Source of the DNA: Desulfobacterales bacterium
Lineage (GTDB): Bacteria; Desulfobacterota; Desulfobacteria; Desulfobacterales; UBA11574
DNA: 55,831 nucleotides
Direction: 5' to 3'
NCBI GenBank assembly: GCA_022340885.1
Contig: JAJDND010000201.1
Location: forward strand, 1 to 55,831
Position 1 is the first letter of the stretch; each line of letters begins with the position of its first letter. A model generated the notes under the pieces. The model made no database searches, was not told where the DNA came from, and saw only the letters and a list, made by a program, of their open reading frames with translations. Positions 1-55,831 of this stretch are shown here, in pieces. Made by a program: the position numbers and the translations under genes.

Positions 1-663
1 CGCGATGACGCTCACCAGCGAGGTGGTCTTGAGCATCGAGATGGTCTCGTTGCCGGTGGGCGGGATGATCACCCGCATCGCCTGCGGCAGGATGATGCGG
101 CGCATCGTCAATAGCCGCGACATGCCCAGCGCCGAGGCCGCCTCTGTCTGCCCCTCGTCGACCGAGAGGATGCCGGCGCGGACGATCTCGGTCATGTAGG
201 CGGCCTCGTTGAGCCCCAGCGCCAGGATGGCGGCGACGAACGGGGTAATCAGCTCGTTGGCGTTCAGGGTGAAGCTGCCCCAGCCGATGACCGGATAGAG
301 CGCGGTGATGTTGAACCAGAAGATGATTTGCACCAGTACCGGGGTACCGCGGAAGAACCAGATGTAGAACCAGGCCGCGCCTGCCACCAGCGGATTGGGC
401 GACAGCCGCATCACCGCCAGCACGACGCCCAGGAAGATGCCGATGGCCATCGCGATGACTGTGAGTTCGAGGGTGAGCACCAGGCCATTCAGCACCCGCA
501 TCGAGAAGAAAAACTGCCAGACAATGCTCCACTCGAAGCGCGAATTGGTGGTAATCGAATACAGGGCCGCCAGCGCCAGCAGCAGCACCAGCGTGCCGGC
601 GATCCACCGGCCGGTATGGCGCACCGGTATCGCCTTGATCAGCTCAGGAGCTTCCCGCGGCAA
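1..663 (-). CDS. Polar amino-acid ABC transporter permease (3' end outside window)
   Basis: Inner-membrane permease subunit of a polar amino-acid uptake ABC transporter (HisM/GlnP type). The minus-strand frame is open from 663 to the window edge, giving 221 codons without a stop. Hydrophobic helices lie near residues 15-33 and 45-75, followed by the family stretch [15 protein letters not shown]. Near the edge is the EAA cytoplasmic loop that docks on the ATPase, seen as [10 protein letters not shown]...ILPQAMR. The start is taken as TTG at 663, with GGGAGA about 7 nt upstream; a downstream GTG is an alternative. It lies 141 bp after the binding-protein gene on the same strand, the usual order for such operons. 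GC content is far above that of the genes after 2 kb, which suggests transfer or a chimeric join. Confidence 0.85.
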
Positions 664-804
664 TGATCTTCTCCCATCGAGCGCTCATTGCGCTCATTGT
701 ATTGTCCATATCAACCTGAACCGGTCCCGCGCGACCGGGCATGTAGCGAAAGACCGGGAATAACGGGAAGGGCAATGCCCGCTCCCCTTCATTCCCCTCG
801 CGGT

Positions 805-1668
805 TTATTGTGTGGCGACATTAATCTTCGAGGTCTTCAGTGCCCCTTGGCTGATGCCCCACTTGTTCAGGATCTTCGCGTATTCACCGTTCTTTATCAG
901 GTGCTCGACGGCAGCTCGTATCGGCTTGGCCAGGCCCGAATTTTTTGGCACAACGATGCCATAGGGCACGTTGTTATACGCCTTGCCCGAAAGTTTGAAT
1001 TGTCCATGGGATTCCTTGACAATCCACGCGGCCACCGGCGAATCGGCCATGCCCACCTGGGCGCGGCCACTGGCGACGGCGAGATTGGCGCCGTTCTGAT
1101 CGGGAAAGACGGAAACGGTCACCGCGCTCTTGCCGGCAGCGGTGCATTTCTTGCTCTGGGCATAGGCGTCGTCGACCTGGATCGTGCCCTTTTCTATGGC
1201 CGCCGTCTTGCCGCACAGGTCGTCGAGCCCTTTGATCTTCGCGCCGCCATGCGCCTTCACATAAAAGGAGGTGCCGGCGACGAGATAGGTGACGAAGTCG
1301 ACGACTTTCTCGCGTTTCTTAGTATCGCTGAACGCTGACATGCTCAGGTCATACTTGCCCGCCTGCAGGCCCGGGATGATGCTATCGAAGCTGGCGTTGA
1401 CGAATTTGAACTTCACGCCCAATACCTTGCCGATGGCGTGACCGAGATCGACATCGGCGCCGACGATGGTCTTACCGTCCTTGCCGATGAATTCCATCGG
1501 AGCATAGCTGGCGTCGCTTGCCACGGTGAGCACGCCTTTGTCCTTATATTTCGCAGGCAGACCGGCGGCGCTTACGCTGGTGGCGGTGACGATGGCGACC
1601 AGGACCAGAGCCGCGCCCAAGCCGAGCGCGCGGCTGATCGAATGTTTCAACGATTGGTGAGTTTTCAT
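805..1668 (-). CDS. Polar amino-acid ABC transporter substrate-binding protein
   Basis: Periplasmic solute-binding protein (SBP_bac_3 family) that captures an amino acid and passes it to the permease encoded downstream. The 287-residue length is normal. An N-terminal signal peptide ends near residue 35 (hydrophobic core about 15-33, then SVSAAG). The family signatures follow: GVLTVASDASYAPMEF, then GADVDLGHAIGKVLG, and FDSIIPGLQAGKYDL. The ATG at 1668 has AAGGAG 5 nt upstream. The ligand cannot be named from sequence. Codon use is strongly G/C-ending, like the permease and unlike everything after about 1.7 kb. Confidence 0.9.
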   Translation of the reverse strand: MKTHQSLKHSISRALGLGAALVLVAIVTATSVSAAGLPAKYKDKGVLTVASDASYAPMEFIGKDGKTIVGADVDLGHAIGKVLGVKFKFVNASFDSIIPGLQAGKYDLSMSAFSDTKKREKVVDFVTYLVAGTSFYVKAHGGAKIKGLDDLCGKTAAIEKGTIQVDDAYAQSKKCTAAGKSAVTVSVFPDQNGANLAVASGRAQVGMADSPVAAWIVKESHGQFKLSGKAYNNVPYGIVVPKNSGLAKPIRAAVEHLIKNGEYAKILNKWGISQGALKTSKINVATQ

Positions 1669-2246
1669 AGATTCTCCTTTAAGTGGGTGATAAGGAATCT
1701 CTTTTTACGGGAGACCTAACAACGGACTCCCACATGGTGGACCACTAGATCGGCCATAGTTAGGAACTTTCACGAAATAATATTCACACTCTATGATTTA
1801 CTCGGAAGTATTTTTGATAACCATAGGAAATTCAAAAGAATTTGTCAATTTATATTTTAAAACATAATAGCCTCCGGTTAACACCAAGTTCACTTGCCGG
1901 GAACCCAATGAGGACTTGGCTAAAAGTAACGTTGAATGCTGAAGCCCTATAAAAAAAGTGCAGTATTTGGAAAGGAGAACACAACTGACCTGAATAAAGT
2001 GTTCGGTGTTCAGCTGGCAACCGCTGCGCGGTCCAGAGTTCGGTGTTCGGTGTTCAGAGTTCAGCGGTTTCTAGTTTAAGGGGTCCAGATTCATTTGTTC
2101 TTAGGAAATGGAAGTTATCCTTCAACCTTAACCTTTAAACTCCTGTGAACACTGAACACTGAACACCGAACACTTTTCAAATTCGATCCACCGATAGTGA
2201 ACAGCATTCGTTCGAAGTTAAAACATGCAAACACATCCGGCCAGTT
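1669..2246. other. Long gap at the composition change
   Basis: No convincing gene is present. GC content falls abruptly just past the start of the binding-protein gene, and the stretch from about 1740 to 1980 is A/T-rich. This gap separates the GC-rich transporter block from the rest of the window. It contains the heptamer repeat element at 1999-2173. I see no tRNA, integrase or insertion-sequence end that would mark an integration event. Confidence 0.6.
1999..2173. repeat. Heptamer repeat element (TTCRGTG) with inverted ends
   Basis: The left part carries GTGTTCGGTGTTCAG at 1999-2013, and more TTCGGTG/TTCAGAG copies follow to about 2070. The right part carries the same word inverted as CACTGAA/CACCGAA units, ending at 2173. 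The outer 15 bases (1999-2013 against 2159-2173) are perfect inverted repeats, so the transcript could fold into a long hairpin. The same heptamer recurs at 28204-28231. There is no coding potential. Confidence 0.7.
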
Positions 2247-3197
2247 TCATCTCAGCCTCCCCACCAAATACCCGTCCATTAACAGATGGATCATATGATG
2301 CAGCACGCACACGACAAGGGCGAGTCCGTATTGAGGGAAAAGCGAGACCTGTAGTATTATTGCAAGGGGCAGGGTTTTTTGTCCGCCCATGAAAATGACG
2401 CTTTCCCGCCGGCCCTTACCGAGCTTTAAAAGCTTTGAAAAGACACCGGCAGAAGCCAAAAGCATCCCGTGAAAACTAAACACCAGTAAAATAACGACCC
2501 CCACCGATTCGCCGCTGTTGACAATTGCATCCCGTGCCTGGGACATGGCCATCCATACGATGGCCAATATCAACAACTGGTTTAGCACCTGCAGCCGGTA
2601 AGCGAACCGGTTCACCGAAGATTTTGCCAAAAGTTTCACGGTCAATCCAGTACAAAGAGGCAAGAAAACATAAAATCCGAGCTTGATCATAATGGCCGGC
2701 TTGTCGATGACAACGACCGCCGACCCGCCCAGCAACTCCAACAGCAAAGACAGCGCCACGGGTATGGTGAAAACGGCAAATCCGTTGGCCAAAATGGTAA
2801 TGGCCAAAGCCTGGGCCATATTGCCGCCGGCCGCTCCGGTCATCACCACGCCGCTGCTCAATGTCGTGGGCATCACGGCAACGAGAAAAATGCCGATTAA
2901 AATACCTGTATTCAGTGGGAAAACACCGAACACCGCAGCGGCGACCGGCGCAACCAGAAAAATGATGATCAGGGCGGCGATAATGCCCTTTATATCCATT
3001 AAGCCTGATCTTGTCTGCCGGGCATCCAGTATCAGACCGGAAAAAAAGAATATCAACACAATCACAACATCCGGCCCATGATGTCCCTTGAGTGATCTGC
3101 CGATGCTCGAAACCGTTTCGGTGGTATCCGCCACCGTCACGACAAAAACAAGAAGCAGCGCGATAAGAAACCAGTATTTTTTGATCAAACCAGACAA
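2247..3197 (-). CDS. SBF-like (bile acid:sodium symporter family) transporter
   Basis: Polytopic inner-membrane protein of 316 residues with about nine or ten hydrophobic segments. It resembles the SBF-like/YfeH branch of the bile acid:sodium symporter superfamily. Supporting features are the early DVVIVLIFFFSGL segment, the central VMPTTLSSGVVMTGAAGGN loop (the family's cation/substrate crossover region) and a late GGQKTLPLAI motif typical of this branch. The substrate is unknown; characterised relatives are linked to organic anions or calcium homeostasis. It stands alone, with long gaps on both sides. The ATG at 3197 has no strong Shine-Dalgarno sequence nearby. Confidence 0.75.
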   Translation of the reverse strand: MSGLIKKYWFLIALLLVFVVTVADTTETVSSIGRSLKGHHGPDVVIVLIFFFSGLILDARQTRSGLMDIKGIIAALIIIFLVAPVAAAVFGVFPLNTGILIGIFLVAVMPTTLSSGVVMTGAAGGNMAQALAITILANGFAVFTIPVALSLLLELLGGSAVVVIDKPAIMIKLGFYVFLPLCTGLTVKLLAKSSVNRFAYRLQVLNQLLILAIVWMAMSQARDAIVNSGESVGVVILLVFSFHGMLLASAGVFSKLLKLGKGRRESVIFMGGQKTLPLAIILQVSLFPQYGLALVVCVLHHMIHLLMDGYLVGRLR

Positions 3198-3606
3198 AAT
3201 TAAACACTCCGCCAGTTTTTGTTTGTATCCATAACAAATTGAGCTTATTATTTTTACAGACCATACTTTTTTGTTGCAATTTTTACCTGGTTAACATAAT
3301 AACGCGCTTTAAAAAACAGTAATCGTTTCGCACGTTAAAAACAAATCCATTTTATTTTTGCGAGGCTTGCCCGTTCGTTGCGAGCGGCATCTTCGAGTGG
3401 CGTGATCTTTTATGCAAAAATTTTGATTTATTAAAAAAACACAGATGAATGCCCCGATTCCACCACATGTTGTATCCGGATAGCTAAAATTACACCTCCC
3501 ATTGTGTTTTTCCCTTTACAAATTGATAAATTCTTGATATCTGTTTTCAAATTTAGCTTCAGTCAAAAATGGGATAAGCAGAAAAAATTACAGGAGATTT
3601 AATTGA
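3198..3606. other. Upstream region of smc, no gene seen
   Basis: This A/T-rich gap separates the divergently transcribed transporter gene and smc. No open frame with a ribosome-binding site, RNA gene or strong repeat is evident. The smc Shine-Dalgarno AGGAG lies at 3592-3596. Promoters for both neighbours should lie here, but I could not pick a convincing pair of boxes. Confidence 0.5.
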
Positions 3607-6600
3607 ATGAAACTAAAAAAGCTGGAAATAAACGGATTTAAATCCTTTGTTGAAAAAGCCAGTATTGAATTTCCTCCAGGCATTTCTGCGGTTGTGGGTC
3701 CCAATGGATGTGGCAAGAGCAACATTATCGATGCGATAAAATGGGTGATGGGGGAGCAAAGCATCAAACAACTCCGTGGGAAATCCATGGAAGACGTTAT
3801 TTTCGCCGGGTCCAATGGGAAACCCGCGTTGAATATGGCCGAGGTCTCATTGACCTTGCTCAATGACAATGGCTCGGCGCCCGAAGAACTTAAAGATTTT
3901 ACCGAAATCATGCTGACCCGGCGGCTCTACCGTTCCGGTGAAAGCGGCTATTTCATCAACAAACAACCCTGCCGGCTGAAAGACATTTATAATATTTTCC
4001 TGGGAAGCGGTCTCGGCACGAAATCTTATGCCGTCATTCAACAGGGAAGTATCGGAGCCATTACGGATGCCGGACCCGAAGAAAGACGGATTCTTATCGA
4101 AGAGGCCGCCGGAATCACGAGATACAAGTCTCGAAAAAAGGAAGCCCTCAATAAAGTCAAAGCAACCAACGAAAATATTTTGCGCGTCAGTGATATTATC
4201 ACGGAAATCAAGCGGCAGATGGCCGGTCTAAAACGCCAGGCCAGGAAGGCAGAACGATATAAAAAATATCAAAAACGCATCAGAGAACTCGACGTCTGCC
4301 TCTCGCTTTATCATTATGATGCATATACCCGCAAAATCGATGAAGCCGCTACATTGCTGAATGATCTGAATAATACGGACATCGAGCATTCAACTCAATT
4401 GAAAAAACTGGACGCCGCCCTTGAGAAGATCGAGCTCGATCGTGCGGAAAAAAATCGGGAAATTTCTAATCAAAAATCCAGCCTATACGAAACCCGTCGC
4501 GATATTGACCGAATGGAAAACGATAAAACCCATCTTATTAAAGATGTGCAAAGGCTTGCCGACGAACGACTTGAGCTCGAATCCGCCCGGCAGGATCTGG
4601 AAGTAAAAAACAGGAATTTAACAGCCGAAATCGAGGCGGGTGAAAACCAGAACCATAATATTCAGGCAGAGATAAAATCCGTAAAATCGACCCTCGAAAA
4701 AGAGCAATCGGCATCTCAAAATATAAAAGAAGAGCTCTTTTCTCACAATCAGGAACTCGAAACCTGTAAAGCGAGCCTAATGGATCTTGTCGCCCGGGAA
4801 GCGCAGTATAAAAACATTTGCCAAAATGCTGCAAGCAGCAAGGAAAGCTTAAAAAGAAGACTCAAAATCATCGGCGAAGAAGCGCTTTCAACCCGTCAAA
4901 AAGTCGCAGTTCTCGAAGACAAAAAAGCCAAGGCCGAAGCACATCTCGCTTCATATCAATCGGAGGTTGAAAATCTTCAACATCGCATCCTCGAGGTCCA
5001 AAATCAGCTCCGGAAAAAAAATGCATCCCTGGGAGAGCAGGTCAAACAGGTTCAGACTCTCGAACTGGAACGAAACAAAACACGATCCGCGTATACCACA
5101 TTAAAGAAAATGGAAAACAGTTTCGAGTGGTACAAAGACGGTGTCCGGGCGCTGATGATAAAAAGCCGGGACATCCAAAAAGGCGGCGCCTCCGGCAGTC
5201 TGAATAAAGAAGTGAGCGACGGCATCCTAGGTCTCACGGCGGACATCATCGAACCGGCCCCTTCTTACGGGCCTGCGGTGGAAGCGGTTCTCGGGGAATC
5301 CCTTCAGTACATTCTTGTCAAAGATCAAAAGACGGCTGTGGGAAGTATCGATTATCTTCATACATCCGGAGAGGGAAGAAGCGGTTTTATTCCGGTTTCA
5401 GCCGTCAAAAAAATAGGTTCGATTCGCCAGCCTCGGACGGATCATCCAAATTACCTTTTGAAACATGTTTCCGTAAAAGAAGGATTTGAAGAAATTGCAG
5501 AAGCCATTTTAGGGCATGTCGTTGTTGCCGCGGACATTGAAGAAGCTCTGGAGATGTTCAACCGCAACGGAACGCAGCAAACCGTCGTTACTCAAAACGG
5601 AGACCTGATTTCTCATCAGGGGATCATGGTCGGCGGCGGCAAAGATAATCTATCGGGTATCCTTGCAAAAAAACGGGAACTCAAAGATTTCGAACGCAAG
5701 ATCAAAGACCTGGACGCCAAATTCGAATCTGAGCGAAAGTGCCAAAAAGAACTGGAATCCGAAGCGAGAGATATCGAGAGCAACCTTCAAAAGCTTAGGG
5801 AATCGGAAAACAAAGCTAAAGATCACACGGTCGAAGGAGAAAAGGCGCTTTATAAAGCATCCGAGGATCTTAAAAATGCGCTTCGACATCTTGAGATTGT
5901 CCGCCTGGAACAAGAACAGCTTTTGGGTGAAGAATCGGATGTGGATGAAGAGGTCGCCAAATATAACGAAGTGGTTGCTGAAATTGTAGATCAGGTCAAA
6001 CATGCCCAAGATCTCGTCTCCGAGAAACTGGAAGAAATCAGTGCGGTTTCGTCCGAGATGGAATCCTTCAATCAGAATATCGTCGAACTCCGGCTTGAAC
6101 TCACCGCTTTAAATGCCAAATTGGAAAACAGCAACAATACCTTAAGGCGTCTGAAAGAATTTCTAAACGACGGAATTCAACGGATTGAACAGATTTCACA
6201 GGATCTTGTTCGGAAACGACAAAAAAAGCACCAATTGGAAGAACAAATAAAGGAATACGAACAAACGCTTTCCGGCAGGTACGACGCATTGAAGGTCCTT
6301 GAACATGCGATTGAACACAATGAGGCGGATTATAATGCCATTGATGCCAAATTGAAAGAAAACGACGGTATCAAATCAGAGATTCAAAATGAACGCGGAA
6401 AAATTGTGCAAAAAATAAGATTGGTTGAACTTGAACAATCGCAACGGCAGATCAAGCGTGAAAATATTTCAAACCGGCTGCAGGAAAATTATCACCAACC
6501 CGTTACGGCGCTTCGGACGGAATTCGAACATTTAAAAATTGAAAAAGACTTTCGCGCAGATGAAATAGAAGATGAACTCGGTCGTACCAGAGACAAAATC

Positions 6601-7212
6601 GCCAACTTCGATGATGTCAATCTGGGCGCCATAAAAGAGTATGAACAGCTCAAAGAGCGTTTTGATTTTCTGAATGAACAGCGCGAGGACCTTGTCAAAG
6701 CCCTCGGTGATCTCCATAAGGTCATCAATAAAATAAATAGAATAAGCCAGGAACGTTTCTTGGAGGCTTTTGAAAAGGTCAACGATAAATTGAAAGAGGT
6801 GTTTCCCCGCCTTTTCGACGGCGGCTCTGCACGACTTGTCCTGACGGAACCGGACGACCCTCTTGAAACCGGCATAGAGTTTATGATACACCCGCCCGGA
6901 AAGAAACTAACGAGAATGAGCCTACTTTCCGGAGGGGAAAAAGCACTCTCCGCCATTGCCTTGGTCTTTTCGATTTTTTTAATTAAGCCGGCATCTTTTT
7001 GCCTCATGGATGAAATCGATGCATCCCTCGACGAAATCAATGTTTTTCGCTTTAATGATTTGCTGAAAATTATCGGCGAAAACTCACAGATTATCATGAT
7101 TACGCACAATAAAAAATCGATGGAATTTGCAGATACGCTTTTCGGTATCACCATGGAAAAAAAGGGGGTTTCCAAAATCGTATCCGTCAATCTTACACAA
7201 AAAGAAGCATAA
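3607..7212 (+). CDS. smc: Chromosome segregation protein SMC
   Basis: Structural maintenance of chromosomes ATPase that organises the bacterial nucleoid as a dimer with ScpA/ScpB. The 1201 residues are full length. The N-terminal ATPase half has Walker A GPNGCGKS at residues 31-38. Long acidic/basic coiled coils flank a hinge near residues 535-690 that contains the GLTADIIEP and GGG-type dimer loops. The C-terminal half has the ABC signature LSGGEKALSA from residue 1107 and Walker B FCLMDEIDASLDE near 1131-1143. Start ATG 3607 with AGGAG about 10 nt upstream. ftsY follows 8 nt after the stop, so the two are very likely cotranscribed. Confidence 0.97.
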   Translation: MKLKKLEINGFKSFVEKASIEFPPGISAVVGPNGCGKSNIIDAIKWVMGEQSIKQLRGKSMEDVIFAGSNGKPALNMAEVSLTLLNDNGSAPEELKDFTEIMLTRRLYRSGESGYFINKQPCRLKDIYNIFLGSGLGTKSYAVIQQGSIGAITDAGPEERRILIEEAAGITRYKSRKKEALNKVKATNENILRVSDIITEIKRQMAGLKRQARKAERYKKYQKRIRELDVCLSLYHYDAYTRKIDEAATLLNDLNNTDIEHSTQLKKLDAALEKIELDRAEKNREISNQKSSLYETRRDIDRMENDKTHLIKDVQRLADERLELESARQDLEVKNRNLTAEIEAGENQNHNIQAEIKSVKSTLEKEQSASQNIKEELFSHNQELETCKASLMDLVAREAQYKNICQNAASSKESLKRRLKIIGEEALSTRQKVAVLEDKKAKAEAHLASYQSEVENLQHRILEVQNQLRKKNASLGEQVKQVQTLELERNKTRSAYTTLKKMENSFEWYKDGVRALMIKSRDIQKGGASGSLNKEVSDGILGLTADIIEPAPSYGPAVEAVLGESLQYILVKDQKTAVGSIDYLHTSGEGRSGFIPVSAVKKIGSIRQPRTDHPNYLLKHVSVKEGFEEIAEAILGHVVVAADIEEALEMFNRNGTQQTVVTQNGDLISHQGIMVGGGKDNLSGILAKKRELKDFERKIKDLDAKFESERKCQKELESEARDIESNLQKLRESENKAKDHTVEGEKALYKASEDLKNALRHLEIVRLEQEQLLGEESDVDEEVAKYNEVVAEIVDQVKHAQDLVSEKLEEISAVSSEMESFNQNIVELRLELTALNAKLENSNNTLRRLKEFLNDGIQRIEQISQDLVRKRQKKHQLEEQIKEYEQTLSGRYDALKVLEHAIEHNEADYNAIDAKLKENDGIKSEIQNERGKIVQKIRLVELEQSQRQIKRENISNRLQENYHQPVTALRTEFEHLKIEKDFRADEIEDELGRTRDKIANFDDVNLGAIKEYEQLKERFDFLNEQREDLVKALGDLHKVINKINRISQERFLEAFEKVNDKLKEVFPRLFDGGSARLVLTEPDDPLETGIEFMIHPPGKKLTRMSLLSGGEKALSAIALVFSIFLIKPASFCLMDEIDASLDEINVFRFNDLLKIIGENSQIIMITHNKKSMEFADTLFGITMEKKGVSKIVSVNLTQKEA

Positions 7213-7220
7213 AACTTGTC

Positions 7221-8351
7221 ATGGCACTCAACTGGTTCAAAAAAAAGAAAGGCGCGCAGGAAGAACCTGTAGACGCTGAACAGGAAACCGACGAGAGTTT
7301 TAATAATACCCCGGAAACCGAGAGCAACACCGAGGTCCGGCCAATGGAAAGTGGTGAGACTGCCGAAAGTCAAAACTTCGATAATGAAATCTTTACTTCT
7401 TCGGGCATCGAGGCGCGGGACATCGATTGCGAGGTCCCGGAGCAGACAACAGGTTTTTTTAAACGCTTGAAAAACGGTCTCTCCAAAACCCGGAAACTCC
7501 TTTCGACCGACATCAACGACCTTTTTGCAGGAAAGGGTAAAATCGACAATCAATTACTGGAAGAGCTTGAAGAGCGCCTCATTACGTCGGATCTCGGGGT
7601 TCAGACAACCTTGGATCTTATTCAAAGCGTCTCCGGGAAATCGTCGAAAATATCAGGACCCGACCAACTCAAAGAGGTGCTGAAAGAAAAGATTCTTGAA
7701 TTGCTCGGTTCAACGATAACGCCGCCTCAACACGCGGCGGACAAACCCCATGTCATCATGGTTATCGGAGTTAACGGCACGGGAAAAACCACGACCATCG
7801 GGAAGCTGGCCGCAAAATTTTCAGCGACCGGCAATAAAGTGATTGTCGTCGCCGCAGACACGTTCAGGGCTGCCGCAATAGAGCAGCTTGCGATCTGGGC
7901 TGAAAGAGCCGGTGTTGAAATCATAAAGCATAAAGAAATGTCGGATCCGGCGGCTGTCGCTTATGACGGCATTGAAGCCGCTGTTGCCAGAAACGCGGAC
8001 ATTGTTTTGGTGGACACTGCGGGAAGGCTTCATACCAAAAAGAATCTGATGGAAGAACTTAAAAAAATAAAACGAACGATTTCGAAGAAAATTCCCGGAG
8101 CGCCCCATGAAATTCTATTGACCCTCGATGCCACAACCGGTCAGAATGCGCTGGCACAAGCCCAACTGTTCAATGATGCACTTGAGGTTACGGGAATCGC
8201 CCTTACGAAGCTCGACGGAACGGCCAAAGGCGGCATTGCCGTCAGTATTTGCAGCACCCTCGAGATTCCGTTAAGCTATATCGGCATCGGCGAAAAAATT
8301 GAAGACCTCCAGGAATTTAATCCCGTTGAATTTGTTAACGCCCTCTTCTAG
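7221..8351 (+). CDS. ftsY: Signal recognition particle receptor FtsY
   Basis: SRP receptor GTPase that delivers ribosome-nascent chain-SRP complexes to the inner membrane. The 376 residues comprise a basic start (WFKKKKG), an acidic A-domain to about residue 75, an N domain, and the G domain. The G domain has P-loop GVNGTGKTTT near residue 183, the DTFRAAA motif, DTAGRLHTKKN near 268, and TKLDGTAKGG near 331. No clear Shine-Dalgarno precedes the ATG, which lies 8 nt after the smc stop, so translational coupling is plausible. Its TAG stop lies inside the terminal repeat of the palindromic element at 8349-8496. Confidence 0.97.
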   Translation: MALNWFKKKKGAQEEPVDAEQETDESFNNTPETESNTEVRPMESGETAESQNFDNEIFTSSGIEARDIDCEVPEQTTGFFKRLKNGLSKTRKLLSTDINDLFAGKGKIDNQLLEELEERLITSDLGVQTTLDLIQSVSGKSSKISGPDQLKEVLKEKILELLGSTITPPQHAADKPHVIMVIGVNGTGKTTTIGKLAAKFSATGNKVIVVAADTFRAAAIEQLAIWAERAGVEIIKHKEMSDPAAVAYDGIEAAVARNADIVLVDTAGRLHTKKNLMEELKKIKRTISKKIPGAPHEILLTLDATTGQNALAQAQLFNDALEVTGIALTKLDGTAKGGIAVSICSTLEIPLSYIGIGEKIEDLQEFNPVEFVNALF

Positions 8352-8496
8352 AAGTGGTTTCAAAACCTTCAATCGGGCTCAAGGTCAAGGCGGGCTGAAA
8401 CGGCCAACCGCAGGAATATCGGGAATATTTCGAGGATTGGACGTCTCAGTCCAACACCGAGATTGAGCCCGAGAGGGGATTTTGAAACCACTTCTA
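8349..8496. repeat. MITE-like palindromic element after ftsY
   Basis: A 148-bp element whose terminal 17 bases (TAGAAGTGGTTTCAAAA at 8349-8365 against 8480-8496) are a perfect inverted repeat. A second matched block, TCGGGCTCAA, lies at the same distance inside each arm. The centre holds a smaller hairpin, TTGGAC/GTCCAA. It has no coding capacity. The structure fits a miniature inverted-repeat element or a REP-like dispersed palindrome. It could also act as an RNA hairpin protecting or ending the smc-ftsY transcript, though no U-tract follows it. Confidence 0.65.
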
Positions 8497-8524
8497 AGAA
8501 GTGCCGACCAGTCGAGGGCGTGTT

Positions 8525-8593
8525 ATGAAAAAAGCAGCATTCATTCTTGACGAGGCAGGTTTTACCAAGATTACTTTTCGCAAACCCAACTGA
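8525..8593 (+). other. Possible 22-residue small ORF
   Basis: An ATG at 8525 is preceded by GAGGG at 8514-8518 with 6-nt spacing. It opens a short frame encoding MKKAAFILDEAG..., ending at TGA 8591-8593. It lies between the palindromic element and the HU promoter. No family is recognised. The case rests only on the well-placed ribosome-binding site, so it may be chance. Confidence 0.2.
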
Positions 8594-8648
8594 AATGCCG
8601 ATCCGTGCGATGAACCGAGAAAAAAGACGCTGTGAATGCAGTTTTGAG

Positions 8649-8677
8649 TTGACATGGTAAAATTAGTCATATATGGA
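8649..8677 (+). promoter_or_regulatory. Predicted sigma70 promoter for the HU gene
   Basis: A consensus -35 box TTGACA at 8649-8654 is followed after 17 nt by TATGGA at 8672-8677; an overlapping TATATG at 8670 is an alternative -10. The HU start is about 50 nt downstream. It is a visual consensus match only. Confidence 0.5.
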
Positions 8678-8729
8678 GCTAAAAAGAGGAACTTATTGAC
8701 AACAACCAAAAACCAAAAGGGGGAAAATT

Positions 8730-9002
8730 ATGACAAAAGCTGAACTGGTGGAAACTATGGCTAAGGATGCGGGCATTTCCAAGGTTGCCGCTTCAGCCGC
8801 TCTGGACTCTTTCATGGCCAACGTAACGAAAGCCTTAAAGAAAAAGAATGGAAAAGTCACGCTAGTCGGGTTTGGAACTTTTGCCAAAGTCCGACGTAAA
8901 GCGCGAAAAGGACGCAATCCTCAAACCGGTGAAGCGATCAAGATTAAAGCATCCAATGTCGTAAAATTTAAGCCCGGAAAGAAACTCAAAGACGCCATAT
9001 AA
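8730..9002 (+). CDS. HU-family DNA-binding protein
   Basis: Small basic nucleoid protein of 90 residues that binds and bends DNA as a dimer. It shows the whole HU/IHF family pattern: an N-terminal helical dimerisation part (MTKAELVETMAKDAG), the VTLVGFGTFAKVRRKARKG strand region, and the GRNPQTGE motif at the tip of the DNA-binding arm with its intercalating proline. A run of G (AAAGGGGG) about 7 nt upstream serves as Shine-Dalgarno. The gene stands alone between its own promoter and a strong terminator. A second, more divergent family member is encoded at 40861-41136. Confidence 0.95.
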   Translation: MTKAELVETMAKDAGISKVAASAALDSFMANVTKALKKKNGKVTLVGFGTFAKVRRKARKGRNPQTGEAIKIKASNVVKFKPGKKLKDAI

Positions 9003-9019
9003 CCCTAAACTTTTTCGTA

Positions 9020-9055
9020 CGGCTTACTTTTCCATTGGCAAGTAAGCCGTTTTTT
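9020..9055 (+). terminator. Rho-independent terminator of the HU gene
   Basis: The stem CGGCTTACTT/AAGTAAGCCG has a 10-nt loop (9020-9049) and is followed directly by six T residues. It lies 17 nt past the HU stop codon. Confidence 0.9.
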
Positions 9056-9065
9056 ATTGTGGCTT

Positions 9066-9347
9066 CTAATAAGTTATGTCAAAGCTGCTGAACTCGCCGG
9101 TATACTCCTGACGGTTTACTTCGAGACGCTCCACCTTCGCAATGGGCGGGCCTTTCTTGCACCATTCAAGAATCGATGCAACGTTTTGTTCTGAACCTTC
9201 GAATACCGCCTCGACCGTCCCGTCCCGTTTGTTGCGCACCCACCCGAAAACCCCGAATCCATCCGCCGCACGTTTGGTCTCCCACCGGAAGAAAACACCC
9301 TGGACTCTTCCGGAAATGATGGCATGGGCTCTTGTTTTTTTCTCCAT
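9066..9347 (-). CDS. acyP: Acylphosphatase
   Basis: Small enzyme of 93 residues that hydrolyses acyl phosphates such as acetyl phosphate or 1,3-bisphosphoglycerate. The family signature GRVQGVFFR ends with catalytic Arg21, and the second motif GWVRNKRDGTVEAVFEG provides catalytic Asn39. A ferredoxin-like fold of normal length is expected. I chose ATG 9347 because a G-rich Shine-Dalgarno (GAGGGGG) lies 8-10 nt upstream. The in-frame TTG six codons earlier would place that sequence inside the gene. Confidence 0.92.
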   Translation of the reverse strand: MEKKTRAHAIISGRVQGVFFRWETKRAADGFGVFGWVRNKRDGTVEAVFEGSEQNVASILEWCKKGPPIAKVERLEVNRQEYTGEFSSFDITY

Positions 9348-9373
9348 GTTTATACACCCCCTCAAGGATTTAT

Positions 9374-9401
9374 GATTGTCGACTGTCGATTGTCGATTGT
9401 T
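9374..9401. repeat. Four tandem GATTGTY-type heptamers
   Basis: GATTGTC, GACTGTC, GATTGTC and GATTGTT stand head to tail. They lie in the gap upstream of the acylphosphatase gene. The same 7-nt word is repeated at 17361-17381 in front of rnfB. Confidence 0.6.
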
Positions 9402-9562
9402 TCGTCTTTAGAAACAGGTCGATTTCATTGGTCTTCGATTCCAGCGGCGTGCAACATGAAGGAGCTTCGGGTATGATTAAATTTTTGGCTGGAAGCTGCC
9501 TGAGTGGATTAAGGATCATTTTGAAAGAACCTTATGCGATTTGACTTTATGAATGAAATCTC

Positions 9563-11662
<2,100 letters not shown>

Positions 11663-11670
11663 TCAGCGAC

Positions 11671-11922
11671 CTATAACGGTCTGGCCAGCTTCGAGAGTTC
11701 TTCTTTTGCTTCGTCGATGATCTCGTAAAACCACATGACATCCTCGATGGTCAAGCGACCGGCCTTGCGCTGGGTTTCACCACCGTCTTTTCGTTTGAAA
11801 ATTCTCGGACCGATCTGAAGCTTGGGTTCGCCGTCACCGTATTGATTGATGGAGACCACCAATCCTGTTTCGTCACACTGCCATTTTTTTAAAATTTTGT
11901 CCTTTTCCGGTTCAAATGCCAT
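11671..11922 (-). CDS. Small conserved protein, possibly PC4-like
   Basis: Unrecognised protein of 83 residues, soluble and rich in charged residues. The core LQIGPRIFKRKDGG...RKAGRLTIEDVMWF, followed by an amphipathic helix, recalls the beta-sheet-plus-helix pattern of PC4/p15 single-strand-binding coactivators, but the match is weak. ATG 11922 is chosen because GGAGG lies 5 nt upstream; the in-frame ATG four codons earlier overlaps that Shine-Dalgarno. It stands between ligA and a cysteine-rich protein on the same strand. Confidence 0.65.
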   Translation of the reverse strand: MAFEPEKDKILKKWQCDETGLVVSINQYGDGEPKLQIGPRIFKRKDGGETQRKAGRLTIEDVMWFYEIIDEAKEELSKLARPL

Positions 11923-12004
11923 GTCATCCTCCATGTTTTTACCATGTATATAATACGTCCATTTTTAAATATGAACCCAAACGCTGTCAAATCCATATTG
12001 AAAA

Positions 12005-12526
12005 TCATGAAACAACCCGGATAAACTCGGCTTCCATTTTCCGCCGGCAGTCCTTGACCGTCTGAATCTGTCGGCTGAATTTATCCCGGGCATCGCAGGA
12101 TTTTCTAAGTAAAATCGCCTTCTGGGTAGGGCACAGATACCAGGTACAAATCCAGGGTCTTGATATCCTGGGCAAAACACAGCCTTTAGGTCTCCAGCAC
12201 CGGCAAACCTTTTTCAAATGGGAGCGAAGTTGTCTATCAGGAATCGGATGCCCGGCCAGATGGAGAAACACAAGATCCTTGAAATCCATCCATACTTCGG
12301 CCGATAGGCAACAGGGGGCCGGGCACCACGGGCATGTAGCGCGGCAAAGATCGTTCAGAAGTGTGAACATCGATTCCAGAGAATCTTCCATATTCCGTGC
12401 CAGCATCACTGCATTTTTCAATTCATCGCGATGCCGGTGGATGAGATAATCCAAATTCCGGTTGACGATTTGCCATGCGGCTTTCGATTCCCAAGGCGTT
12501 TCGGCACGGTCATAAATGTTTTTCAT
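12005..12526 (-). CDS. Cysteine-cluster protein (YkgJ-like), function unknown
   Basis: A protein of about 174 residues with an N-terminal helical part. A cysteine cluster follows: CPWCPAPCC, then CRCWRPKGC and CTWYLC. Spaced cysteines with an intervening acidic/hydrophobic segment (EVWMDFKDLVFLHLAG) resemble the putative zinc- or iron-chelating YkgJ/UPF0153 family, but identity is not certain. The ATG at 12526 has GAGTGA 5 nt upstream; an in-frame extension to 12628 is possible. It is divergent from the cytochrome c-rnf operon, across a gap with two palindromes. Confidence 0.6.
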   Translation of the reverse strand: MKNIYDRAETPWESKAAWQIVNRNLDYLIHRHRDELKNAVMLARNMEDSLESMFTLLNDLCRATCPWCPAPCCLSAEVWMDFKDLVFLHLAGHPIPDRQLRSHLKKVCRCWRPKGCVLPRISRPWICTWYLCPTQKAILLRKSCDARDKFSRQIQTVKDCRRKMEAEFIRVVS

Positions 12527-12681
12527 GAAGTCACTCGCACCCATCCGTATCAAACCTGTTAAAATTGGACAATACCAAATTACGGGCGTAGCAGAATAAA
12601 TTCCTTTTATTCTATTAAAACGAAGCAACGGTGTGTCTCTCTCGGCAACCCAACGACGATATCTAACTTTTCCTCGGGAAA

Positions 12682-12728
12682 GGATATTTTTAAATATCCG
12701 CTAAAAAAATAGCTTGAAAGCTTTTTTT
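12682..12728. promoter_or_regulatory. Two palindromes between divergent genes, upstream of the rnf operon
   Basis: GGATATTT/AAATATCC forms a near-perfect 18-bp palindrome at 12682-12699. A second hairpin, AGCTT/AAGCT flanked by A- and T-runs, lies at 12703-12728. Both sit about 70-120 bp before the cytochrome gene and upstream of the divergent cysteine-cluster gene. The first could be an operator and the second a bidirectional terminator-like hairpin; neither role is demonstrated. Confidence 0.35.
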
Positions 12729-12799
12729 CATTATGGTAGGCGTGTCATTTGGTTTTTGCACCCGCCTTCTTATCAAGACTTCGAAAGGATTGTGTTGAA

Positions 12800-13243
12800 A
12801 TGACACCAAAAAGAGAACTTCAGATCGCTTTTGGCCTTATAATTATTTTGTTGTTAGTGGGTGTTATAAGCTATGCGGCCTTTCCGGCCAAACCCCCGGA
12901 AGTACCCATAAGAATGTATTATAAGAGCGTCGCCGGAAACGCGATGTTCGATCACAAAACGCATTTTGCAGAATCAGGCTATGCCCTCGACTGCACCCAA
13001 TGCCATCATCACCCCCCGTATCCCGAAAACCTTGATGATGCGATTTTAAAGTGCGGCTACTGCCATAAGGCCCTGGCCAAAGGTCAAAATTATCCTGATT
13101 CATGCCTCGACTGCCATGATGAGGCAGATCTTGAAGATTCAAAAATAGCTAAAAAATCAGACGCTTTTCATTCCCAGTGCATCGGATGCCATAAGGAAGC
13201 CGGATCAGGCCCGACAGATTGTAACGCGTGCCATGTTTTGTAA
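12800..13243 (+). CDS. Membrane-anchored pentahaem c-type cytochrome (class III-like)
   Basis: Periplasm-facing cytochrome of 147 residues. One transmembrane anchor or uncleaved signal lies at residues 9-29. Five CxxCH haem-binding motifs follow, at Cys65, Cys85, Cys102, Cys127 and Cys141, with spare histidines (His52, His55, His70, His71) for axial ligation, as in cytochrome c3/c7 folds. ATG 12800 with AAAGGA upstream is preferred to the in-frame TTG at 12749. It is the first gene of the rnf operon, 60 nt before rnfC. Cytochromes at this position in sulfate reducers and in Methanosarcina are thought to link Rnf to periplasmic electron carriers; that role here is inferred. Confidence 0.88.
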   Translation: MTPKRELQIAFGLIIILLLVGVISYAAFPAKPPEVPIRMYYKSVAGNAMFDHKTHFAESGYALDCTQCHHHPPYPENLDDAILKCGYCHKALAKGQNYPDSCLDCHDEADLEDSKIAKKSDAFHSQCIGCHKEAGSGPTDCNACHVL

Positions 13244-13303
13244 ATCGGTGGTTCTTGTCGGCTTTCTTACCCTATGACCCGAATGCTAAAAAAAGGTTAA
13301 CCT

Positions 13304-14602
13304 ATGATAAAAAGATCATTTATCGGTTTGATAAAACCCCGGATGAGGTACCAGGCCATTGAACTGACACCGCCGGAACCCAGGAAAATCCCGGCGCCGA
13401 AACAGGTCACGCTGCTCTTAAACGAACCTTACGACCCTTTTGGCCAGGGAAAATCCCCGCAGTTAAAAAAAGGCGACCCAATTAAAACCGGCCAAAAACT
13501 TGCTCTTTATGAAGACAGCGATGCCTATGTGGTTTCAAGTGCTACCGGAACCATATCCGCCTTATCCGCCTTGATCGGGGACTTCGGAAGGTCTTATACG
13601 GCCATTTCAATCGATGTTGCTGAAAATGAAGAGATTGACGAGCAATTTCCAGCCCTCGTAAAAGATACCTCCCTGGAGACGGTCAAACACTTTTTGACGT
13701 TTATCCCCGGAAATCTTCCGGATGTCATACTATCCCCCAATGGATCATCGACACCCATCGAAACCATCGTTATCTGCGGCGTTGACCGGGATCTCTTAAT
13801 CACCGCTAATCAACACACAGTGGTGAAAGAAAGCAGCTCGGTCAAACGCGGCGTTGAAATTTTAAAACAAATCACCGGCATCGATAATATTATCATCGCT
13901 TCTCCCGAACATCTGATGCAAGATGCCGGTCTCAGCGGCGCCGAAGTCCGGGTCGTTAATCCGGTTTATCCTGCCTCGCTTCCGAAATTGATTATGCGCG
14001 ATCTTTTAGGCCGGGTCGTCCCCGCCGGCAAAACCTGCGAAGATCTCGGAGTAGCCTTTATCAGCGTACAAGCGGTTGCATCCCTGGGCAAAGCATTCAA
14101 CGAGGGCAGGATACCGGTCTACAAGCATTTTAATTTAATCAACAAAGACGGGACCTCCGTGCTCGTGTCCGCCATCATTGGCACACCGGTCCGTGATATC
14201 TTTGCAGCTTTCAACATTGACGCCGGTGAAAAAGACCGCATTATTTTCGGCGGCCCCATGACCGGAGAGTCTATTTATTCCGAAGACCATCCAATTCAAC
14301 CGGACACCGATGCAGTCATGATACAGGATCAAAAAAGTCTGGCGCTGGTTTCGGACTATCCGTGCATCAACTGCAGCGAGTGCATTCCCATTTGCCCGGC
14401 AAAAATTCAGGTGAATATGCTGGTGCGCTTTTTAGAAGTGGGAAAATATCAGGAAGCCGCAGACGAGTATGACTTGTATTCTTGCATTGAATGCGGTCTG
14501 TGCAGCTTTGTATGTGTATCGAGGATACCGATTTTGCAATACATCAAGCTTGCAAAATATGAACTTGGCCGGATCAGCAGAGCGGAGGAGACGAATGTTT
14601 GA
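13304..14602 (+). CDS. rnfC: Rnf complex subunit RnfC (variant)
   Basis: Peripheral cytoplasmic subunit of the ion-pumping ferredoxin:NAD+ oxidoreductase, 432 residues. An N-terminal barrel-sandwich segment (QLKKGDPIKTGQKLALYE) is present, then the RnfC body (SVQAVASLGKAFNEGRIPV), then two 4Fe-4S motifs, CINCSECIPIC from Cys354 and CIECGLCSFVC from Cys394. Oddly, the canonical glycine-rich FMN/NADH loop (GGAGFPT type) is absent. The region around residues 128-145 reads KHFLTFIPGNLPDVILSP, and the usual ECEPY-type motif is replaced by GVDRDLL near 159-165. NADH oxidation at this subunit therefore looks doubtful. It overlaps rnfD by 8 nt. Confidence 0.88.
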   Translation: MIKRSFIGLIKPRMRYQAIELTPPEPRKIPAPKQVTLLLNEPYDPFGQGKSPQLKKGDPIKTGQKLALYEDSDAYVVSSATGTISALSALIGDFGRSYTAISIDVAENEEIDEQFPALVKDTSLETVKHFLTFIPGNLPDVILSPNGSSTPIETIVICGVDRDLLITANQHTVVKESSSVKRGVEILKQITGIDNIIIASPEHLMQDAGLSGAEVRVVNPVYPASLPKLIMRDLLGRVVPAGKTCEDLGVAFISVQAVASLGKAFNEGRIPVYKHFNLINKDGTSVLVSAIIGTPVRDIFAAFNIDAGEKDRIIFGGPMTGESIYSEDHPIQPDTDAVMIQDQKSLALVSDYPCINCSECIPICPAKIQVNMLVRFLEVGKYQEAADEYDLYSCIECGLCSFVCVSRIPILQYIKLAKYELGRISRAEETNV

Positions 14603-15554
14603 GCAGAAAAAATTCACGGTGTCACATGCGCCATTCTGGCATGTCGGGAGCTCAGTGTCCACCAGAAGTTATAACATCATATTCGCTGCGTTGCCGGCGG
14701 TCTTGTTCGGTGTTTTTACGTACGGCATACCCGCCGTCGGCGTCATTGCGCTTTCGGTGTCATCGGCTATTACATGGGAAATAGCCTTCAATAAAGTCGC
14801 AAAGCGCCCGCCCTGCATCGGGGACGGCAATGCAGCCATGATCGGCCTCTTGCTGGCCATGCTTCTGCCGGCGACGGCGCCTTGGTGGCTGGTCATCACC
14901 GGGACTTTTGTTGCTGTCATTATTGGCAAACAGATCTACGGGGGAATCGGCGCCAATCCTTTCAATCCGGTCCTGGTCAGCCTGGCCATCTTGACGTTAT
15001 CGTGGAAAAATTTTTTGGATTTCAACGAAGTTCTGGTAAATTACGATTTCAGCTATCCAATGGCCTATCCGCTCGCATCTCTCAAGCATTTCGGCGTATT
15101 CGCCATATCCAATCTCAAACCGGCGGCGCTTTTGATGGGCCAGCAATCCGGCGGCATCGGCGCGATCTTCGGGCTGGGTCTCATTCTGGGCGGTATTTAT
15201 CTAATCATCAGAGGATATATTCGGTGGGAGATATCCATCTCTTTTCTGGCCGGTGTATGGATCACCGCACTCCTGTTTAACATGGCCGATCCTGCCCATT
15301 ATGCCGGTCCTGTGTTCCATCTGGTAACCGGTTACACACTGATCGGCGCCTTTTTCCTGGCGACCGAGGATTCATCTTCACCGGTCAATTTTATCCCCAT
15401 GCTCATTTACGGCGCCAGCGCCGGCGTGTTGACGGTGCTGATCAGGAATATCGGCGCCTTTGCTGACGGCGTTGTCTTTGCCATTTTGATTGCAAATCTC
15501 ATTAACCCGCTTGTGGACAAAATCAGACCCAAAGCACTGGGAAAGGTTATTTAA
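14595..15554 (+). CDS. rnfD: Rnf complex membrane subunit RnfD
   Basis: Integral membrane subunit related to NqrB, 319 residues, with about nine or ten helices. Family signatures are the N-terminal PFWHVG/STRSYN region, CIGDGNAAMIGLLLAMLLP (74-92), the KQIYGGIGANPFNPVLVS stretch (112-129) and a C-terminal FFLATEDSSSPV motif. The S/TGAT-type threonine that normally carries covalent FMN is not visible: the equivalent region reads FAISNLKPAALLMG (169-182). Start ATG 14595 has GGAGGAG just upstream; upstream in-frame codons fall within rnfC. rnfG starts one base after the stop. Confidence 0.93.
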   Translation: MFEQKKFTVSHAPFWHVGSSVSTRSYNIIFAALPAVLFGVFTYGIPAVGVIALSVSSAITWEIAFNKVAKRPPCIGDGNAAMIGLLLAMLLPATAPWWLVITGTFVAVIIGKQIYGGIGANPFNPVLVSLAILTLSWKNFLDFNEVLVNYDFSYPMAYPLASLKHFGVFAISNLKPAALLMGQQSGGIGAIFGLGLILGGIYLIIRGYIRWEISISFLAGVWITALLFNMADPAHYAGPVFHLVTGYTLIGAFFLATEDSSSPVNFIPMLIYGASAGVLTVLIRNIGAFADGVVFAILIANLINPLVDKIRPKALGKVI

Positions 15555-15555
15555 G

Positions 15556-16185
15556 ATGCGTGAACTGATAAAAATGGTGGTCGTGCTGACGGTGTTGAGC
15601 GCTTTTTCCGGAGGACTTCTTGCCAGTCTCCGGAACGGCACAAAGGACAAGATTGAATACCAGCAGCTCAAATTCGTCAAAGGTCCTGCGATACTCGATA
15701 TCTTCAAAGGAGCTACCAATAACCCTCTTCTGGACCGCTTCAAGCTCAAAGACGGGACCGTTGAAAGAAGTTTCTTTGTCGGTAAATTTAACGGCAAAAC
15801 AGATACGGTCGCGTTTGAAAGTTACGGCAAAGGATTCGGTGGAGATATCGGACTGATGGTGGGCGTCAATCTGGATACGAATAAAATCGTCGGGGTCGGG
15901 GTCACGACACTCAGCGAAACGCCGGGGGTGGGATCACGGGCAAAGACAGATCCCAGCTTTGTGGCCCAGTTCAAAGGGCGTCCTTTGGAAGAAACCTTCA
16001 AAGTCAAGGCAGACGGCGGTCAGGTGGATGCCCTGTCCGGTGCCACCGTAACGTCACGGGGCGTCGCAGCCGGTTTGACCGATGCCGGTTTAATCTACAA
16101 ACGCCTGAAACCGGAACTGGAGAAAAAATTGAAAAACTTCTCCACAAAAGCCGTAAAGACCAAAAAGGGAGAAAAGAATGGCTAA
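15556..16185 (+). CDS. rnfG: Rnf complex flavoprotein subunit RnfG
   Basis: Periplasmic FMN-binding subunit anchored by one N-terminal helix (residues 5-25), 209 residues. It has the FMN-binding domain pattern: GKGFGGDIGLMVGVN, TLSETPGVGSRA, and the covalent flavinylation motif SGATVTS at 161-167, with Thr164 as the acceptor. The basic C-terminal tail is unusual but short. Start ATG 15556 begins one base after the rnfD stop, with AAAGG upstream. The 3' end overlaps rnfE by 8 nt, consistent with translational coupling. Confidence 0.95.
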   Translation: MRELIKMVVVLTVLSAFSGGLLASLRNGTKDKIEYQQLKFVKGPAILDIFKGATNNPLLDRFKLKDGTVERSFFVGKFNGKTDTVAFESYGKGFGGDIGLMVGVNLDTNKIVGVGVTTLSETPGVGSRAKTDPSFVAQFKGRPLEETFKVKADGGQVDALSGATVTSRGVAAGLTDAGLIYKRLKPELEKKLKNFSTKAVKTKKGEKNG

Positions 16186-16771
16186 ATCGATCACTCAGGA
16201 ATTCGTAAAAGGTTTATGGGAAGAAATTCCGCCGTTTCGCCTCGTTCTCGGTCTCTGCCCCACACTGGCTGTAACGAAAACGATTCAAGACGGTATCGGA
16301 ATGGGAGTGGCCACAACCTTTGTCCTGGTATGCTCGAATGTTCTGGTTTCGGCAATGCGAAATATCATACCTTCAAAGGTCAGGATCGCCGCTTTTATTA
16401 TCATTATCGCCACGTTTGTTACCGTCGTCGAGCTGTTGATGCAGGCGTTTACCTATCCGTTGTTTCTCAGTCTCGGCATATTCATTCCATTGATCGTTGT
16501 GAACTGTATTGTCCTGGGCCGGGCCGAAGCATTTGCGTCCAAAAACGCCATCATGCATTCACTGGCGGACGGTTTGGGCATCGGCATCGGGTTCACGCTG
16601 GCCCTGGCTTCCCTGGGGGCTGTCAGAGAAGTATTCGGCAGCGGAACTTTTTGGGGAGCACCGGTATTCGGCCCTTCCTTTCATCCTTTTTCCTTTATGA
16701 TCGAGGCGCCCGGCGCATTTGTCTGCCTCGGTCTGATGCTGTGTATCATGAACCTTGTGGGCAAAAAATAG
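16178..16771 (+). CDS. rnfE: Rnf complex membrane subunit RnfE
   Basis: Hydrophobic six-helix subunit (NqrD family) of 197 residues, part of the RnfA/RnfE pair in the membrane that coordinates a central iron-sulfur site. Signatures are VLGLCPTLAVTKT near residue 24, then PLIVVNCIVLGRAEAFASKN in the middle; the two conserved cysteines (CP and NC) are the expected FeS ligands. Start ATG overlaps the end of rnfG, preceded by GGGAGAA. rnfA begins 10 nt downstream. Confidence 0.95.
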   Translation: MAKSITQEFVKGLWEEIPPFRLVLGLCPTLAVTKTIQDGIGMGVATTFVLVCSNVLVSAMRNIIPSKVRIAAFIIIIATFVTVVELLMQAFTYPLFLSLGIFIPLIVVNCIVLGRAEAFASKNAIMHSLADGLGIGIGFTLALASLGAVREVFGSGTFWGAPVFGPSFHPFSFMIEAPGAFVCLGLMLCIMNLVGKK

Positions 16772-16781
16772 GAGACGATAG

Positions 16782-17357
16782 ATGGGCGATTACATAATTC
16801 TGGCCATTAGCTGCATTCTTGTCAACAATATTCTCTTGGCCCAGTATTTGGGCAATTGTCCCTTTCTGGGAACATCCAAAAAAATGGAAACCGCCGTAGG
16901 GATGGCCATGGCGGTCGTTTTTGTTTTGGTGCTTGCCGGCGTCATTACATGGCTGACCGAAACCTTTTTTTTAAAACCGTTCAATATGGAATTTCTCAGA
17001 ACGGTCGCATTTATTCTGGTCATCGCCTCACTGGTGCAGTTTGTGGAAATGTTTTTGAAAAAGAGCATCCCGGCCCTATATGCCGGGCTCGGCATATTTC
17101 TGCCGTTGATTACCACCAACTGCGCTGTCATGGGTGTTTGTCTCATCAATATCAAAGAAGAATACACCTTTATGCAGGCCCTTGTTGCATCATTTGCGTA
17201 TGCGGTCGGGTTCGGCCTTGCCCTGATTCTTTTTGCCGGTGTGCGGGAACGTATTCTGCTCGCCAGGGTACCCAAGCCGCTTCAGGATACATCCATCGGC
17301 CTGGTTACGGCGGGCATGCTCTCACTTGCTTTTTTTGCGTTTAAAGGGATGGTGTGA
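16782..17357 (+). CDS. rnfA: Rnf complex membrane subunit RnfA
   Basis: Hydrophobic six-helix subunit (NqrE family) of 191 residues, the partner of RnfE. Signatures are NNILLAQYLGNCPFLGTSKK at residues 15-34 and GIFLPLITTNCAVMGVCL near 105-122; the paired NC cysteines should ligate the intramembrane cluster with RnfE. The Shine-Dalgarno GGAGA lies just before ATG 16782. A 110-nt gap with heptamer repeats and a small hairpin separates it from rnfB. Confidence 0.95.
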   Translation: MGDYIILAISCILVNNILLAQYLGNCPFLGTSKKMETAVGMAMAVVFVLVLAGVITWLTETFFLKPFNMEFLRTVAFILVIASLVQFVEMFLKKSIPALYAGLGIFLPLITTNCAVMGVCLINIKEEYTFMQALVASFAYAVGFGLALILFAGVRERILLARVPKPLQDTSIGLVTAGMLSLAFFAFKGMV

Positions 17358-17467
17358 CGGATTGATGATTGTTGATTGTTGATGTATATAAATGATTGAC
17401 GATATGTGATGTTAGAGCAACACGTAAATAAAAATCGTCGATCGAGAATCGATCATAGGAGGTAAAT
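17358..17467. repeat. Heptamer repeats and hairpin in front of rnfB
   Basis: GATTGAT, GATTGTT and GATTGTT stand in tandem at 17361-17381, the same word family as at 9374-9401. A 6-bp hairpin, GATCGA/TCGATC (17440-17454), ends 2 nt before the AGGAGG Shine-Dalgarno (17457-17462) of the GTG-initiated rnfB. It could modulate rnfB translation or mark an insertion point within the operon. Confidence 0.5.
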
Positions 17468-19558
17468 GTGTTAACAGCACTTTTTTTTATGTTGGGGCTG
17501 GGGTTGGTATGCGGCGTCGTACTGAGCGTTGCCTCAAAGGTCTTTTATGTTTATGAGGACCCTCGTATTGCAGAGGTGGAATCTTTCACCGCCGGTGCCA
17601 ACTGCGGCGGCTGCGGGTATGCCGGATGTTCGGCCGCCGCCGTTGCCGTTGTGGCCGGTGAAGCGCCGCCGAGCGTCTGTATTGTCGCCGGCCCCGAATC
17701 GGCGGCAAACATTGCGGCGGTTATGGGCGTCGATCCGGGGACTGCGGAACCTCTTATTTCATACAACACCTGCCGTGGGGGCGATCGTGCGGAAGAAAAA
17801 TATTACTACATGGGCATCAGGAGTTGTCGGGCAACCGCCGCGATGTCCGGCGGTGAACGTCAATGCCCCGTGGGATGTATCGGTTTCGGTGACTGTGTGA
17901 CCGCCTGTGCGTTTAACGCACTTAAAATGGGACCCCATGGATATCCCGTGGTGGACCAGATAAAATGTGTGGGGTGCGGTGCATGTGAAAAAGCGTGCCC
18001 CAAGGATATTATGCAGATCAAAACCATGTCCCAGAAACTGCTGCATCTCAACCAGTATGACGATCGCATTGCACCATGCCAGCAAACTTGTCCGGCTGAA
18101 ATCGACATCCCGAAATATATTCATCAAATCAAAATCGGCGATTATGAAGGCGCCGTCAACACCATCAGGGAAAGAAATCCGCTCCTGCTGGCCTGCGGCC
18201 GAGTGTGCCCCCATCCGTGTGAAGATTATTGCCGCAGGGGATTGGAGGATGAAGCGGTCTCCATTAACCAGTTGAAACGTTTTGCCGCCGATTATGAAAT
18301 GAAATCCGGGCGGCGGCTGACCATTTCCTGCGCGCCGGATACCGGCAAAAAGATTGCAGTTATCGGCGGAGGCCCGGCAGGTTTAAGCTGTGCATTCTTT
18401 CTCCGCCGCCTGGGGCACGGTGTGACCATTTTTGACGCCATGCCGAAGCTCGGGGGAATGATTCGTTACGGAATCCCGGAATACCGGCTGCCCAAAGAAG
18501 TTCTGGCATGGGAGATTCAGGGAATCCTGGATTTGGGCATCGAACATAAACCCAACATGATGCTGGGCCGGGATTTTGACATCGGATCGCTGATGGCAGC
18601 AGGTTTCGATGCTGTTTTTCTGGGAATCGGGGCTTGGAAAGACTACTCCCTGCGCGTTGAAGGTGAGGATCTGAAGGGCTGCTACACCGGAATCAATTTT
18701 CTCACCAATTTTGCGGTGTGGCAACAAGAAAAACCAAATGAACCGCGGCCTTTCGTGGGAAAGCGATGTGCCGTCATCGGCGGCGGGAACACCGCCATCG
18801 ACTGCGTTCGAACGCTGGTTCGTCTGGGAGCCCAGGAAGTATCCATCGTTTACCGCCGGACCCGAAAGGAAATGCCGGCCAATATGGTCGAAATCGAAGC
18901 GGCGGAACATGAGGGCGTCAAGTTCACATTTTTGGCAGCCCCCACCCAGGTTGTCGGTGATGAAGAAGGCAAAGTTATCGGACTGGAATATCAAAAGATG
19001 GAACTCGGCGAGCCCGATGCCAGCGGCAGACGGAGACCGGTTCCCATCGAAGGTTCCGAAACGGTCATGGATATCGATATGCTGATCACTGCGATCGGTC
19101 AGGGGCCGGATGTTTTCTTCAAGGATGAAAGCAAGCGGCTGGACAAAGATCTGAATATTACTCGCTGGAATACCATTGATTCAAAGGACCCCGTAGCCCT
19201 TCAATCGAGCATACCCTATATTTTTACCGGGGGAGATGCCGCAACCGGCGCCGATCTGGTGGTTTCGGCCATCGGGGGAGGACGTCGCGCCGCCCGATCC
19301 ATCCATATGTATCTTACCGGCAAGGATGTAACACCGCCGCAAAGGACGCTGTTTAGAAACCACATTCCGGTCTCCATATTTGAATCGGTTCCCGGGATAA
19401 CGAAATTACCCAGAACCAAGATGCCGGAATTGCCGGTGGAGGACCGAATCAAGTCGTTTGTCGAAGCGGATCTGGTTATCAGTGAGGAAGAGGCACTGTA
19501 TGAATCGAACCGCTGCCTGCAGTGTTGCCTGACCTGCTATGACAAGGATGTTGCTTAA
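17468..19558 (+). CDS. rnfB: RnfB fused to a GltD/NfnB-type FAD/NAD(P) oxidoreductase
   Basis: A 696-residue fusion. Residues 1-25 form the RnfB membrane anchor. Cys46, 49, 54 and 71 form the RnfB 4Fe-4S domain (NCGGCGYAGC). Two ferredoxin-type 4Fe-4S motifs follow: Cys133/137/143/147 and Cys167/170/173/177. From about residue 200 the protein becomes a GltD/NfnB-like oxidoreductase: an FeS N-domain (Cys204, 208, 243, 247, 251, 255), FAD site VIGGGPAGLS (298-307), NAD(P) site VIGGGNTAIDC (436-446), and closing FAD motif TGGDAATGADLVVSAIGGG (587-605). A cysteine-rich tail (CLQCCLTC) ends it. Ordinary RnfB stops after its ferredoxin domains. Start GTG 17468 has a perfect AGGAGG 5 nt upstream. 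The function, ferredoxin/NAD(P)H exchange within Rnf, is inferred. Confidence 0.93.
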   Translation: MLTALFFMLGLGLVCGVVLSVASKVFYVYEDPRIAEVESFTAGANCGGCGYAGCSAAAVAVVAGEAPPSVCIVAGPESAANIAAVMGVDPGTAEPLISYNTCRGGDRAEEKYYYMGIRSCRATAAMSGGERQCPVGCIGFGDCVTACAFNALKMGPHGYPVVDQIKCVGCGACEKACPKDIMQIKTMSQKLLHLNQYDDRIAPCQQTCPAEIDIPKYIHQIKIGDYEGAVNTIRERNPLLLACGRVCPHPCEDYCRRGLEDEAVSINQLKRFAADYEMKSGRRLTISCAPDTGKKIAVIGGGPAGLSCAFFLRRLGHGVTIFDAMPKLGGMIRYGIPEYRLPKEVLAWEIQGILDLGIEHKPNMMLGRDFDIGSLMAAGFDAVFLGIGAWKDYSLRVEGEDLKGCYTGINFLTNFAVWQQEKPNEPRPFVGKRCAVIGGGNTAIDCVRTLVRLGAQEVSIVYRRTRKEMPANMVEIEAAEHEGVKFTFLAAPTQVVGDEEGKVIGLEYQKMELGEPDASGRRRPVPIEGSETVMDIDMLITAIGQGPDVFFKDESKRLDKDLNITRWNTIDSKDPVALQSSIPYIFTGGDAATGADLVVSAIGGGRRAARSIHMYLTGKDVTPPQRTLFRNHIPVSIFESVPGITKLPRTKMPELPVEDRIKSFVEADLVISEEEALYESNRCLQCCLTCYDKDVA

Positions 19559-19588
19559 AAAAGCCCGCCCTTCAGGGCGGGCTTTTTT
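19557..19588 (+). terminator. Strong bidirectional terminator of the rnf operon
   Basis: The stem GCCCGCCC/GGGCGGGC with loop TTCA (19563-19582) is flanked by six A before and six T after. It overlaps the rnfB TAA stop. Sequence symmetry lets it work on either strand. Confidence 0.95.
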
Positions 19589-19660
19589 AATTTCTAATAC
19601 AAAACCCCTCTGCAGGCCCGAAGAACTCTGGCTTCCACATTGCGGGGCAGGCTTTTAATC

Positions 19661-20194
19661 ATGGTAAAAGTCGTTGATATTCAGGCCTACCGGGCCAAGA
19701 CCCTTAAAGAACGGGTTTTTGGCCCCTGGCAAAAGCGCTTCGACGAATCCTTCGCCATCGACATCAAACTTTCAGAACTCTCTGACAAAACCCTCTATTA
19801 TTTGGCCCAGCCCGGAGATAACAGCGCCGCCGCCTATTATGAACTCATCATGGGAATTCTCGATTTGGGACCGGCGACAAAGTTCAACGACCTTCGGAAC
19901 AGAACGCAGATGCGGGTGGTGGACATTCATCTCTTTTTGGCCGACCAGGTGCGGTTTGAAATCATGCGACGATTGAATTGGCTCGTTCATCTTCCCTGCA
20001 AAATGCATGACCTCGTTCAATTGGTTCAAGAATTCGACAGCGTAAAACCTGCCTGCAAAGCCACCCCACCTGAACTGGCGGCATCACACCCGGAATACGA
20101 CGCTTATCGAAAGCTTGCCCACGGCGATAAGGAGGTGTTCATTCGCCGTAAGCTGCAAGACGCTTTGGAAGCCTTCGAACACCGTTTAATGTAA
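19661..20194 (+). CDS. Conserved protein of unknown function
   Basis: Not recognised. The 177-residue soluble protein starts MVKVVDIQAYRAK. It is rich in helix-forming residues, with a middle segment TKFNDLRNRTQMRVVDIHLF and a charged C-terminus ending ALEAFEHRL. There is no signal peptide, membrane segment or known cofactor motif. ATG 19661 is preferred to a TTG seven codons upstream, though neither has a strong Shine-Dalgarno. It lies between the rnf terminator and a palindromic repeat, so it is probably transcribed alone. Sequence quality looks like that of a real gene (continuous frame, codon use like its neighbours). Confidence 0.65.
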   Translation: MVKVVDIQAYRAKTLKERVFGPWQKRFDESFAIDIKLSELSDKTLYYLAQPGDNSAAAYYELIMGILDLGPATKFNDLRNRTQMRVVDIHLFLADQVRFEIMRRLNWLVHLPCKMHDLVQLVQEFDSVKPACKATPPELAASHPEYDAYRKLAHGDKEVFIRRKLQDALEAFEHRLM

Positions 20195-20236
20195 GTTCTC
20201 ATTGAGTTCATTGAAGCCCGGCCAAAAAGAAATTTC

Positions 20237-20312
20237 ATCACGAAAGCACGGAATTTTAAGACACGAAAAAATTTTTTTGTTTCGTGTCTTCGTCCTTTCG
20301 TGCTTTCGTGAT
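20237..20312. repeat. Palindromic TTTCGTG element
   Basis: The left arm ATCACGAAAGCACG (20237-20250) and right arm CGTGCTTTCGTGAT (20299-20312) are perfect inverted repeats. An inner pair, AGACACGAAA/TTTCGTGTCT, flanks an A/T-rich loop. The right half also reads as direct CTTTCGTG copies. It lies between convergent genes and could serve as a bidirectional terminator-like hairpin, but it looks more like a dispersed palindromic repeat. Confidence 0.6.
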
Positions 20313-20367
20313 AAATAATATTAAAAATTATCCATTCAGCAGTTATTTTAAAATATACTCCGAACAT

Positions 20368-21333
20368 TCACACATCTGAAAACATCCTGCGCAACGCTGC
20401 GATGACATCCTGCATATCCTTGGGTAAAGGCGCCTCAAAGCACACCGTCTCCTGTGTCACAGGATGGGTAAACTCAAGACGCCATGCATGGAGCATTTGC
20501 CGTTTAATCGATCCGAATAAATCCTGGCCATGGGCAACATTTTTCCAAGTGTTTTTAAGACCATAGATAGAATCACCGACAACCGGATGATGGATGGCGC
20601 TGCAGTGAACCCGAATCTGGTGGGTTCTGCCGGTTTTTAGATCCAGCTCGATGAGGCTGGCGGGCCCGAACCGTTCCCTTATCCGCCACGCGGTTTCCGC
20701 AACGCGGGGCTTTCTGCTCCTTGTCGACATCTTTTTCCGGTCTGTGGTGTGCCGGCCGATGGGAAGAGAAACCGTTCCGGAGTCTGATTTCATAGCACCG
20801 TAAACCACAGCCAGATACTTTTTTCGGATCCGTCTCGATTTGAACAATTTTGCCAGATGTTGGTGCGCCCTGTCGTTTTTAGCAATCACCAGAACACCGG
20901 ATGTATCTTTATCAAGCCTGTGGACAATCCCCGGCCTGCGGGCTGAACCGATGCCCTCGAGAAACGGACAATGATGCAAAAGGCCGTTCACCAGTGTTCC
21001 GCTGTGATGCCCCGGTGCTGGATGCACCACGAGCCCGGGCGGCTTATTGACGACGATAATATGATCATCCTCAAAAAGAATATCGATGGGAATCGGCTCC
21101 GGTTTGTACAGGACCGGCGCTGGCGAAGGGATGTGCCCGCGGACTTCGTCACCTGCTTTTACCCGGTATCCCGGTTTTTTGACCGCGCCTTGAACCCGTA
21201 TGGTTCCATTACGGATAAGTGTTGTTGCGACGGAACGGGAACATTCAGGGATTAAAGCGGCGATGTATAAATCAAGGCGTTTGCCGGAATCGGTTGGATT
21301 TACATGAATTGTAAAAGCACTTTGATCGTGCAT
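20368..21333 (-). CDS. RluA-family pseudouridine synthase (RluD-like)
   Basis: Converts uridine to pseudouridine in ribosomal RNA; RluD is the closest family type, acting on 23S rRNA helix 69. The 321 residues comprise an N-terminal S4 RNA-binding domain (RLDLYIAALIPECSRS) and the catalytic domain with motif HRLDKDTSGVLVIAK, catalytic Asp141. Motif II KTGRTHQIRVH and the following HPVVGDSIYG are also present. ATG 21333 has no strong Shine-Dalgarno but lies 8 nt after the carD stop, so coupling is likely. The exact target nucleotide cannot be set from sequence. Confidence 0.92.
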   Translation of the reverse strand: MHDQSAFTIHVNPTDSGKRLDLYIAALIPECSRSVATTLIRNGTIRVQGAVKKPGYRVKAGDEVRGHIPSPAPVLYKPEPIPIDILFEDDHIIVVNKPPGLVVHPAPGHHSGTLVNGLLHHCPFLEGIGSARRPGIVHRLDKDTSGVLVIAKNDRAHQHLAKLFKSRRIRKKYLAVVYGAMKSDSGTVSLPIGRHTTDRKKMSTRSRKPRVAETAWRIRERFGPASLIELDLKTGRTHQIRVHCSAIHHPVVGDSIYGLKNTWKNVAHGQDLFGSIKRQMLHAWRLEFTHPVTQETVCFEAPLPKDMQDVIAALRRMFSDV

Positions 21334-21341
21334 GAGGCAGG

Positions 21342-21923
21342 TTATTCGTCAGATATATCCGGACTCTCCGTTTCTTCGTCGTTTTTGGTGGGAAAGAGCA
21401 TATCCATTTCAGCCAGAATCGTTTTTTCATCCGTGTTTTTCGCGGTGGAGAGTTCCATGACCAAAAGGGTTTGTGCGGTATCATAAAGCTTGCGTTCACC
21501 AAAAGACAGATCTTTCGTGATCTTCAGCAAGGAAAGATCCCGGTAAACCTCAGCCACATCGTAAAGAGAACCGGTTTTAATCTTATCCATGTATTCCCTG
21601 TACCGGCGGTTCCACGTCTGGGTCTCAGTGCTCGAATCCTCCCTTTTTTTCATTATTTCGTAGACCTTAGGGATCTCTTTTACATCGATAACATCTCTTA
21701 ACCCGACCTGATCGACATTCCAGGTCGGAATCATGATCGTCATTTCATTTTCGATGATTTTCATCATATAAAAATCGTGTTCTTCGCCGTTAACGATCCG
21801 GGTTTCAATGGAATTGATTTTTCCAACGCCATGGGCAGGATACACTGCAAGGTCACCCACTTTAAATTCCCGCACGGTTTGTTTGGGCGTTTGTGTTCCT
21901 TGTTTATCTTTTTTCTTTGTCAT
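21342..21923 (-). CDS. carD: CarD-family transcription regulator
   Basis: RNA polymerase-binding regulator of the CarD/CdnL family, which stabilises open promoter complexes. The 193 residues have the N-terminal RNAP-interaction domain (VGDLAVYPAHGVGKINSIETR near 23-43) and a helical C-domain that in relatives contacts promoter DNA (ETQTWNRRYREYMDKIKTG). N- and C-terminal extensions are charged and low-complexity. It lies directly upstream of the pseudouridine synthase gene, probably in one operon. It is too short for the transcription-repair factor that shares this domain. Confidence 0.92.
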   Translation of the reverse strand: MTKKKDKQGTQTPKQTVREFKVGDLAVYPAHGVGKINSIETRIVNGEEHDFYMMKIIENEMTIMIPTWNVDQVGLRDVIDVKEIPKVYEIMKKREDSSTETQTWNRRYREYMDKIKTGSLYDVAEVYRDLSLLKITKDLSFGERKLYDTAQTLLVMELSTAKNTDEKTILAEMDMLFPTKNDEETESPDISDE

Positions 21924-22043
21924 GTTGACACCGGTTTTTTGTTATAAACCCCAAAAAGCCATCCCAGAGCAGATTGAGACCCGCGGATGTTCCAATATTC
22001 TTTTTAATTTCATACCATACAATCAGCAAACAATCAACTGGCA

Positions 22044-22082
22044 AATAAAAAAGGATCGGCGTATCATACCGCCGATCCTTTT
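22044..22082 (-). terminator. Rho-independent terminator of hppA
   Basis: A 13-bp stem, AAAAGGATCGGCG/CGCCGATCCTTTT, with an 8-nt loop (22049-22082), is followed on the minus strand by TTTTTTATTT. It lies 28 nt beyond the hppA stop. Confidence 0.93.
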
Positions 22083-22110
22083 GAGGAATCCTTTTTTTAT
22101 AATTGTCGTA

Positions 22111-24120
22111 TTACAATAAGAAAGGCACCATCAGCAGTGCAACGACATTCAGAATCTTGATCATCGGGTTGATGGCCGGGCCTGCGGTATCCTTGTACGG
22201 ATCGCCGACGGTGTCGCCGGTAACCGCGGCTTTATGGGCATCGCTCCCTTTGCCGCCCAAATGACCGTCTTCGATGTATTTCTTGGCATTGTCCCAGGCC
22301 GCCCCGCCGGTGGTCATGGAAATCGCGACAAAAAGACCGGTAACGATACTGCCGATCAGAAGGCCGCCGAGGGCCACCTTGCCCAGCAAAAATCCGACAA
22401 TAAGCGGTGCGACAACAGGCAACAGGGCCGGTATCATCATTTCTTTCAAGGCAAACTTGGTTACAATATCCACACAGGTGCTGTAATCCGGCTTTGCGGT
22501 TCCTTCCATAATTCCGGGAATTTCTCGAAACTGTCGTCGGACTTCTTCTACAACAGCCGCGCCGGCTTTTCCGACCGCCTTCATGGCGATGGATGCAAAA
22601 AGGTACGGCAGGAGGCCGCCGATAAAAAGACCGATAATAACATTTACGTCACCAAGATCGAACCTTATGCCGGCCTTACCGCCTCTAATTGTAAACTCAA
22701 ACACATAACATGCGAAAAGAACCAGCGCCGCGAGACCGGCCGAACCGATGGCATAGCCTTTGGTGACGGCCTTGGTGGTATTTCCCACCGCGTCCAGCGG
22801 ATCGGTCACCGCACGGACGCTTTCATCCATTTCCGCCATTTCCGCGATACCGCCGGCGTTGTCGGTAATCGGACCGTATGCATCAATGGCAATAACCATA
22901 CCGGTCATGGAAAGCATGGACATGGCCGCCATGGCAATTCCGTAGAGACCCGCCAGCTTGAAAGAAATAAAGATAGCGGCACAAATGACGAGGACCGGTG
23001 CGGCAGTGGCCTGCATGCTAACGGCCAAACCGGCGATAATATTGGTTGCATGGCCGGTGGTGGAGGCGTCCGCCACGCCTTTGACCGGCGAATAAATACC
23101 GGTATAAAACTCTGTGATAATCACGATGAGAACGGTCAGGACAAGACCGCAGAGCGCCGAATAAAAAATGGACATGGGGGTAAGATCGCCCAAGCCGGTC
23201 ATCAACTTATTACAAACATAATAGAACCCGATTGCGGCAAGGATTGCAGAACCGAACATACCTTTGTAAAGCGCCCCCATAATATACCCGCTGCCGCCCA
23301 ATCTTACGAAAAAGATAGCGATAATGGATGCGATAATGGAAATGGCGCCGATGACCAGGGGAAATTCTGTGGCCATGATAACCTTGGGAAACATCAGATG
23401 GCCGATCAGCATGGCGGCGACGGCGGTGACTGCATAGGTTTCAAAAAGGTCGGCGGCCATACCGGCACAGTCTCCCACGTTATCGCCCACGTTGTCGGCG
23501 ATAACCGCGGGATTTCTCGGATCGTCCTCGGGGATGCCGGCTTCAACCTTGCCGACAAGATCCGCACCCACGTCAGCGCCTTTGGTGAAAATGCCACCGC
23601 CAAGACGTGCAAAGATCGAAATCAGACTTCCGCCGAATCCAAGGGCCACCAGTGCGACAACGTCATGGGTCACGGTGTAAAATCCTGCTACGGCGGTCAA
23701 GGCCAGACCTGCAACCATCATACCGGTCACGGATCCGCCTTTAAAAGCCAGGGAAAGACCCTTGGCCAGACCGCCTTTGGCAGCCTCTGCAGTCCTGACA
23801 TTGGCCAGTACCGACACACGCATGCCGATATACCCGGCCGAATAAGAAGCGGTGGCGCCAATTAAAAATCCGATGGCGGTTTTTATGCCAAGCGTAAAGG
23901 CAATAATCACAAAAATAATCGCACCGGCAACACCGACACTTTTGAGCTGGCGGTTCAGGTAGGCGACCGCACCCTCTTTGATAGCACCGGCAATTTCCTG
24001 CATCCTCTCATTTCCGGCCGGTGCCCCTTTGACAACGCCGGCAATGATGAGGGCAAATACGACGCCTGCAACACCGACCAGCGTGCAATACAACGGCAAA
24101 TTGTGTAATACAGCTTCCAT
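22111..24120 (-). CDS. hppA: K+-independent H+-translocating membrane pyrophosphatase
   Basis: Integral membrane enzyme that couples pyrophosphate hydrolysis to proton export, conserving energy from biosynthetic PPi. The 669 residues contain about 16 helices. Active-site motifs are [21 protein letters not shown] and [18 protein letters not shown]. The ion-dependence site reads [17 protein letters not shown] with Lys450 and Thr453; these two residues mark the K+-independent, proton-pumping class (K+-dependent enzymes have Ala at both). Start ATG 24120 is preferred because GGAGG lies 5 nt upstream of it and inside the longer frame. It is the last gene of the ispE-to-hppA run and is followed by a strong terminator. 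Confidence 0.95.
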
Positions 24121-24141
24121 TCTTTCCTCCATCTGAATTGC

Positions 24142-24741
24142 TTAGCTTGAAATTGATATTTTTTTGTTGTTGAACCTGTTCATCCCTTCCTTTGTACCTT
24201 TACAAAGGATGGTAACAACGGCATCCCTGGCCGAAGCGATGATCCGGCTTAATACTTTTTTTTCTTCAAAAGCAAAATCGTCCAGCACGTAATCAGCAGC
24301 ACCGTTTTCGGCATCAGGTCGCCCGACGCCGATGCGAAGACGTGCAAAATCACCTCCGCCAAAGGCATCTATGATTGATCTTACACCTTTGTGTCCCCCA
24401 TCCCCTCCTTTCTCTTTTATTTTTAATCTTCCAAACTCAAGATCTATGTCATCATGAATCACCAGAATATCTTCGCAAGGTATCTGAAAATATCCTGCAA
24501 TTTGTTGAACCGGCGGCCCGCTTCTGTTCATAAAATTCATGGGCTTGGCCAGAACGACCTTAACACCGTCTATGGATCCGGTTCCGAACAGGGCATTGAA
24601 TTTGCGTTTTAAAACCGCTACAGAGAAAGCCTCGGCCACTTTATCCAGGACCATAAAACCGGCATTGTGACGCGTTTGTGAATACATTCTGCCGGGATTT
24701 CCAAGGCCGGCCACCAGCCGTAACCGTGCTTGCGCCATCAT
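24142..24741 (-). CDS. pth: Peptidyl-tRNA hydrolase
   Basis: Releases tRNA from peptidyl-tRNAs that drop off ribosomes. The roughly 199-residue length is normal. Motifs are LVAGLGNPGRMYSQTRHNAGF with catalytic His25 and Asn15, then KPMNFMNRSGPPVQ, and HDDIDLEFGRLKIKEKGG with the catalytic Asp. Start choice is between adjacent ATGs at 24741 and 24738; a TTG at 24753 is less likely. It follows rplY by about 14 nt, a widely conserved gene pair. Confidence 0.95.
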   Translation of the reverse strand: MMAQARLRLVAGLGNPGRMYSQTRHNAGFMVLDKVAEAFSVAVLKRKFNALFGTGSIDGVKVVLAKPMNFMNRSGPPVQQIAGYFQIPCEDILVIHDDIDLEFGRLKIKEKGGDGGHKGVRSIIDAFGGGDFARLRIGVGRPDAENGAADYVLDDFAFEEKKVLSRIIASARDAVVTILCKGTKEGMNRFNNKKISISS

Positions 24742-24755
24742 CAATATCCACAAAA

Positions 24756-25412
24756 CTATTCTTCACCACCGGTTTCAGCCGATTCTTCACCCTCTTCCGT
24801 AATGCCCTCTTCGGCCTCTTCCTCTTCCGGTGCTTCTGCTTCTTCCAGCCTCGGACTGACGACGGTTACCACCGTATAATCTTCATCATCCAGGATCTCA
24901 ATGTCACCTTCCAGGGAAATCTTTCCCACATGGATGGAATCTCCGATGTCAAGATCGGAAATATCAATCACAATCGATTCCGGAACTTCCAAAGGCAGGC
25001 ACTCCACCTCGAGTTCCCGTCTGACAGTCTGCAAAATTCCGCCGAGCTCTACCCCTTTTGCCACACCCGTCGTTACGACAGGGACCTTGACGGTGATCTT
25101 GCGATCCATATTGATTTCATAGAAGTCAATATGGATGAAATTCCGTGAAACCGGATGGGTCTGAAGCTCCTTTATCATTGCGGGCATGGTGCGTGTTTCA
25201 CCGTTATGTTGAATCACAAGTTTTAAAATAACCTGGCCGACGCCACCCGTCTTCAACACCGTTTCCAGGTCGTTCTTGTTCACTGAAAGCAGAATCGGCT
25301 TTGTGTTCGGCCCGTAATATACCGCCGGAATCTGTCCTGCCTGCCTGAGTCTCCGTGCAGGACCGTTGCCGGTTTCGGTTCTTTTTTCTGTTTTTAAGTC
25401 TATTAGTTCCAA
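24756..25412 (-). CDS. rplY: 50S ribosomal protein L25 (CTC form)
   Basis: 5S rRNA-binding ribosomal protein of the long, general-stress CTC type, 218 residues. The N-terminal L25 domain reads RTETGNGPARRLRQAGQIPAVYYG, and a C-terminal beta domain follows (GVELGGILQTVRRELEVECL). The protein ends in a very acidic tail rich in glutamate. The frame starts at a TTG (25412), with GGAGG 11 nt upstream; no in-frame ATG is available near the conserved start, so a non-ATG start seems real. It sits between prs and pth in the conserved prs-rplY-pth order. Confidence 0.93.
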   Translation of the reverse strand: MELIDLKTEKRTETGNGPARRLRQAGQIPAVYYGPNTKPILLSVNKNDLETVLKTGGVGQVILKLVIQHNGETRTMPAMIKELQTHPVSRNFIHIDFYEINMDRKITVKVPVVTTGVAKGVELGGILQTVRRELEVECLPLEVPESIVIDISDLDIGDSIHVGKISLEGDIEILDDEDYTVVTVVSPRLEEAEAPEEEEAEEGITEEGEESAETGGEE

Positions 25413-25585
25413 AATATATCAACCTCCTTGAGACCTTTGGAAAACGCCCCTTTTTGCCCAATTCCTGCGTCAGGCTCAAATTTCAATCTTCAAAACACTC
25501 AGAGTATTCCTGCGGTTAAAATTTTCGCCTTCCTTGAACTTGAACCAAAATGAACATTTTTCAAAGATCTCACTTAAAAGCGGTT

Positions 25586-26524
25586 TTACACAAAAAGCGA
25601 CGTCACCGAATCGCCTCTAAAGCTACGAATAATTGCTTCGCCAATCAGCTTGGAAATGGTCAGCACTTGTATTTTATTGCAGGCTTTGGCATTTTGTCTC
25701 AATGGAATGGTATCCGTTACAACAATCGATTTTAATGGAGAAGTGTCAATCCTTTCAATGGACGGTCCCGATAAGACCGGATGGGCACAACAGGCATGAA
25801 CTTCCTTGGCGCCGTTTCTCATAATCGCATCCGCTGCTTCGACCAAGGTTCCGGCGGTATCGACCATATCGTCAAGAATAACCACTGCTTTGTCGGTAAC
25901 ATTGCCGATAACGGCCATTGCCTTGGCTTTGTTGGGGGCATCACGACGTTTATCGATAATGGCAAGGCCGGCGTTCAGGCGTTTTGCAAATGCCCTTGCC
26001 CTTTCAACACCGCCGGCATCCGGAGAAACGATCACAAGCTTATCATTGAAATTATCCCTGATATAATCGATGAGGACTGCAGCAGCAAAGAGGTTGTCTA
26101 CAGGGATATTGAAAAAGCCTTGAATTTGCCCTGCATGTAGATCCATGGTAATAATTCTCGAAGCACCGGCAACGGTCAGCATATCCGCCACCAGCTTTGC
26201 ACTGATAGGAACACGCGGGGCAACTTTCTTGTCCTGGCGCGCATATCCGTAATACGGCATGACCGCTGTTATTCTGGCTGCCGAAGCCCGCTTGAAAGCA
26301 TCGATCATCAGCAGCAGTTCAACCAGATTGTCGTTCACCGGACTACACGTGGACTGGATCACAAAAACATCTCTTGACCTTACGTTTTCATCGATTTCGA
26401 TCTGGATCTCTCCGTCACTGAAACGTTTAACCTTCTCCCCGCCGAGGGGGACATTTAGATAGTGACATATCTTTTTGGCGAGTTCCGGATTTGAGTTCCC
26501 ACAAAATACTATAAAATCATTCAT
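25586..26524 (-). CDS. prs: Ribose-phosphate pyrophosphokinase
   Basis: Makes PRPP from ribose 5-phosphate and ATP for nucleotide, histidine and tryptophan synthesis. The 312 residues are full length, with [20 protein letters not shown] at the N-terminus, the class I ATP-binding [19 protein letters not shown] region, the flexible loop KRRDAPNKA, and the PRPP-binding motif [14 protein letters not shown]. The ATG at 26524 lies about 100 nt downstream of tRNA-Gln on the same strand. The tRNA-Gln-prs-rplY-pth order is common in bacteria. Confidence 0.97.
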
Positions 26525-26620
26525 TTAATTATAACCCACCATCTTTTGCAATTGCATATCTATTAAAATAAATCGAACATGATGGAACGATTATTTCGCC
26601 AATTTCAATCCATCGAAATC

Positions 26621-26695
26621 TGGCTGGGGCGGGAGGATTCGAACCTCCGAATGCAGGAACCAAAATCCTGTGTCTTACCGCTTGACGACGCCCCA
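26621..26695 (-). tRNA. tRNA-Gln (anticodon TTG)
   Basis: On the minus strand the acceptor stem TGGGGCG pairs with CGCCCCA. The D arm contains AAGCGGTAAG, the anticodon stem-loop is CAGGA-TTTTGGT-TCCTG with anticodon TTG, and the T arm is GGAGGTTCGAATCCTCC. The 3' CCA is encoded (75 nt in all). It lies between ispE and prs and may be processed from a common transcript. Confidence 0.95.
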
Positions 26696-26729
26696 GAAGA
26701 AATGTTGCATAGGCCCCGACCCCTTAAGC

Positions 26730-26765
26730 GAGACGTTTGAAAAATGCTCATTTTTCAAACGTCTC
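26730..26765. repeat. Perfect 17-bp hairpin between ispE and tRNA-Gln
   Basis: GAGACGTTTGAAAAATG (26730-26746) and its exact complement (26749-26765) are separated by 2 nt. The outer base overlaps the ispE TAG stop. On the ispE transcript there is no U-tract after the stem, so it is not a standard terminator; it may block readthrough or guide processing towards the tRNA. Confidence 0.6.
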
Positions 26766-27631
26766 TAAGTTTGAATGTCAAATCCTGTATCTTGTGTAAT
26801 CATATCTGCAAGATACATTCTCCATCCATAGATATGAAAAAGGGCATGATTGGCCTGTGAGGCCCCATGTGAATCAGAAAAAAGGCCGAATATGGTCGGC
26901 CCGCTTCCTGACATTAACGCACCCAGCGCCCCGTGGCGCAATAGCGCCTTTTTAACAGTAGTTATCACAGGATACGTTGATGCCGTAACTGCTTCAAGGT
27001 CATTGCATAAATGGCATCTTGGATCAAAGCGTTGATGATTTAAAGGGAAACTTTTAAGTTTTTTTTTGCACTTTGTCAATGCCAAATTCAGTTTTTTATA
27101 AACCTCCGCTGTCGATATGCTGACCCCGGGAGACACCAATAATATCGAGAATTTTTCCAGTCCCGGATATGGTTCGAGTTTCTCGCCGATTCCGGTGGCG
27201 ATGGCCGGTTTCTGAAAAAGAAAAAAGGGAACATCGGCGCCGATTGAAAGTCCCATGGACATCAGATCTTGCATTGAAAACGGATAACCGTAATATCGAT
27301 TTAATGCCAATAAGACAGCGGCGGCATTGCTGCTCCCTCCGCCAAGACCTGCCGCAACCGGTATCTGTTTTTGAATGACGATTTTGACACCGTCATTTTT
27401 TTCAAACGTCTTTAAAAAAAGATTTGCGGCCATATAGGCAAGGTTTGATTCGTCTTCGGGCACCTGGGGATGACTGCATGAAACATCGATATTTGTATGA
27501 CCGACATGAATTGATACCGTATCGTAAAGCCCGATGCAACACATCAGGGTCATCAAATCATGATAACCGTCGATCCTTTTTCCCAGAATTTTTAAAAAAA
27601 GATTTACTTTTGCAGGAGAAAGAATTTTCAT
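26765..27631 (-). CDS. ispE: 4-diphosphocytidyl-2-C-methyl-D-erythritol kinase
   Basis: Kinase of the MEP isoprenoid pathway (GHMP family), phosphorylating CDP-methylerythritol. The 288 residues have the substrate-binding KVNLFLKILGKRIDGYHDL start with catalytic Lys, the ATP loop PVAAGLGGGSSNAAAVLLAL and a C-terminal MSGSGPTIFGLF motif. ATG 27631 follows the DUF1844 gene by 12 nt. The MEP pathway is consistent with a Gram-negative bacterium. Confidence 0.95.
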   Translation of the reverse strand: MKILSPAKVNLFLKILGKRIDGYHDLMTLMCCIGLYDTVSIHVGHTNIDVSCSHPQVPEDESNLAYMAANLFLKTFEKNDGVKIVIQKQIPVAAGLGGGSSNAAAVLLALNRYYGYPFSMQDLMSMGLSIGADVPFFLFQKPAIATGIGEKLEPYPGLEKFSILLVSPGVSISTAEVYKKLNLALTKCKKKLKSFPLNHQRFDPRCHLCNDLEAVTASTYPVITTVKKALLRHGALGALMSGSGPTIFGLFSDSHGASQANHALFHIYGWRMYLADMITQDTGFDIQT

Positions 27632-27643
27632 CGGATATTTGGA

Positions 27644-28054
27644 TTATTGCTTTTCTTTGATATATATCATCCGTAAATCATAGAGCATATTTTTGAGCAT
27701 TTTTTCCTCGTCTGTGGTTAAATTCCCCTTTGTTTTCTCTTCCAGCATACCCAGAATATCGATGGTCTGTTTGGCCAGTGGCAGATTCCTTTCTTTTTTC
27801 CCTGTTACTGGGTCCTCCGTGACGCCTAAATGAACCAGCACGGAATGATTCAGTGAAAAAATAAAGGTCGCAAAATTTATTTCAGGAAGCTGGTATTCGG
27901 TTCTTTCTTTTTCCTTTGCAGCCTCTTTTTCCGGCGCCTCGCCTTTTGGTTTTTCGGTTTCGGGTTCGGCCTTTTGTTTTGCGGCCTCTTTATCTTCACT
28001 TCCTTCTGCAAATATCCTCTTGTCTTTGATAATGAAATCTTTAGTGTCTGTCAT
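27644..28054 (-). CDS. DUF1844-family small protein
   Basis: A 136-residue soluble protein. Residues 1-55 are a charged, low-complexity spacer (KQKAEPETEKPKGEAPEK). The rest matches DUF1844: LPEINFATFIFSLNHSVLVHLG followed by DPVTGKKERNLPLAKQTIDILGMLEEKTKGNL. The family has no known function and is common in Deltaproteobacteria and Acidobacteria. It lies 12 nt upstream of ispE on the same strand and is probably cotranscribed with it. Confidence 0.85.
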   Translation of the reverse strand: MTDTKDFIIKDKRIFAEGSEDKEAAKQKAEPETEKPKGEAPEKEAAKEKERTEYQLPEINFATFIFSLNHSVLVHLGVTEDPVTGKKERNLPLAKQTIDILGMLEEKTKGNLTTDEEKMLKNMLYDLRMIYIKEKQ

Positions 28055-28203
28055 TTCCCGTCTCCTGTCTGTTTACGGTTGCAAAAATAATATTGATTTA
28101 ACAAAGAAAAAAGATCTTTTCAACACTATTTAGAACGATTCAATATACATTTTTCGAACCATCCGCGATCGGGCTTGAACCGATGGGTAAGATGTGGTTA
28201 GTA

Positions 28204-28231
28204 TTTAGTGTTTAGTGTTCAGTGTTCAGTG
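28204..28231. repeat. Four tandem TTYAGTG heptamers
   Basis: TTTAGTG, TTTAGTG, TTCAGTG and TTCAGTG stand head to tail. This is the same heptamer family as in the element at 1999-2173, about 26 kb away. Confidence 0.65.
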
Positions 28232-28289
28232 TGTTTTAGTAAGATGAGGGGTTGGGGAGTTTTTCTCCTAAACCCTTAATAAGAGCGGA

Positions 28290-28490
28290 ATGGATAATCT
28301 TTTTTTTAAACCGGATGCTGTTTGAGTGGCTTAGGGATCGTAAAGGAAGAACAGGCGCATTTCGAATTTGTGTATCTAAAAGAATTTAAAATGATAAGCT
28401 TAACCGATTGGTATCTTAAAGATAATATCCTGTTCTTCATTTACGATCCCTTGTCGCGAGTTCATGCGGTTTAAAAAAAAGATTATCCAT
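28290..28490. repeat. 201-bp imperfect palindromic element (MITE-like)
   Basis: The ends, 28290-28312 and 28468-28490, are perfect 23-bp inverted repeats (ATGGATAATC, eight T, then AAACC). Further matched blocks lie inside each arm (AGGGATCGTAAA and GAAGAACAGG on the left, complementary in the right arm at 28434-28450). The A/T-rich centre has no coding capacity. The structure suits a miniature inverted-repeat element or a long REP-type palindrome. Confidence 0.65.
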
Positions 28491-28619
28491 GGAGCGCCTG
28501 TTCGGAAAACACCCCGCCCCCTCGGTAAGATATATAGTGTAATACCGAATTGTTATTTTACTAAACTCTATATACTAAACATTATTTCTATCCCTTATTC
28601 ACGGCTGAGAGGAGTTACT

Positions 28620-29351
28620 ATGAGAAAAACCAAAAATGCCTTAGCCACAGAAGGCCTGGCCTGGCCGACGCTTTTGCCGGGCACCCTTGTTAAACGGTAC
28701 AATCGCTTTATAGCGGACATCACCTTGACAGATGGACGAACCATCAGTGCCCACTGCCCCAACTCAGGCAGCATGCTGGCGTGCTGCGAACCGGGACGGC
28801 CGGTTTATGTGTCCTTTCATGACAATCCCAAACGGAAGTTGAAGTACACCTGGGAACTCATTGAAATGCCCGGATCAATCGTCGGCATCAACACACAGGT
28901 TCCCAATCGGCTGGTCGCAACATCAATTGAAGCCGATTTGGTGCCCGATCTCAACGGATATCACAGCATATCCCGAGAAGTCAAAACCTCCGGAAAGACC
29001 CGTCTGGATATTCTTTTGAGAAATGGAGAAAAGGATCGATGCTATGTGGAAATAAAAAACTGTACGTTGGTTGAAGACGAAGTGGCACGTTTTCCCGATG
29101 CCGTCACATCAAGGGGGCTCAAACATCTGCTTGAACTTGAGTCTCTTGTTTCCGAAGGCTTTCGATGTGTAATTTTTTATGTCATCCAACGGATGGATGC
29201 AACAATATTCCATCCCGCCGATCATATCGATCCCGCATATGGAAAGGAACTGAGGCGGGCCTTGAAACACGGCGTTGAGATTCTGGTCTATGATACGCAG
29301 ATCGACCTGAAAGCCATTCGCCTGAACCGAAAAATCCCCTACAGGTTATAA
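28620..29351 (+). CDS. sfsA: SfsA family protein (sugar fermentation stimulation protein homologue)
   Basis: A 243-residue protein of the SfsA family, whose members bind DNA and carry a restriction-endonuclease-like fold. Motifs are LVKRYNRFIADI near the start, the CPNSGSMLACCEPG stretch, and the nuclease-like RLDILLRNGEKDRCYVEIKN core (Asp...Glu-x-Lys). The role is unsettled: regulation of sugar use in E. coli, possibly nuclease activity. Start ATG 28620 with GAGAGGAG upstream; longer in-frame versions begin inside the palindromic repeat and lack such a site. It ends convergently, overlapping the giant GlmS-like gene by 6 bp. Confidence 0.92.
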   Translation: MRKTKNALATEGLAWPTLLPGTLVKRYNRFIADITLTDGRTISAHCPNSGSMLACCEPGRPVYVSFHDNPKRKLKYTWELIEMPGSIVGINTQVPNRLVATSIEADLVPDLNGYHSISREVKTSGKTRLDILLRNGEKDRCYVEIKNCTLVEDEVARFPDAVTSRGLKHLLELESLVSEGFRCVIFYVIQRMDATIFHPADHIDPAYGKELRRALKHGVEILVYDTQIDLKAIRLNRKIPYRL

Positions 29352-32300
29352 TACAGCGGCCGGGTGATTGACGCGAGAAACGATAAATTCTCCGATCTTT
29401 TCTGCGGATATTCCAAATAGCGCTTTCATTTGAACCAGTTCGAGATGCTGATCGTCCCACTTTACGCTGTTTTCCTGTACGATATTTTTTATCCGTTCGT
29501 ATTTCCCTCCAAGGGCCTTTATCTTAACGTCAAGGGGCACCTTTTCTTTAAAAGAAATATTCAGGAGCAGTATATTTTCGATCATATTCGGCGTATCCGG
29601 GGAAGCGGATATAATCGGAATAACGATAATGCTTCGATCATCTTTTCGGCCGATGCCGATATATACGTTACCTTCTCGCACAATGATCCGCTTGGTACCT
29701 TTGAGTATCGAATCCGTTTCCACTCTGGACGGAATCGGTTTGAGTACCCCGTCTTTTTTGACGATGCTGATCGCTGTCTCGTCCGTAGGCTCGCCAAGAA
29801 GATTCAGGCCACTGATTTTATATAGGATGGCCCCCTTAATATCCTCAACAATTCCTTGCAGATTTTTTAAAACCAAAATGTTTCGGTTGGTCAGTTGAGC
29901 GGAACGAATCTGATAACTCGTCAATGTTTCGAACAATATACCTTCCAGCTTTTCGCTGATGCGGCTTGTCCCTACGGTGACCGTTTTGGCCTGGTGCCGA
30001 ATCGCATCTACAGGACGGGACAAACAGTTGATCGATTCCGCCAGACATTCAAATAGCTTGTTGAGCATGTTCAGCGCAGACCCCTTTACGCCGAAATCGA
30101 TTTCAAAGTCGGTTACCGGCAGCCGCCCCGATAGGTATTTAAGCAAAAGGGTCAGATCAGAGGCCGTCTCCAGCCCCATGGCTGTGGGAAATCCACCGGC
30201 GGCTTTCTTTTTTCTGAATTCATTATAGAAAAGGGCAATTTTTTCCCGAAAAGATTTTTCCAGGACGATTTCATAAACGTCCGATCCCTTTTTTGCATAG
30301 TCATCCACGGTGTTTTGAATATCTTTATTGTAATCGTAAAGAAACCGTGAAGCCTCATCGATGGCTACGGCAGCGTAGTATCCCCAGATATGACCGGCCA
30401 GCGTGTTTAAAATGGGCGCAAAATGTTCACTGACCGACGGAACATGAAATACATCCTCAGCATATGGATCAAACCTGTCTTCTCCTTCATCGGCAATGAC
30501 CACCGGCGTCGCTTTATGGGCTTGAAATATTGCGGTATCCTTTATGATATCGCCGATAACGGTTCCTCTTGTCCCCGCGGCGCATACAATAATCAGCGGT
30601 TCAGAGGAAAGATCGATATGTTTCTTATCTTCGATATAGTCCGATGAAATGGTTTTGTAGCACAGTTCGCTGAGCTTGATCCGGATTTCATCCGCCGCTG
30701 CTTTGTTGGGTCCGCTGCCCACAGCTGCCCAGTATGTCTTGGCAGTTGCCAGCTTTTTGGCTGAATTCCCGATCTTGTTATGTAATGATAGAACCGTTCT
30801 CATATGATCGGGCAGTTTAAGAAGTTGTCTGATTTCCTCTGAAATAAAGTCATGGGATTTCCGCCCTTTAAGCCCGGCGATTTTTAGCCCCAATATCGCT
30901 CCGGCGACGACCTGTGAGTAAAATGCCTTGGTGGACGCCACCGACATTTCGATATCGCGGCCACTGCTGGTGTACATCACGCCGTCAACTTTGAAGGTGA
31001 TATCGGAATCCCTTCGGTTCACGATGCCCATGGTGAACGCGCCGCGCTCTTTAACCATTTCAACGGCTCGGTTGGTGTCTGTTGTGGTTCCGGATTGACT
31101 GATGGCGATGACCAGTGCATCTGCCATCGAGTTCTTTTTTTCTTTGTCGCTGAGTTTGAATCCGCTGAGTTCCGAAGCTTTCAATGCACCGATGTAGTAG
31201 GATGGATCATCCATGTAATAGTTCATAATGTCCGAACATGCCAATGCGGCCACTCCGGCAGTTCCCTGACCGACAAAAAAGATGCGCCGGATCTTTTTTG
31301 TTAAAAACGCCTTTTGGAGCTTTTCCGGAAATGTGGCTTCATCCAGGGTGATCTCGTATCGATTCGTTCCGCTGTCTTTGATTTTCCAACGATTCTGAAG
31401 GGTTTTTTCAACGGAAATCGGGGCTTCCGATATCTCTTTTAAAAAATAATGAGGGAAATCCTGGCGATCGATATCCCTGGAAGTGATTTCGGTATGCTTG
31501 ATGTCGTTGTCTTTCAGATCAACCGGTGTCCGATCATAATACATTGCTTTAATGCCGCCTATTCCTCCGGCAGATTCCTGATTCAGGATAAAAATTTGCC
31601 CCTGGGTTAATCCGTCTTTTCCCTGTATCTCTTTTTCCCCGTCCATCTTGACAAAACAGGGCGTTTCTTCCACCAAACCATAAACTTCCGACGAAGGGAC
31701 AAAGTGATCATCGGAAAGGCCCACAAAAATAGCCTGTCCGCTCCCTCGTTGTGCCAGAAAAAGCTTTCCGGGCGCCAGATCGGTATGCATGGATATGGCA
31801 TGGGAGCCTTCGAAATCGTTCACTGCCAGGCGGAACGCTTCTTCCACATCATGGCCCTGGTGAATATATTTCCCCACTTGAAGCGGTATGATCTTGGTAT
31901 CGGTGGTAATATTCTCATGGATAAAGCTTCCGTTTTTTTCGTATTCCTTTTTTAATTCAAGATAATTGTCGATATCCCCGTTCAGACAGACATGAATAAT
32001 GCCGCGCTGTTTGTCGCCGTTTCCTGAAATTTTATTATCGACCGGGTGACAATTGGGTTCGCTGATGGCGCCAATCGAGGCCCAACGCGTATGACCGGAA
32101 ATGGTATGGTATTGATGCTCAAATGTTGCCAGTGCCTGAAGAATCCGGTCGTTTCTAATCTGTTTGCGCATGTATCGAATATTGTCACCGAGTCGCCCCA
32201 CCTCGGCGGCAACTTTGTATGTAACGGCAAGGGCGACACGTCTTCGGCCACTTTCGTCTGTTGTCTGATTGACGTTTATTCCCGAGTTCACCAGAACATC

Positions 32301-33110
32301 CTGGGATGACCGCTCTCTGAATCGATCCATTAGATTCATTTCTTCCAAAATTTGCTCGAATCTGTCATACGTCTCGCCGTCGAGAATAAACATCATGGAG
32401 ATCCCTGCAGAATCCCGGCCTCGAACCTCGAGACGGTCGATACTGTTCAATACCGAATTGATCTGCTTAAAGATATTGACAACAGCCGGACCTTTGGTTC
32501 CGTTGCCGAATCCGAACAAATTTTCAATCTTTTTGATATTTCCGATAATTTCCGAAGAAAGGCACCAGGAAATATCCTTTAAGGTTTCAATACGACGGGT
32601 CAGAATATCGACATCCTCGGCGTCGAGACGTCCCATCTGTTCGGTCAGATGGGTCGATTCCGAATCGACGATGGCGGCAAGCCGGCGATTGAACTCTGTA
32701 AGTTCATTTTGGCTGTTCGGGTCCATAAAGAATGTGAAAAAAACGTCATTTCGTTTCAAGTCTCGTACTGCCCGCAACAGAGAATCGACGTGTTCCCCGC
32801 CGCCGAGATAATGATCCTTGAAACGCAGGTCATCTTGTTTGCACTTTCCGAAGAGGTAGCCTTGGAGTTTTTCGATCATATTATTCAGATCGACAAGGCC
32901 GGCAGGGTCTTTCGCCGGCTTTTTGCTTTTAAATGAAACAATCCCCGTTATGCCGCAGCTGACGGTGTTCTCCCACAACGGAAAAAACACGATGGAACGA
33001 TCCGGCACAGCGTCCATGTGCTTTCCGAAATAGACGTCGGCAAGAAGATAATCCGGCACACGTTTTTTCAATGTCTTGATTAAAGAATATAGTTTTGCTG
33101 TAATTTTCAT
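29346..33110 (-). CDS. Giant GlmS-like protein: glutamine amidotransferase plus SIS domains
   Basis: A 1254-residue homologue of glucosamine-6-phosphate synthase (GlmS is about 610). The amidotransferase half has SCGITGIVSF with the nucleophile-like cysteine at residue 52. An insert of about 170 residues rich in helices follows, then VRGRDSAG (229-236), GHTRWASIG and CLNGDIDNY. The SIS half has FFVGQGTAGVAALA, AISQSGTTTDTNRA and SSGRDIEMSVASTK, followed by a second isomerase-like region and a long C-terminal extension. True GlmS has Cys as residue 1 after methionine removal; here 51 residues precede it, so a propeptide must be cut or glutaminase activity is lost. ATG 33110 is preferred to a TTG four codons upstream. 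It follows kdnB by 22 nt. Confidence 0.85.
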   Translation of the reverse strand: MKITAKLYSLIKTLKKRVPDYLLADVYFGKHMDAVPDRSIVFFPLWENTVSCGITGIVSFKSKKPAKDPAGLVDLNNMIEKLQGYLFGKCKQDDLRFKDHYLGGGEHVDSLLRAVRDLKRNDVFFTFFMDPNSQNELTEFNRRLAAIVDSESTHLTEQMGRLDAEDVDILTRRIETLKDISWCLSSEIIGNIKKIENLFGFGNGTKGPAVVNIFKQINSVLNSIDRLEVRGRDSAGISMMFILDGETYDRFEQILEEMNLMDRFRERSSQDVLVNSGINVNQTTDESGRRRVALAVTYKVAAEVGRLGDNIRYMRKQIRNDRILQALATFEHQYHTISGHTRWASIGAISEPNCHPVDNKISGNGDKQRGIIHVCLNGDIDNYLELKKEYEKNGSFIHENITTDTKIIPLQVGKYIHQGHDVEEAFRLAVNDFEGSHAISMHTDLAPGKLFLAQRGSGQAIFVGLSDDHFVPSSEVYGLVEETPCFVKMDGEKEIQGKDGLTQGQIFILNQESAGGIGGIKAMYYDRTPVDLKDNDIKHTEITSRDIDRQDFPHYFLKEISEAPISVEKTLQNRWKIKDSGTNRYEITLDEATFPEKLQKAFLTKKIRRIFFVGQGTAGVAALACSDIMNYYMDDPSYYIGALKASELSGFKLSDKEKKNSMADALVIAISQSGTTTDTNRAVEMVKERGAFTMGIVNRRDSDITFKVDGVMYTSSGRDIEMSVASTKAFYSQVVAGAILGLKIAGLKGRKSHDFISEEIRQLLKLPDHMRTVLSLHNKIGNSAKKLATAKTYWAAVGSGPNKAAADEIRIKLSELCYKTISSDYIEDKKHIDLSSEPLIIVCAAGTRGTVIGDIIKDTAIFQAHKATPVVIADEGEDRFDPYAEDVFHVPSVSEHFAPILNTLAGHIWGYYAAVAIDEASRFLYDYNKDIQNTVDDYAKKGSDVYEIVLEKSFREKIALFYNEFRKKKAAGGFPTAMGLETASDLTLLLKYLSGRLPVTDFEIDFGVKGSALNMLNKLFECLAESINCLSRPVDAIRHQAKTVTVGTSRISEKLEGILFETLTSYQIRSAQLTNRNILVLKNLQGIVEDIKGAILYKISGLNLLGEPTDETAISIVKKDGVLKPIPSRVETDSILKGTKRIIVREGNVYIGIGRKDDRSIIVIPIISASPDTPNMIENILLLNISFKEKVPLDVKIKALGGKYERIKNIVQENSVKWDDQHLELVQMKALFGISAEKIGEFIVSRVNHPAAVL

Positions 33111-33132
33111 AAAGATTCCCAAATAGCAGACC

Positions 33133-35448
<2,316 letters not shown>

Positions 35449-36858
35449 CTACATGTTATCACCGCTGGTCCGCAGTTTCATTTTAGAAGCGGCCAGCCTT
35501 TTTACGGGATGAGTATTGTGTTGTGCAAGATAGCGATCAAAATACGATTTCATGGCAATACGCGCATAATAACCGGCGCGAAGTCCGATGTATTTTTCGT
35601 GGGCCACGAGAACGGACAGGGCGATTTTCCGATTTCCCCCCTTTTCCTCGGCAAATCCCACAAACCAGTCAAATCTTACATCATGGGTTTTATTGTCTAT
35701 GGAGCCGGTTTTGCCGCCGATGTTGAGCTTTGAAAGAACTTTGTCTCTTTTGTATCGACGAAACGTTTTTCTTAAAGTGCCGCTCTTTATGGTGGTGGTC
35801 ATCAGACGATTCATTATTGCGGATGCATCCGCAGTGATCGCCCGGTCGACAGGAACCGTACGGTTCTGATAAATAACGTGTCCTTTTTCGTTGACGATCC
35901 GGTCAACAATGGTGGGCTCCGGCAGCTGCCCCCCATTGATAATCGCGGAAACCATCATCGCGCCGTGAATGGGAGAAATTTTTGTATTATTATTGAACCC
36001 GCTGGCAATCTCGGCACATCGATACGGTTTATCGGTTACGGCGACGCAACTGGGATCAACTCGAAGCTCGAAATTGATCTTTCTGTCGAAACCAAAGGCG
36101 TTTGCATATTTTAAAATGGTTCCTTTGTCCAAATAAAGGGCCCCTATTTTTCCAAATACCGGATTTACCGATTGGGCAAACGCATCTTTAAATTTGATTT
36201 TATTGGTGTACCGGGTTTTCCGATCCTTGAGCTGGGATCTGTATAATGTGTGCTTCATACCGTTGAACGTAAATACATGGTTCGGACCAAATCCATATTC
36301 TTCAATGACGGCAGATGCCGTAACGATCTTGAATACGCTCGCTGCAGGAAATATGCTCTCCAGGCACGGATTGTTCGATGCATTGGTTTTATCAAAACTG
36401 ACCATGGATAAAATTCTGCCCGTCGCCGGATCCATGGCCACAATTCCGATATATCGGGCGGTTGAGGTGTTCAGCTTTGATAAAAGATACTGCTGAAGTT
36501 CGATATCAAGACTAGTGTCAACCCTGTACTGATGGTCGTTGGAAGCAAAATCGAAACTTTTTTCTTCAAGATTTATAAAAGATACGTTATTTAAAAGCGC
36601 TTGAACCTTCGTTTTGTCCATTAAGCGAACAGAATGAAATGGTGAAGGTATGTTGGTGGCCAAAGGCGAAAACGATTCACTGCCAAGTCCGGTAATGATG
36701 CCATAGGCCACAACACCTAAAAAACACGCCCAGACCGTATATTTGATGGCACCGATGGTAAACTTTTTCTTGGCTGTGGCCCTTTTCAGGTTGGTCTGAT
36801 ATTCACGCCAGTTCAAATTCCCGAAAGTCGTGATATCCTTGTTCAGTTTCCATGTCAT
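35449..36858 (-). CDS. Penicillin-binding protein, transpeptidase domain
   Basis: Inner-membrane, periplasm-facing peptidoglycan transpeptidase of 469 residues. A cytoplasmic tail of about 32 residues is followed by one membrane helix (33-57). The catalytic domain contains SxxK as S174-V-F-K177, SxN as S230-V-N232, and KTG as K383-T-G385 in NIGGKTGSIDN. It lacks the large N-terminal dimerisation domain of FtsI/PBP2, so it is a minimal class B-like enzyme. It lies between metG and kdnA in a run of envelope genes; the specific role (elongation, division or sporulation-like) is unknown. Confidence 0.87.
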   Translation of the reverse strand: MTWKLNKDITTFGNLNWREYQTNLKRATAKKKFTIGAIKYTVWACFLGVVAYGIITGLGSESFSPLATNIPSPFHSVRLMDKTKVQALLNNVSFINLEEKSFDFASNDHQYRVDTSLDIELQQYLLSKLNTSTARYIGIVAMDPATGRILSMVSFDKTNASNNPCLESIFPAASVFKIVTASAVIEEYGFGPNHVFTFNGMKHTLYRSQLKDRKTRYTNKIKFKDAFAQSVNPVFGKIGALYLDKGTILKYANAFGFDRKINFELRVDPSCVAVTDKPYRCAEIASGFNNNTKISPIHGAMMVSAIINGGQLPEPTIVDRIVNEKGHVIYQNRTVPVDRAITADASAIMNRLMTTTIKSGTLRKTFRRYKRDKVLSKLNIGGKTGSIDNKTHDVRFDWFVGFAEEKGGNRKIALSVLVAHEKYIGLRAGYYARIAMKSYFDRYLAQHNTHPVKRLAASKMKLRTSGDNM

Positions 36859-36933
36859 AGATTAATCTTACGGCGTCGGAATTGGTTGATTGTCAAAAAC
36901 AAAGGTCTCGAAAAGTTTTATGCAATATTCGTG

Positions 36934-38856
36934 CTAACGCAGCGGAGTCCCCGGTTTTATTTTTCTATCAAGTGTCGCAACGGCGGATCCGCTTTTTTCC
37001 ACGGCGGCCAACAACATGCCGTTGGAGAGTATCCCCATCAACTTGGCCGGCTTCAGGTTTGCCACAACGATAACCTGCCGCCCCTCCAAATCCTCCGGGG
37101 AATAGGATTCCGATATCCCGGCCACGATGGTCCGCTTTTCCCCCATGTCTATATCAAGCTTTAATAATTTTTTGGCCCTGGGAACCACTTCGGCGTGAAG
37201 GACTGTGGCCACTCTGAGATCAACCTTGTTCAAAACATCGAGGGTTATCTCGGGTTTAACAGGAAGCGCATCAGCCGGTGAATCTTTTTGCTCGACAGAT
37301 GACATACGGTCCCCTTGATACTCTATTCTCGGAAAGAGTGTAATCGATTTTGGAATTTGGGTGCCCGGCTTCAAAGTTTTCCAGGTTTTAAGGGTATTCG
37401 TATGAAACGCCTGTTCCATTGGTTCGATGCCAAGATGTTTCTGCATGGCTGCCGCTGTGTCCGGCATGATGGGATAGATCAAACCGGATATGACCCGAAG
37501 GGATTCCATGAGGTTGTAGATGACCACCTCGAGCTGTTTTCGGCTGGATTTTTTCTTGGCCAGCACCCAGGGGGTCGTGATGTCGATATATTTATTCATG
37601 TGGTTTATAAATTCCCATACCACCATGATGGCTTTATTAAACGCGAATTTTGCCATGTGCTTTTCAAATTTGCCGATGACTTTCAAGGCATCCGATTTCA
37701 AGCCGAGTTCCAATTCTTGCTCCATTTCGGCATCGACGTCGGGCACCACACCTGAAAAATATTTGTGAACCATTGCCAAAACCCTGCTGAACAAATTTCC
37801 AAGATCATTTGCCAGGTCGGAATTGATGCGATGTATGAGTGCTTCTTCGCTGAAATTGGAATCAAGTCCGAAGGTCATATCCCGCATCAAAAAAAACCGA
37901 AATGCATCAAGGCCGTAAATATTTTTCAGATGAAGCGGCTCTACGACATTTCCAATGGTTTTAGACATTTTGCTTTGATCGACATTCCAGTATCCATGAA
38001 CATGCAGTTTTTTATATACGGGAATACCGGCCGCCTTGAGTATAATCGGCCAGTAAATACCATGGGGTTTCAAGATGTCCTTGGCGATAATATGCTGGGC
38101 ATACGGCCAAAATGTTTTAAAGCGATCGCCATCCGGATACCCCAGTGCCGAGACGTAATTCAACAGTGCATCGAACCAGACATAGGTTACATAATCTTTA
38201 TCAAACGGCAGGTTGATTCCCCACTTAAGACGTGATTTGGGCCTCGATATACAGAGGTCCTCCAAGGGGTCTTTGAGAAAGGACAGCACCTCATTTTTGT
38301 ACCGCTTGGGCGTGATAAAATCAGAGTGGTTATGAATATGATCGATCAGCCAGTCCTGGTAGCGGCTCATCTTGAAAAAATAATTGGATTCTTTAATCGG
38401 CTCGGGCGGTGTTTCATGATCGGGGCACTTGCCTTCGACCAGCTCTCGCTCTGTGTAGAAACGCTCACAACCAAAACAATAAAGCCCTTCATATTCGCTG
38501 AAATAGATATCACCTGAGTCATAAATTTTTTGCATGATCTGCTTCACCAAATTCATGTGGTAAGCATCGGTCGTACGAATAAAATGGCTGTACTTGATAT
38601 TCATTTCAGGCCAGAGGGCTTTGAAAAGTTCGCTGATTTTATCAACGTAGGTCCTGGGGCTCAAGTTCTCTTTTTTAGCTGCCTGAACGACCTTATCGCC
38701 ATGTTCGTCTGTGCCGGTCAGAAAAAATGTCTCCTCTTGACGCATTGCATGAAACCGGGATGCGACATCAGCCACAATGGTGGTGTAGGCATGTCCGAGA
38801 TGGGGTCTGGCGTTCACATAGTAGATGGGCGTTGTAATATAAAAAGGATCTGGCAT
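36934..38856 (-). CDS. metG: Methionyl-tRNA synthetase
   Basis: Class I synthetase charging tRNA-Met, 640 residues. The HIGH-type motif is PHLGHAYTT (18-26) and KMSKT lies near 296-300. The CP domain has a zinc-type pattern CFGCERFYTERELVEGKCPDH. An anticodon-binding helical domain follows, and a C-terminal EMAP/Trbp111-like tRNA-binding domain begins near 535 (LNKVDLRVATVLHAEVVPRAKKLLKLDIDMG). Start ATG 38856 has AGGAGA 4 nt upstream, preferred to an in-frame start eight codons earlier. It is encoded after holB and ricT, a common arrangement. Confidence 0.97.
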   Translation of the reverse strand: MPDPFYITTPIYYVNARPHLGHAYTTIVADVASRFHAMRQEETFFLTGTDEHGDKVVQAAKKENLSPRTYVDKISELFKALWPEMNIKYSHFIRTTDAYHMNLVKQIMQKIYDSGDIYFSEYEGLYCFGCERFYTERELVEGKCPDHETPPEPIKESNYFFKMSRYQDWLIDHIHNHSDFITPKRYKNEVLSFLKDPLEDLCISRPKSRLKWGINLPFDKDYVTYVWFDALLNYVSALGYPDGDRFKTFWPYAQHIIAKDILKPHGIYWPIILKAAGIPVYKKLHVHGYWNVDQSKMSKTIGNVVEPLHLKNIYGLDAFRFFLMRDMTFGLDSNFSEEALIHRINSDLANDLGNLFSRVLAMVHKYFSGVVPDVDAEMEQELELGLKSDALKVIGKFEKHMAKFAFNKAIMVVWEFINHMNKYIDITTPWVLAKKKSSRKQLEVVIYNLMESLRVISGLIYPIMPDTAAAMQKHLGIEPMEQAFHTNTLKTWKTLKPGTQIPKSITLFPRIEYQGDRMSSVEQKDSPADALPVKPEITLDVLNKVDLRVATVLHAEVVPRAKKLLKLDIDMGEKRTIVAGISESYSPEDLEGRQVIVVANLKPAKLMGILSNGMLLAAVEKSGSAVATLDRKIKPGTPLR

Positions 38857-38910
38857 TTGTTCTCCTGATTGTGATCTCAAGGTACGCAGCTTATATCCCG
38901 GTCCAGAGGG

Positions 38911-39717
38911 TCAGTCACCGATGATTTTATCCACCTCCGTCTCTATTTCCTCACCGTTTTCCAGCCGGACGGCAATCCGATTGTACAGCGCATTATGTCG
39001 TACCACTTTTCCTTTTCCATCCCTGGTGGTGACCTTTGCGCCGATTTTTGGAAAATTCTCCTGTACTTTATGATACATTTCATGCTCAAAAGTCAGGCAA
39101 CACATGAGTCGGCCGCACTGGCCGGAAATTTTGGTGGGATTTAGCGACAGTCCTTGTTCTTTTGCCATTCGGATGGAGACAGGGCCGAATCTTTCGATAA
39201 ATGCCGAACAGCATATTTCTCGACCGCATCTTCCGATGCCGCCGCACATTTTTGCCTGGTTTCGTATCCCAACCTGTCGCATCTCGACGCGTACACCAAA
39301 TTCTTTGACGAGCATTTTGACAAGTTGACGGAAGTCGACACGACCTTCGGAAGTGAAAAAAAAGATCAATTTACTCCCGTCAAAGGAACTCTCAACGCTA
39401 AAAAGATTCATTTTAAGTCCCAGTTCGCGGATGCAGCTCAGGCAGTAAGTGTGCGCCTTCTTTTCCGTCTCTATATTTTTTTCTCTTTGAGAAAAATCAT
39501 CCGGATTTGCCAAGCGAAACACTTTTTTAAGGGGCTTGCCCGATGGACCGGCGGTGGATTCATCGTATGGGGTTGGCGGGATAACCACCATCCCCATGCC
39601 CAACCCTTGTTCGGTCTCAACGATGACATGATCCCCGCGATGGAGGACGAATGCCCCGCTGTCAAAATCATACACCTTTCCGGCATGTTTGAATCTGATT
39701 CCAACGACTTTTTTCAT
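38911..39717 (-). CDS. ricT: PSP1/RicT-family protein
   Basis: Homologue of YaaT/RicT, 268 residues. In Bacillus RicT joins RicA and RicF in an iron-sulfur complex that governs RNase Y. Motifs are the N-terminal GIRFKHAGKVYDFDSG, the helical core RVDFRQLVKMLVKEFGVRVE, and the cysteine motifs GGIGRCGREICCSAF and ISGQCGRLMCCLTFE, which supply the cluster ligands. Outside Firmicutes its role is not established. It lies between holB and metG, the neighbourhood seen in many bacteria. Confidence 0.92.
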   Translation of the reverse strand: MKKVVGIRFKHAGKVYDFDSGAFVLHRGDHVIVETEQGLGMGMVVIPPTPYDESTAGPSGKPLKKVFRLANPDDFSQREKNIETEKKAHTYCLSCIRELGLKMNLFSVESSFDGSKLIFFFTSEGRVDFRQLVKMLVKEFGVRVEMRQVGIRNQAKMCGGIGRCGREICCSAFIERFGPVSIRMAKEQGLSLNPTKISGQCGRLMCCLTFEHEMYHKVQENFPKIGAKVTTRDGKGKVVRHNALYNRIAVRLENGEEIETEVDKIIGD

Positions 39718-39782
39718 ATATTCAATTGCTATCGATGTTCCATTTATATCTACCTAAACGTTGCAACGTTTAGGACTATAGT

Positions 39783-40853
39783 TTAAGTTCTTGCCAGGCG
39801 CATCATCAACACTTCCAATGTCAGCCTCAAATTGGAATTTAACTGAATGTTCCTCTGCGCCAAATGAATGTCTTCGATTTTTGAAAGCAGTGAATCAACG
39901 GTCATTTGTTTCGAATTTTTATGAATCTGTTCGATGATATCTTTATTGATCACCTTTGCGGGATAAAATCGGCAGACCACGAGATCTCTAAACCATGATT
40001 TCATCACCTCCAGTGAATCCATTAAGGTTTCTTTGTCTTTTGACAGGTTTTCCGCAAACGCCAGGCACAAAGGGGTCGGCATTAAAGGCAATGATGCAAC
40101 TTTGTTGATCAGCCATGTCCTTCGTTTTATCCAGTTTGCTTTTTTCATGTGGCGCATCATGGACAGCGCTTTGGAAAAACTTCCATTGGCCATGATGGTC
40201 ACGACCTCTGCATCGCGGGGGTCTGCGCCTTGTTTTTCCACAAGCATGGTTTTGAGATGATCACCGGGGATCGGACTAAATCGGACATGGTGGCAACGTG
40301 ATACAATCGTAGGAAGAAGGTCAGATGTCTGCATGGCAGTCAGGATCAAAATTGTTCGATCCGGGGGTTCTTCCAGCACTTTCAGAAGTGCGTTTCCCGC
40401 TGCAGGATTCATGGCTTGAGCATCTTTAATAATGACCACCCGTAATCTTGCCTCATATGGTTTCATGGCCAGGATATTGCATAGATTACGTATTTGATTA
40501 ATCCTGATAAAAGGCCCCGTCGGTTCAACAAGGATAACATCCGGGTGACTGCCCTTCTCGATTTTATTGCATGATTTGCAGCCGGGACAAATTTCGATTT
40601 TTGCCGTTAAATCCTGCGCCGCGCCATGAATCGATGCATCATCTTCCTTTGCAGAAAAATGTCTGTTTCTCACGGCCGCACAGTTGCATGCCTTGGCAAA
40701 CGCCTTTGCCGTGGTGGTTTTGCCCACTCCGGCGATTCCGAGAAATAAAAGGGCATGCGGTATCGCCTCATTTCGAAGCAACGTCTTCAAAAGTCGTATC
40801 GGCTTTTCTTGACCCAATATCGACTCGAATCCAGGCATCGATTGAAAACCCAA
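39783..40853 (-). CDS. holB: DNA polymerase III delta-prime subunit
   Basis: AAA+ clamp-loader subunit of 356 residues. P-loop GIAGVGKTTTAKAFA lies near 38-52. The zinc module includes CNCAAV and CPGCKSCNKIEKGSHPD. Sensor and finger motifs are MNPAAGNALLKVLEEPP and the SRC arginine finger in TIVSRCHHVRF. It may start at the first Met or at Met6; the first is shown. It follows the IHF/HU-like gene by 7 nt and precedes ricT. Confidence 0.92.
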   Translation of the reverse strand: MGFQSMPGFESILGQEKPIRLLKTLLRNEAIPHALLFLGIAGVGKTTTAKAFAKACNCAAVRNRHFSAKEDDASIHGAAQDLTAKIEICPGCKSCNKIEKGSHPDVILVEPTGPFIRINQIRNLCNILAMKPYEARLRVVIIKDAQAMNPAAGNALLKVLEEPPDRTILILTAMQTSDLLPTIVSRCHHVRFSPIPGDHLKTMLVEKQGADPRDAEVVTIMANGSFSKALSMMRHMKKANWIKRRTWLINKVASLPLMPTPLCLAFAENLSKDKETLMDSLEVMKSWFRDLVVCRFYPAKVINKDIIEQIHKNSKQMTVDSLLSKIEDIHLAQRNIQLNSNLRLTLEVLMMRLART

Positions 40854-40860
40854 TCACCGG

Positions 40861-41136
40861 CTAATAGTCTACGCGGTCTTTTAATTCTTTTCCGGATTTA
40901 AAAAACGGCAGTTTTTTGGGTTTAATCATCACCTGTTCACCGGTTTTCGGATTTCTGCCGGTATAGCTTTTATAATCTTTTACAAAAAAACTACACAGGC
41001 CCCGGATTTCCACACGTTCGCCTTTTTCCATCGCATCGGCCATGTTGTCAAAAAATATCTGAACCACTTTTGCCGCTTCTGCTTTAGAAATGTTTGCTTC
41101 TGTTTTTAAAGCGGAAATAAGCTCCAATTTATTCAT
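40861..41136 (-). CDS. IHF/HU-family DNA-binding protein
   Basis: Nucleoid-associated protein of 91 residues. N-terminal dimerisation helices (MNKLELISALKTEANISK) are followed by VEIRGLCSFFVKDYKSYTGRNPKTGE, with the intercalating-arm motif GRNPKTGE, and a C-terminal FKSGKELKDRV. It resembles IHF-beta-type proteins more than the HU at 8730. The Shine-Dalgarno AGGAGG lies 5 nt before ATG. It is the first gene after the predicted promoter at 41297-41326 and probably heads the holB-ricT-metG operon. Confidence 0.9.
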   Translation of the reverse strand: MNKLELISALKTEANISKAEAAKVVQIFFDNMADAMEKGERVEIRGLCSFFVKDYKSYTGRNPKTGEQVMIKPKKLPFFKSGKELKDRVDY

Positions 41137-41296
41137 AGAACCTCCTTTTCAAAATATCCGGCGTGAGTTTGATTCAATTAAACCGGCTGATTATTCGATT
41201 TATGTTAAAGTTATATTTGCCATGTTAACATCGATGTTTTATGAGTTGAAAAAAATGCCATTCGGCGACTTTTTGCGGCACCGCCAAAATTCTAAT

Positions 41297-41326
41297 TTTA
41301 TAAAATGTAATTTTACGATAAGTCAA
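41297..41326 (-). promoter_or_regulatory. Predicted sigma70 promoter for the IHF-holB-ricT-metG operon
   Basis: On the minus strand TTGACT (41326-41321) is followed after 17 nt by TTATAA (41303-41298), or after 18 nt by TATAAA. It lies about 160 nt upstream of the IHF/HU-like gene and just past the stop of the NusG paralogue. It is a consensus match only. Confidence 0.5.
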
Positions 41327-41330
41327 GTTG

Positions 41331-41858
41331 TTATGTCAATATTTTCGGAAGTATCTCAATATCATCCTCATTCACATCAACCCCGGCGTATTGTCCCAGG
41401 GCTTCGATGTTAACGATGACGCGCCCTTTTCCTCTATAGCGCGAAAAGGTTCCGACAACACCGGCAAAGGGGCCGTAAACCACGATAACCCTGTCCCCTT
41501 TTTTAAAACGGGTGCCCGTGGTCACCGAACCATCTCCTTTGACCATGATTTGCAACGAATCAATCGTTTCCGAAGGCACTGGAATCGGACCGTCTTTGTT
41601 GCCGACAAAGCGCACGACCCCAACGGTTTTGACGATTTCAAGATGTTCATAAGGTTCCAGATTGGTCCTGACGAACAGGTATCCTGGAAAAAGCGGAACT
41701 TTGATCATCACCTTCCGATCACGACGCTTGCTTCTGACTTGAACCTTGGGCAGAAAAACGTCCATTGATTTTTTGGCGAGACCATCGTTCACCACATTTT
41801 CGAATCGACTCCGGGTATGAAGAACATACCAGGAATATGTCAGTTCCGATGGTGCCAT
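41331..41858 (-). CDS. NusG-family transcription antiterminator (RfaH/UpxY/LoaP type)
   Basis: Specialised NusG paralogue of 175 residues. The N-terminal NGN domain (YSWYVLHTRSRFENVVNDGLAKK) contacts RNA polymerase. It has the PLFPGYLFVRTNLEPYEHLEIVKTVG stretch, and a C-terminal KOW domain reading KKGDRVIVVYGPFAGVVGTF. Such proteins promote elongation through long surface-polysaccharide operons. It lies between lptD and the IHF/HU-like gene on the same strand. Housekeeping nusG normally sits with secE and rplK, which are absent here. Confidence 0.87.
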   Translation of the reverse strand: MAPSELTYSWYVLHTRSRFENVVNDGLAKKSMDVFLPKVQVRSKRRDRKVMIKVPLFPGYLFVRTNLEPYEHLEIVKTVGVVRFVGNKDGPIPVPSETIDSLQIMVKGDGSVTTGTRFKKGDRVIVVYGPFAGVVGTFSRYRGKGRVIVNIEALGQYAGVDVNEDDIEILPKILT

Positions 41859-41914
41859 ATGTTTTTTAATATATTCGTTTTAGTTAAAGAAGTCCAGTTT
41901 GATTTTGCACTACC

Positions 41915-44299
41915 CTAACCGACCTGTCCGATACCAGACAACGTGATCATAAATCGAAAACTCAAATCTTCGCCCTCTTTTGTCAAACTCGAAGCCAGGG
42001 ACCAGCAACGAGCTTTGTATAAAAATCCGAGACCGTACTTCAGGTTTATGCCGTCAAAAATATTTCGTTCATACTCTCCCATCATCAGGACACTTTCAGA
42101 CAACTGCAATTTCACGTTGGTATAGATGGTCTCACTGACGTTTCGCTGATACCGATGCTCTACAAAGAAACTGTCACCGTGTTCATCGTGCAGTGTCGCT
42201 GAAATATTGTGCGACCGAAAGTTCCTGTCATAATGCGACCAGTTGGCATCCGCCCTGAGATATAAATATTTTTTAGGCGTCAAATCGAGTTGCCCGTAAA
42301 TCGGGGAAAACGGCTCGGGATCGCTTTCTTTTTCTTTGTTGATGTCGTAGCTTTGTTCCAGCTTAAACCGGCAAAACTCGTTGTAATCATAAATCGACGG
42401 TTCATCACTCGTATTGCCGTCGAGTTTATGCAGAGGCCGGTGTGCATTTTCTTTCGTAATTCTTTTAAATTTTGAGGTGAATGTGGTCGTGACCGAGTAG
42501 GTAATCAGATTTTTCGGCAAAATCCGATCGATGTCGTCCAAATCGGGCAAATCAGACTGATCCTTGTCAGGAATATATTCGTAAATAATCTCGGGCCTGA
42601 TCGTGTTTTTGATCCTTTCAACGTTCCCCGCGTTCACATTGAATATTTGATAGACCTCTGAAGTGAGATCAACTTTTAGATCATATAACTCCCTATTGAG
42701 CGTTGCGTTATCCGAAGTCTCATATTCTTTTTTATCGAAATGCCATATTGTCTCACGAAGCCCCACAGACGGTTCGATGGTAAAGTAGTTACCAAAGGTA
42801 TACGGAAGATAGAATCGGGGATATATATCCAATCGATGATCTCGCGGGCCGTCTTCACTGTAAAAATAAGTGTATTGGGAAGCCAGATCAAAATAAAACG
42901 GCGATGTCAGAATTTGTTGCTTCGCTCCGTTAAAATCGATCTCCGGCAAGCGCTGTAAGAGGTTATCGGTCTCCTGCTGCTGGCTTTGTGTCACATCGTC
43001 ATACCATCTCAGGTCGGCGTTAAAGCTGTAAAGGGGCCAATATCTGCTGACGTTCAACCTGTTGAGTCTTACGGGATTGTCCCAATCATCGAAGCCTCTG
43101 CCAAAGTCTCTTTCAAAATATGCCGTGGCGTCATCATATCCCGTATAATTCTCCTTGAATTCATGTAGGTAGTCCTGATCGCTTACGATGTCGATATCGA
43201 GCCTTGCAAAAAAATCATGAGACAATGCCTGATCGTTTTTCATCCTGAACCAGTAACGGTCGTGATTGGGGCGCAATGCATCGTCACCTGGATATCCCCA
43301 TTTCTCCGAACCCGGAGAACCGTCATCGACCTGCCGGTCGTATAAATAATCGTACATCAGCGTCCCTTTGGACTGTTCGTCTAAAACATAGCGGTATTCC
43401 AGCCCCACCTTTTCTCCGCGGAAGCTCATATAATCCGAATAAAATGTCGCATCCGAGCTTTCATTGATGGCCCAGTAAAACGGCTGGATATATCTGGCCC
43501 CTTTACGGTCTGAATATTCGAACTGGGGTGTCAACAACCCGGTCTGGCGTTTCAGCTTCACGGGAAACACAAGAAACGGAATATAAAGCACAGGGATCTT
43601 TTTGGCCCAAAGCGCCGCATGCGTCATGAGACCGTATCCTTCCACGGTAACCTTCAGATTCCTGCCGGTTATTTTCCATGCCGGCGGATCACCGTCACAT
43701 GTGGAAATGCTGACTTTATCTGCGGTGTACGTGTCTTTTCCCACTTTTTTAATGGTATTCCCTTTAATATGGTAATTGTTCTCTTCGAGAAATAAGACGC
43801 CGTTATAGATGGTTCCGGTTTCCGTATTCAGATTCATCCGGGCGCTGTCGCCGGTGAGAATGTCTTTCCCCACCGTCAGGATGACATGGCCTTTCGCAAA
43901 AACGTCCATCGTCCGTTGATTAAAACGAACATAATCCGCGTTGAGGTTTTTTTCTTTTTTGGTAATCCTGACGTTTCCTTTTCCGATATAGACATCCGCC
44001 TTCTGATCATAACTGATTTCATCGGCAATAATGTGCCACGGGATATTCTTTTCATCTTTGATCCCGCTGATCGTATTTTCAGCGAACACTCGTCCGGGAA
44101 CCAGAACCAGGACCAAGAGGATCAGCGCAAACCGCAGGTTGGCAATACGGCTTTTCGTGCGATATATAAATTCCGGCAGGGAAAAGGAACAAAAAATAAC
44201 GCCCCAAGAACATGAGAAGCAACCAACGCAGGAAAGATTTTTCTGATAATGGCGAAATACCCTGAGCAGCAAATTTCGAGAATTTTGCAAATGACCCAT
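41915..44299 (-). CDS. lptD: LPS-assembly outer-membrane protein LptD
   Basis: Outer-membrane beta-barrel that inserts lipopolysaccharide into the outer leaflet. A signal sequence lies at about 52-72 (LRFALILLVLVLVPGRVFA), unusually far from the predicted start, so the true start may be downstream of the ATG at 44299. The periplasmic OstA/LptA-like jellyroll follows (WHIIADEISYDQKADVYIGK near 88-107). The LptD barrel domain begins near 330 with aromatic, alternating strands and ends in MITLSGIGQV. The 794-residue length is normal. Its presence proves a lipopolysaccharide-type outer membrane, matching kdnA/kdnB nearby. Confidence 0.92.
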   Translation of the reverse strand: MGHLQNSRNLLLRVFRHYQKNLSCVGCFSCSWGVIFCSFSLPEFIYRTKSRIANLRFALILLVLVLVPGRVFAENTISGIKDEKNIPWHIIADEISYDQKADVYIGKGNVRITKKEKNLNADYVRFNQRTMDVFAKGHVILTVGKDILTGDSARMNLNTETGTIYNGVLFLEENNYHIKGNTIKKVGKDTYTADKVSISTCDGDPPAWKITGRNLKVTVEGYGLMTHAALWAKKIPVLYIPFLVFPVKLKRQTGLLTPQFEYSDRKGARYIQPFYWAINESSDATFYSDYMSFRGEKVGLEYRYVLDEQSKGTLMYDYLYDRQVDDGSPGSEKWGYPGDDALRPNHDRYWFRMKNDQALSHDFFARLDIDIVSDQDYLHEFKENYTGYDDATAYFERDFGRGFDDWDNPVRLNRLNVSRYWPLYSFNADLRWYDDVTQSQQQETDNLLQRLPEIDFNGAKQQILTSPFYFDLASQYTYFYSEDGPRDHRLDIYPRFYLPYTFGNYFTIEPSVGLRETIWHFDKKEYETSDNATLNRELYDLKVDLTSEVYQIFNVNAGNVERIKNTIRPEIIYEYIPDKDQSDLPDLDDIDRILPKNLITYSVTTTFTSKFKRITKENAHRPLHKLDGNTSDEPSIYDYNEFCRFKLEQSYDINKEKESDPEPFSPIYGQLDLTPKKYLYLRADANWSHYDRNFRSHNISATLHDEHGDSFFVEHRYQRNVSETIYTNVKLQLSESVLMMGEYERNIFDGINLKYGLGFLYKARCWSLASSLTKEGEDLSFRFMITLSGIGQVG

Positions 44300-44520
44300 T
44301 ATTAAAAGATTCCGATCCCCTGCAACTGCTTCGGCGGGAAAAATTCAGGCCGGTGCCTGATCCATATCAATAACATCTTGAATCATCATAAAATATCAAG
44401 TATAAATGCTTTTTTGATGAAAAAAGTCAAGATGTAGTTTTAAAGTCAAAGGATGTTTTTATCTTTTATTGAAAAATGTTAATTTATGATTGTCAATAAA
44501 TTAGACCCTCAAAACAGAAT

Positions 44521-45297
44521 ATGAATATTTTTTTAACCAACGATGACGGCATTTATGCCGAAGGACTTTGGGCCCTGAATGAAATCCTTTCAGACCGTCA
44601 TTCGGTCACCGTTATTGCGCCGGATCGGGAAAGAAGCGCCGTCGGCCATGGGATTACCCTCCATCAACCGCTGCGCACCACACGAATCCAAGTCAATAAC
44701 GGCTGTCGGGGATATGCTGTGAATGGAACGCCGGTGGACTGCATCAAGATCGGTCTCATGGAGATCCTCGATACCAAACCGGACATGGTGATCTCCGGAA
44801 TCAATCCGGGTGCAAACATCGGGGTCAATATCAATTATTCCGGCACCGTCGCCGCTGCCAAAGAGGCGGCATTATACAAAGTTCCGGCCATTTCCGTCTC
44901 CATCGCCGGACAAAAAATATCGGGGTATGATTATGCTGCAAGGTTCACCGCAGACCTGGCCGATAATGTGTCTGAAAAAGGACTGCCTGTCGGTACATTT
45001 CTCAACGTCAACATACCGGACGTCCCTGAAACGCGGATCGCCGGGGTTCGCATCTGCAGGCAGGAGACGGCTTTGTATAACGAGTATGTGGACAAACGGA
45101 TCGATCCCCGCAACCGCACCTATTACTGGCACGGCGCCGATGCCGGAACAGCTTTCAACACGCCTGAAAGCGACGGTGCCGCACTGAATGAAAATTTTAT
45201 TTCCATTACTCCGATTCAATGCGATGGCACGGATTACCGCATGCTCAAGCAACTCCGACAATGGAACTTGGAAAACGTCTTCTTAAAAAAAGGATAA
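44521..45297 (+). CDS. surE: 5'/3'-nucleotidase SurE
   Basis: Metal-dependent phosphatase acting on nucleoside monophosphates and short polyphosphates. The 258 residues have the metal ligands Asp8 and Asp9 in FLTNDDG, the Ser in PDRERSAVGHGIT, and the GINPGANIGVNINYSGTVAAA motif near 94-114. ATG 44521 has no strong Shine-Dalgarno. It starts a plus-strand run with the YhaM-like gene 6 nt downstream. The divergent gap to lptD (221 bp) holds no recognisable RNA or repeat. Confidence 0.95.
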   Translation: MNIFLTNDDGIYAEGLWALNEILSDRHSVTVIAPDRERSAVGHGITLHQPLRTTRIQVNNGCRGYAVNGTPVDCIKIGLMEILDTKPDMVISGINPGANIGVNINYSGTVAAAKEAALYKVPAISVSIAGQKISGYDYAARFTADLADNVSEKGLPVGTFLNVNIPDVPETRIAGVRICRQETALYNEYVDKRIDPRNRTYYWHGADAGTAFNTPESDGAALNENFISITPIQCDGTDYRMLKQLRQWNLENVFLKKG

Positions 45298-45303
45298 CGC
45301 CAT

Positions 45304-46257
45304 ATGAAAAAGCGCTTCATCGCCGACATCCGGGCCGGAGATATTGTTGACGACATTTTTGTTTTATTCGAAAAGATTCTTTCGCAGAAACGGGACGGGA
45401 ACAATTTTTTAAATATTACTCTTTCCGACAAGACCGGAATGATTAAAGGCGTCGTATGGGACGATGTGGACGCCATAACCGCCGGCACGACTTCCGGAGA
45501 TTTCGTGCATGTCAACGGTCACGTCGGTGAATACAGGGGGGCGTTGCAGGTGGTGATTAAAAAAATGGGATCCGTTCCCGCCGACCGTATCGACTCCGCG
45601 GATTTTCTGCCGCAAACCACCCGGGACATCGAAGGCATGTTCGACCGGCTTTCAAGAATCACGGATTCCATCAAAACCGAATATCTCAAAAGACTAGTGG
45701 AAGCTTTCTGGAAGGACGAGGCGTTTGTTCGCAAATTCAAAACCGCGCCTGCTGCGAAAAAAATGCACCATGCCTACATCGGCGGCTTGCTGGAACACAC
45801 CCTTTCAATGGCAAGCCTGGCGGATAAAATCGCAGGGCATTACAGCGGCGTTGACCGGGATCTTCTGATCGTCGGCGCAATCTTTCACGATATCGGAAAA
45901 ATCGACGAATTCGAATACCGGTTCAAGATAGACTATTCCGATAAAGGCCGGCTGCTGAATCACATTGTGATCGGATTGAAAATGGTGGACGAAAAACTTT
46001 CGGAAATAGAACAATTCCCCGAAGACCAGGCGCTGATGCTCAAGCATATGATCGTCAGTCACCACGGCGCTCGGGAGTTTGGTTCTCCGGAACCGCCCAA
46101 AATCATCGAGGCGGTTTTGCTGAATTACATCGATGAAATCGACTCCAAAGTCAACGGCATCAGGGATTTCATGGCGTCGGAGGATGCCGATGAAACCTGG
46201 ACCTCCTATCACCGAATTTTGGAACGCCATTTTTATAAAGGGAAGAAAAACTCCTGA
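45304..46257 (+). CDS. YhaM-family 3'-5' exoribonuclease (OB plus HD domains)
   Basis: A 317-residue nuclease-like protein. An N-terminal OB fold (NFLNITLSDKTGMIKGVVWDD) is followed by a metal-dependent HD domain: HHAYIGGLLEHTLSM, FHDIGKIDEFEYR with the paired His-Asp, and MIVSHHG. This order matches YhaM/CBF1 exoribonucleases. The substrate is not determined by sequence. It lies 6 nt after surE and 2 nt before tmk, so the three are likely one operon. Confidence 0.9.
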   Translation: MKKRFIADIRAGDIVDDIFVLFEKILSQKRDGNNFLNITLSDKTGMIKGVVWDDVDAITAGTTSGDFVHVNGHVGEYRGALQVVIKKMGSVPADRIDSADFLPQTTRDIEGMFDRLSRITDSIKTEYLKRLVEAFWKDEAFVRKFKTAPAAKKMHHAYIGGLLEHTLSMASLADKIAGHYSGVDRDLLIVGAIFHDIGKIDEFEYRFKIDYSDKGRLLNHIVIGLKMVDEKLSEIEQFPEDQALMLKHMIVSHHGAREFGSPEPPKIIEAVLLNYIDEIDSKVNGIRDFMASEDADETWTSYHRILERHFYKGKKNS

Positions 46258-46259
46258 TT

Positions 46260-46901
46260 ATGTTTATCACTTTTGAAGGTATAGAAGGATCAGGCAAGAC
46301 CTCCCATGTCCGAAGCACGGCGGAATTTCTTCGGGACAAAGGCCATGAATGCATCATCACCAGGGAGCCCGGGGGCACGCGAATCGGCGAAAAAATACGG
46401 GCGATTCTCCTGGATCCTCTAAGCAAAGACATGGGGCCGCTGACCGAGCTTTTGTTGTATACGGCGGATCGGGCCCAGCATGTGAGTGAACGTATTCTCC
46501 CCCTTTTGGCCGCGGGCAAGACCGTGTTATGTGATCGTTATTTTGATGCAACAATGGCCTACCAGGGATTTGCAAGAGGAATCGATACGGGCCTGATCGA
46601 TAAAATACATGGCCTTTTGTTTGAGAATTTAAGGCCGGACTTGACCATTTTACTGGATCTTCCTGCTGAGATCGGCCTTGCCCGGGCTTGGAAACAGATC
46701 AACAAAGGAGCGCGAAACAACGAAGAGACCCGGTTTGAAGAAGAGACGTTGTCATTTCACAAAAAGGTACGTGCCGGATATCTTGAAATTGCCCGTCTTG
46801 AACCGGAACGCTTCCGGATCATCGATGCTTCAGAAACAGAAAAGGACGTTCGAGAAAAAATTATCGAGACTTTGTCCGACGCAATAAAGGGTTTATTCTA
46901 A
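46260..46901 (+). CDS. tmk: Thymidylate kinase
   Basis: Phosphorylates dTMP to dTDP. The 213 residues have P-loop FEGIEGSGKT at 4-13, the DR(Y/H) motif in VLCDRYFDATMAYQGFARG, and the LID segment near 140-155 (ARAWKQINKGARNNEE). It begins 2 nt after the upstream stop, with overlapping ribosome-binding signals, indicating coupling. A gap of 69 nt precedes the cysteine synthase fusion. Confidence 0.95.
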   Translation: MFITFEGIEGSGKTSHVRSTAEFLRDKGHECIITREPGGTRIGEKIRAILLDPLSKDMGPLTELLLYTADRAQHVSERILPLLAAGKTVLCDRYFDATMAYQGFARGIDTGLIDKIHGLLFENLRPDLTILLDLPAEIGLARAWKQINKGARNNEETRFEEETLSFHKKVRAGYLEIARLEPERFRIIDASETEKDVREKIIETLSDAIKGLF

Positions 46902-46970
46902 TCTCAGATGAACATGCAATGCGTCGCCAAGGGGAATTTTTAACTATAGTTACGACGGAACATCGAAATA

Positions 46971-49256
46971 ATGAGTTATTCTATTCTTGACGCTATCGGC
47001 AACACACCCATTGTTGAAATCAGGCATCTCAATCCAAATCCCAATGTCACCCTGCTGGCAAAGCTGGAATATTTTAATCCGGGGGGATCCATCAAGGACC
47101 GGGCCGCATTATTTATGATTGAAGACGGGGAAAAATCCGGCGAACTGACCCCCGGGAAGACGGTCATCGAAGCCACCAGCGGCAATACAGGCATCGGCCT
47201 GGCGCTGGTGTGCGCCGTGAAGGGCTATAAACTTCTATTGACCATGTCCGAAGCCGCCAGCATTGAACGCCAGAAAATTTTAAAGGCCAGGGGGGCGGAT
47301 ATTTTACTGACCCCCGGGCACCTGGGAACCGACGGTGCCATCGAAGAGGTGTACCGACTGGCCCGCGAAAATCCCGACACCTATTTTATGGCCGACCAAT
47401 TTAACAATCCCGCCAACTGGCAGGCCCACTATTATGGAACAGCCCCTGAAATATGGGATCAAACCCATGGAAAAGTCACCATGGTCGTGGCCACCTTGGG
47501 GACCAGCGGCACATTGATGGGTCTGACCCGGCGGATGAAAGAATATAATCCCGAGATTAAGATCGTCGGGGTCGAGCCGTACCTGGGTCATAAAATTCAG
47601 GGGCTGAAAAACATGAAGGAAGCGTATCGCCCTGAGATATTTGATAAAAAACTCTTGGATGAGATCGTGAATATCGACGATGAAGACGCCTTTGAAATGA
47701 CACGGCGCCTGGCAAAAGAAGAAGGGATCTTTGTGGGAATGAGCAGCGGCGCCGCCATGGTGATCGCCCGGAAAAAAGCAAAAGAGATTGAAAACGGCAC
47801 CCTCGTGGTCATCTTTCCTGACGGTGGTGAACGATATCTGAGCACCACGCTCTTTGCAGTGCGGGAAAAGATCAGCCTGGCACTTTTCAACACCATGAGT
47901 CGGAACAAAGAACCCTTCGAACCGCTCTTGCCGGGCAAGGTCTCCCTGTATTCCTGCGGCCCAACTGCCTATGCTAAAATGCATCTTGGACAATGCCGGC
48001 GAGTTGTCTTTTCGGATTTGTTGTGCCGGTATCTCGAGTTCAGAGGATATGACGTCACCCATATCATGAATATCACCGATTTGGACGACAAGACCATCCA
48101 AGGCTCCGAAGCAGCAGGGATGGAACTGACCGAATTTACGGCCCGGCATATCGAATCATTCAAAGAAGATCTAAAAATTCTGAATATCAAGCCAGCCACG
48201 AATTATCCCAAGGCCAGCGAACATGTCCACGACATGGTGTCGTTGACGGAAAAACTGGTCAAAAAAGGCATGGCCTATGAAAAACTGAAGTCATTGTACT
48301 TCGATATTTCCCGTTTCTCCGAGTACGGCCGTCTGTCCGGGATCGATCTTAATAAAATCAGGCTGGGGGCTACCGTAGACTTGGACGAATATGAAAAAGA
48401 CAACCCCAGAGATTTTACGTTGCTGAAGCGTTCCAAACTCTCCGAACTCAAAAGGGGAATCTTTACCAAAACTCATTGGGGCAATGTGCGTCCTTCCTGG
48501 CATATTCAGTGCGCGGCCATGGCCATGAAATACCTCGGAGAAACCTATGATATTCATGCCAGCAGCCGTGAACTGGTTTTCCCCCATCACGAAAACGAAA
48601 TCGCCATCGCCGGTGCTGTGACCGGAAAACCCCTTGCCAGATTCTGGGTGCACTGCGACCGGGTACTCGTCGGCGGCAAAAAGGTGGACGAACAAGGTGC
48701 CGGGCAAACCCTGTCAGATCTGACCGACATGGGATACTCCGGCAGGGAAATCCGGTACTGGCTGATTTCAGGTCATTACCGAAAACCCATCACCTTCGCT
48801 GAAAACCGGCTCGAAGATGCAAAACGATCCTTAAGACGGCTCGATTCCTGCATCAACTCGCTGATTCACATCAAGCCGGGCGGATCGCCCTTTCCCGAAC
48901 TGGATCAGTTATTGTATGACATTAAGCAGGGATTTATCAGTGCCATGGATGATGATCTCAACATATCGGCGGCCATGGCATCCATATTCAAAAATGTCAA
49001 AAAGATTAACATCCTGGTTTTTGAAAAACGATTGGACCCGGACGATGCCTTGAAAATCTTAGATGCGTTTCGCAATCTGGATGTTGTTCTTAAGATTTTT
49101 GATTTTGAAGATGCGGTCCACGACCCCGAGGTCAAGCGACTCATCAAGGAAAGAGACCAGGCCCGGCTGAAAAAAAACTACCCGCTTGCCGACATGATCC
49201 GGGATCAGCTCAAGGCACGGGGGGTTGCCCTTAAAGACCCCAAAATAGCGAATTAA
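46971..49256 (+). CDS. Cysteine synthase fused to a divergent cysteinyl-tRNA synthetase
   Basis: A 761-residue two-domain protein. Residues 1-300 form a PLP-dependent cysteine synthase (CysM/CysK fold) with Lys42 in NPGGSIKDRA, SGNTGIGLA (70-78), the LGTSGTLMG phosphate loop (176-184) and MSSGAAM. Residues 320-761 form a CysRS with the start LYSCGPTAYAKMHLG (326-340) and zinc ligands Cys329, Cys514 and the HHENE cluster near 539-543. The HIGH motif reads HLGQ (338-341), and where KMSKS is expected the sequence reads KKVDEQ (570-575), losing the second catalytic lysine. No other CysRS lies in this window. It may couple cysteine formation to charging, or do something else with cysteine. Confidence 0.9.
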   Translation: MSYSILDAIGNTPIVEIRHLNPNPNVTLLAKLEYFNPGGSIKDRAALFMIEDGEKSGELTPGKTVIEATSGNTGIGLALVCAVKGYKLLLTMSEAASIERQKILKARGADILLTPGHLGTDGAIEEVYRLARENPDTYFMADQFNNPANWQAHYYGTAPEIWDQTHGKVTMVVATLGTSGTLMGLTRRMKEYNPEIKIVGVEPYLGHKIQGLKNMKEAYRPEIFDKKLLDEIVNIDDEDAFEMTRRLAKEEGIFVGMSSGAAMVIARKKAKEIENGTLVVIFPDGGERYLSTTLFAVREKISLALFNTMSRNKEPFEPLLPGKVSLYSCGPTAYAKMHLGQCRRVVFSDLLCRYLEFRGYDVTHIMNITDLDDKTIQGSEAAGMELTEFTARHIESFKEDLKILNIKPATNYPKASEHVHDMVSLTEKLVKKGMAYEKLKSLYFDISRFSEYGRLSGIDLNKIRLGATVDLDEYEKDNPRDFTLLKRSKLSELKRGIFTKTHWGNVRPSWHIQCAAMAMKYLGETYDIHASSRELVFPHHENEIAIAGAVTGKPLARFWVHCDRVLVGGKKVDEQGAGQTLSDLTDMGYSGREIRYWLISGHYRKPITFAENRLEDAKRSLRRLDSCINSLIHIKPGGSPFPELDQLLYDIKQGFISAMDDDLNISAAMASIFKNVKKINILVFEKRLDPDDALKILDAFRNLDVVLKIFDFEDAVHDPEVKRLIKERDQARLKKNYPLADMIRDQLKARGVALKDPKIAN

Positions 49257-49377
49257 CGTCTGAGCGGAAAGTGATATTCAGGCAAAATTCGAATAGCAAA
49301 ATCTTTGCCCCGCTAACGAACGCAAATATTTAATGCAAAACATGATTTAAAATTCTAAGAAATTCGGAAAAACAACC

Positions 49378-50373
49378 ATGAAATCCATATACTTCCCCTT
49401 TACCTATATTCCTGAATCCGCAGGGAAGACCCTGGCTGCCTGCTTCGGACAACTTGCGGTGTATCAGATTTCCGGCGAAAAAGTACCGGAAGACATGCAA
49501 AACCTCGTCAAAGAAGGCATCATTGACATACGCATTCCCATGGAGATCAGCGGCGAGCTGCTCGATAACATCTATAACGACTACCGGGTCTGGTTCGATA
49601 CCCATCAGGGAACCGAAATCACTTTTTTAAAGACAATGGCCCATAAAATCCCATATTTTGACCAAAACGCATCTTCGCAAATCAGGGCGGAGATCAAAAA
49701 AACCACCCGACAGATGCCGGCTCGGGAAAAATCCGATCCGCTGTTCAATGCCGGACTATTTCTCCACATGGCCCAGGAATATGACCTTCAAAATGAAAGA
49801 CTGTCTCGAGATTTAAGGGATATCGGTACCATGGAAGCGGATTTTATGAAAGATCTCAAAGGAGAAGAGGAAGATGTTCAATCTCGTTCGATGACGCATA
49901 AACCAATTGAGATACAGGACCCGGGCCGATACATGACGGCTGAGCGGTTAGCGTCGTGGGCATCTTTTATGCTGAAAGACCCTCAAGATTCCGAAGTGTT
50001 TATCACCACCAGCCGCGCCGTAATTGAACACATTATCGATATTTGGCCTGAAACAAAACAGATCAACCGTGTCGATGCCCCCTCTTTGAGAGGTGAGCAA
50101 GATGACGCGTGGGCAAGCTGGCGGTATGAACTCGTGAAGTCTCTTGAAATGCTGGCCATCCAATCCCGGCCTGCCGGTGTGGATGACCTGATGCCTTTCA
50201 CTGAAGTTTCCGGAAGTGAAACGAACTTTTCTCTCATACTCTTCATGGTACCCGAAAAAGCGCCCCGTGAATGTTTTGCCGGCTTTATCGATGCTGATGC
50301 GCTCCGCGTTGATTCGGCGAAAACAAGCTCCCGCATGACAAGCACACTCATCGGCCTAGTTGAAGAGAACTGA
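49378..50373 (+). CDS. Conserved protein of unknown function
   Basis: Not recognised. A 331-residue soluble protein starts MKSIYFPFTYIPESAGKTL. It has a helical charged middle (EYDLQNERLSRDLRDIG) and a C-terminal globular part (FSLILFMVPEKAPRECFAGF). There are no membrane segments, signal peptide, or cofactor motifs. The ATG lies in A-rich DNA without a clear Shine-Dalgarno. It is 121 bp after the cysteine synthase fusion and ends 17 bp before the convergent UPF0182 gene, with an A/T palindrome (50382-50399) between them that might act as a weak shared terminator. Confidence 0.65.
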   Translation: MKSIYFPFTYIPESAGKTLAACFGQLAVYQISGEKVPEDMQNLVKEGIIDIRIPMEISGELLDNIYNDYRVWFDTHQGTEITFLKTMAHKIPYFDQNASSQIRAEIKKTTRQMPAREKSDPLFNAGLFLHMAQEYDLQNERLSRDLRDIGTMEADFMKDLKGEEEDVQSRSMTHKPIEIQDPGRYMTAERLASWASFMLKDPQDSEVFITTSRAVIEHIIDIWPETKQINRVDAPSLRGEQDDAWASWRYELVKSLEMLAIQSRPAGVDDLMPFTEVSGSETNFSLILFMVPEKAPRECFAGFIDADALRVDSAKTSSRMTSTLIGLVEEN

Positions 50374-50390
50374 CATTACGGAAATCATAA

Positions 50391-53138
50391 TTATGGTTTG
50401 GATGGGGTGATCGGACCAGGCTGTTTTTTGGGGCCGCTGCCGGGCTGCGGCAAGCGGCTTTTTGGGGTCGCATTGTACTGTTTACCTTTTTCAGGTGGTG
50501 GGTTCGGGGCTGTGTGTTTCGGAGGGGCGGCCACATGAGGAAATTCCTTTTCCAGTCCTTCCAACTGCTCGGACACGCTGATATGAAGGGCGCTGTAAGC
50601 CTTTTCAAGAGATGTCTCCATTACTGCAATTTGGCCTTCGCTCATAATGATGCGCTGCAGTTCCGGTATCTTAACCCGCGACGTGGCTTTGAGATAGACC
50701 GGTTGAATGAAAAGAATGCTCTTTTCTATGGGCAGGATAATCATTTTGCCCCTCGCCACCGACGATCCGGCCTGATCCCAAAGCGTGAATTGCTGGGCGA
50801 TATCCGGATCCTGGTGGATAAGGGCATCGATCTGGTCGGGTCCGTAGACCAGTTCGCCTTTGGGAAAATTATACAAAATGATCTTGCCGTAATTGGGATC
50901 ATCGCACCCAGCAATGGCCAAGGCCCTCAAATTGTCTCTGCCTTTTGGAAACATGGGCAGCAGCAGCAGAAAATCCAGCCGGCTGGGATCGATCAAGTCC
51001 AGGGTTAGATAATAGGGTTTTGTCGGCAGTTCATTTTTACCCTCCATGTTCTCCGCATAGGTCCAGACGTCCTCCTGCTGGAAGAAAACCTGGGGATCGG
51101 TTTGATGGTATTTGGCATAGATGGCCATTTGAATGTCGAATACATCTTTTGGGTAGCGCACGTGAGGTTTAAGTTCAGCCGGCATTTGCGATTTATCTTT
51201 AAAAAGCCCCGGATAAATACGCTCGTAAGCCCGGATTATGGGGTCTTTTTGGTCGTACACATAAAAGTCGACGCTGCCGTTGAAGGCGTCGACCACAATT
51301 TTTACGGAATCGCGAATATAGTTGAAAGAAGAACCCCCGGATTTATAAGGCGCGGAGTCCGGATACCACGGCGATGTCGTGAAGGCATCGACGATCCAGT
51401 AAATCCCTTTGGGCGTCACCGCCACATACGGCGTATGATCCAGTTTGAGATACGGCACTATGTATTTGATGCGATCAACAATATTGCGCCGTATGAGAAT
51501 TTTACTGTCCCGCCTGTATTTGGTCATAAAAAATATATTTTTATCCCTAAAATAGTAGGCGAACAGCAATTGTTTAAAAAGCGAGGAAATCGGTATGCCG
51601 CCTTCACCCTGGTAGTCGGCCATCACGTTGCTGTTGCCTTTGGGATAATCCATTTCGCCGGCCTTGTTAGGGGCGATGGCATAAGGGTATTTATTCAGGC
51701 CATAGTAAATCCTTTGCTGATTGATGTTCAGCCCGTATTGGGATTCGGCAGGTATGCCGTTGAGAAACCATGTCATGGTTTCGCCGCCGGTCTGACTGGC
51801 CGGCGTCATGACGACGCCGTAACCGTGCGTGTAAGTCAAATGCCGGTTGATCCAGTTTTTCGCCCCGGGGGGTAAGTTGTCGTAATTGACTTCGCGCGGC
51901 GAAAGAAACACCTGCTGATAGTTGCCCGTTACCGTGTACCGCCCCACGTTGACGAACGGGAATGTGTAATAGGTGCGCAGTTCCTGGAGCTGCTTGAAAA
52001 CATAATCCAAGGTTTCCGCATCCCAAACCGGGATATTGCGAAGTACGTTTTTGACCTGGCTGACCTTATAGTTCATCGGAAAGCGCTGATAGGAAAAATC
52101 TCGAATATCCACATGGGTCAACTTGTAAGCCTCCAGCGTCGCTTGAATGTTTTTGGCGATGTAGGGTTTCTCTTTATTCACCTCATTGGGTTTTACAATG
52201 TAGTTTTGGATCAATTGCGGTAAATAGGTTGTATAGCGCACCGACAAGGCGATGGCCAAGAGAACGAGAAGTGCGACAAACAGTTTGTAGCCTTTTCTGA
52301 ACTGGATGACGACGACCAGCGTGACCGCTACCGCAGCCAGCAGTGCGAGGGAGCCCCATATAAATGGCAGGATCACGTTTATCTGGACATAGCCGGGTCC
52401 GTAAAAAAGTGGTTCGTGGCTCGTATCGTAAAGCAATGCATAGCGCTGGAGCATGAAATCCCAAATTTCGATGCAAAAAACGATCAGAACCAGGATGCTT
52501 AAGTGCCATTTTGCACCGCGACCGAAGTGGAGCGCATGCTGGGTCTGCAAACGATTTTTCGCCATGTAAAGGACAAACAGTCCGATCAAAAGGATGAGAA
52601 ATGCGATCAGCAGCCATCGCTCGATAAGAATATAGATGGGAAAGGAAAACAGGTAAAACGAAACATCCTTGCCGTAAAACGTATCCAAAACGCCCATAGA
52701 CGGTCCGAAGATATAGAAAAGAAATTTCTCCCAATTGCGATAGAGCGGCAGGGCGATGGGAATGCTCAGAGCCAAAGAAAGGGGAACATAGAACATCAAA
52801 GAGCCGGTCTGAAACGCCTTGTAAATTTTGCGATAGGTTTTGCGCGGTGCATCGTCGATAGGTGGAGGGGACTTTTTCAGAAATCTGGAGGCAATCCAGA
52901 AATTTAAATAGAAAATCAGGAAAAATACCAGCGAAACAACGGCAAAGACGATGTAAGGATAGAGTTTACGCTGCCAAAAGTAGAGCTCATAACCTAAAGA
53001 GTAGTACCAGAAGATGTCGACCAGATCGTCTGCAAAGATGATGCTCAGGGCCAGCAACAACAAAATAACAAGGGCCAGAACGCCTCCCGCGATGAGCCAT
53101 CGCCTGGCACTTTTGCTGCGAACTTCTTGATTTTGCAT
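50391..53138 (-). CDS. UPF0182 (COG1615) family membrane protein
   Basis: A 915-residue inner-membrane protein. About seven hydrophobic segments lie in residues 10-320 (for example RWLIAGGVLALVILLLLALS near 13-32). A large extracytoplasmic domain follows, with family stretches HLTYTHGYGVVMTPASQ and NVMADYQGEGGIPISSLFK. The C-terminal tail is proline- and lysine-rich (PPKHTAPNPPPEKGK) and atypical. Family length is about 900-1000. Function is unknown; relatives occur in actinobacteria, cyanobacteria and Deltaproteobacteria. Single gene, with a 236-bp upstream gap. Confidence 0.9.
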   Translation of the reverse strand: MQNQEVRSKSARRWLIAGGVLALVILLLLALSIIFADDLVDIFWYYSLGYELYFWQRKLYPYIVFAVVSLVFFLIFYLNFWIASRFLKKSPPPIDDAPRKTYRKIYKAFQTGSLMFYVPLSLALSIPIALPLYRNWEKFLFYIFGPSMGVLDTFYGKDVSFYLFSFPIYILIERWLLIAFLILLIGLFVLYMAKNRLQTQHALHFGRGAKWHLSILVLIVFCIEIWDFMLQRYALLYDTSHEPLFYGPGYVQINVILPFIWGSLALLAAVAVTLVVVIQFRKGYKLFVALLVLLAIALSVRYTTYLPQLIQNYIVKPNEVNKEKPYIAKNIQATLEAYKLTHVDIRDFSYQRFPMNYKVSQVKNVLRNIPVWDAETLDYVFKQLQELRTYYTFPFVNVGRYTVTGNYQQVFLSPREVNYDNLPPGAKNWINRHLTYTHGYGVVMTPASQTGGETMTWFLNGIPAESQYGLNINQQRIYYGLNKYPYAIAPNKAGEMDYPKGNSNVMADYQGEGGIPISSLFKQLLFAYYFRDKNIFFMTKYRRDSKILIRRNIVDRIKYIVPYLKLDHTPYVAVTPKGIYWIVDAFTTSPWYPDSAPYKSGGSSFNYIRDSVKIVVDAFNGSVDFYVYDQKDPIIRAYERIYPGLFKDKSQMPAELKPHVRYPKDVFDIQMAIYAKYHQTDPQVFFQQEDVWTYAENMEGKNELPTKPYYLTLDLIDPSRLDFLLLLPMFPKGRDNLRALAIAGCDDPNYGKIILYNFPKGELVYGPDQIDALIHQDPDIAQQFTLWDQAGSSVARGKMIILPIEKSILFIQPVYLKATSRVKIPELQRIIMSEGQIAVMETSLEKAYSALHISVSEQLEGLEKEFPHVAAPPKHTAPNPPPEKGKQYNATPKSRLPQPGSGPKKQPGPITPSKP

Positions 53139-53374
53139 ATTTATCCGTGCTTCCCGGGTGTATTGAATAAAAAGTCGTGGAATGACGATCGGCTGGTAAG
53201 AAATTCAACTGGAATATTCAACCGGTAAACCGTCCTCGTTTTTGCGTTTTACGTTCCGAATGTATATAAACATAAAATTGTCATATATTATTTTGGGTGT
53301 CAATGACTATTGCACGATTCACCGTGCGCCTGCGACCTCGATTCGTTGTTTCACTTTTTATGCATGGGCCAATG

Positions 53375-53824
53375 CTACTGAGGACGCTTTGCGATCATTG
53401 CTATAATAACAGCGGAAAATACCTCTATATTTTTCTGGTTGGAAAGTGATGCCGCGGTGCGTAAAATTCCACGGTCGGGTTTGGACCTGGACTCTCGCTT
53501 TTCAAGATAGGTTAAGGAACAGGAGAGTGTGTCATCCGGCCGAACAGGGTGGCGCATATGAAGATCATCGAAACCCAGCGCCGCCATCGATGCGGTTCGC
53601 CGCTCACCATGTGTGCCGAACCACGATAGAATGGAAAAGATATGCGCCGAACAGGCAACGAGTCCTCCGAAGACGGAAGACACCGCCGCTTTTGGGTCAA
53701 CATGAAAATACCGCGGGTCCCAGCGACGGGCGAATTCGATGATCTCTTCTTTTTTAACCTGATATGTTATAGACTTAACCCATTTTTGCCCGACTTCGAC
53801 ATCTTCAAAATACACAATGCTCAT
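53375..53824 (-). CDS. MaoC-like hotdog-fold protein
   Basis: A 149-residue protein of the MaoC/(R)-enoyl-CoA hydratase group. The N-terminus YFEDVEVGQKWVKSITYQV and the motif FARRWDPRYFHVD with the Asp-x4-His pair match the hydratase active-site strand. It is followed by FGGLVACSAHIFSI. A second half (FDDLHMRHPVRPDDTL) gives the hotdog core. The start ATG has GGAG 9 nt upstream. It could be a (R)-specific enoyl-CoA hydratase or a non-enzymatic relative. It lies alone between UPF0182 and pilY1. Confidence 0.85.
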   Translation of the reverse strand: MSIVYFEDVEVGQKWVKSITYQVKKEEIIEFARRWDPRYFHVDPKAAVSSVFGGLVACSAHIFSILSWFGTHGERRTASMAALGFDDLHMRHPVRPDDTLSCSLTYLEKRESRSKPDRGILRTAASLSNQKNIEVFSAVIIAMIAKRPQ

Positions 53825-53955
53825 GAGAAACGCGCTCCTTTTTCAGCTTCTGCTTTCACCTTCCGCGTTGATGATCTGCTCACCCAATAATAATAATAAA
53901 AATCAAAAGAAGCAAGTTTCCGGGATTGGGTAAAAATACGATATGTGGATGGCTT

Positions 53956-55831
53956 CTAAAAAACTTCTCTCCAATATCTGAAAAAGAAGTTGAATGGCGG
54001 CATCAACGGATCGACGTTTTTGATGCCCGCCGCAAGTCTGGGGCCGGAAACATCCGAATTCGCGCTTCCCACTGAAATTAATAATCCTGTATGGGTCTTG
54101 ACTATCCGCATCACCGGTTTCGAAGGTATGCCTTGTCCGATGATCACTGTTCGATCTTTACTCGAATCACGATCAAAATCCACAACAGGTTCACCCGTTA
54201 AATGATTCAGCGCATACAGTGTCGCTTCGTCTCCCGGCGAACAGGGATCGCTTTTGGGTGTATAGGTCGTAATATAAAACGTTTTGTTAAAAACCATTCC
54301 TTCCGCAAGGGCCTTTTCACCCACTGCTTTGCTGTTTTTATCCACCAGCCGGATATACCACCCTTGATCGGCAACGCCATTTAAATCCGCGTCTTGTGAT
54401 GCCATCAAATCGGGAGGCGAGGCATTTGGGTTCGTGACATCCACCAAGTTCCGTAGACAAACGGTTCCACTGACACACCCTTCGTCGAGGATGCCTTGAC
54501 AGGAATGGGTATCTTTCACACCGGCGATGATATCCGGGGCCATGGAAGAACAGGCCAACGAACCGTTGTTACAGCAGGCGTTTTCTCTGTCACCGGTTCC
54601 CATAAAAACCATATCAAACCCTTTTTCAAGGGTAACGGTCGGCGGGTAGAAAAATTTTCCGGCATTGTTTCCATCGGTTTTAAAGAATATCCGTCCGGTC
54701 CAGGAGTTGATGTTTTCATTACAGTTCGGAAACGCCAAAGGACTGCCCCGGCTGTTGACAAAACCCGCAAACCGCCACATCTGACCGCCAAGATCGCCCA
54801 CATATATTTTATCGACAAAGCCGTTGTCATTTTCATCGATGACGGCAACCGAGCTGGCAAAGCTGTATTTCATGCCGGGTAGATCTGAAAACTTTTTTAC
54901 GACAGCGCCGGTCAGCACGTTAATTGCGATAACGGCCTTTCCCGACAAATTGTTCTCACTGTACCCGCCGCCGACAAAAAATACGGGCGTCCCAATGGTA
55001 TCGCCGTCCGATGTTTTGACCAGACCAAATCGAGGCTCGGACCAGGTTTGGCCCATTTCCGCAATGACGGTTGTAGGACCTGCTTTTCCGGGTTCGGCAT
55101 CATCATACGAATGGGTCCGCCAGAGATATTGCGGAACAGAAGGATCCGTCACATCCAGGGCAAAGTAACCGAATCCCCCCTTCCTTTCGCCGCAGACAAG
55201 AACAACTCTATCTCCGTCCGCGGCATCCACCACACCGTCTTTATCGATGTCTTTAAAGTAAATTCCGGGGGGGGAATCGACATAGGATTGATGAACAAAC
55301 CCTTCTGTCATCTCTTTTAACCGGGGCAACTGATCGGGGGGAATAAAAGCCCACTCCTCTGTGCCGAAATTCATCGGGTCGGTTCCCGAATGCTGTGCGA
55401 CATCCAAAACCGCATGAAGCATCCCGTCGTTGGCGCCGAAATACACCATGGTTTTGGAGGAATTGTCTGCATATCTGTACCGAAAGACCAAAGGTTGACT
55501 GTGAAGGACGTCTCCGGTAATGACGGCCCTGTTTTCAGTAACATCACCATCGCCGTCATCATCGAAGACATCCGCCCCACGGACCCAGTTGATGATATCC
55601 CCGGGACTTCGGAGCGGATTTCCCAGGATGGCCGCCGTCAAACCAGCATTATCGGATGAAAATGCCTTCAAACCGTTAAGATACGTATAAATGTGCCGGC
55701 TTGCGTTATGAATGTAATTGCTTTTGGTATCATCGGCCCAGTCCGATGTCGCCCAGTACGGCCGGGCATCTTCTTTAATGGCGCCGTTAAGTTGTGTGGC
55801 GATCCTCCCATCGGCGTCGACAATCCGGTTG
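53956..55831 (-). CDS. PilY1-like type IV pilus protein, C-terminal part (5' end outside window)
   Basis: C-terminal half of a PilY1/PilC-type adhesin and pilus-assembly factor. The minus-strand frame is open to the window edge (624 residues visible). It has the PilY1 beta-propeller pattern: VYFGANDGMLHAVLDV, EWAFIPPDQLPRL and LVCGERKGGFGYFALDVTDP. A calcium-type EF loop DIDKDGVVDAADGD lies between them, matching the Ca-binding region of PilY1. Later blades carry CxxC pairs such as NACCNNGSLAC and the VLTGALVKKF-like VLTGAVVKKF segment. No internal start is needed; the Met-like codon near 55671 is not the natural start. A type IV pilus system elsewhere in the genome is implied. Confidence 0.85.
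   Translation of the reverse strand, partial: NRIVDADGRIATQLNGAIKEDARPYWATSDWADDTKSNYIHNASRHIYTYLNGLKAFSSDNAGLTAAILGNPLRSPGDIINWVRGADVFDDDGDGDVTENRAVITGDVLHSQPLVFRYRYADNSSKTMVYFGANDGMLHAVLDVAQHSGTDPMNFGTEEWAFIPPDQLPRLKEMTEGFVHQSYVDSPPGIYFKDIDKDGVVDAADGDRVVLVCGERKGGFGYFALDVTDPSVPQYLWRTHSYDDAEPGKAGPTTVIAEMGQTWSEPRFGLVKTSDGDTIGTPVFFVGGGYSENNLSGKAVIAINVLTGAVVKKFSDLPGMKYSFASSVAVIDENDNGFVDKIYVGDLGGQMWRFAGFVNSRGSPLAFPNCNENINSWTGRIFFKTDGNNAGKFFYPPTVTLEKGFDMVFMGTGDRENACCNNGSLACSSMAPDIIAGVKDTHSCQGILDEGCVSGTVCLRNLVDVTNPNASPPDLMASQDADLNGVADQGWYIRLVDKNSKAVGEKALAEGMVFNKTFYITTYTPKSDPCSPGDEATLYALNHLTGEPVVDFDRDSSKDRTVIIGQGIPSKPVMRIVKTHTGLLISVGSANSDVSGPRLAAGIKNVDPLMPPFNFFFRYWREVF

Follow-up and report, generated by a model that had tools for sequence, protein, structure and literature searches.

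Positions 1 to 55,831 of contig JAJDND010000201.1 (Desulfobacterales bacterium, assembly GCA_022340885.1), the whole of the stretch analysed and called here the window, encode a complex of the Rnf2 (Tol2-type) kind, in which rnfB is fused in frame to a StnC/NfnB-type oxidoreductase module with a predicted preference for NADP(H). Sequence comparison establishes that a nucleotide-binding module has been gained on RnfB and that the FMN/NADH loops have been lost on RnfC, and it is likely that the nicotinamide site itself was relocated from RnfC to RnfB, becoming NADP(H)-specific. The reading that we favour, and consider reasonably probable as a whole, is that of a pump in which electrons from this relocated site would pass via RnfA/E, G and D to a cytochrome c or to a protein docked on RnfC.

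The fused gene (17468..19558, + strand, as all operon coordinates below) starts with GTG and is open over 696 codons, giving a protein of 696 aa. Its RnfB part comprises a predicted membrane anchor helix at residues 2-25 (17471..17542), with the hydropathy maximum from residue 1; the RnfB [4Fe-4S] domain with NCGGCGYAGC...C at residues 43-72 (17594..17683; Pfam PF04060); and two [4Fe-4S] ferredoxin motifs at residues 133-181 (17864..18010; Fer4 models, the dicluster match covering residues 137-181), the cysteines of which are invariant among 103 sequences. These are followed by a Fer4_20 cluster domain at residues 202-280 (18071..18307; PF14691, 85 bits) containing C204, C208, C247, C251 and C255, and by a Pyr_redox_2 match in Pfam at residues 295-604, within which lie the FAD-binding motif GGGPAG (18365..18382), the residue R340 (18485..18487), aligned with P. 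furiosus NfnL R201 and StnC R239, the NADP-domain motif GGGNTA (18779..18796) and Y462-R463-R464 (18851..18859), which a column map equates with the NADP 2'-phosphate motif Y310-R311-R312 of NfnB (criterion of PMC7596348). The C-terminus carries a motif of C683, C686 and C690 (19514..19537). Since the N-terminal ~200 aa match NCBIfam RnfB models and residues 195-690 glutamate-synthase-like ones, the single frame joining RnfB to an FAD/NAD(P) module, as proposed in the first-pass annotation, is confirmed by Pfam and NCBIfam domains across the 696 aa.

As judged from both sequence and a predicted structure, the oxidoreductase module resembles GltD and NfnB less than it does StnC/NfnC, from the bifurcating transhydrogenases of three subunits. 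The best solved relatives by sequence were the NfnABC/StnABC subunits 9bov, 9n5u and 8oh5, ahead of NfnB and GltD. A structure model built from 67 aligned homologues (pLDDT 89.3, pTM 0.86), superseding an earlier one made with 15 sequences (pLDDT 60), matched in the VIA comparison 9bov_A with Z 41.8 and 8oh5_C with Z 40.9, at an rmsd of 1.9 over ~470 residues, and the NfnB and GltD chains with Z ~29-32. As the VIA matches span mainly residues 199-653, they say little on the RnfB half, which rests on sequence. Identity as a glutamate synthase subunit was rejected, with no GltB large subunit in the operon and the better match to StnC/NfnC. In a column map to 4ylf, C204, C208, C247, C251 and C255 correspond to T. 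maritima NfnB C47, C51, C90, C96 and C100 (cluster ligand numbering of PMC7596348), and the NfnB glutamate ligand E117 corresponds to lysine K270. A weak phmmer match of 9.9 bits (query 648-686 vs 4ylf 4-42) puts C683 and C686, invariant in 102/102 sequences extending that far, on NfnB C39 and C42, and therefore the segment that opens NfnB at its N-terminus seems to be permuted to the C-terminus of the fused RnfB; in StnC-type chains of the same alignment it likewise stands at the C-terminus. The seven NfnB cluster cysteines are thus all present, five on the N-terminal side of the module and two at its C-terminal end, and of the earlier GltD/NfnB-type assignment the Nfn-type NAD(P) character stands, the closest solved relatives being StnABC/NfnABC subunits and not GltD.

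The motif Y-R-R has been reported to hold the phosphate in NfnB, and the YRR-bearing DsrL-2 to be strictly NADP(H)-dependent (PMC7596348). By this motif, the nicotinamide site of the fused RnfB is likely NADP(H)-specific, so that the NAD(P)H handling first proposed within RnfB keeps its nucleotide-binding module and is narrowed to predicted NADP(H). Among the 103 distinct sequences, 72 carry a GxGN-type NADP motif together with YRR, 71 of these with the RnfB N-terminus; the other 31 form a diverged set, none with YRR and mostly without an intact NADP motif. The presence or absence of YRR tracks the overall module identity (>=53% vs <=48%, respectively).

The fused rnfB is the last of a seven-gene run, cyt c-rnfC-D-G-E-A-B, encoding all six Rnf subunits A, B, C, D, E and G. 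The first gene specifies a small multihaem cytochrome c of class III (c3-like), anchored in the membrane and with five CxxCH motifs (12800..13243; PF02085, 43.3 bits), followed by a degenerate rnfC (13304..14602), rnfD (14595..15554; TIGR01946, 227 bits), rnfG, FMN-binding (15556..16185; NF045876, 249 bits; PF04205), rnfE (16178..16771; TIGR01948, 247 bits) and rnfA (16782..17357; TIGR01943, 245 bits). The cytochrome leads the operon in 46 of 60 fused-RnfB operons; 14 of the 60 are without such a cytochrome at the sensitivity used, and it is therefore not a constant companion of the fused Rnf. Neither an NfnA (FNR-type) partner nor NuoE/NuoF partners nor a separate Nfn complex were found in the operon of the window, where the fused protein stops after the module, without a NuoG-like C-terminus; one NfnA-like gene is present elsewhere in the genome (contig C58). 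The source genome (3.55 Mb in 228 contigs, 89% complete) holds no RnfC above the canonical cut-off, and thus nothing that points to a canonical Rnf beside the fused one, and in the search for Na+-NQR the NqrF model stayed below the cut-off. Directly 3' of the fusion, a 184-aa ORF (19640-20194, +) without a family match is kept, at 64-71%, in close relatives only, and a putative membrane-bound pyrophosphatase gene (22111-24132, -) lies near the rnf operon.

The fusion recurs at full length in most of 96 relatives, with 58-87% identity, and the search across genomes for proteins spanning RnfB and GltD-type domains, suggested by the first reading, returned 71 distinct homologues in which both halves are present and the NADP site is intact. 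The carriers include Desulfosarcina alkanivorans, a Desulfobacula MAG, Desulfocarbo indianensis and a Pseudodesulfovibrio MAG, as well as the MAG UBA6099 (labelled UBP15), which stands outside Desulfobacterales; the closest named contig found (L150, 82% identity) is from an uncultured Desulfobacterales bacterium. In a phylum sample of 198 genomes, matches at E <= 1e-150 were obtained in 28. Because the fusion is full length in relatives of the same order and in genomes outside it, it is not an assembly error, and a mis-join or frameshift was rejected with it, the same frame being found in dozens of genomes. A single origin of the fusion fits both the tree built on the RnfB part and that built on the module, some branches being poorly supported. 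Among individual loci, L134 (one-contig genome G008, 10176-12263) has an in-frame TAA splitting the fusion between the FAD and NADP domains, and L230-L233 encode ferredoxin-GltD proteins of ~600 aa that have no RnfB anchor, the majority adjoining putative genes of a 2-oxoacid:ferredoxin oxidoreductase and succinyl-CoA synthetase.

The RnfC subunit of the window reaches 172 bits against TIGR01945 (cut-off 246) and belongs to a group clearly separated from the canonical copies, which score >360 bits. In the alignments it retains the eight ferredoxin cysteines (2x4), at Cys 354-404 (14363..14515), and has its FMN/NADH loops GxGGAxFP and ECEPYLT replaced; Complex1_51K stays below the cut-off and no SLBB match was found. 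That the fusion is accompanied by an RnfC that has lost its NADH loop, set as a check at the outset, was borne out in the operons with both genes readable: a fused RnfB is accompanied by a loop-less RnfC in 60/60, and a loop-bearing RnfC by a short RnfB in 21/21, none of them fused, although these are related sequences and not independent events (the L096 loop, GQGGAAFP, was scored as loop-bearing by eye). As several genomes hold one canonical Rnf and one of the Rnf2 type, the coupling goes beyond lineage alone. It is strong from the fusion to the RnfC loop loss and not in reverse, the exceptions among the loop-less operons being two with a short RnfB (L112 and L113), the one with the stop-split fusion (L134) and 14 without RnfB in reach. 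The short RnfB of L112 and L113, which the RnfB tree puts amid the fused copies, either predates the fusion or has since lost the module. The loci L117, L120-L122, L124, L125 and L127 have the order cytochrome-rnfC-D-G-E-A, with a loop-less RnfC and no RnfB in reach, and in the genomes G026 and G089 a fused RnfB stands alone elsewhere (L041 and L040, respectively).

Such a fusion is known in kind, as the "Tol2-type/Rnf2" complex, since it has been described in PMC5109826 and PMC11887813. The former (2016, citing 2013 work) reports in Desulfobacula toluolica Tol2 a divergent Rnf with an RnfB of ~700 aa carrying NAD+-binding sites and an RnfC without the NADH and soluble-ligand-binding domains; Desulfococcus multivorans also has an Rnf2, the mode of action of which was said to await experiments (PMC5109826). 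In PMC11887813 (2025), Rnf2 is assigned to the Desulfobacteraceae core genome, and in both papers it appears as constitutive, abundant and seen in the proteomes. The review PMC12174285 makes no mention of Desulfo- organisms or of NADP. The supposition that the fusion is uncharacterised consequently holds for its biochemistry, whereas accounts of the fusion, and of the change in RnfC, were already published. With its 696-aa RnfB bearing an FAD/NAD(P) module, its RnfC without NADH/FMN and SLBB domains and its cytochrome c gene, the window is another member of this type, NADP(H) being predicted here vs NAD+ in PMC5109826. What is added is the assignment to NADP(H), the extent of the link to RnfC and the diverged copies, together with the StnC/NfnC kinship and the permuted cysteines.

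In the favoured reading of Rnf2 as a pump with its nicotinamide site on RnfB, the likely wire would run from NADP(H) through FAD, the Fer4_20 clusters and the RnfB ferredoxin clusters to RnfA/E, and entry of ferredoxin at the RnfB clusters would probably still be possible. Less firmly, electrons of NADPH and/or ferredoxin might pass through RnfA/E, G and D with pumping of Na+ or H+, and might leave by the operon's c-type cytochrome to the quinone pool or by the RnfC clusters to a cytoplasmic protein. The cytochrome is a fair output candidate because the Rnf of Methanosarcina acetivorans, which makes no use of NAD(P), works with a cytochrome c (PMC4023990). The canonical Rnf of A. woodii and C. 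tetanomorphum (7zc6, 9eri) shares with the window RnfA, D, E, G and the N-terminal part of RnfB, but there RnfB has ~300 aa and RnfC binds FMN and NAD+ at the loops replaced in the window. By analogy, the fused Rnf2 may parallel the proposed change from Rnf to Nqr (PMC4014512), in which the NADH site came with NqrF and disappeared from NqrA: in Na+-NQR, as in the window, the nicotinamide site stands on the electron-input subunit and none is left on the RnfC/NqrA subunit. However, NqrF is an unrelated reductase, and NqrA is also without clusters, whereas the RnfC of the window keeps two, and therefore a cytoplasmic partner would be favoured over quinone alone. It counts against the favoured reading that the authors of PMC5109826 wrote NAD+ and not NADP+.

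Other readings of the same operon were weighed. The hybrid of Rnf and Nfn suggested in the first-pass annotation, specified here as a bifurcation in which the FAD of RnfB would send one electron of NADPH to the pump and the other to ferredoxin, or in reverse would combine electrons of ferredoxin and of the pump into NADPH, appears rather unlikely. It draws on R340, invariant in 103/103 and equivalent to a residue tied to the bifurcating FAD and its low-potential semiquinone (PMC7483475), on the seven of seven NfnB cluster cysteines and on bifurcating enzymes as the closest solved relatives. Yet R340 is equally invariant in the copies without the NADP motif, and therefore may serve FAD binding or structure, the ligand E117 is replaced by K270, and the Nfn-type module on RnfB, the part of the suggestion that stands, has no NfnA- or NuoEF-type partner in the operon. 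The known counterparts differ: StnABC/NfnABC (8oh5, 9bov, 9n5u) share with the window the NADP(H)/FAD module, YRR and the C-terminal cysteine motif, but the Stn module has a NuoG-like extension and NuoE-/NuoF-like partner subunits (PMC7483475) where that of the window is fused to RnfB and a pump; NfnAB (4ylf, 5jca) and GltBD share the FAD/NADP(H) fold and cluster cysteines, with the NfnA or GltB that the operon lacks and without the displaced terminal segment.

Still less probable is a plain membrane-anchored ferredoxin:NADP+ oxidoreductase, passing electrons between ferredoxin and NADP(H) inside RnfB, with the pump receiving part of the flux or none. The ferredoxin clusters do directly precede the NADP module in one chain, and outside rnf operons there are ferredoxin-GltD relatives of ~600 aa that have no anchor (L230-L234), but rnfCDGEA adjoin the fusion in most relatives, and a bypass would not call for the change in RnfC that accompanies the one in RnfB. 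A comparably low probability is given to Rnf2 as a maker of low-potential ferredoxin, with NADPH entering at RnfB and the ion gradient driving electrons to ferredoxin on the RnfC clusters; the only cofactor sites still recognisable in RnfC are indeed two ferredoxin-type clusters, but the cytochrome gene would be left unexplained, and the ferredoxin side of canonical Rnf is RnfB, not RnfC (PMC12174285).

The diverged copies point to a further variation. Fusions without YRR were found within rnf operons, RnfC again being loop-less, at L042, L170, L172, L173, L178, L245-L247 and L249; the nicotinamide site on RnfB is therefore not always needed. In the trees, some branches of which are poorly supported, the copies without YRR fall into two or more distinct groups. 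At L172 (Spirochaetes) and L178 (Candidatus Aminicenantes), NuoE- and NuoF-like genes closely follow the rnf operon; L178 also encodes a 1022-aa GltD-like protein. The loci L047, L048, L052, L053 and L183 carry, in this order, NuoE, DRTGG protein, NuoF, RnfB::StnC and RseC, the fusion being without the NADP motif and no rnf pump genes adjoining; L179 has partly the same arrangement. This pump-less operon looks, from its gene content, like a membrane-anchored Stn-type complex, its gene set being that of StnA/StnB/StnC (PMC7483475) plus the RnfB anchor, and a literature search of limited coverage found no published account of such a set. It is conceivable, though tentative, that RnfB::StnC is a modular platform for electron entry: the form of the window would take NADP(H) itself, the diverged forms, with the NADP site decayed in at least two lineages, would be served NADH by the nearby NuoE/NuoF, either in rnf operons (L172, L178) or, where there is no pump, in an Stn-like enzyme anchored to the membrane, and the fused FAD may bifurcate.

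If the nicotinamide of the RnfB site is NADP(H), the published schemes placing Rnf2 on the NADH pool would need changing. The YRR motif together with the RnfC loops would offer a simple sequence test for the pool used by a given Rnf, and, if the favoured reading is true, the kind of rebuilding of an Rnf that gave Na+-NQR would have taken place a second time, independently, in Rnf2.
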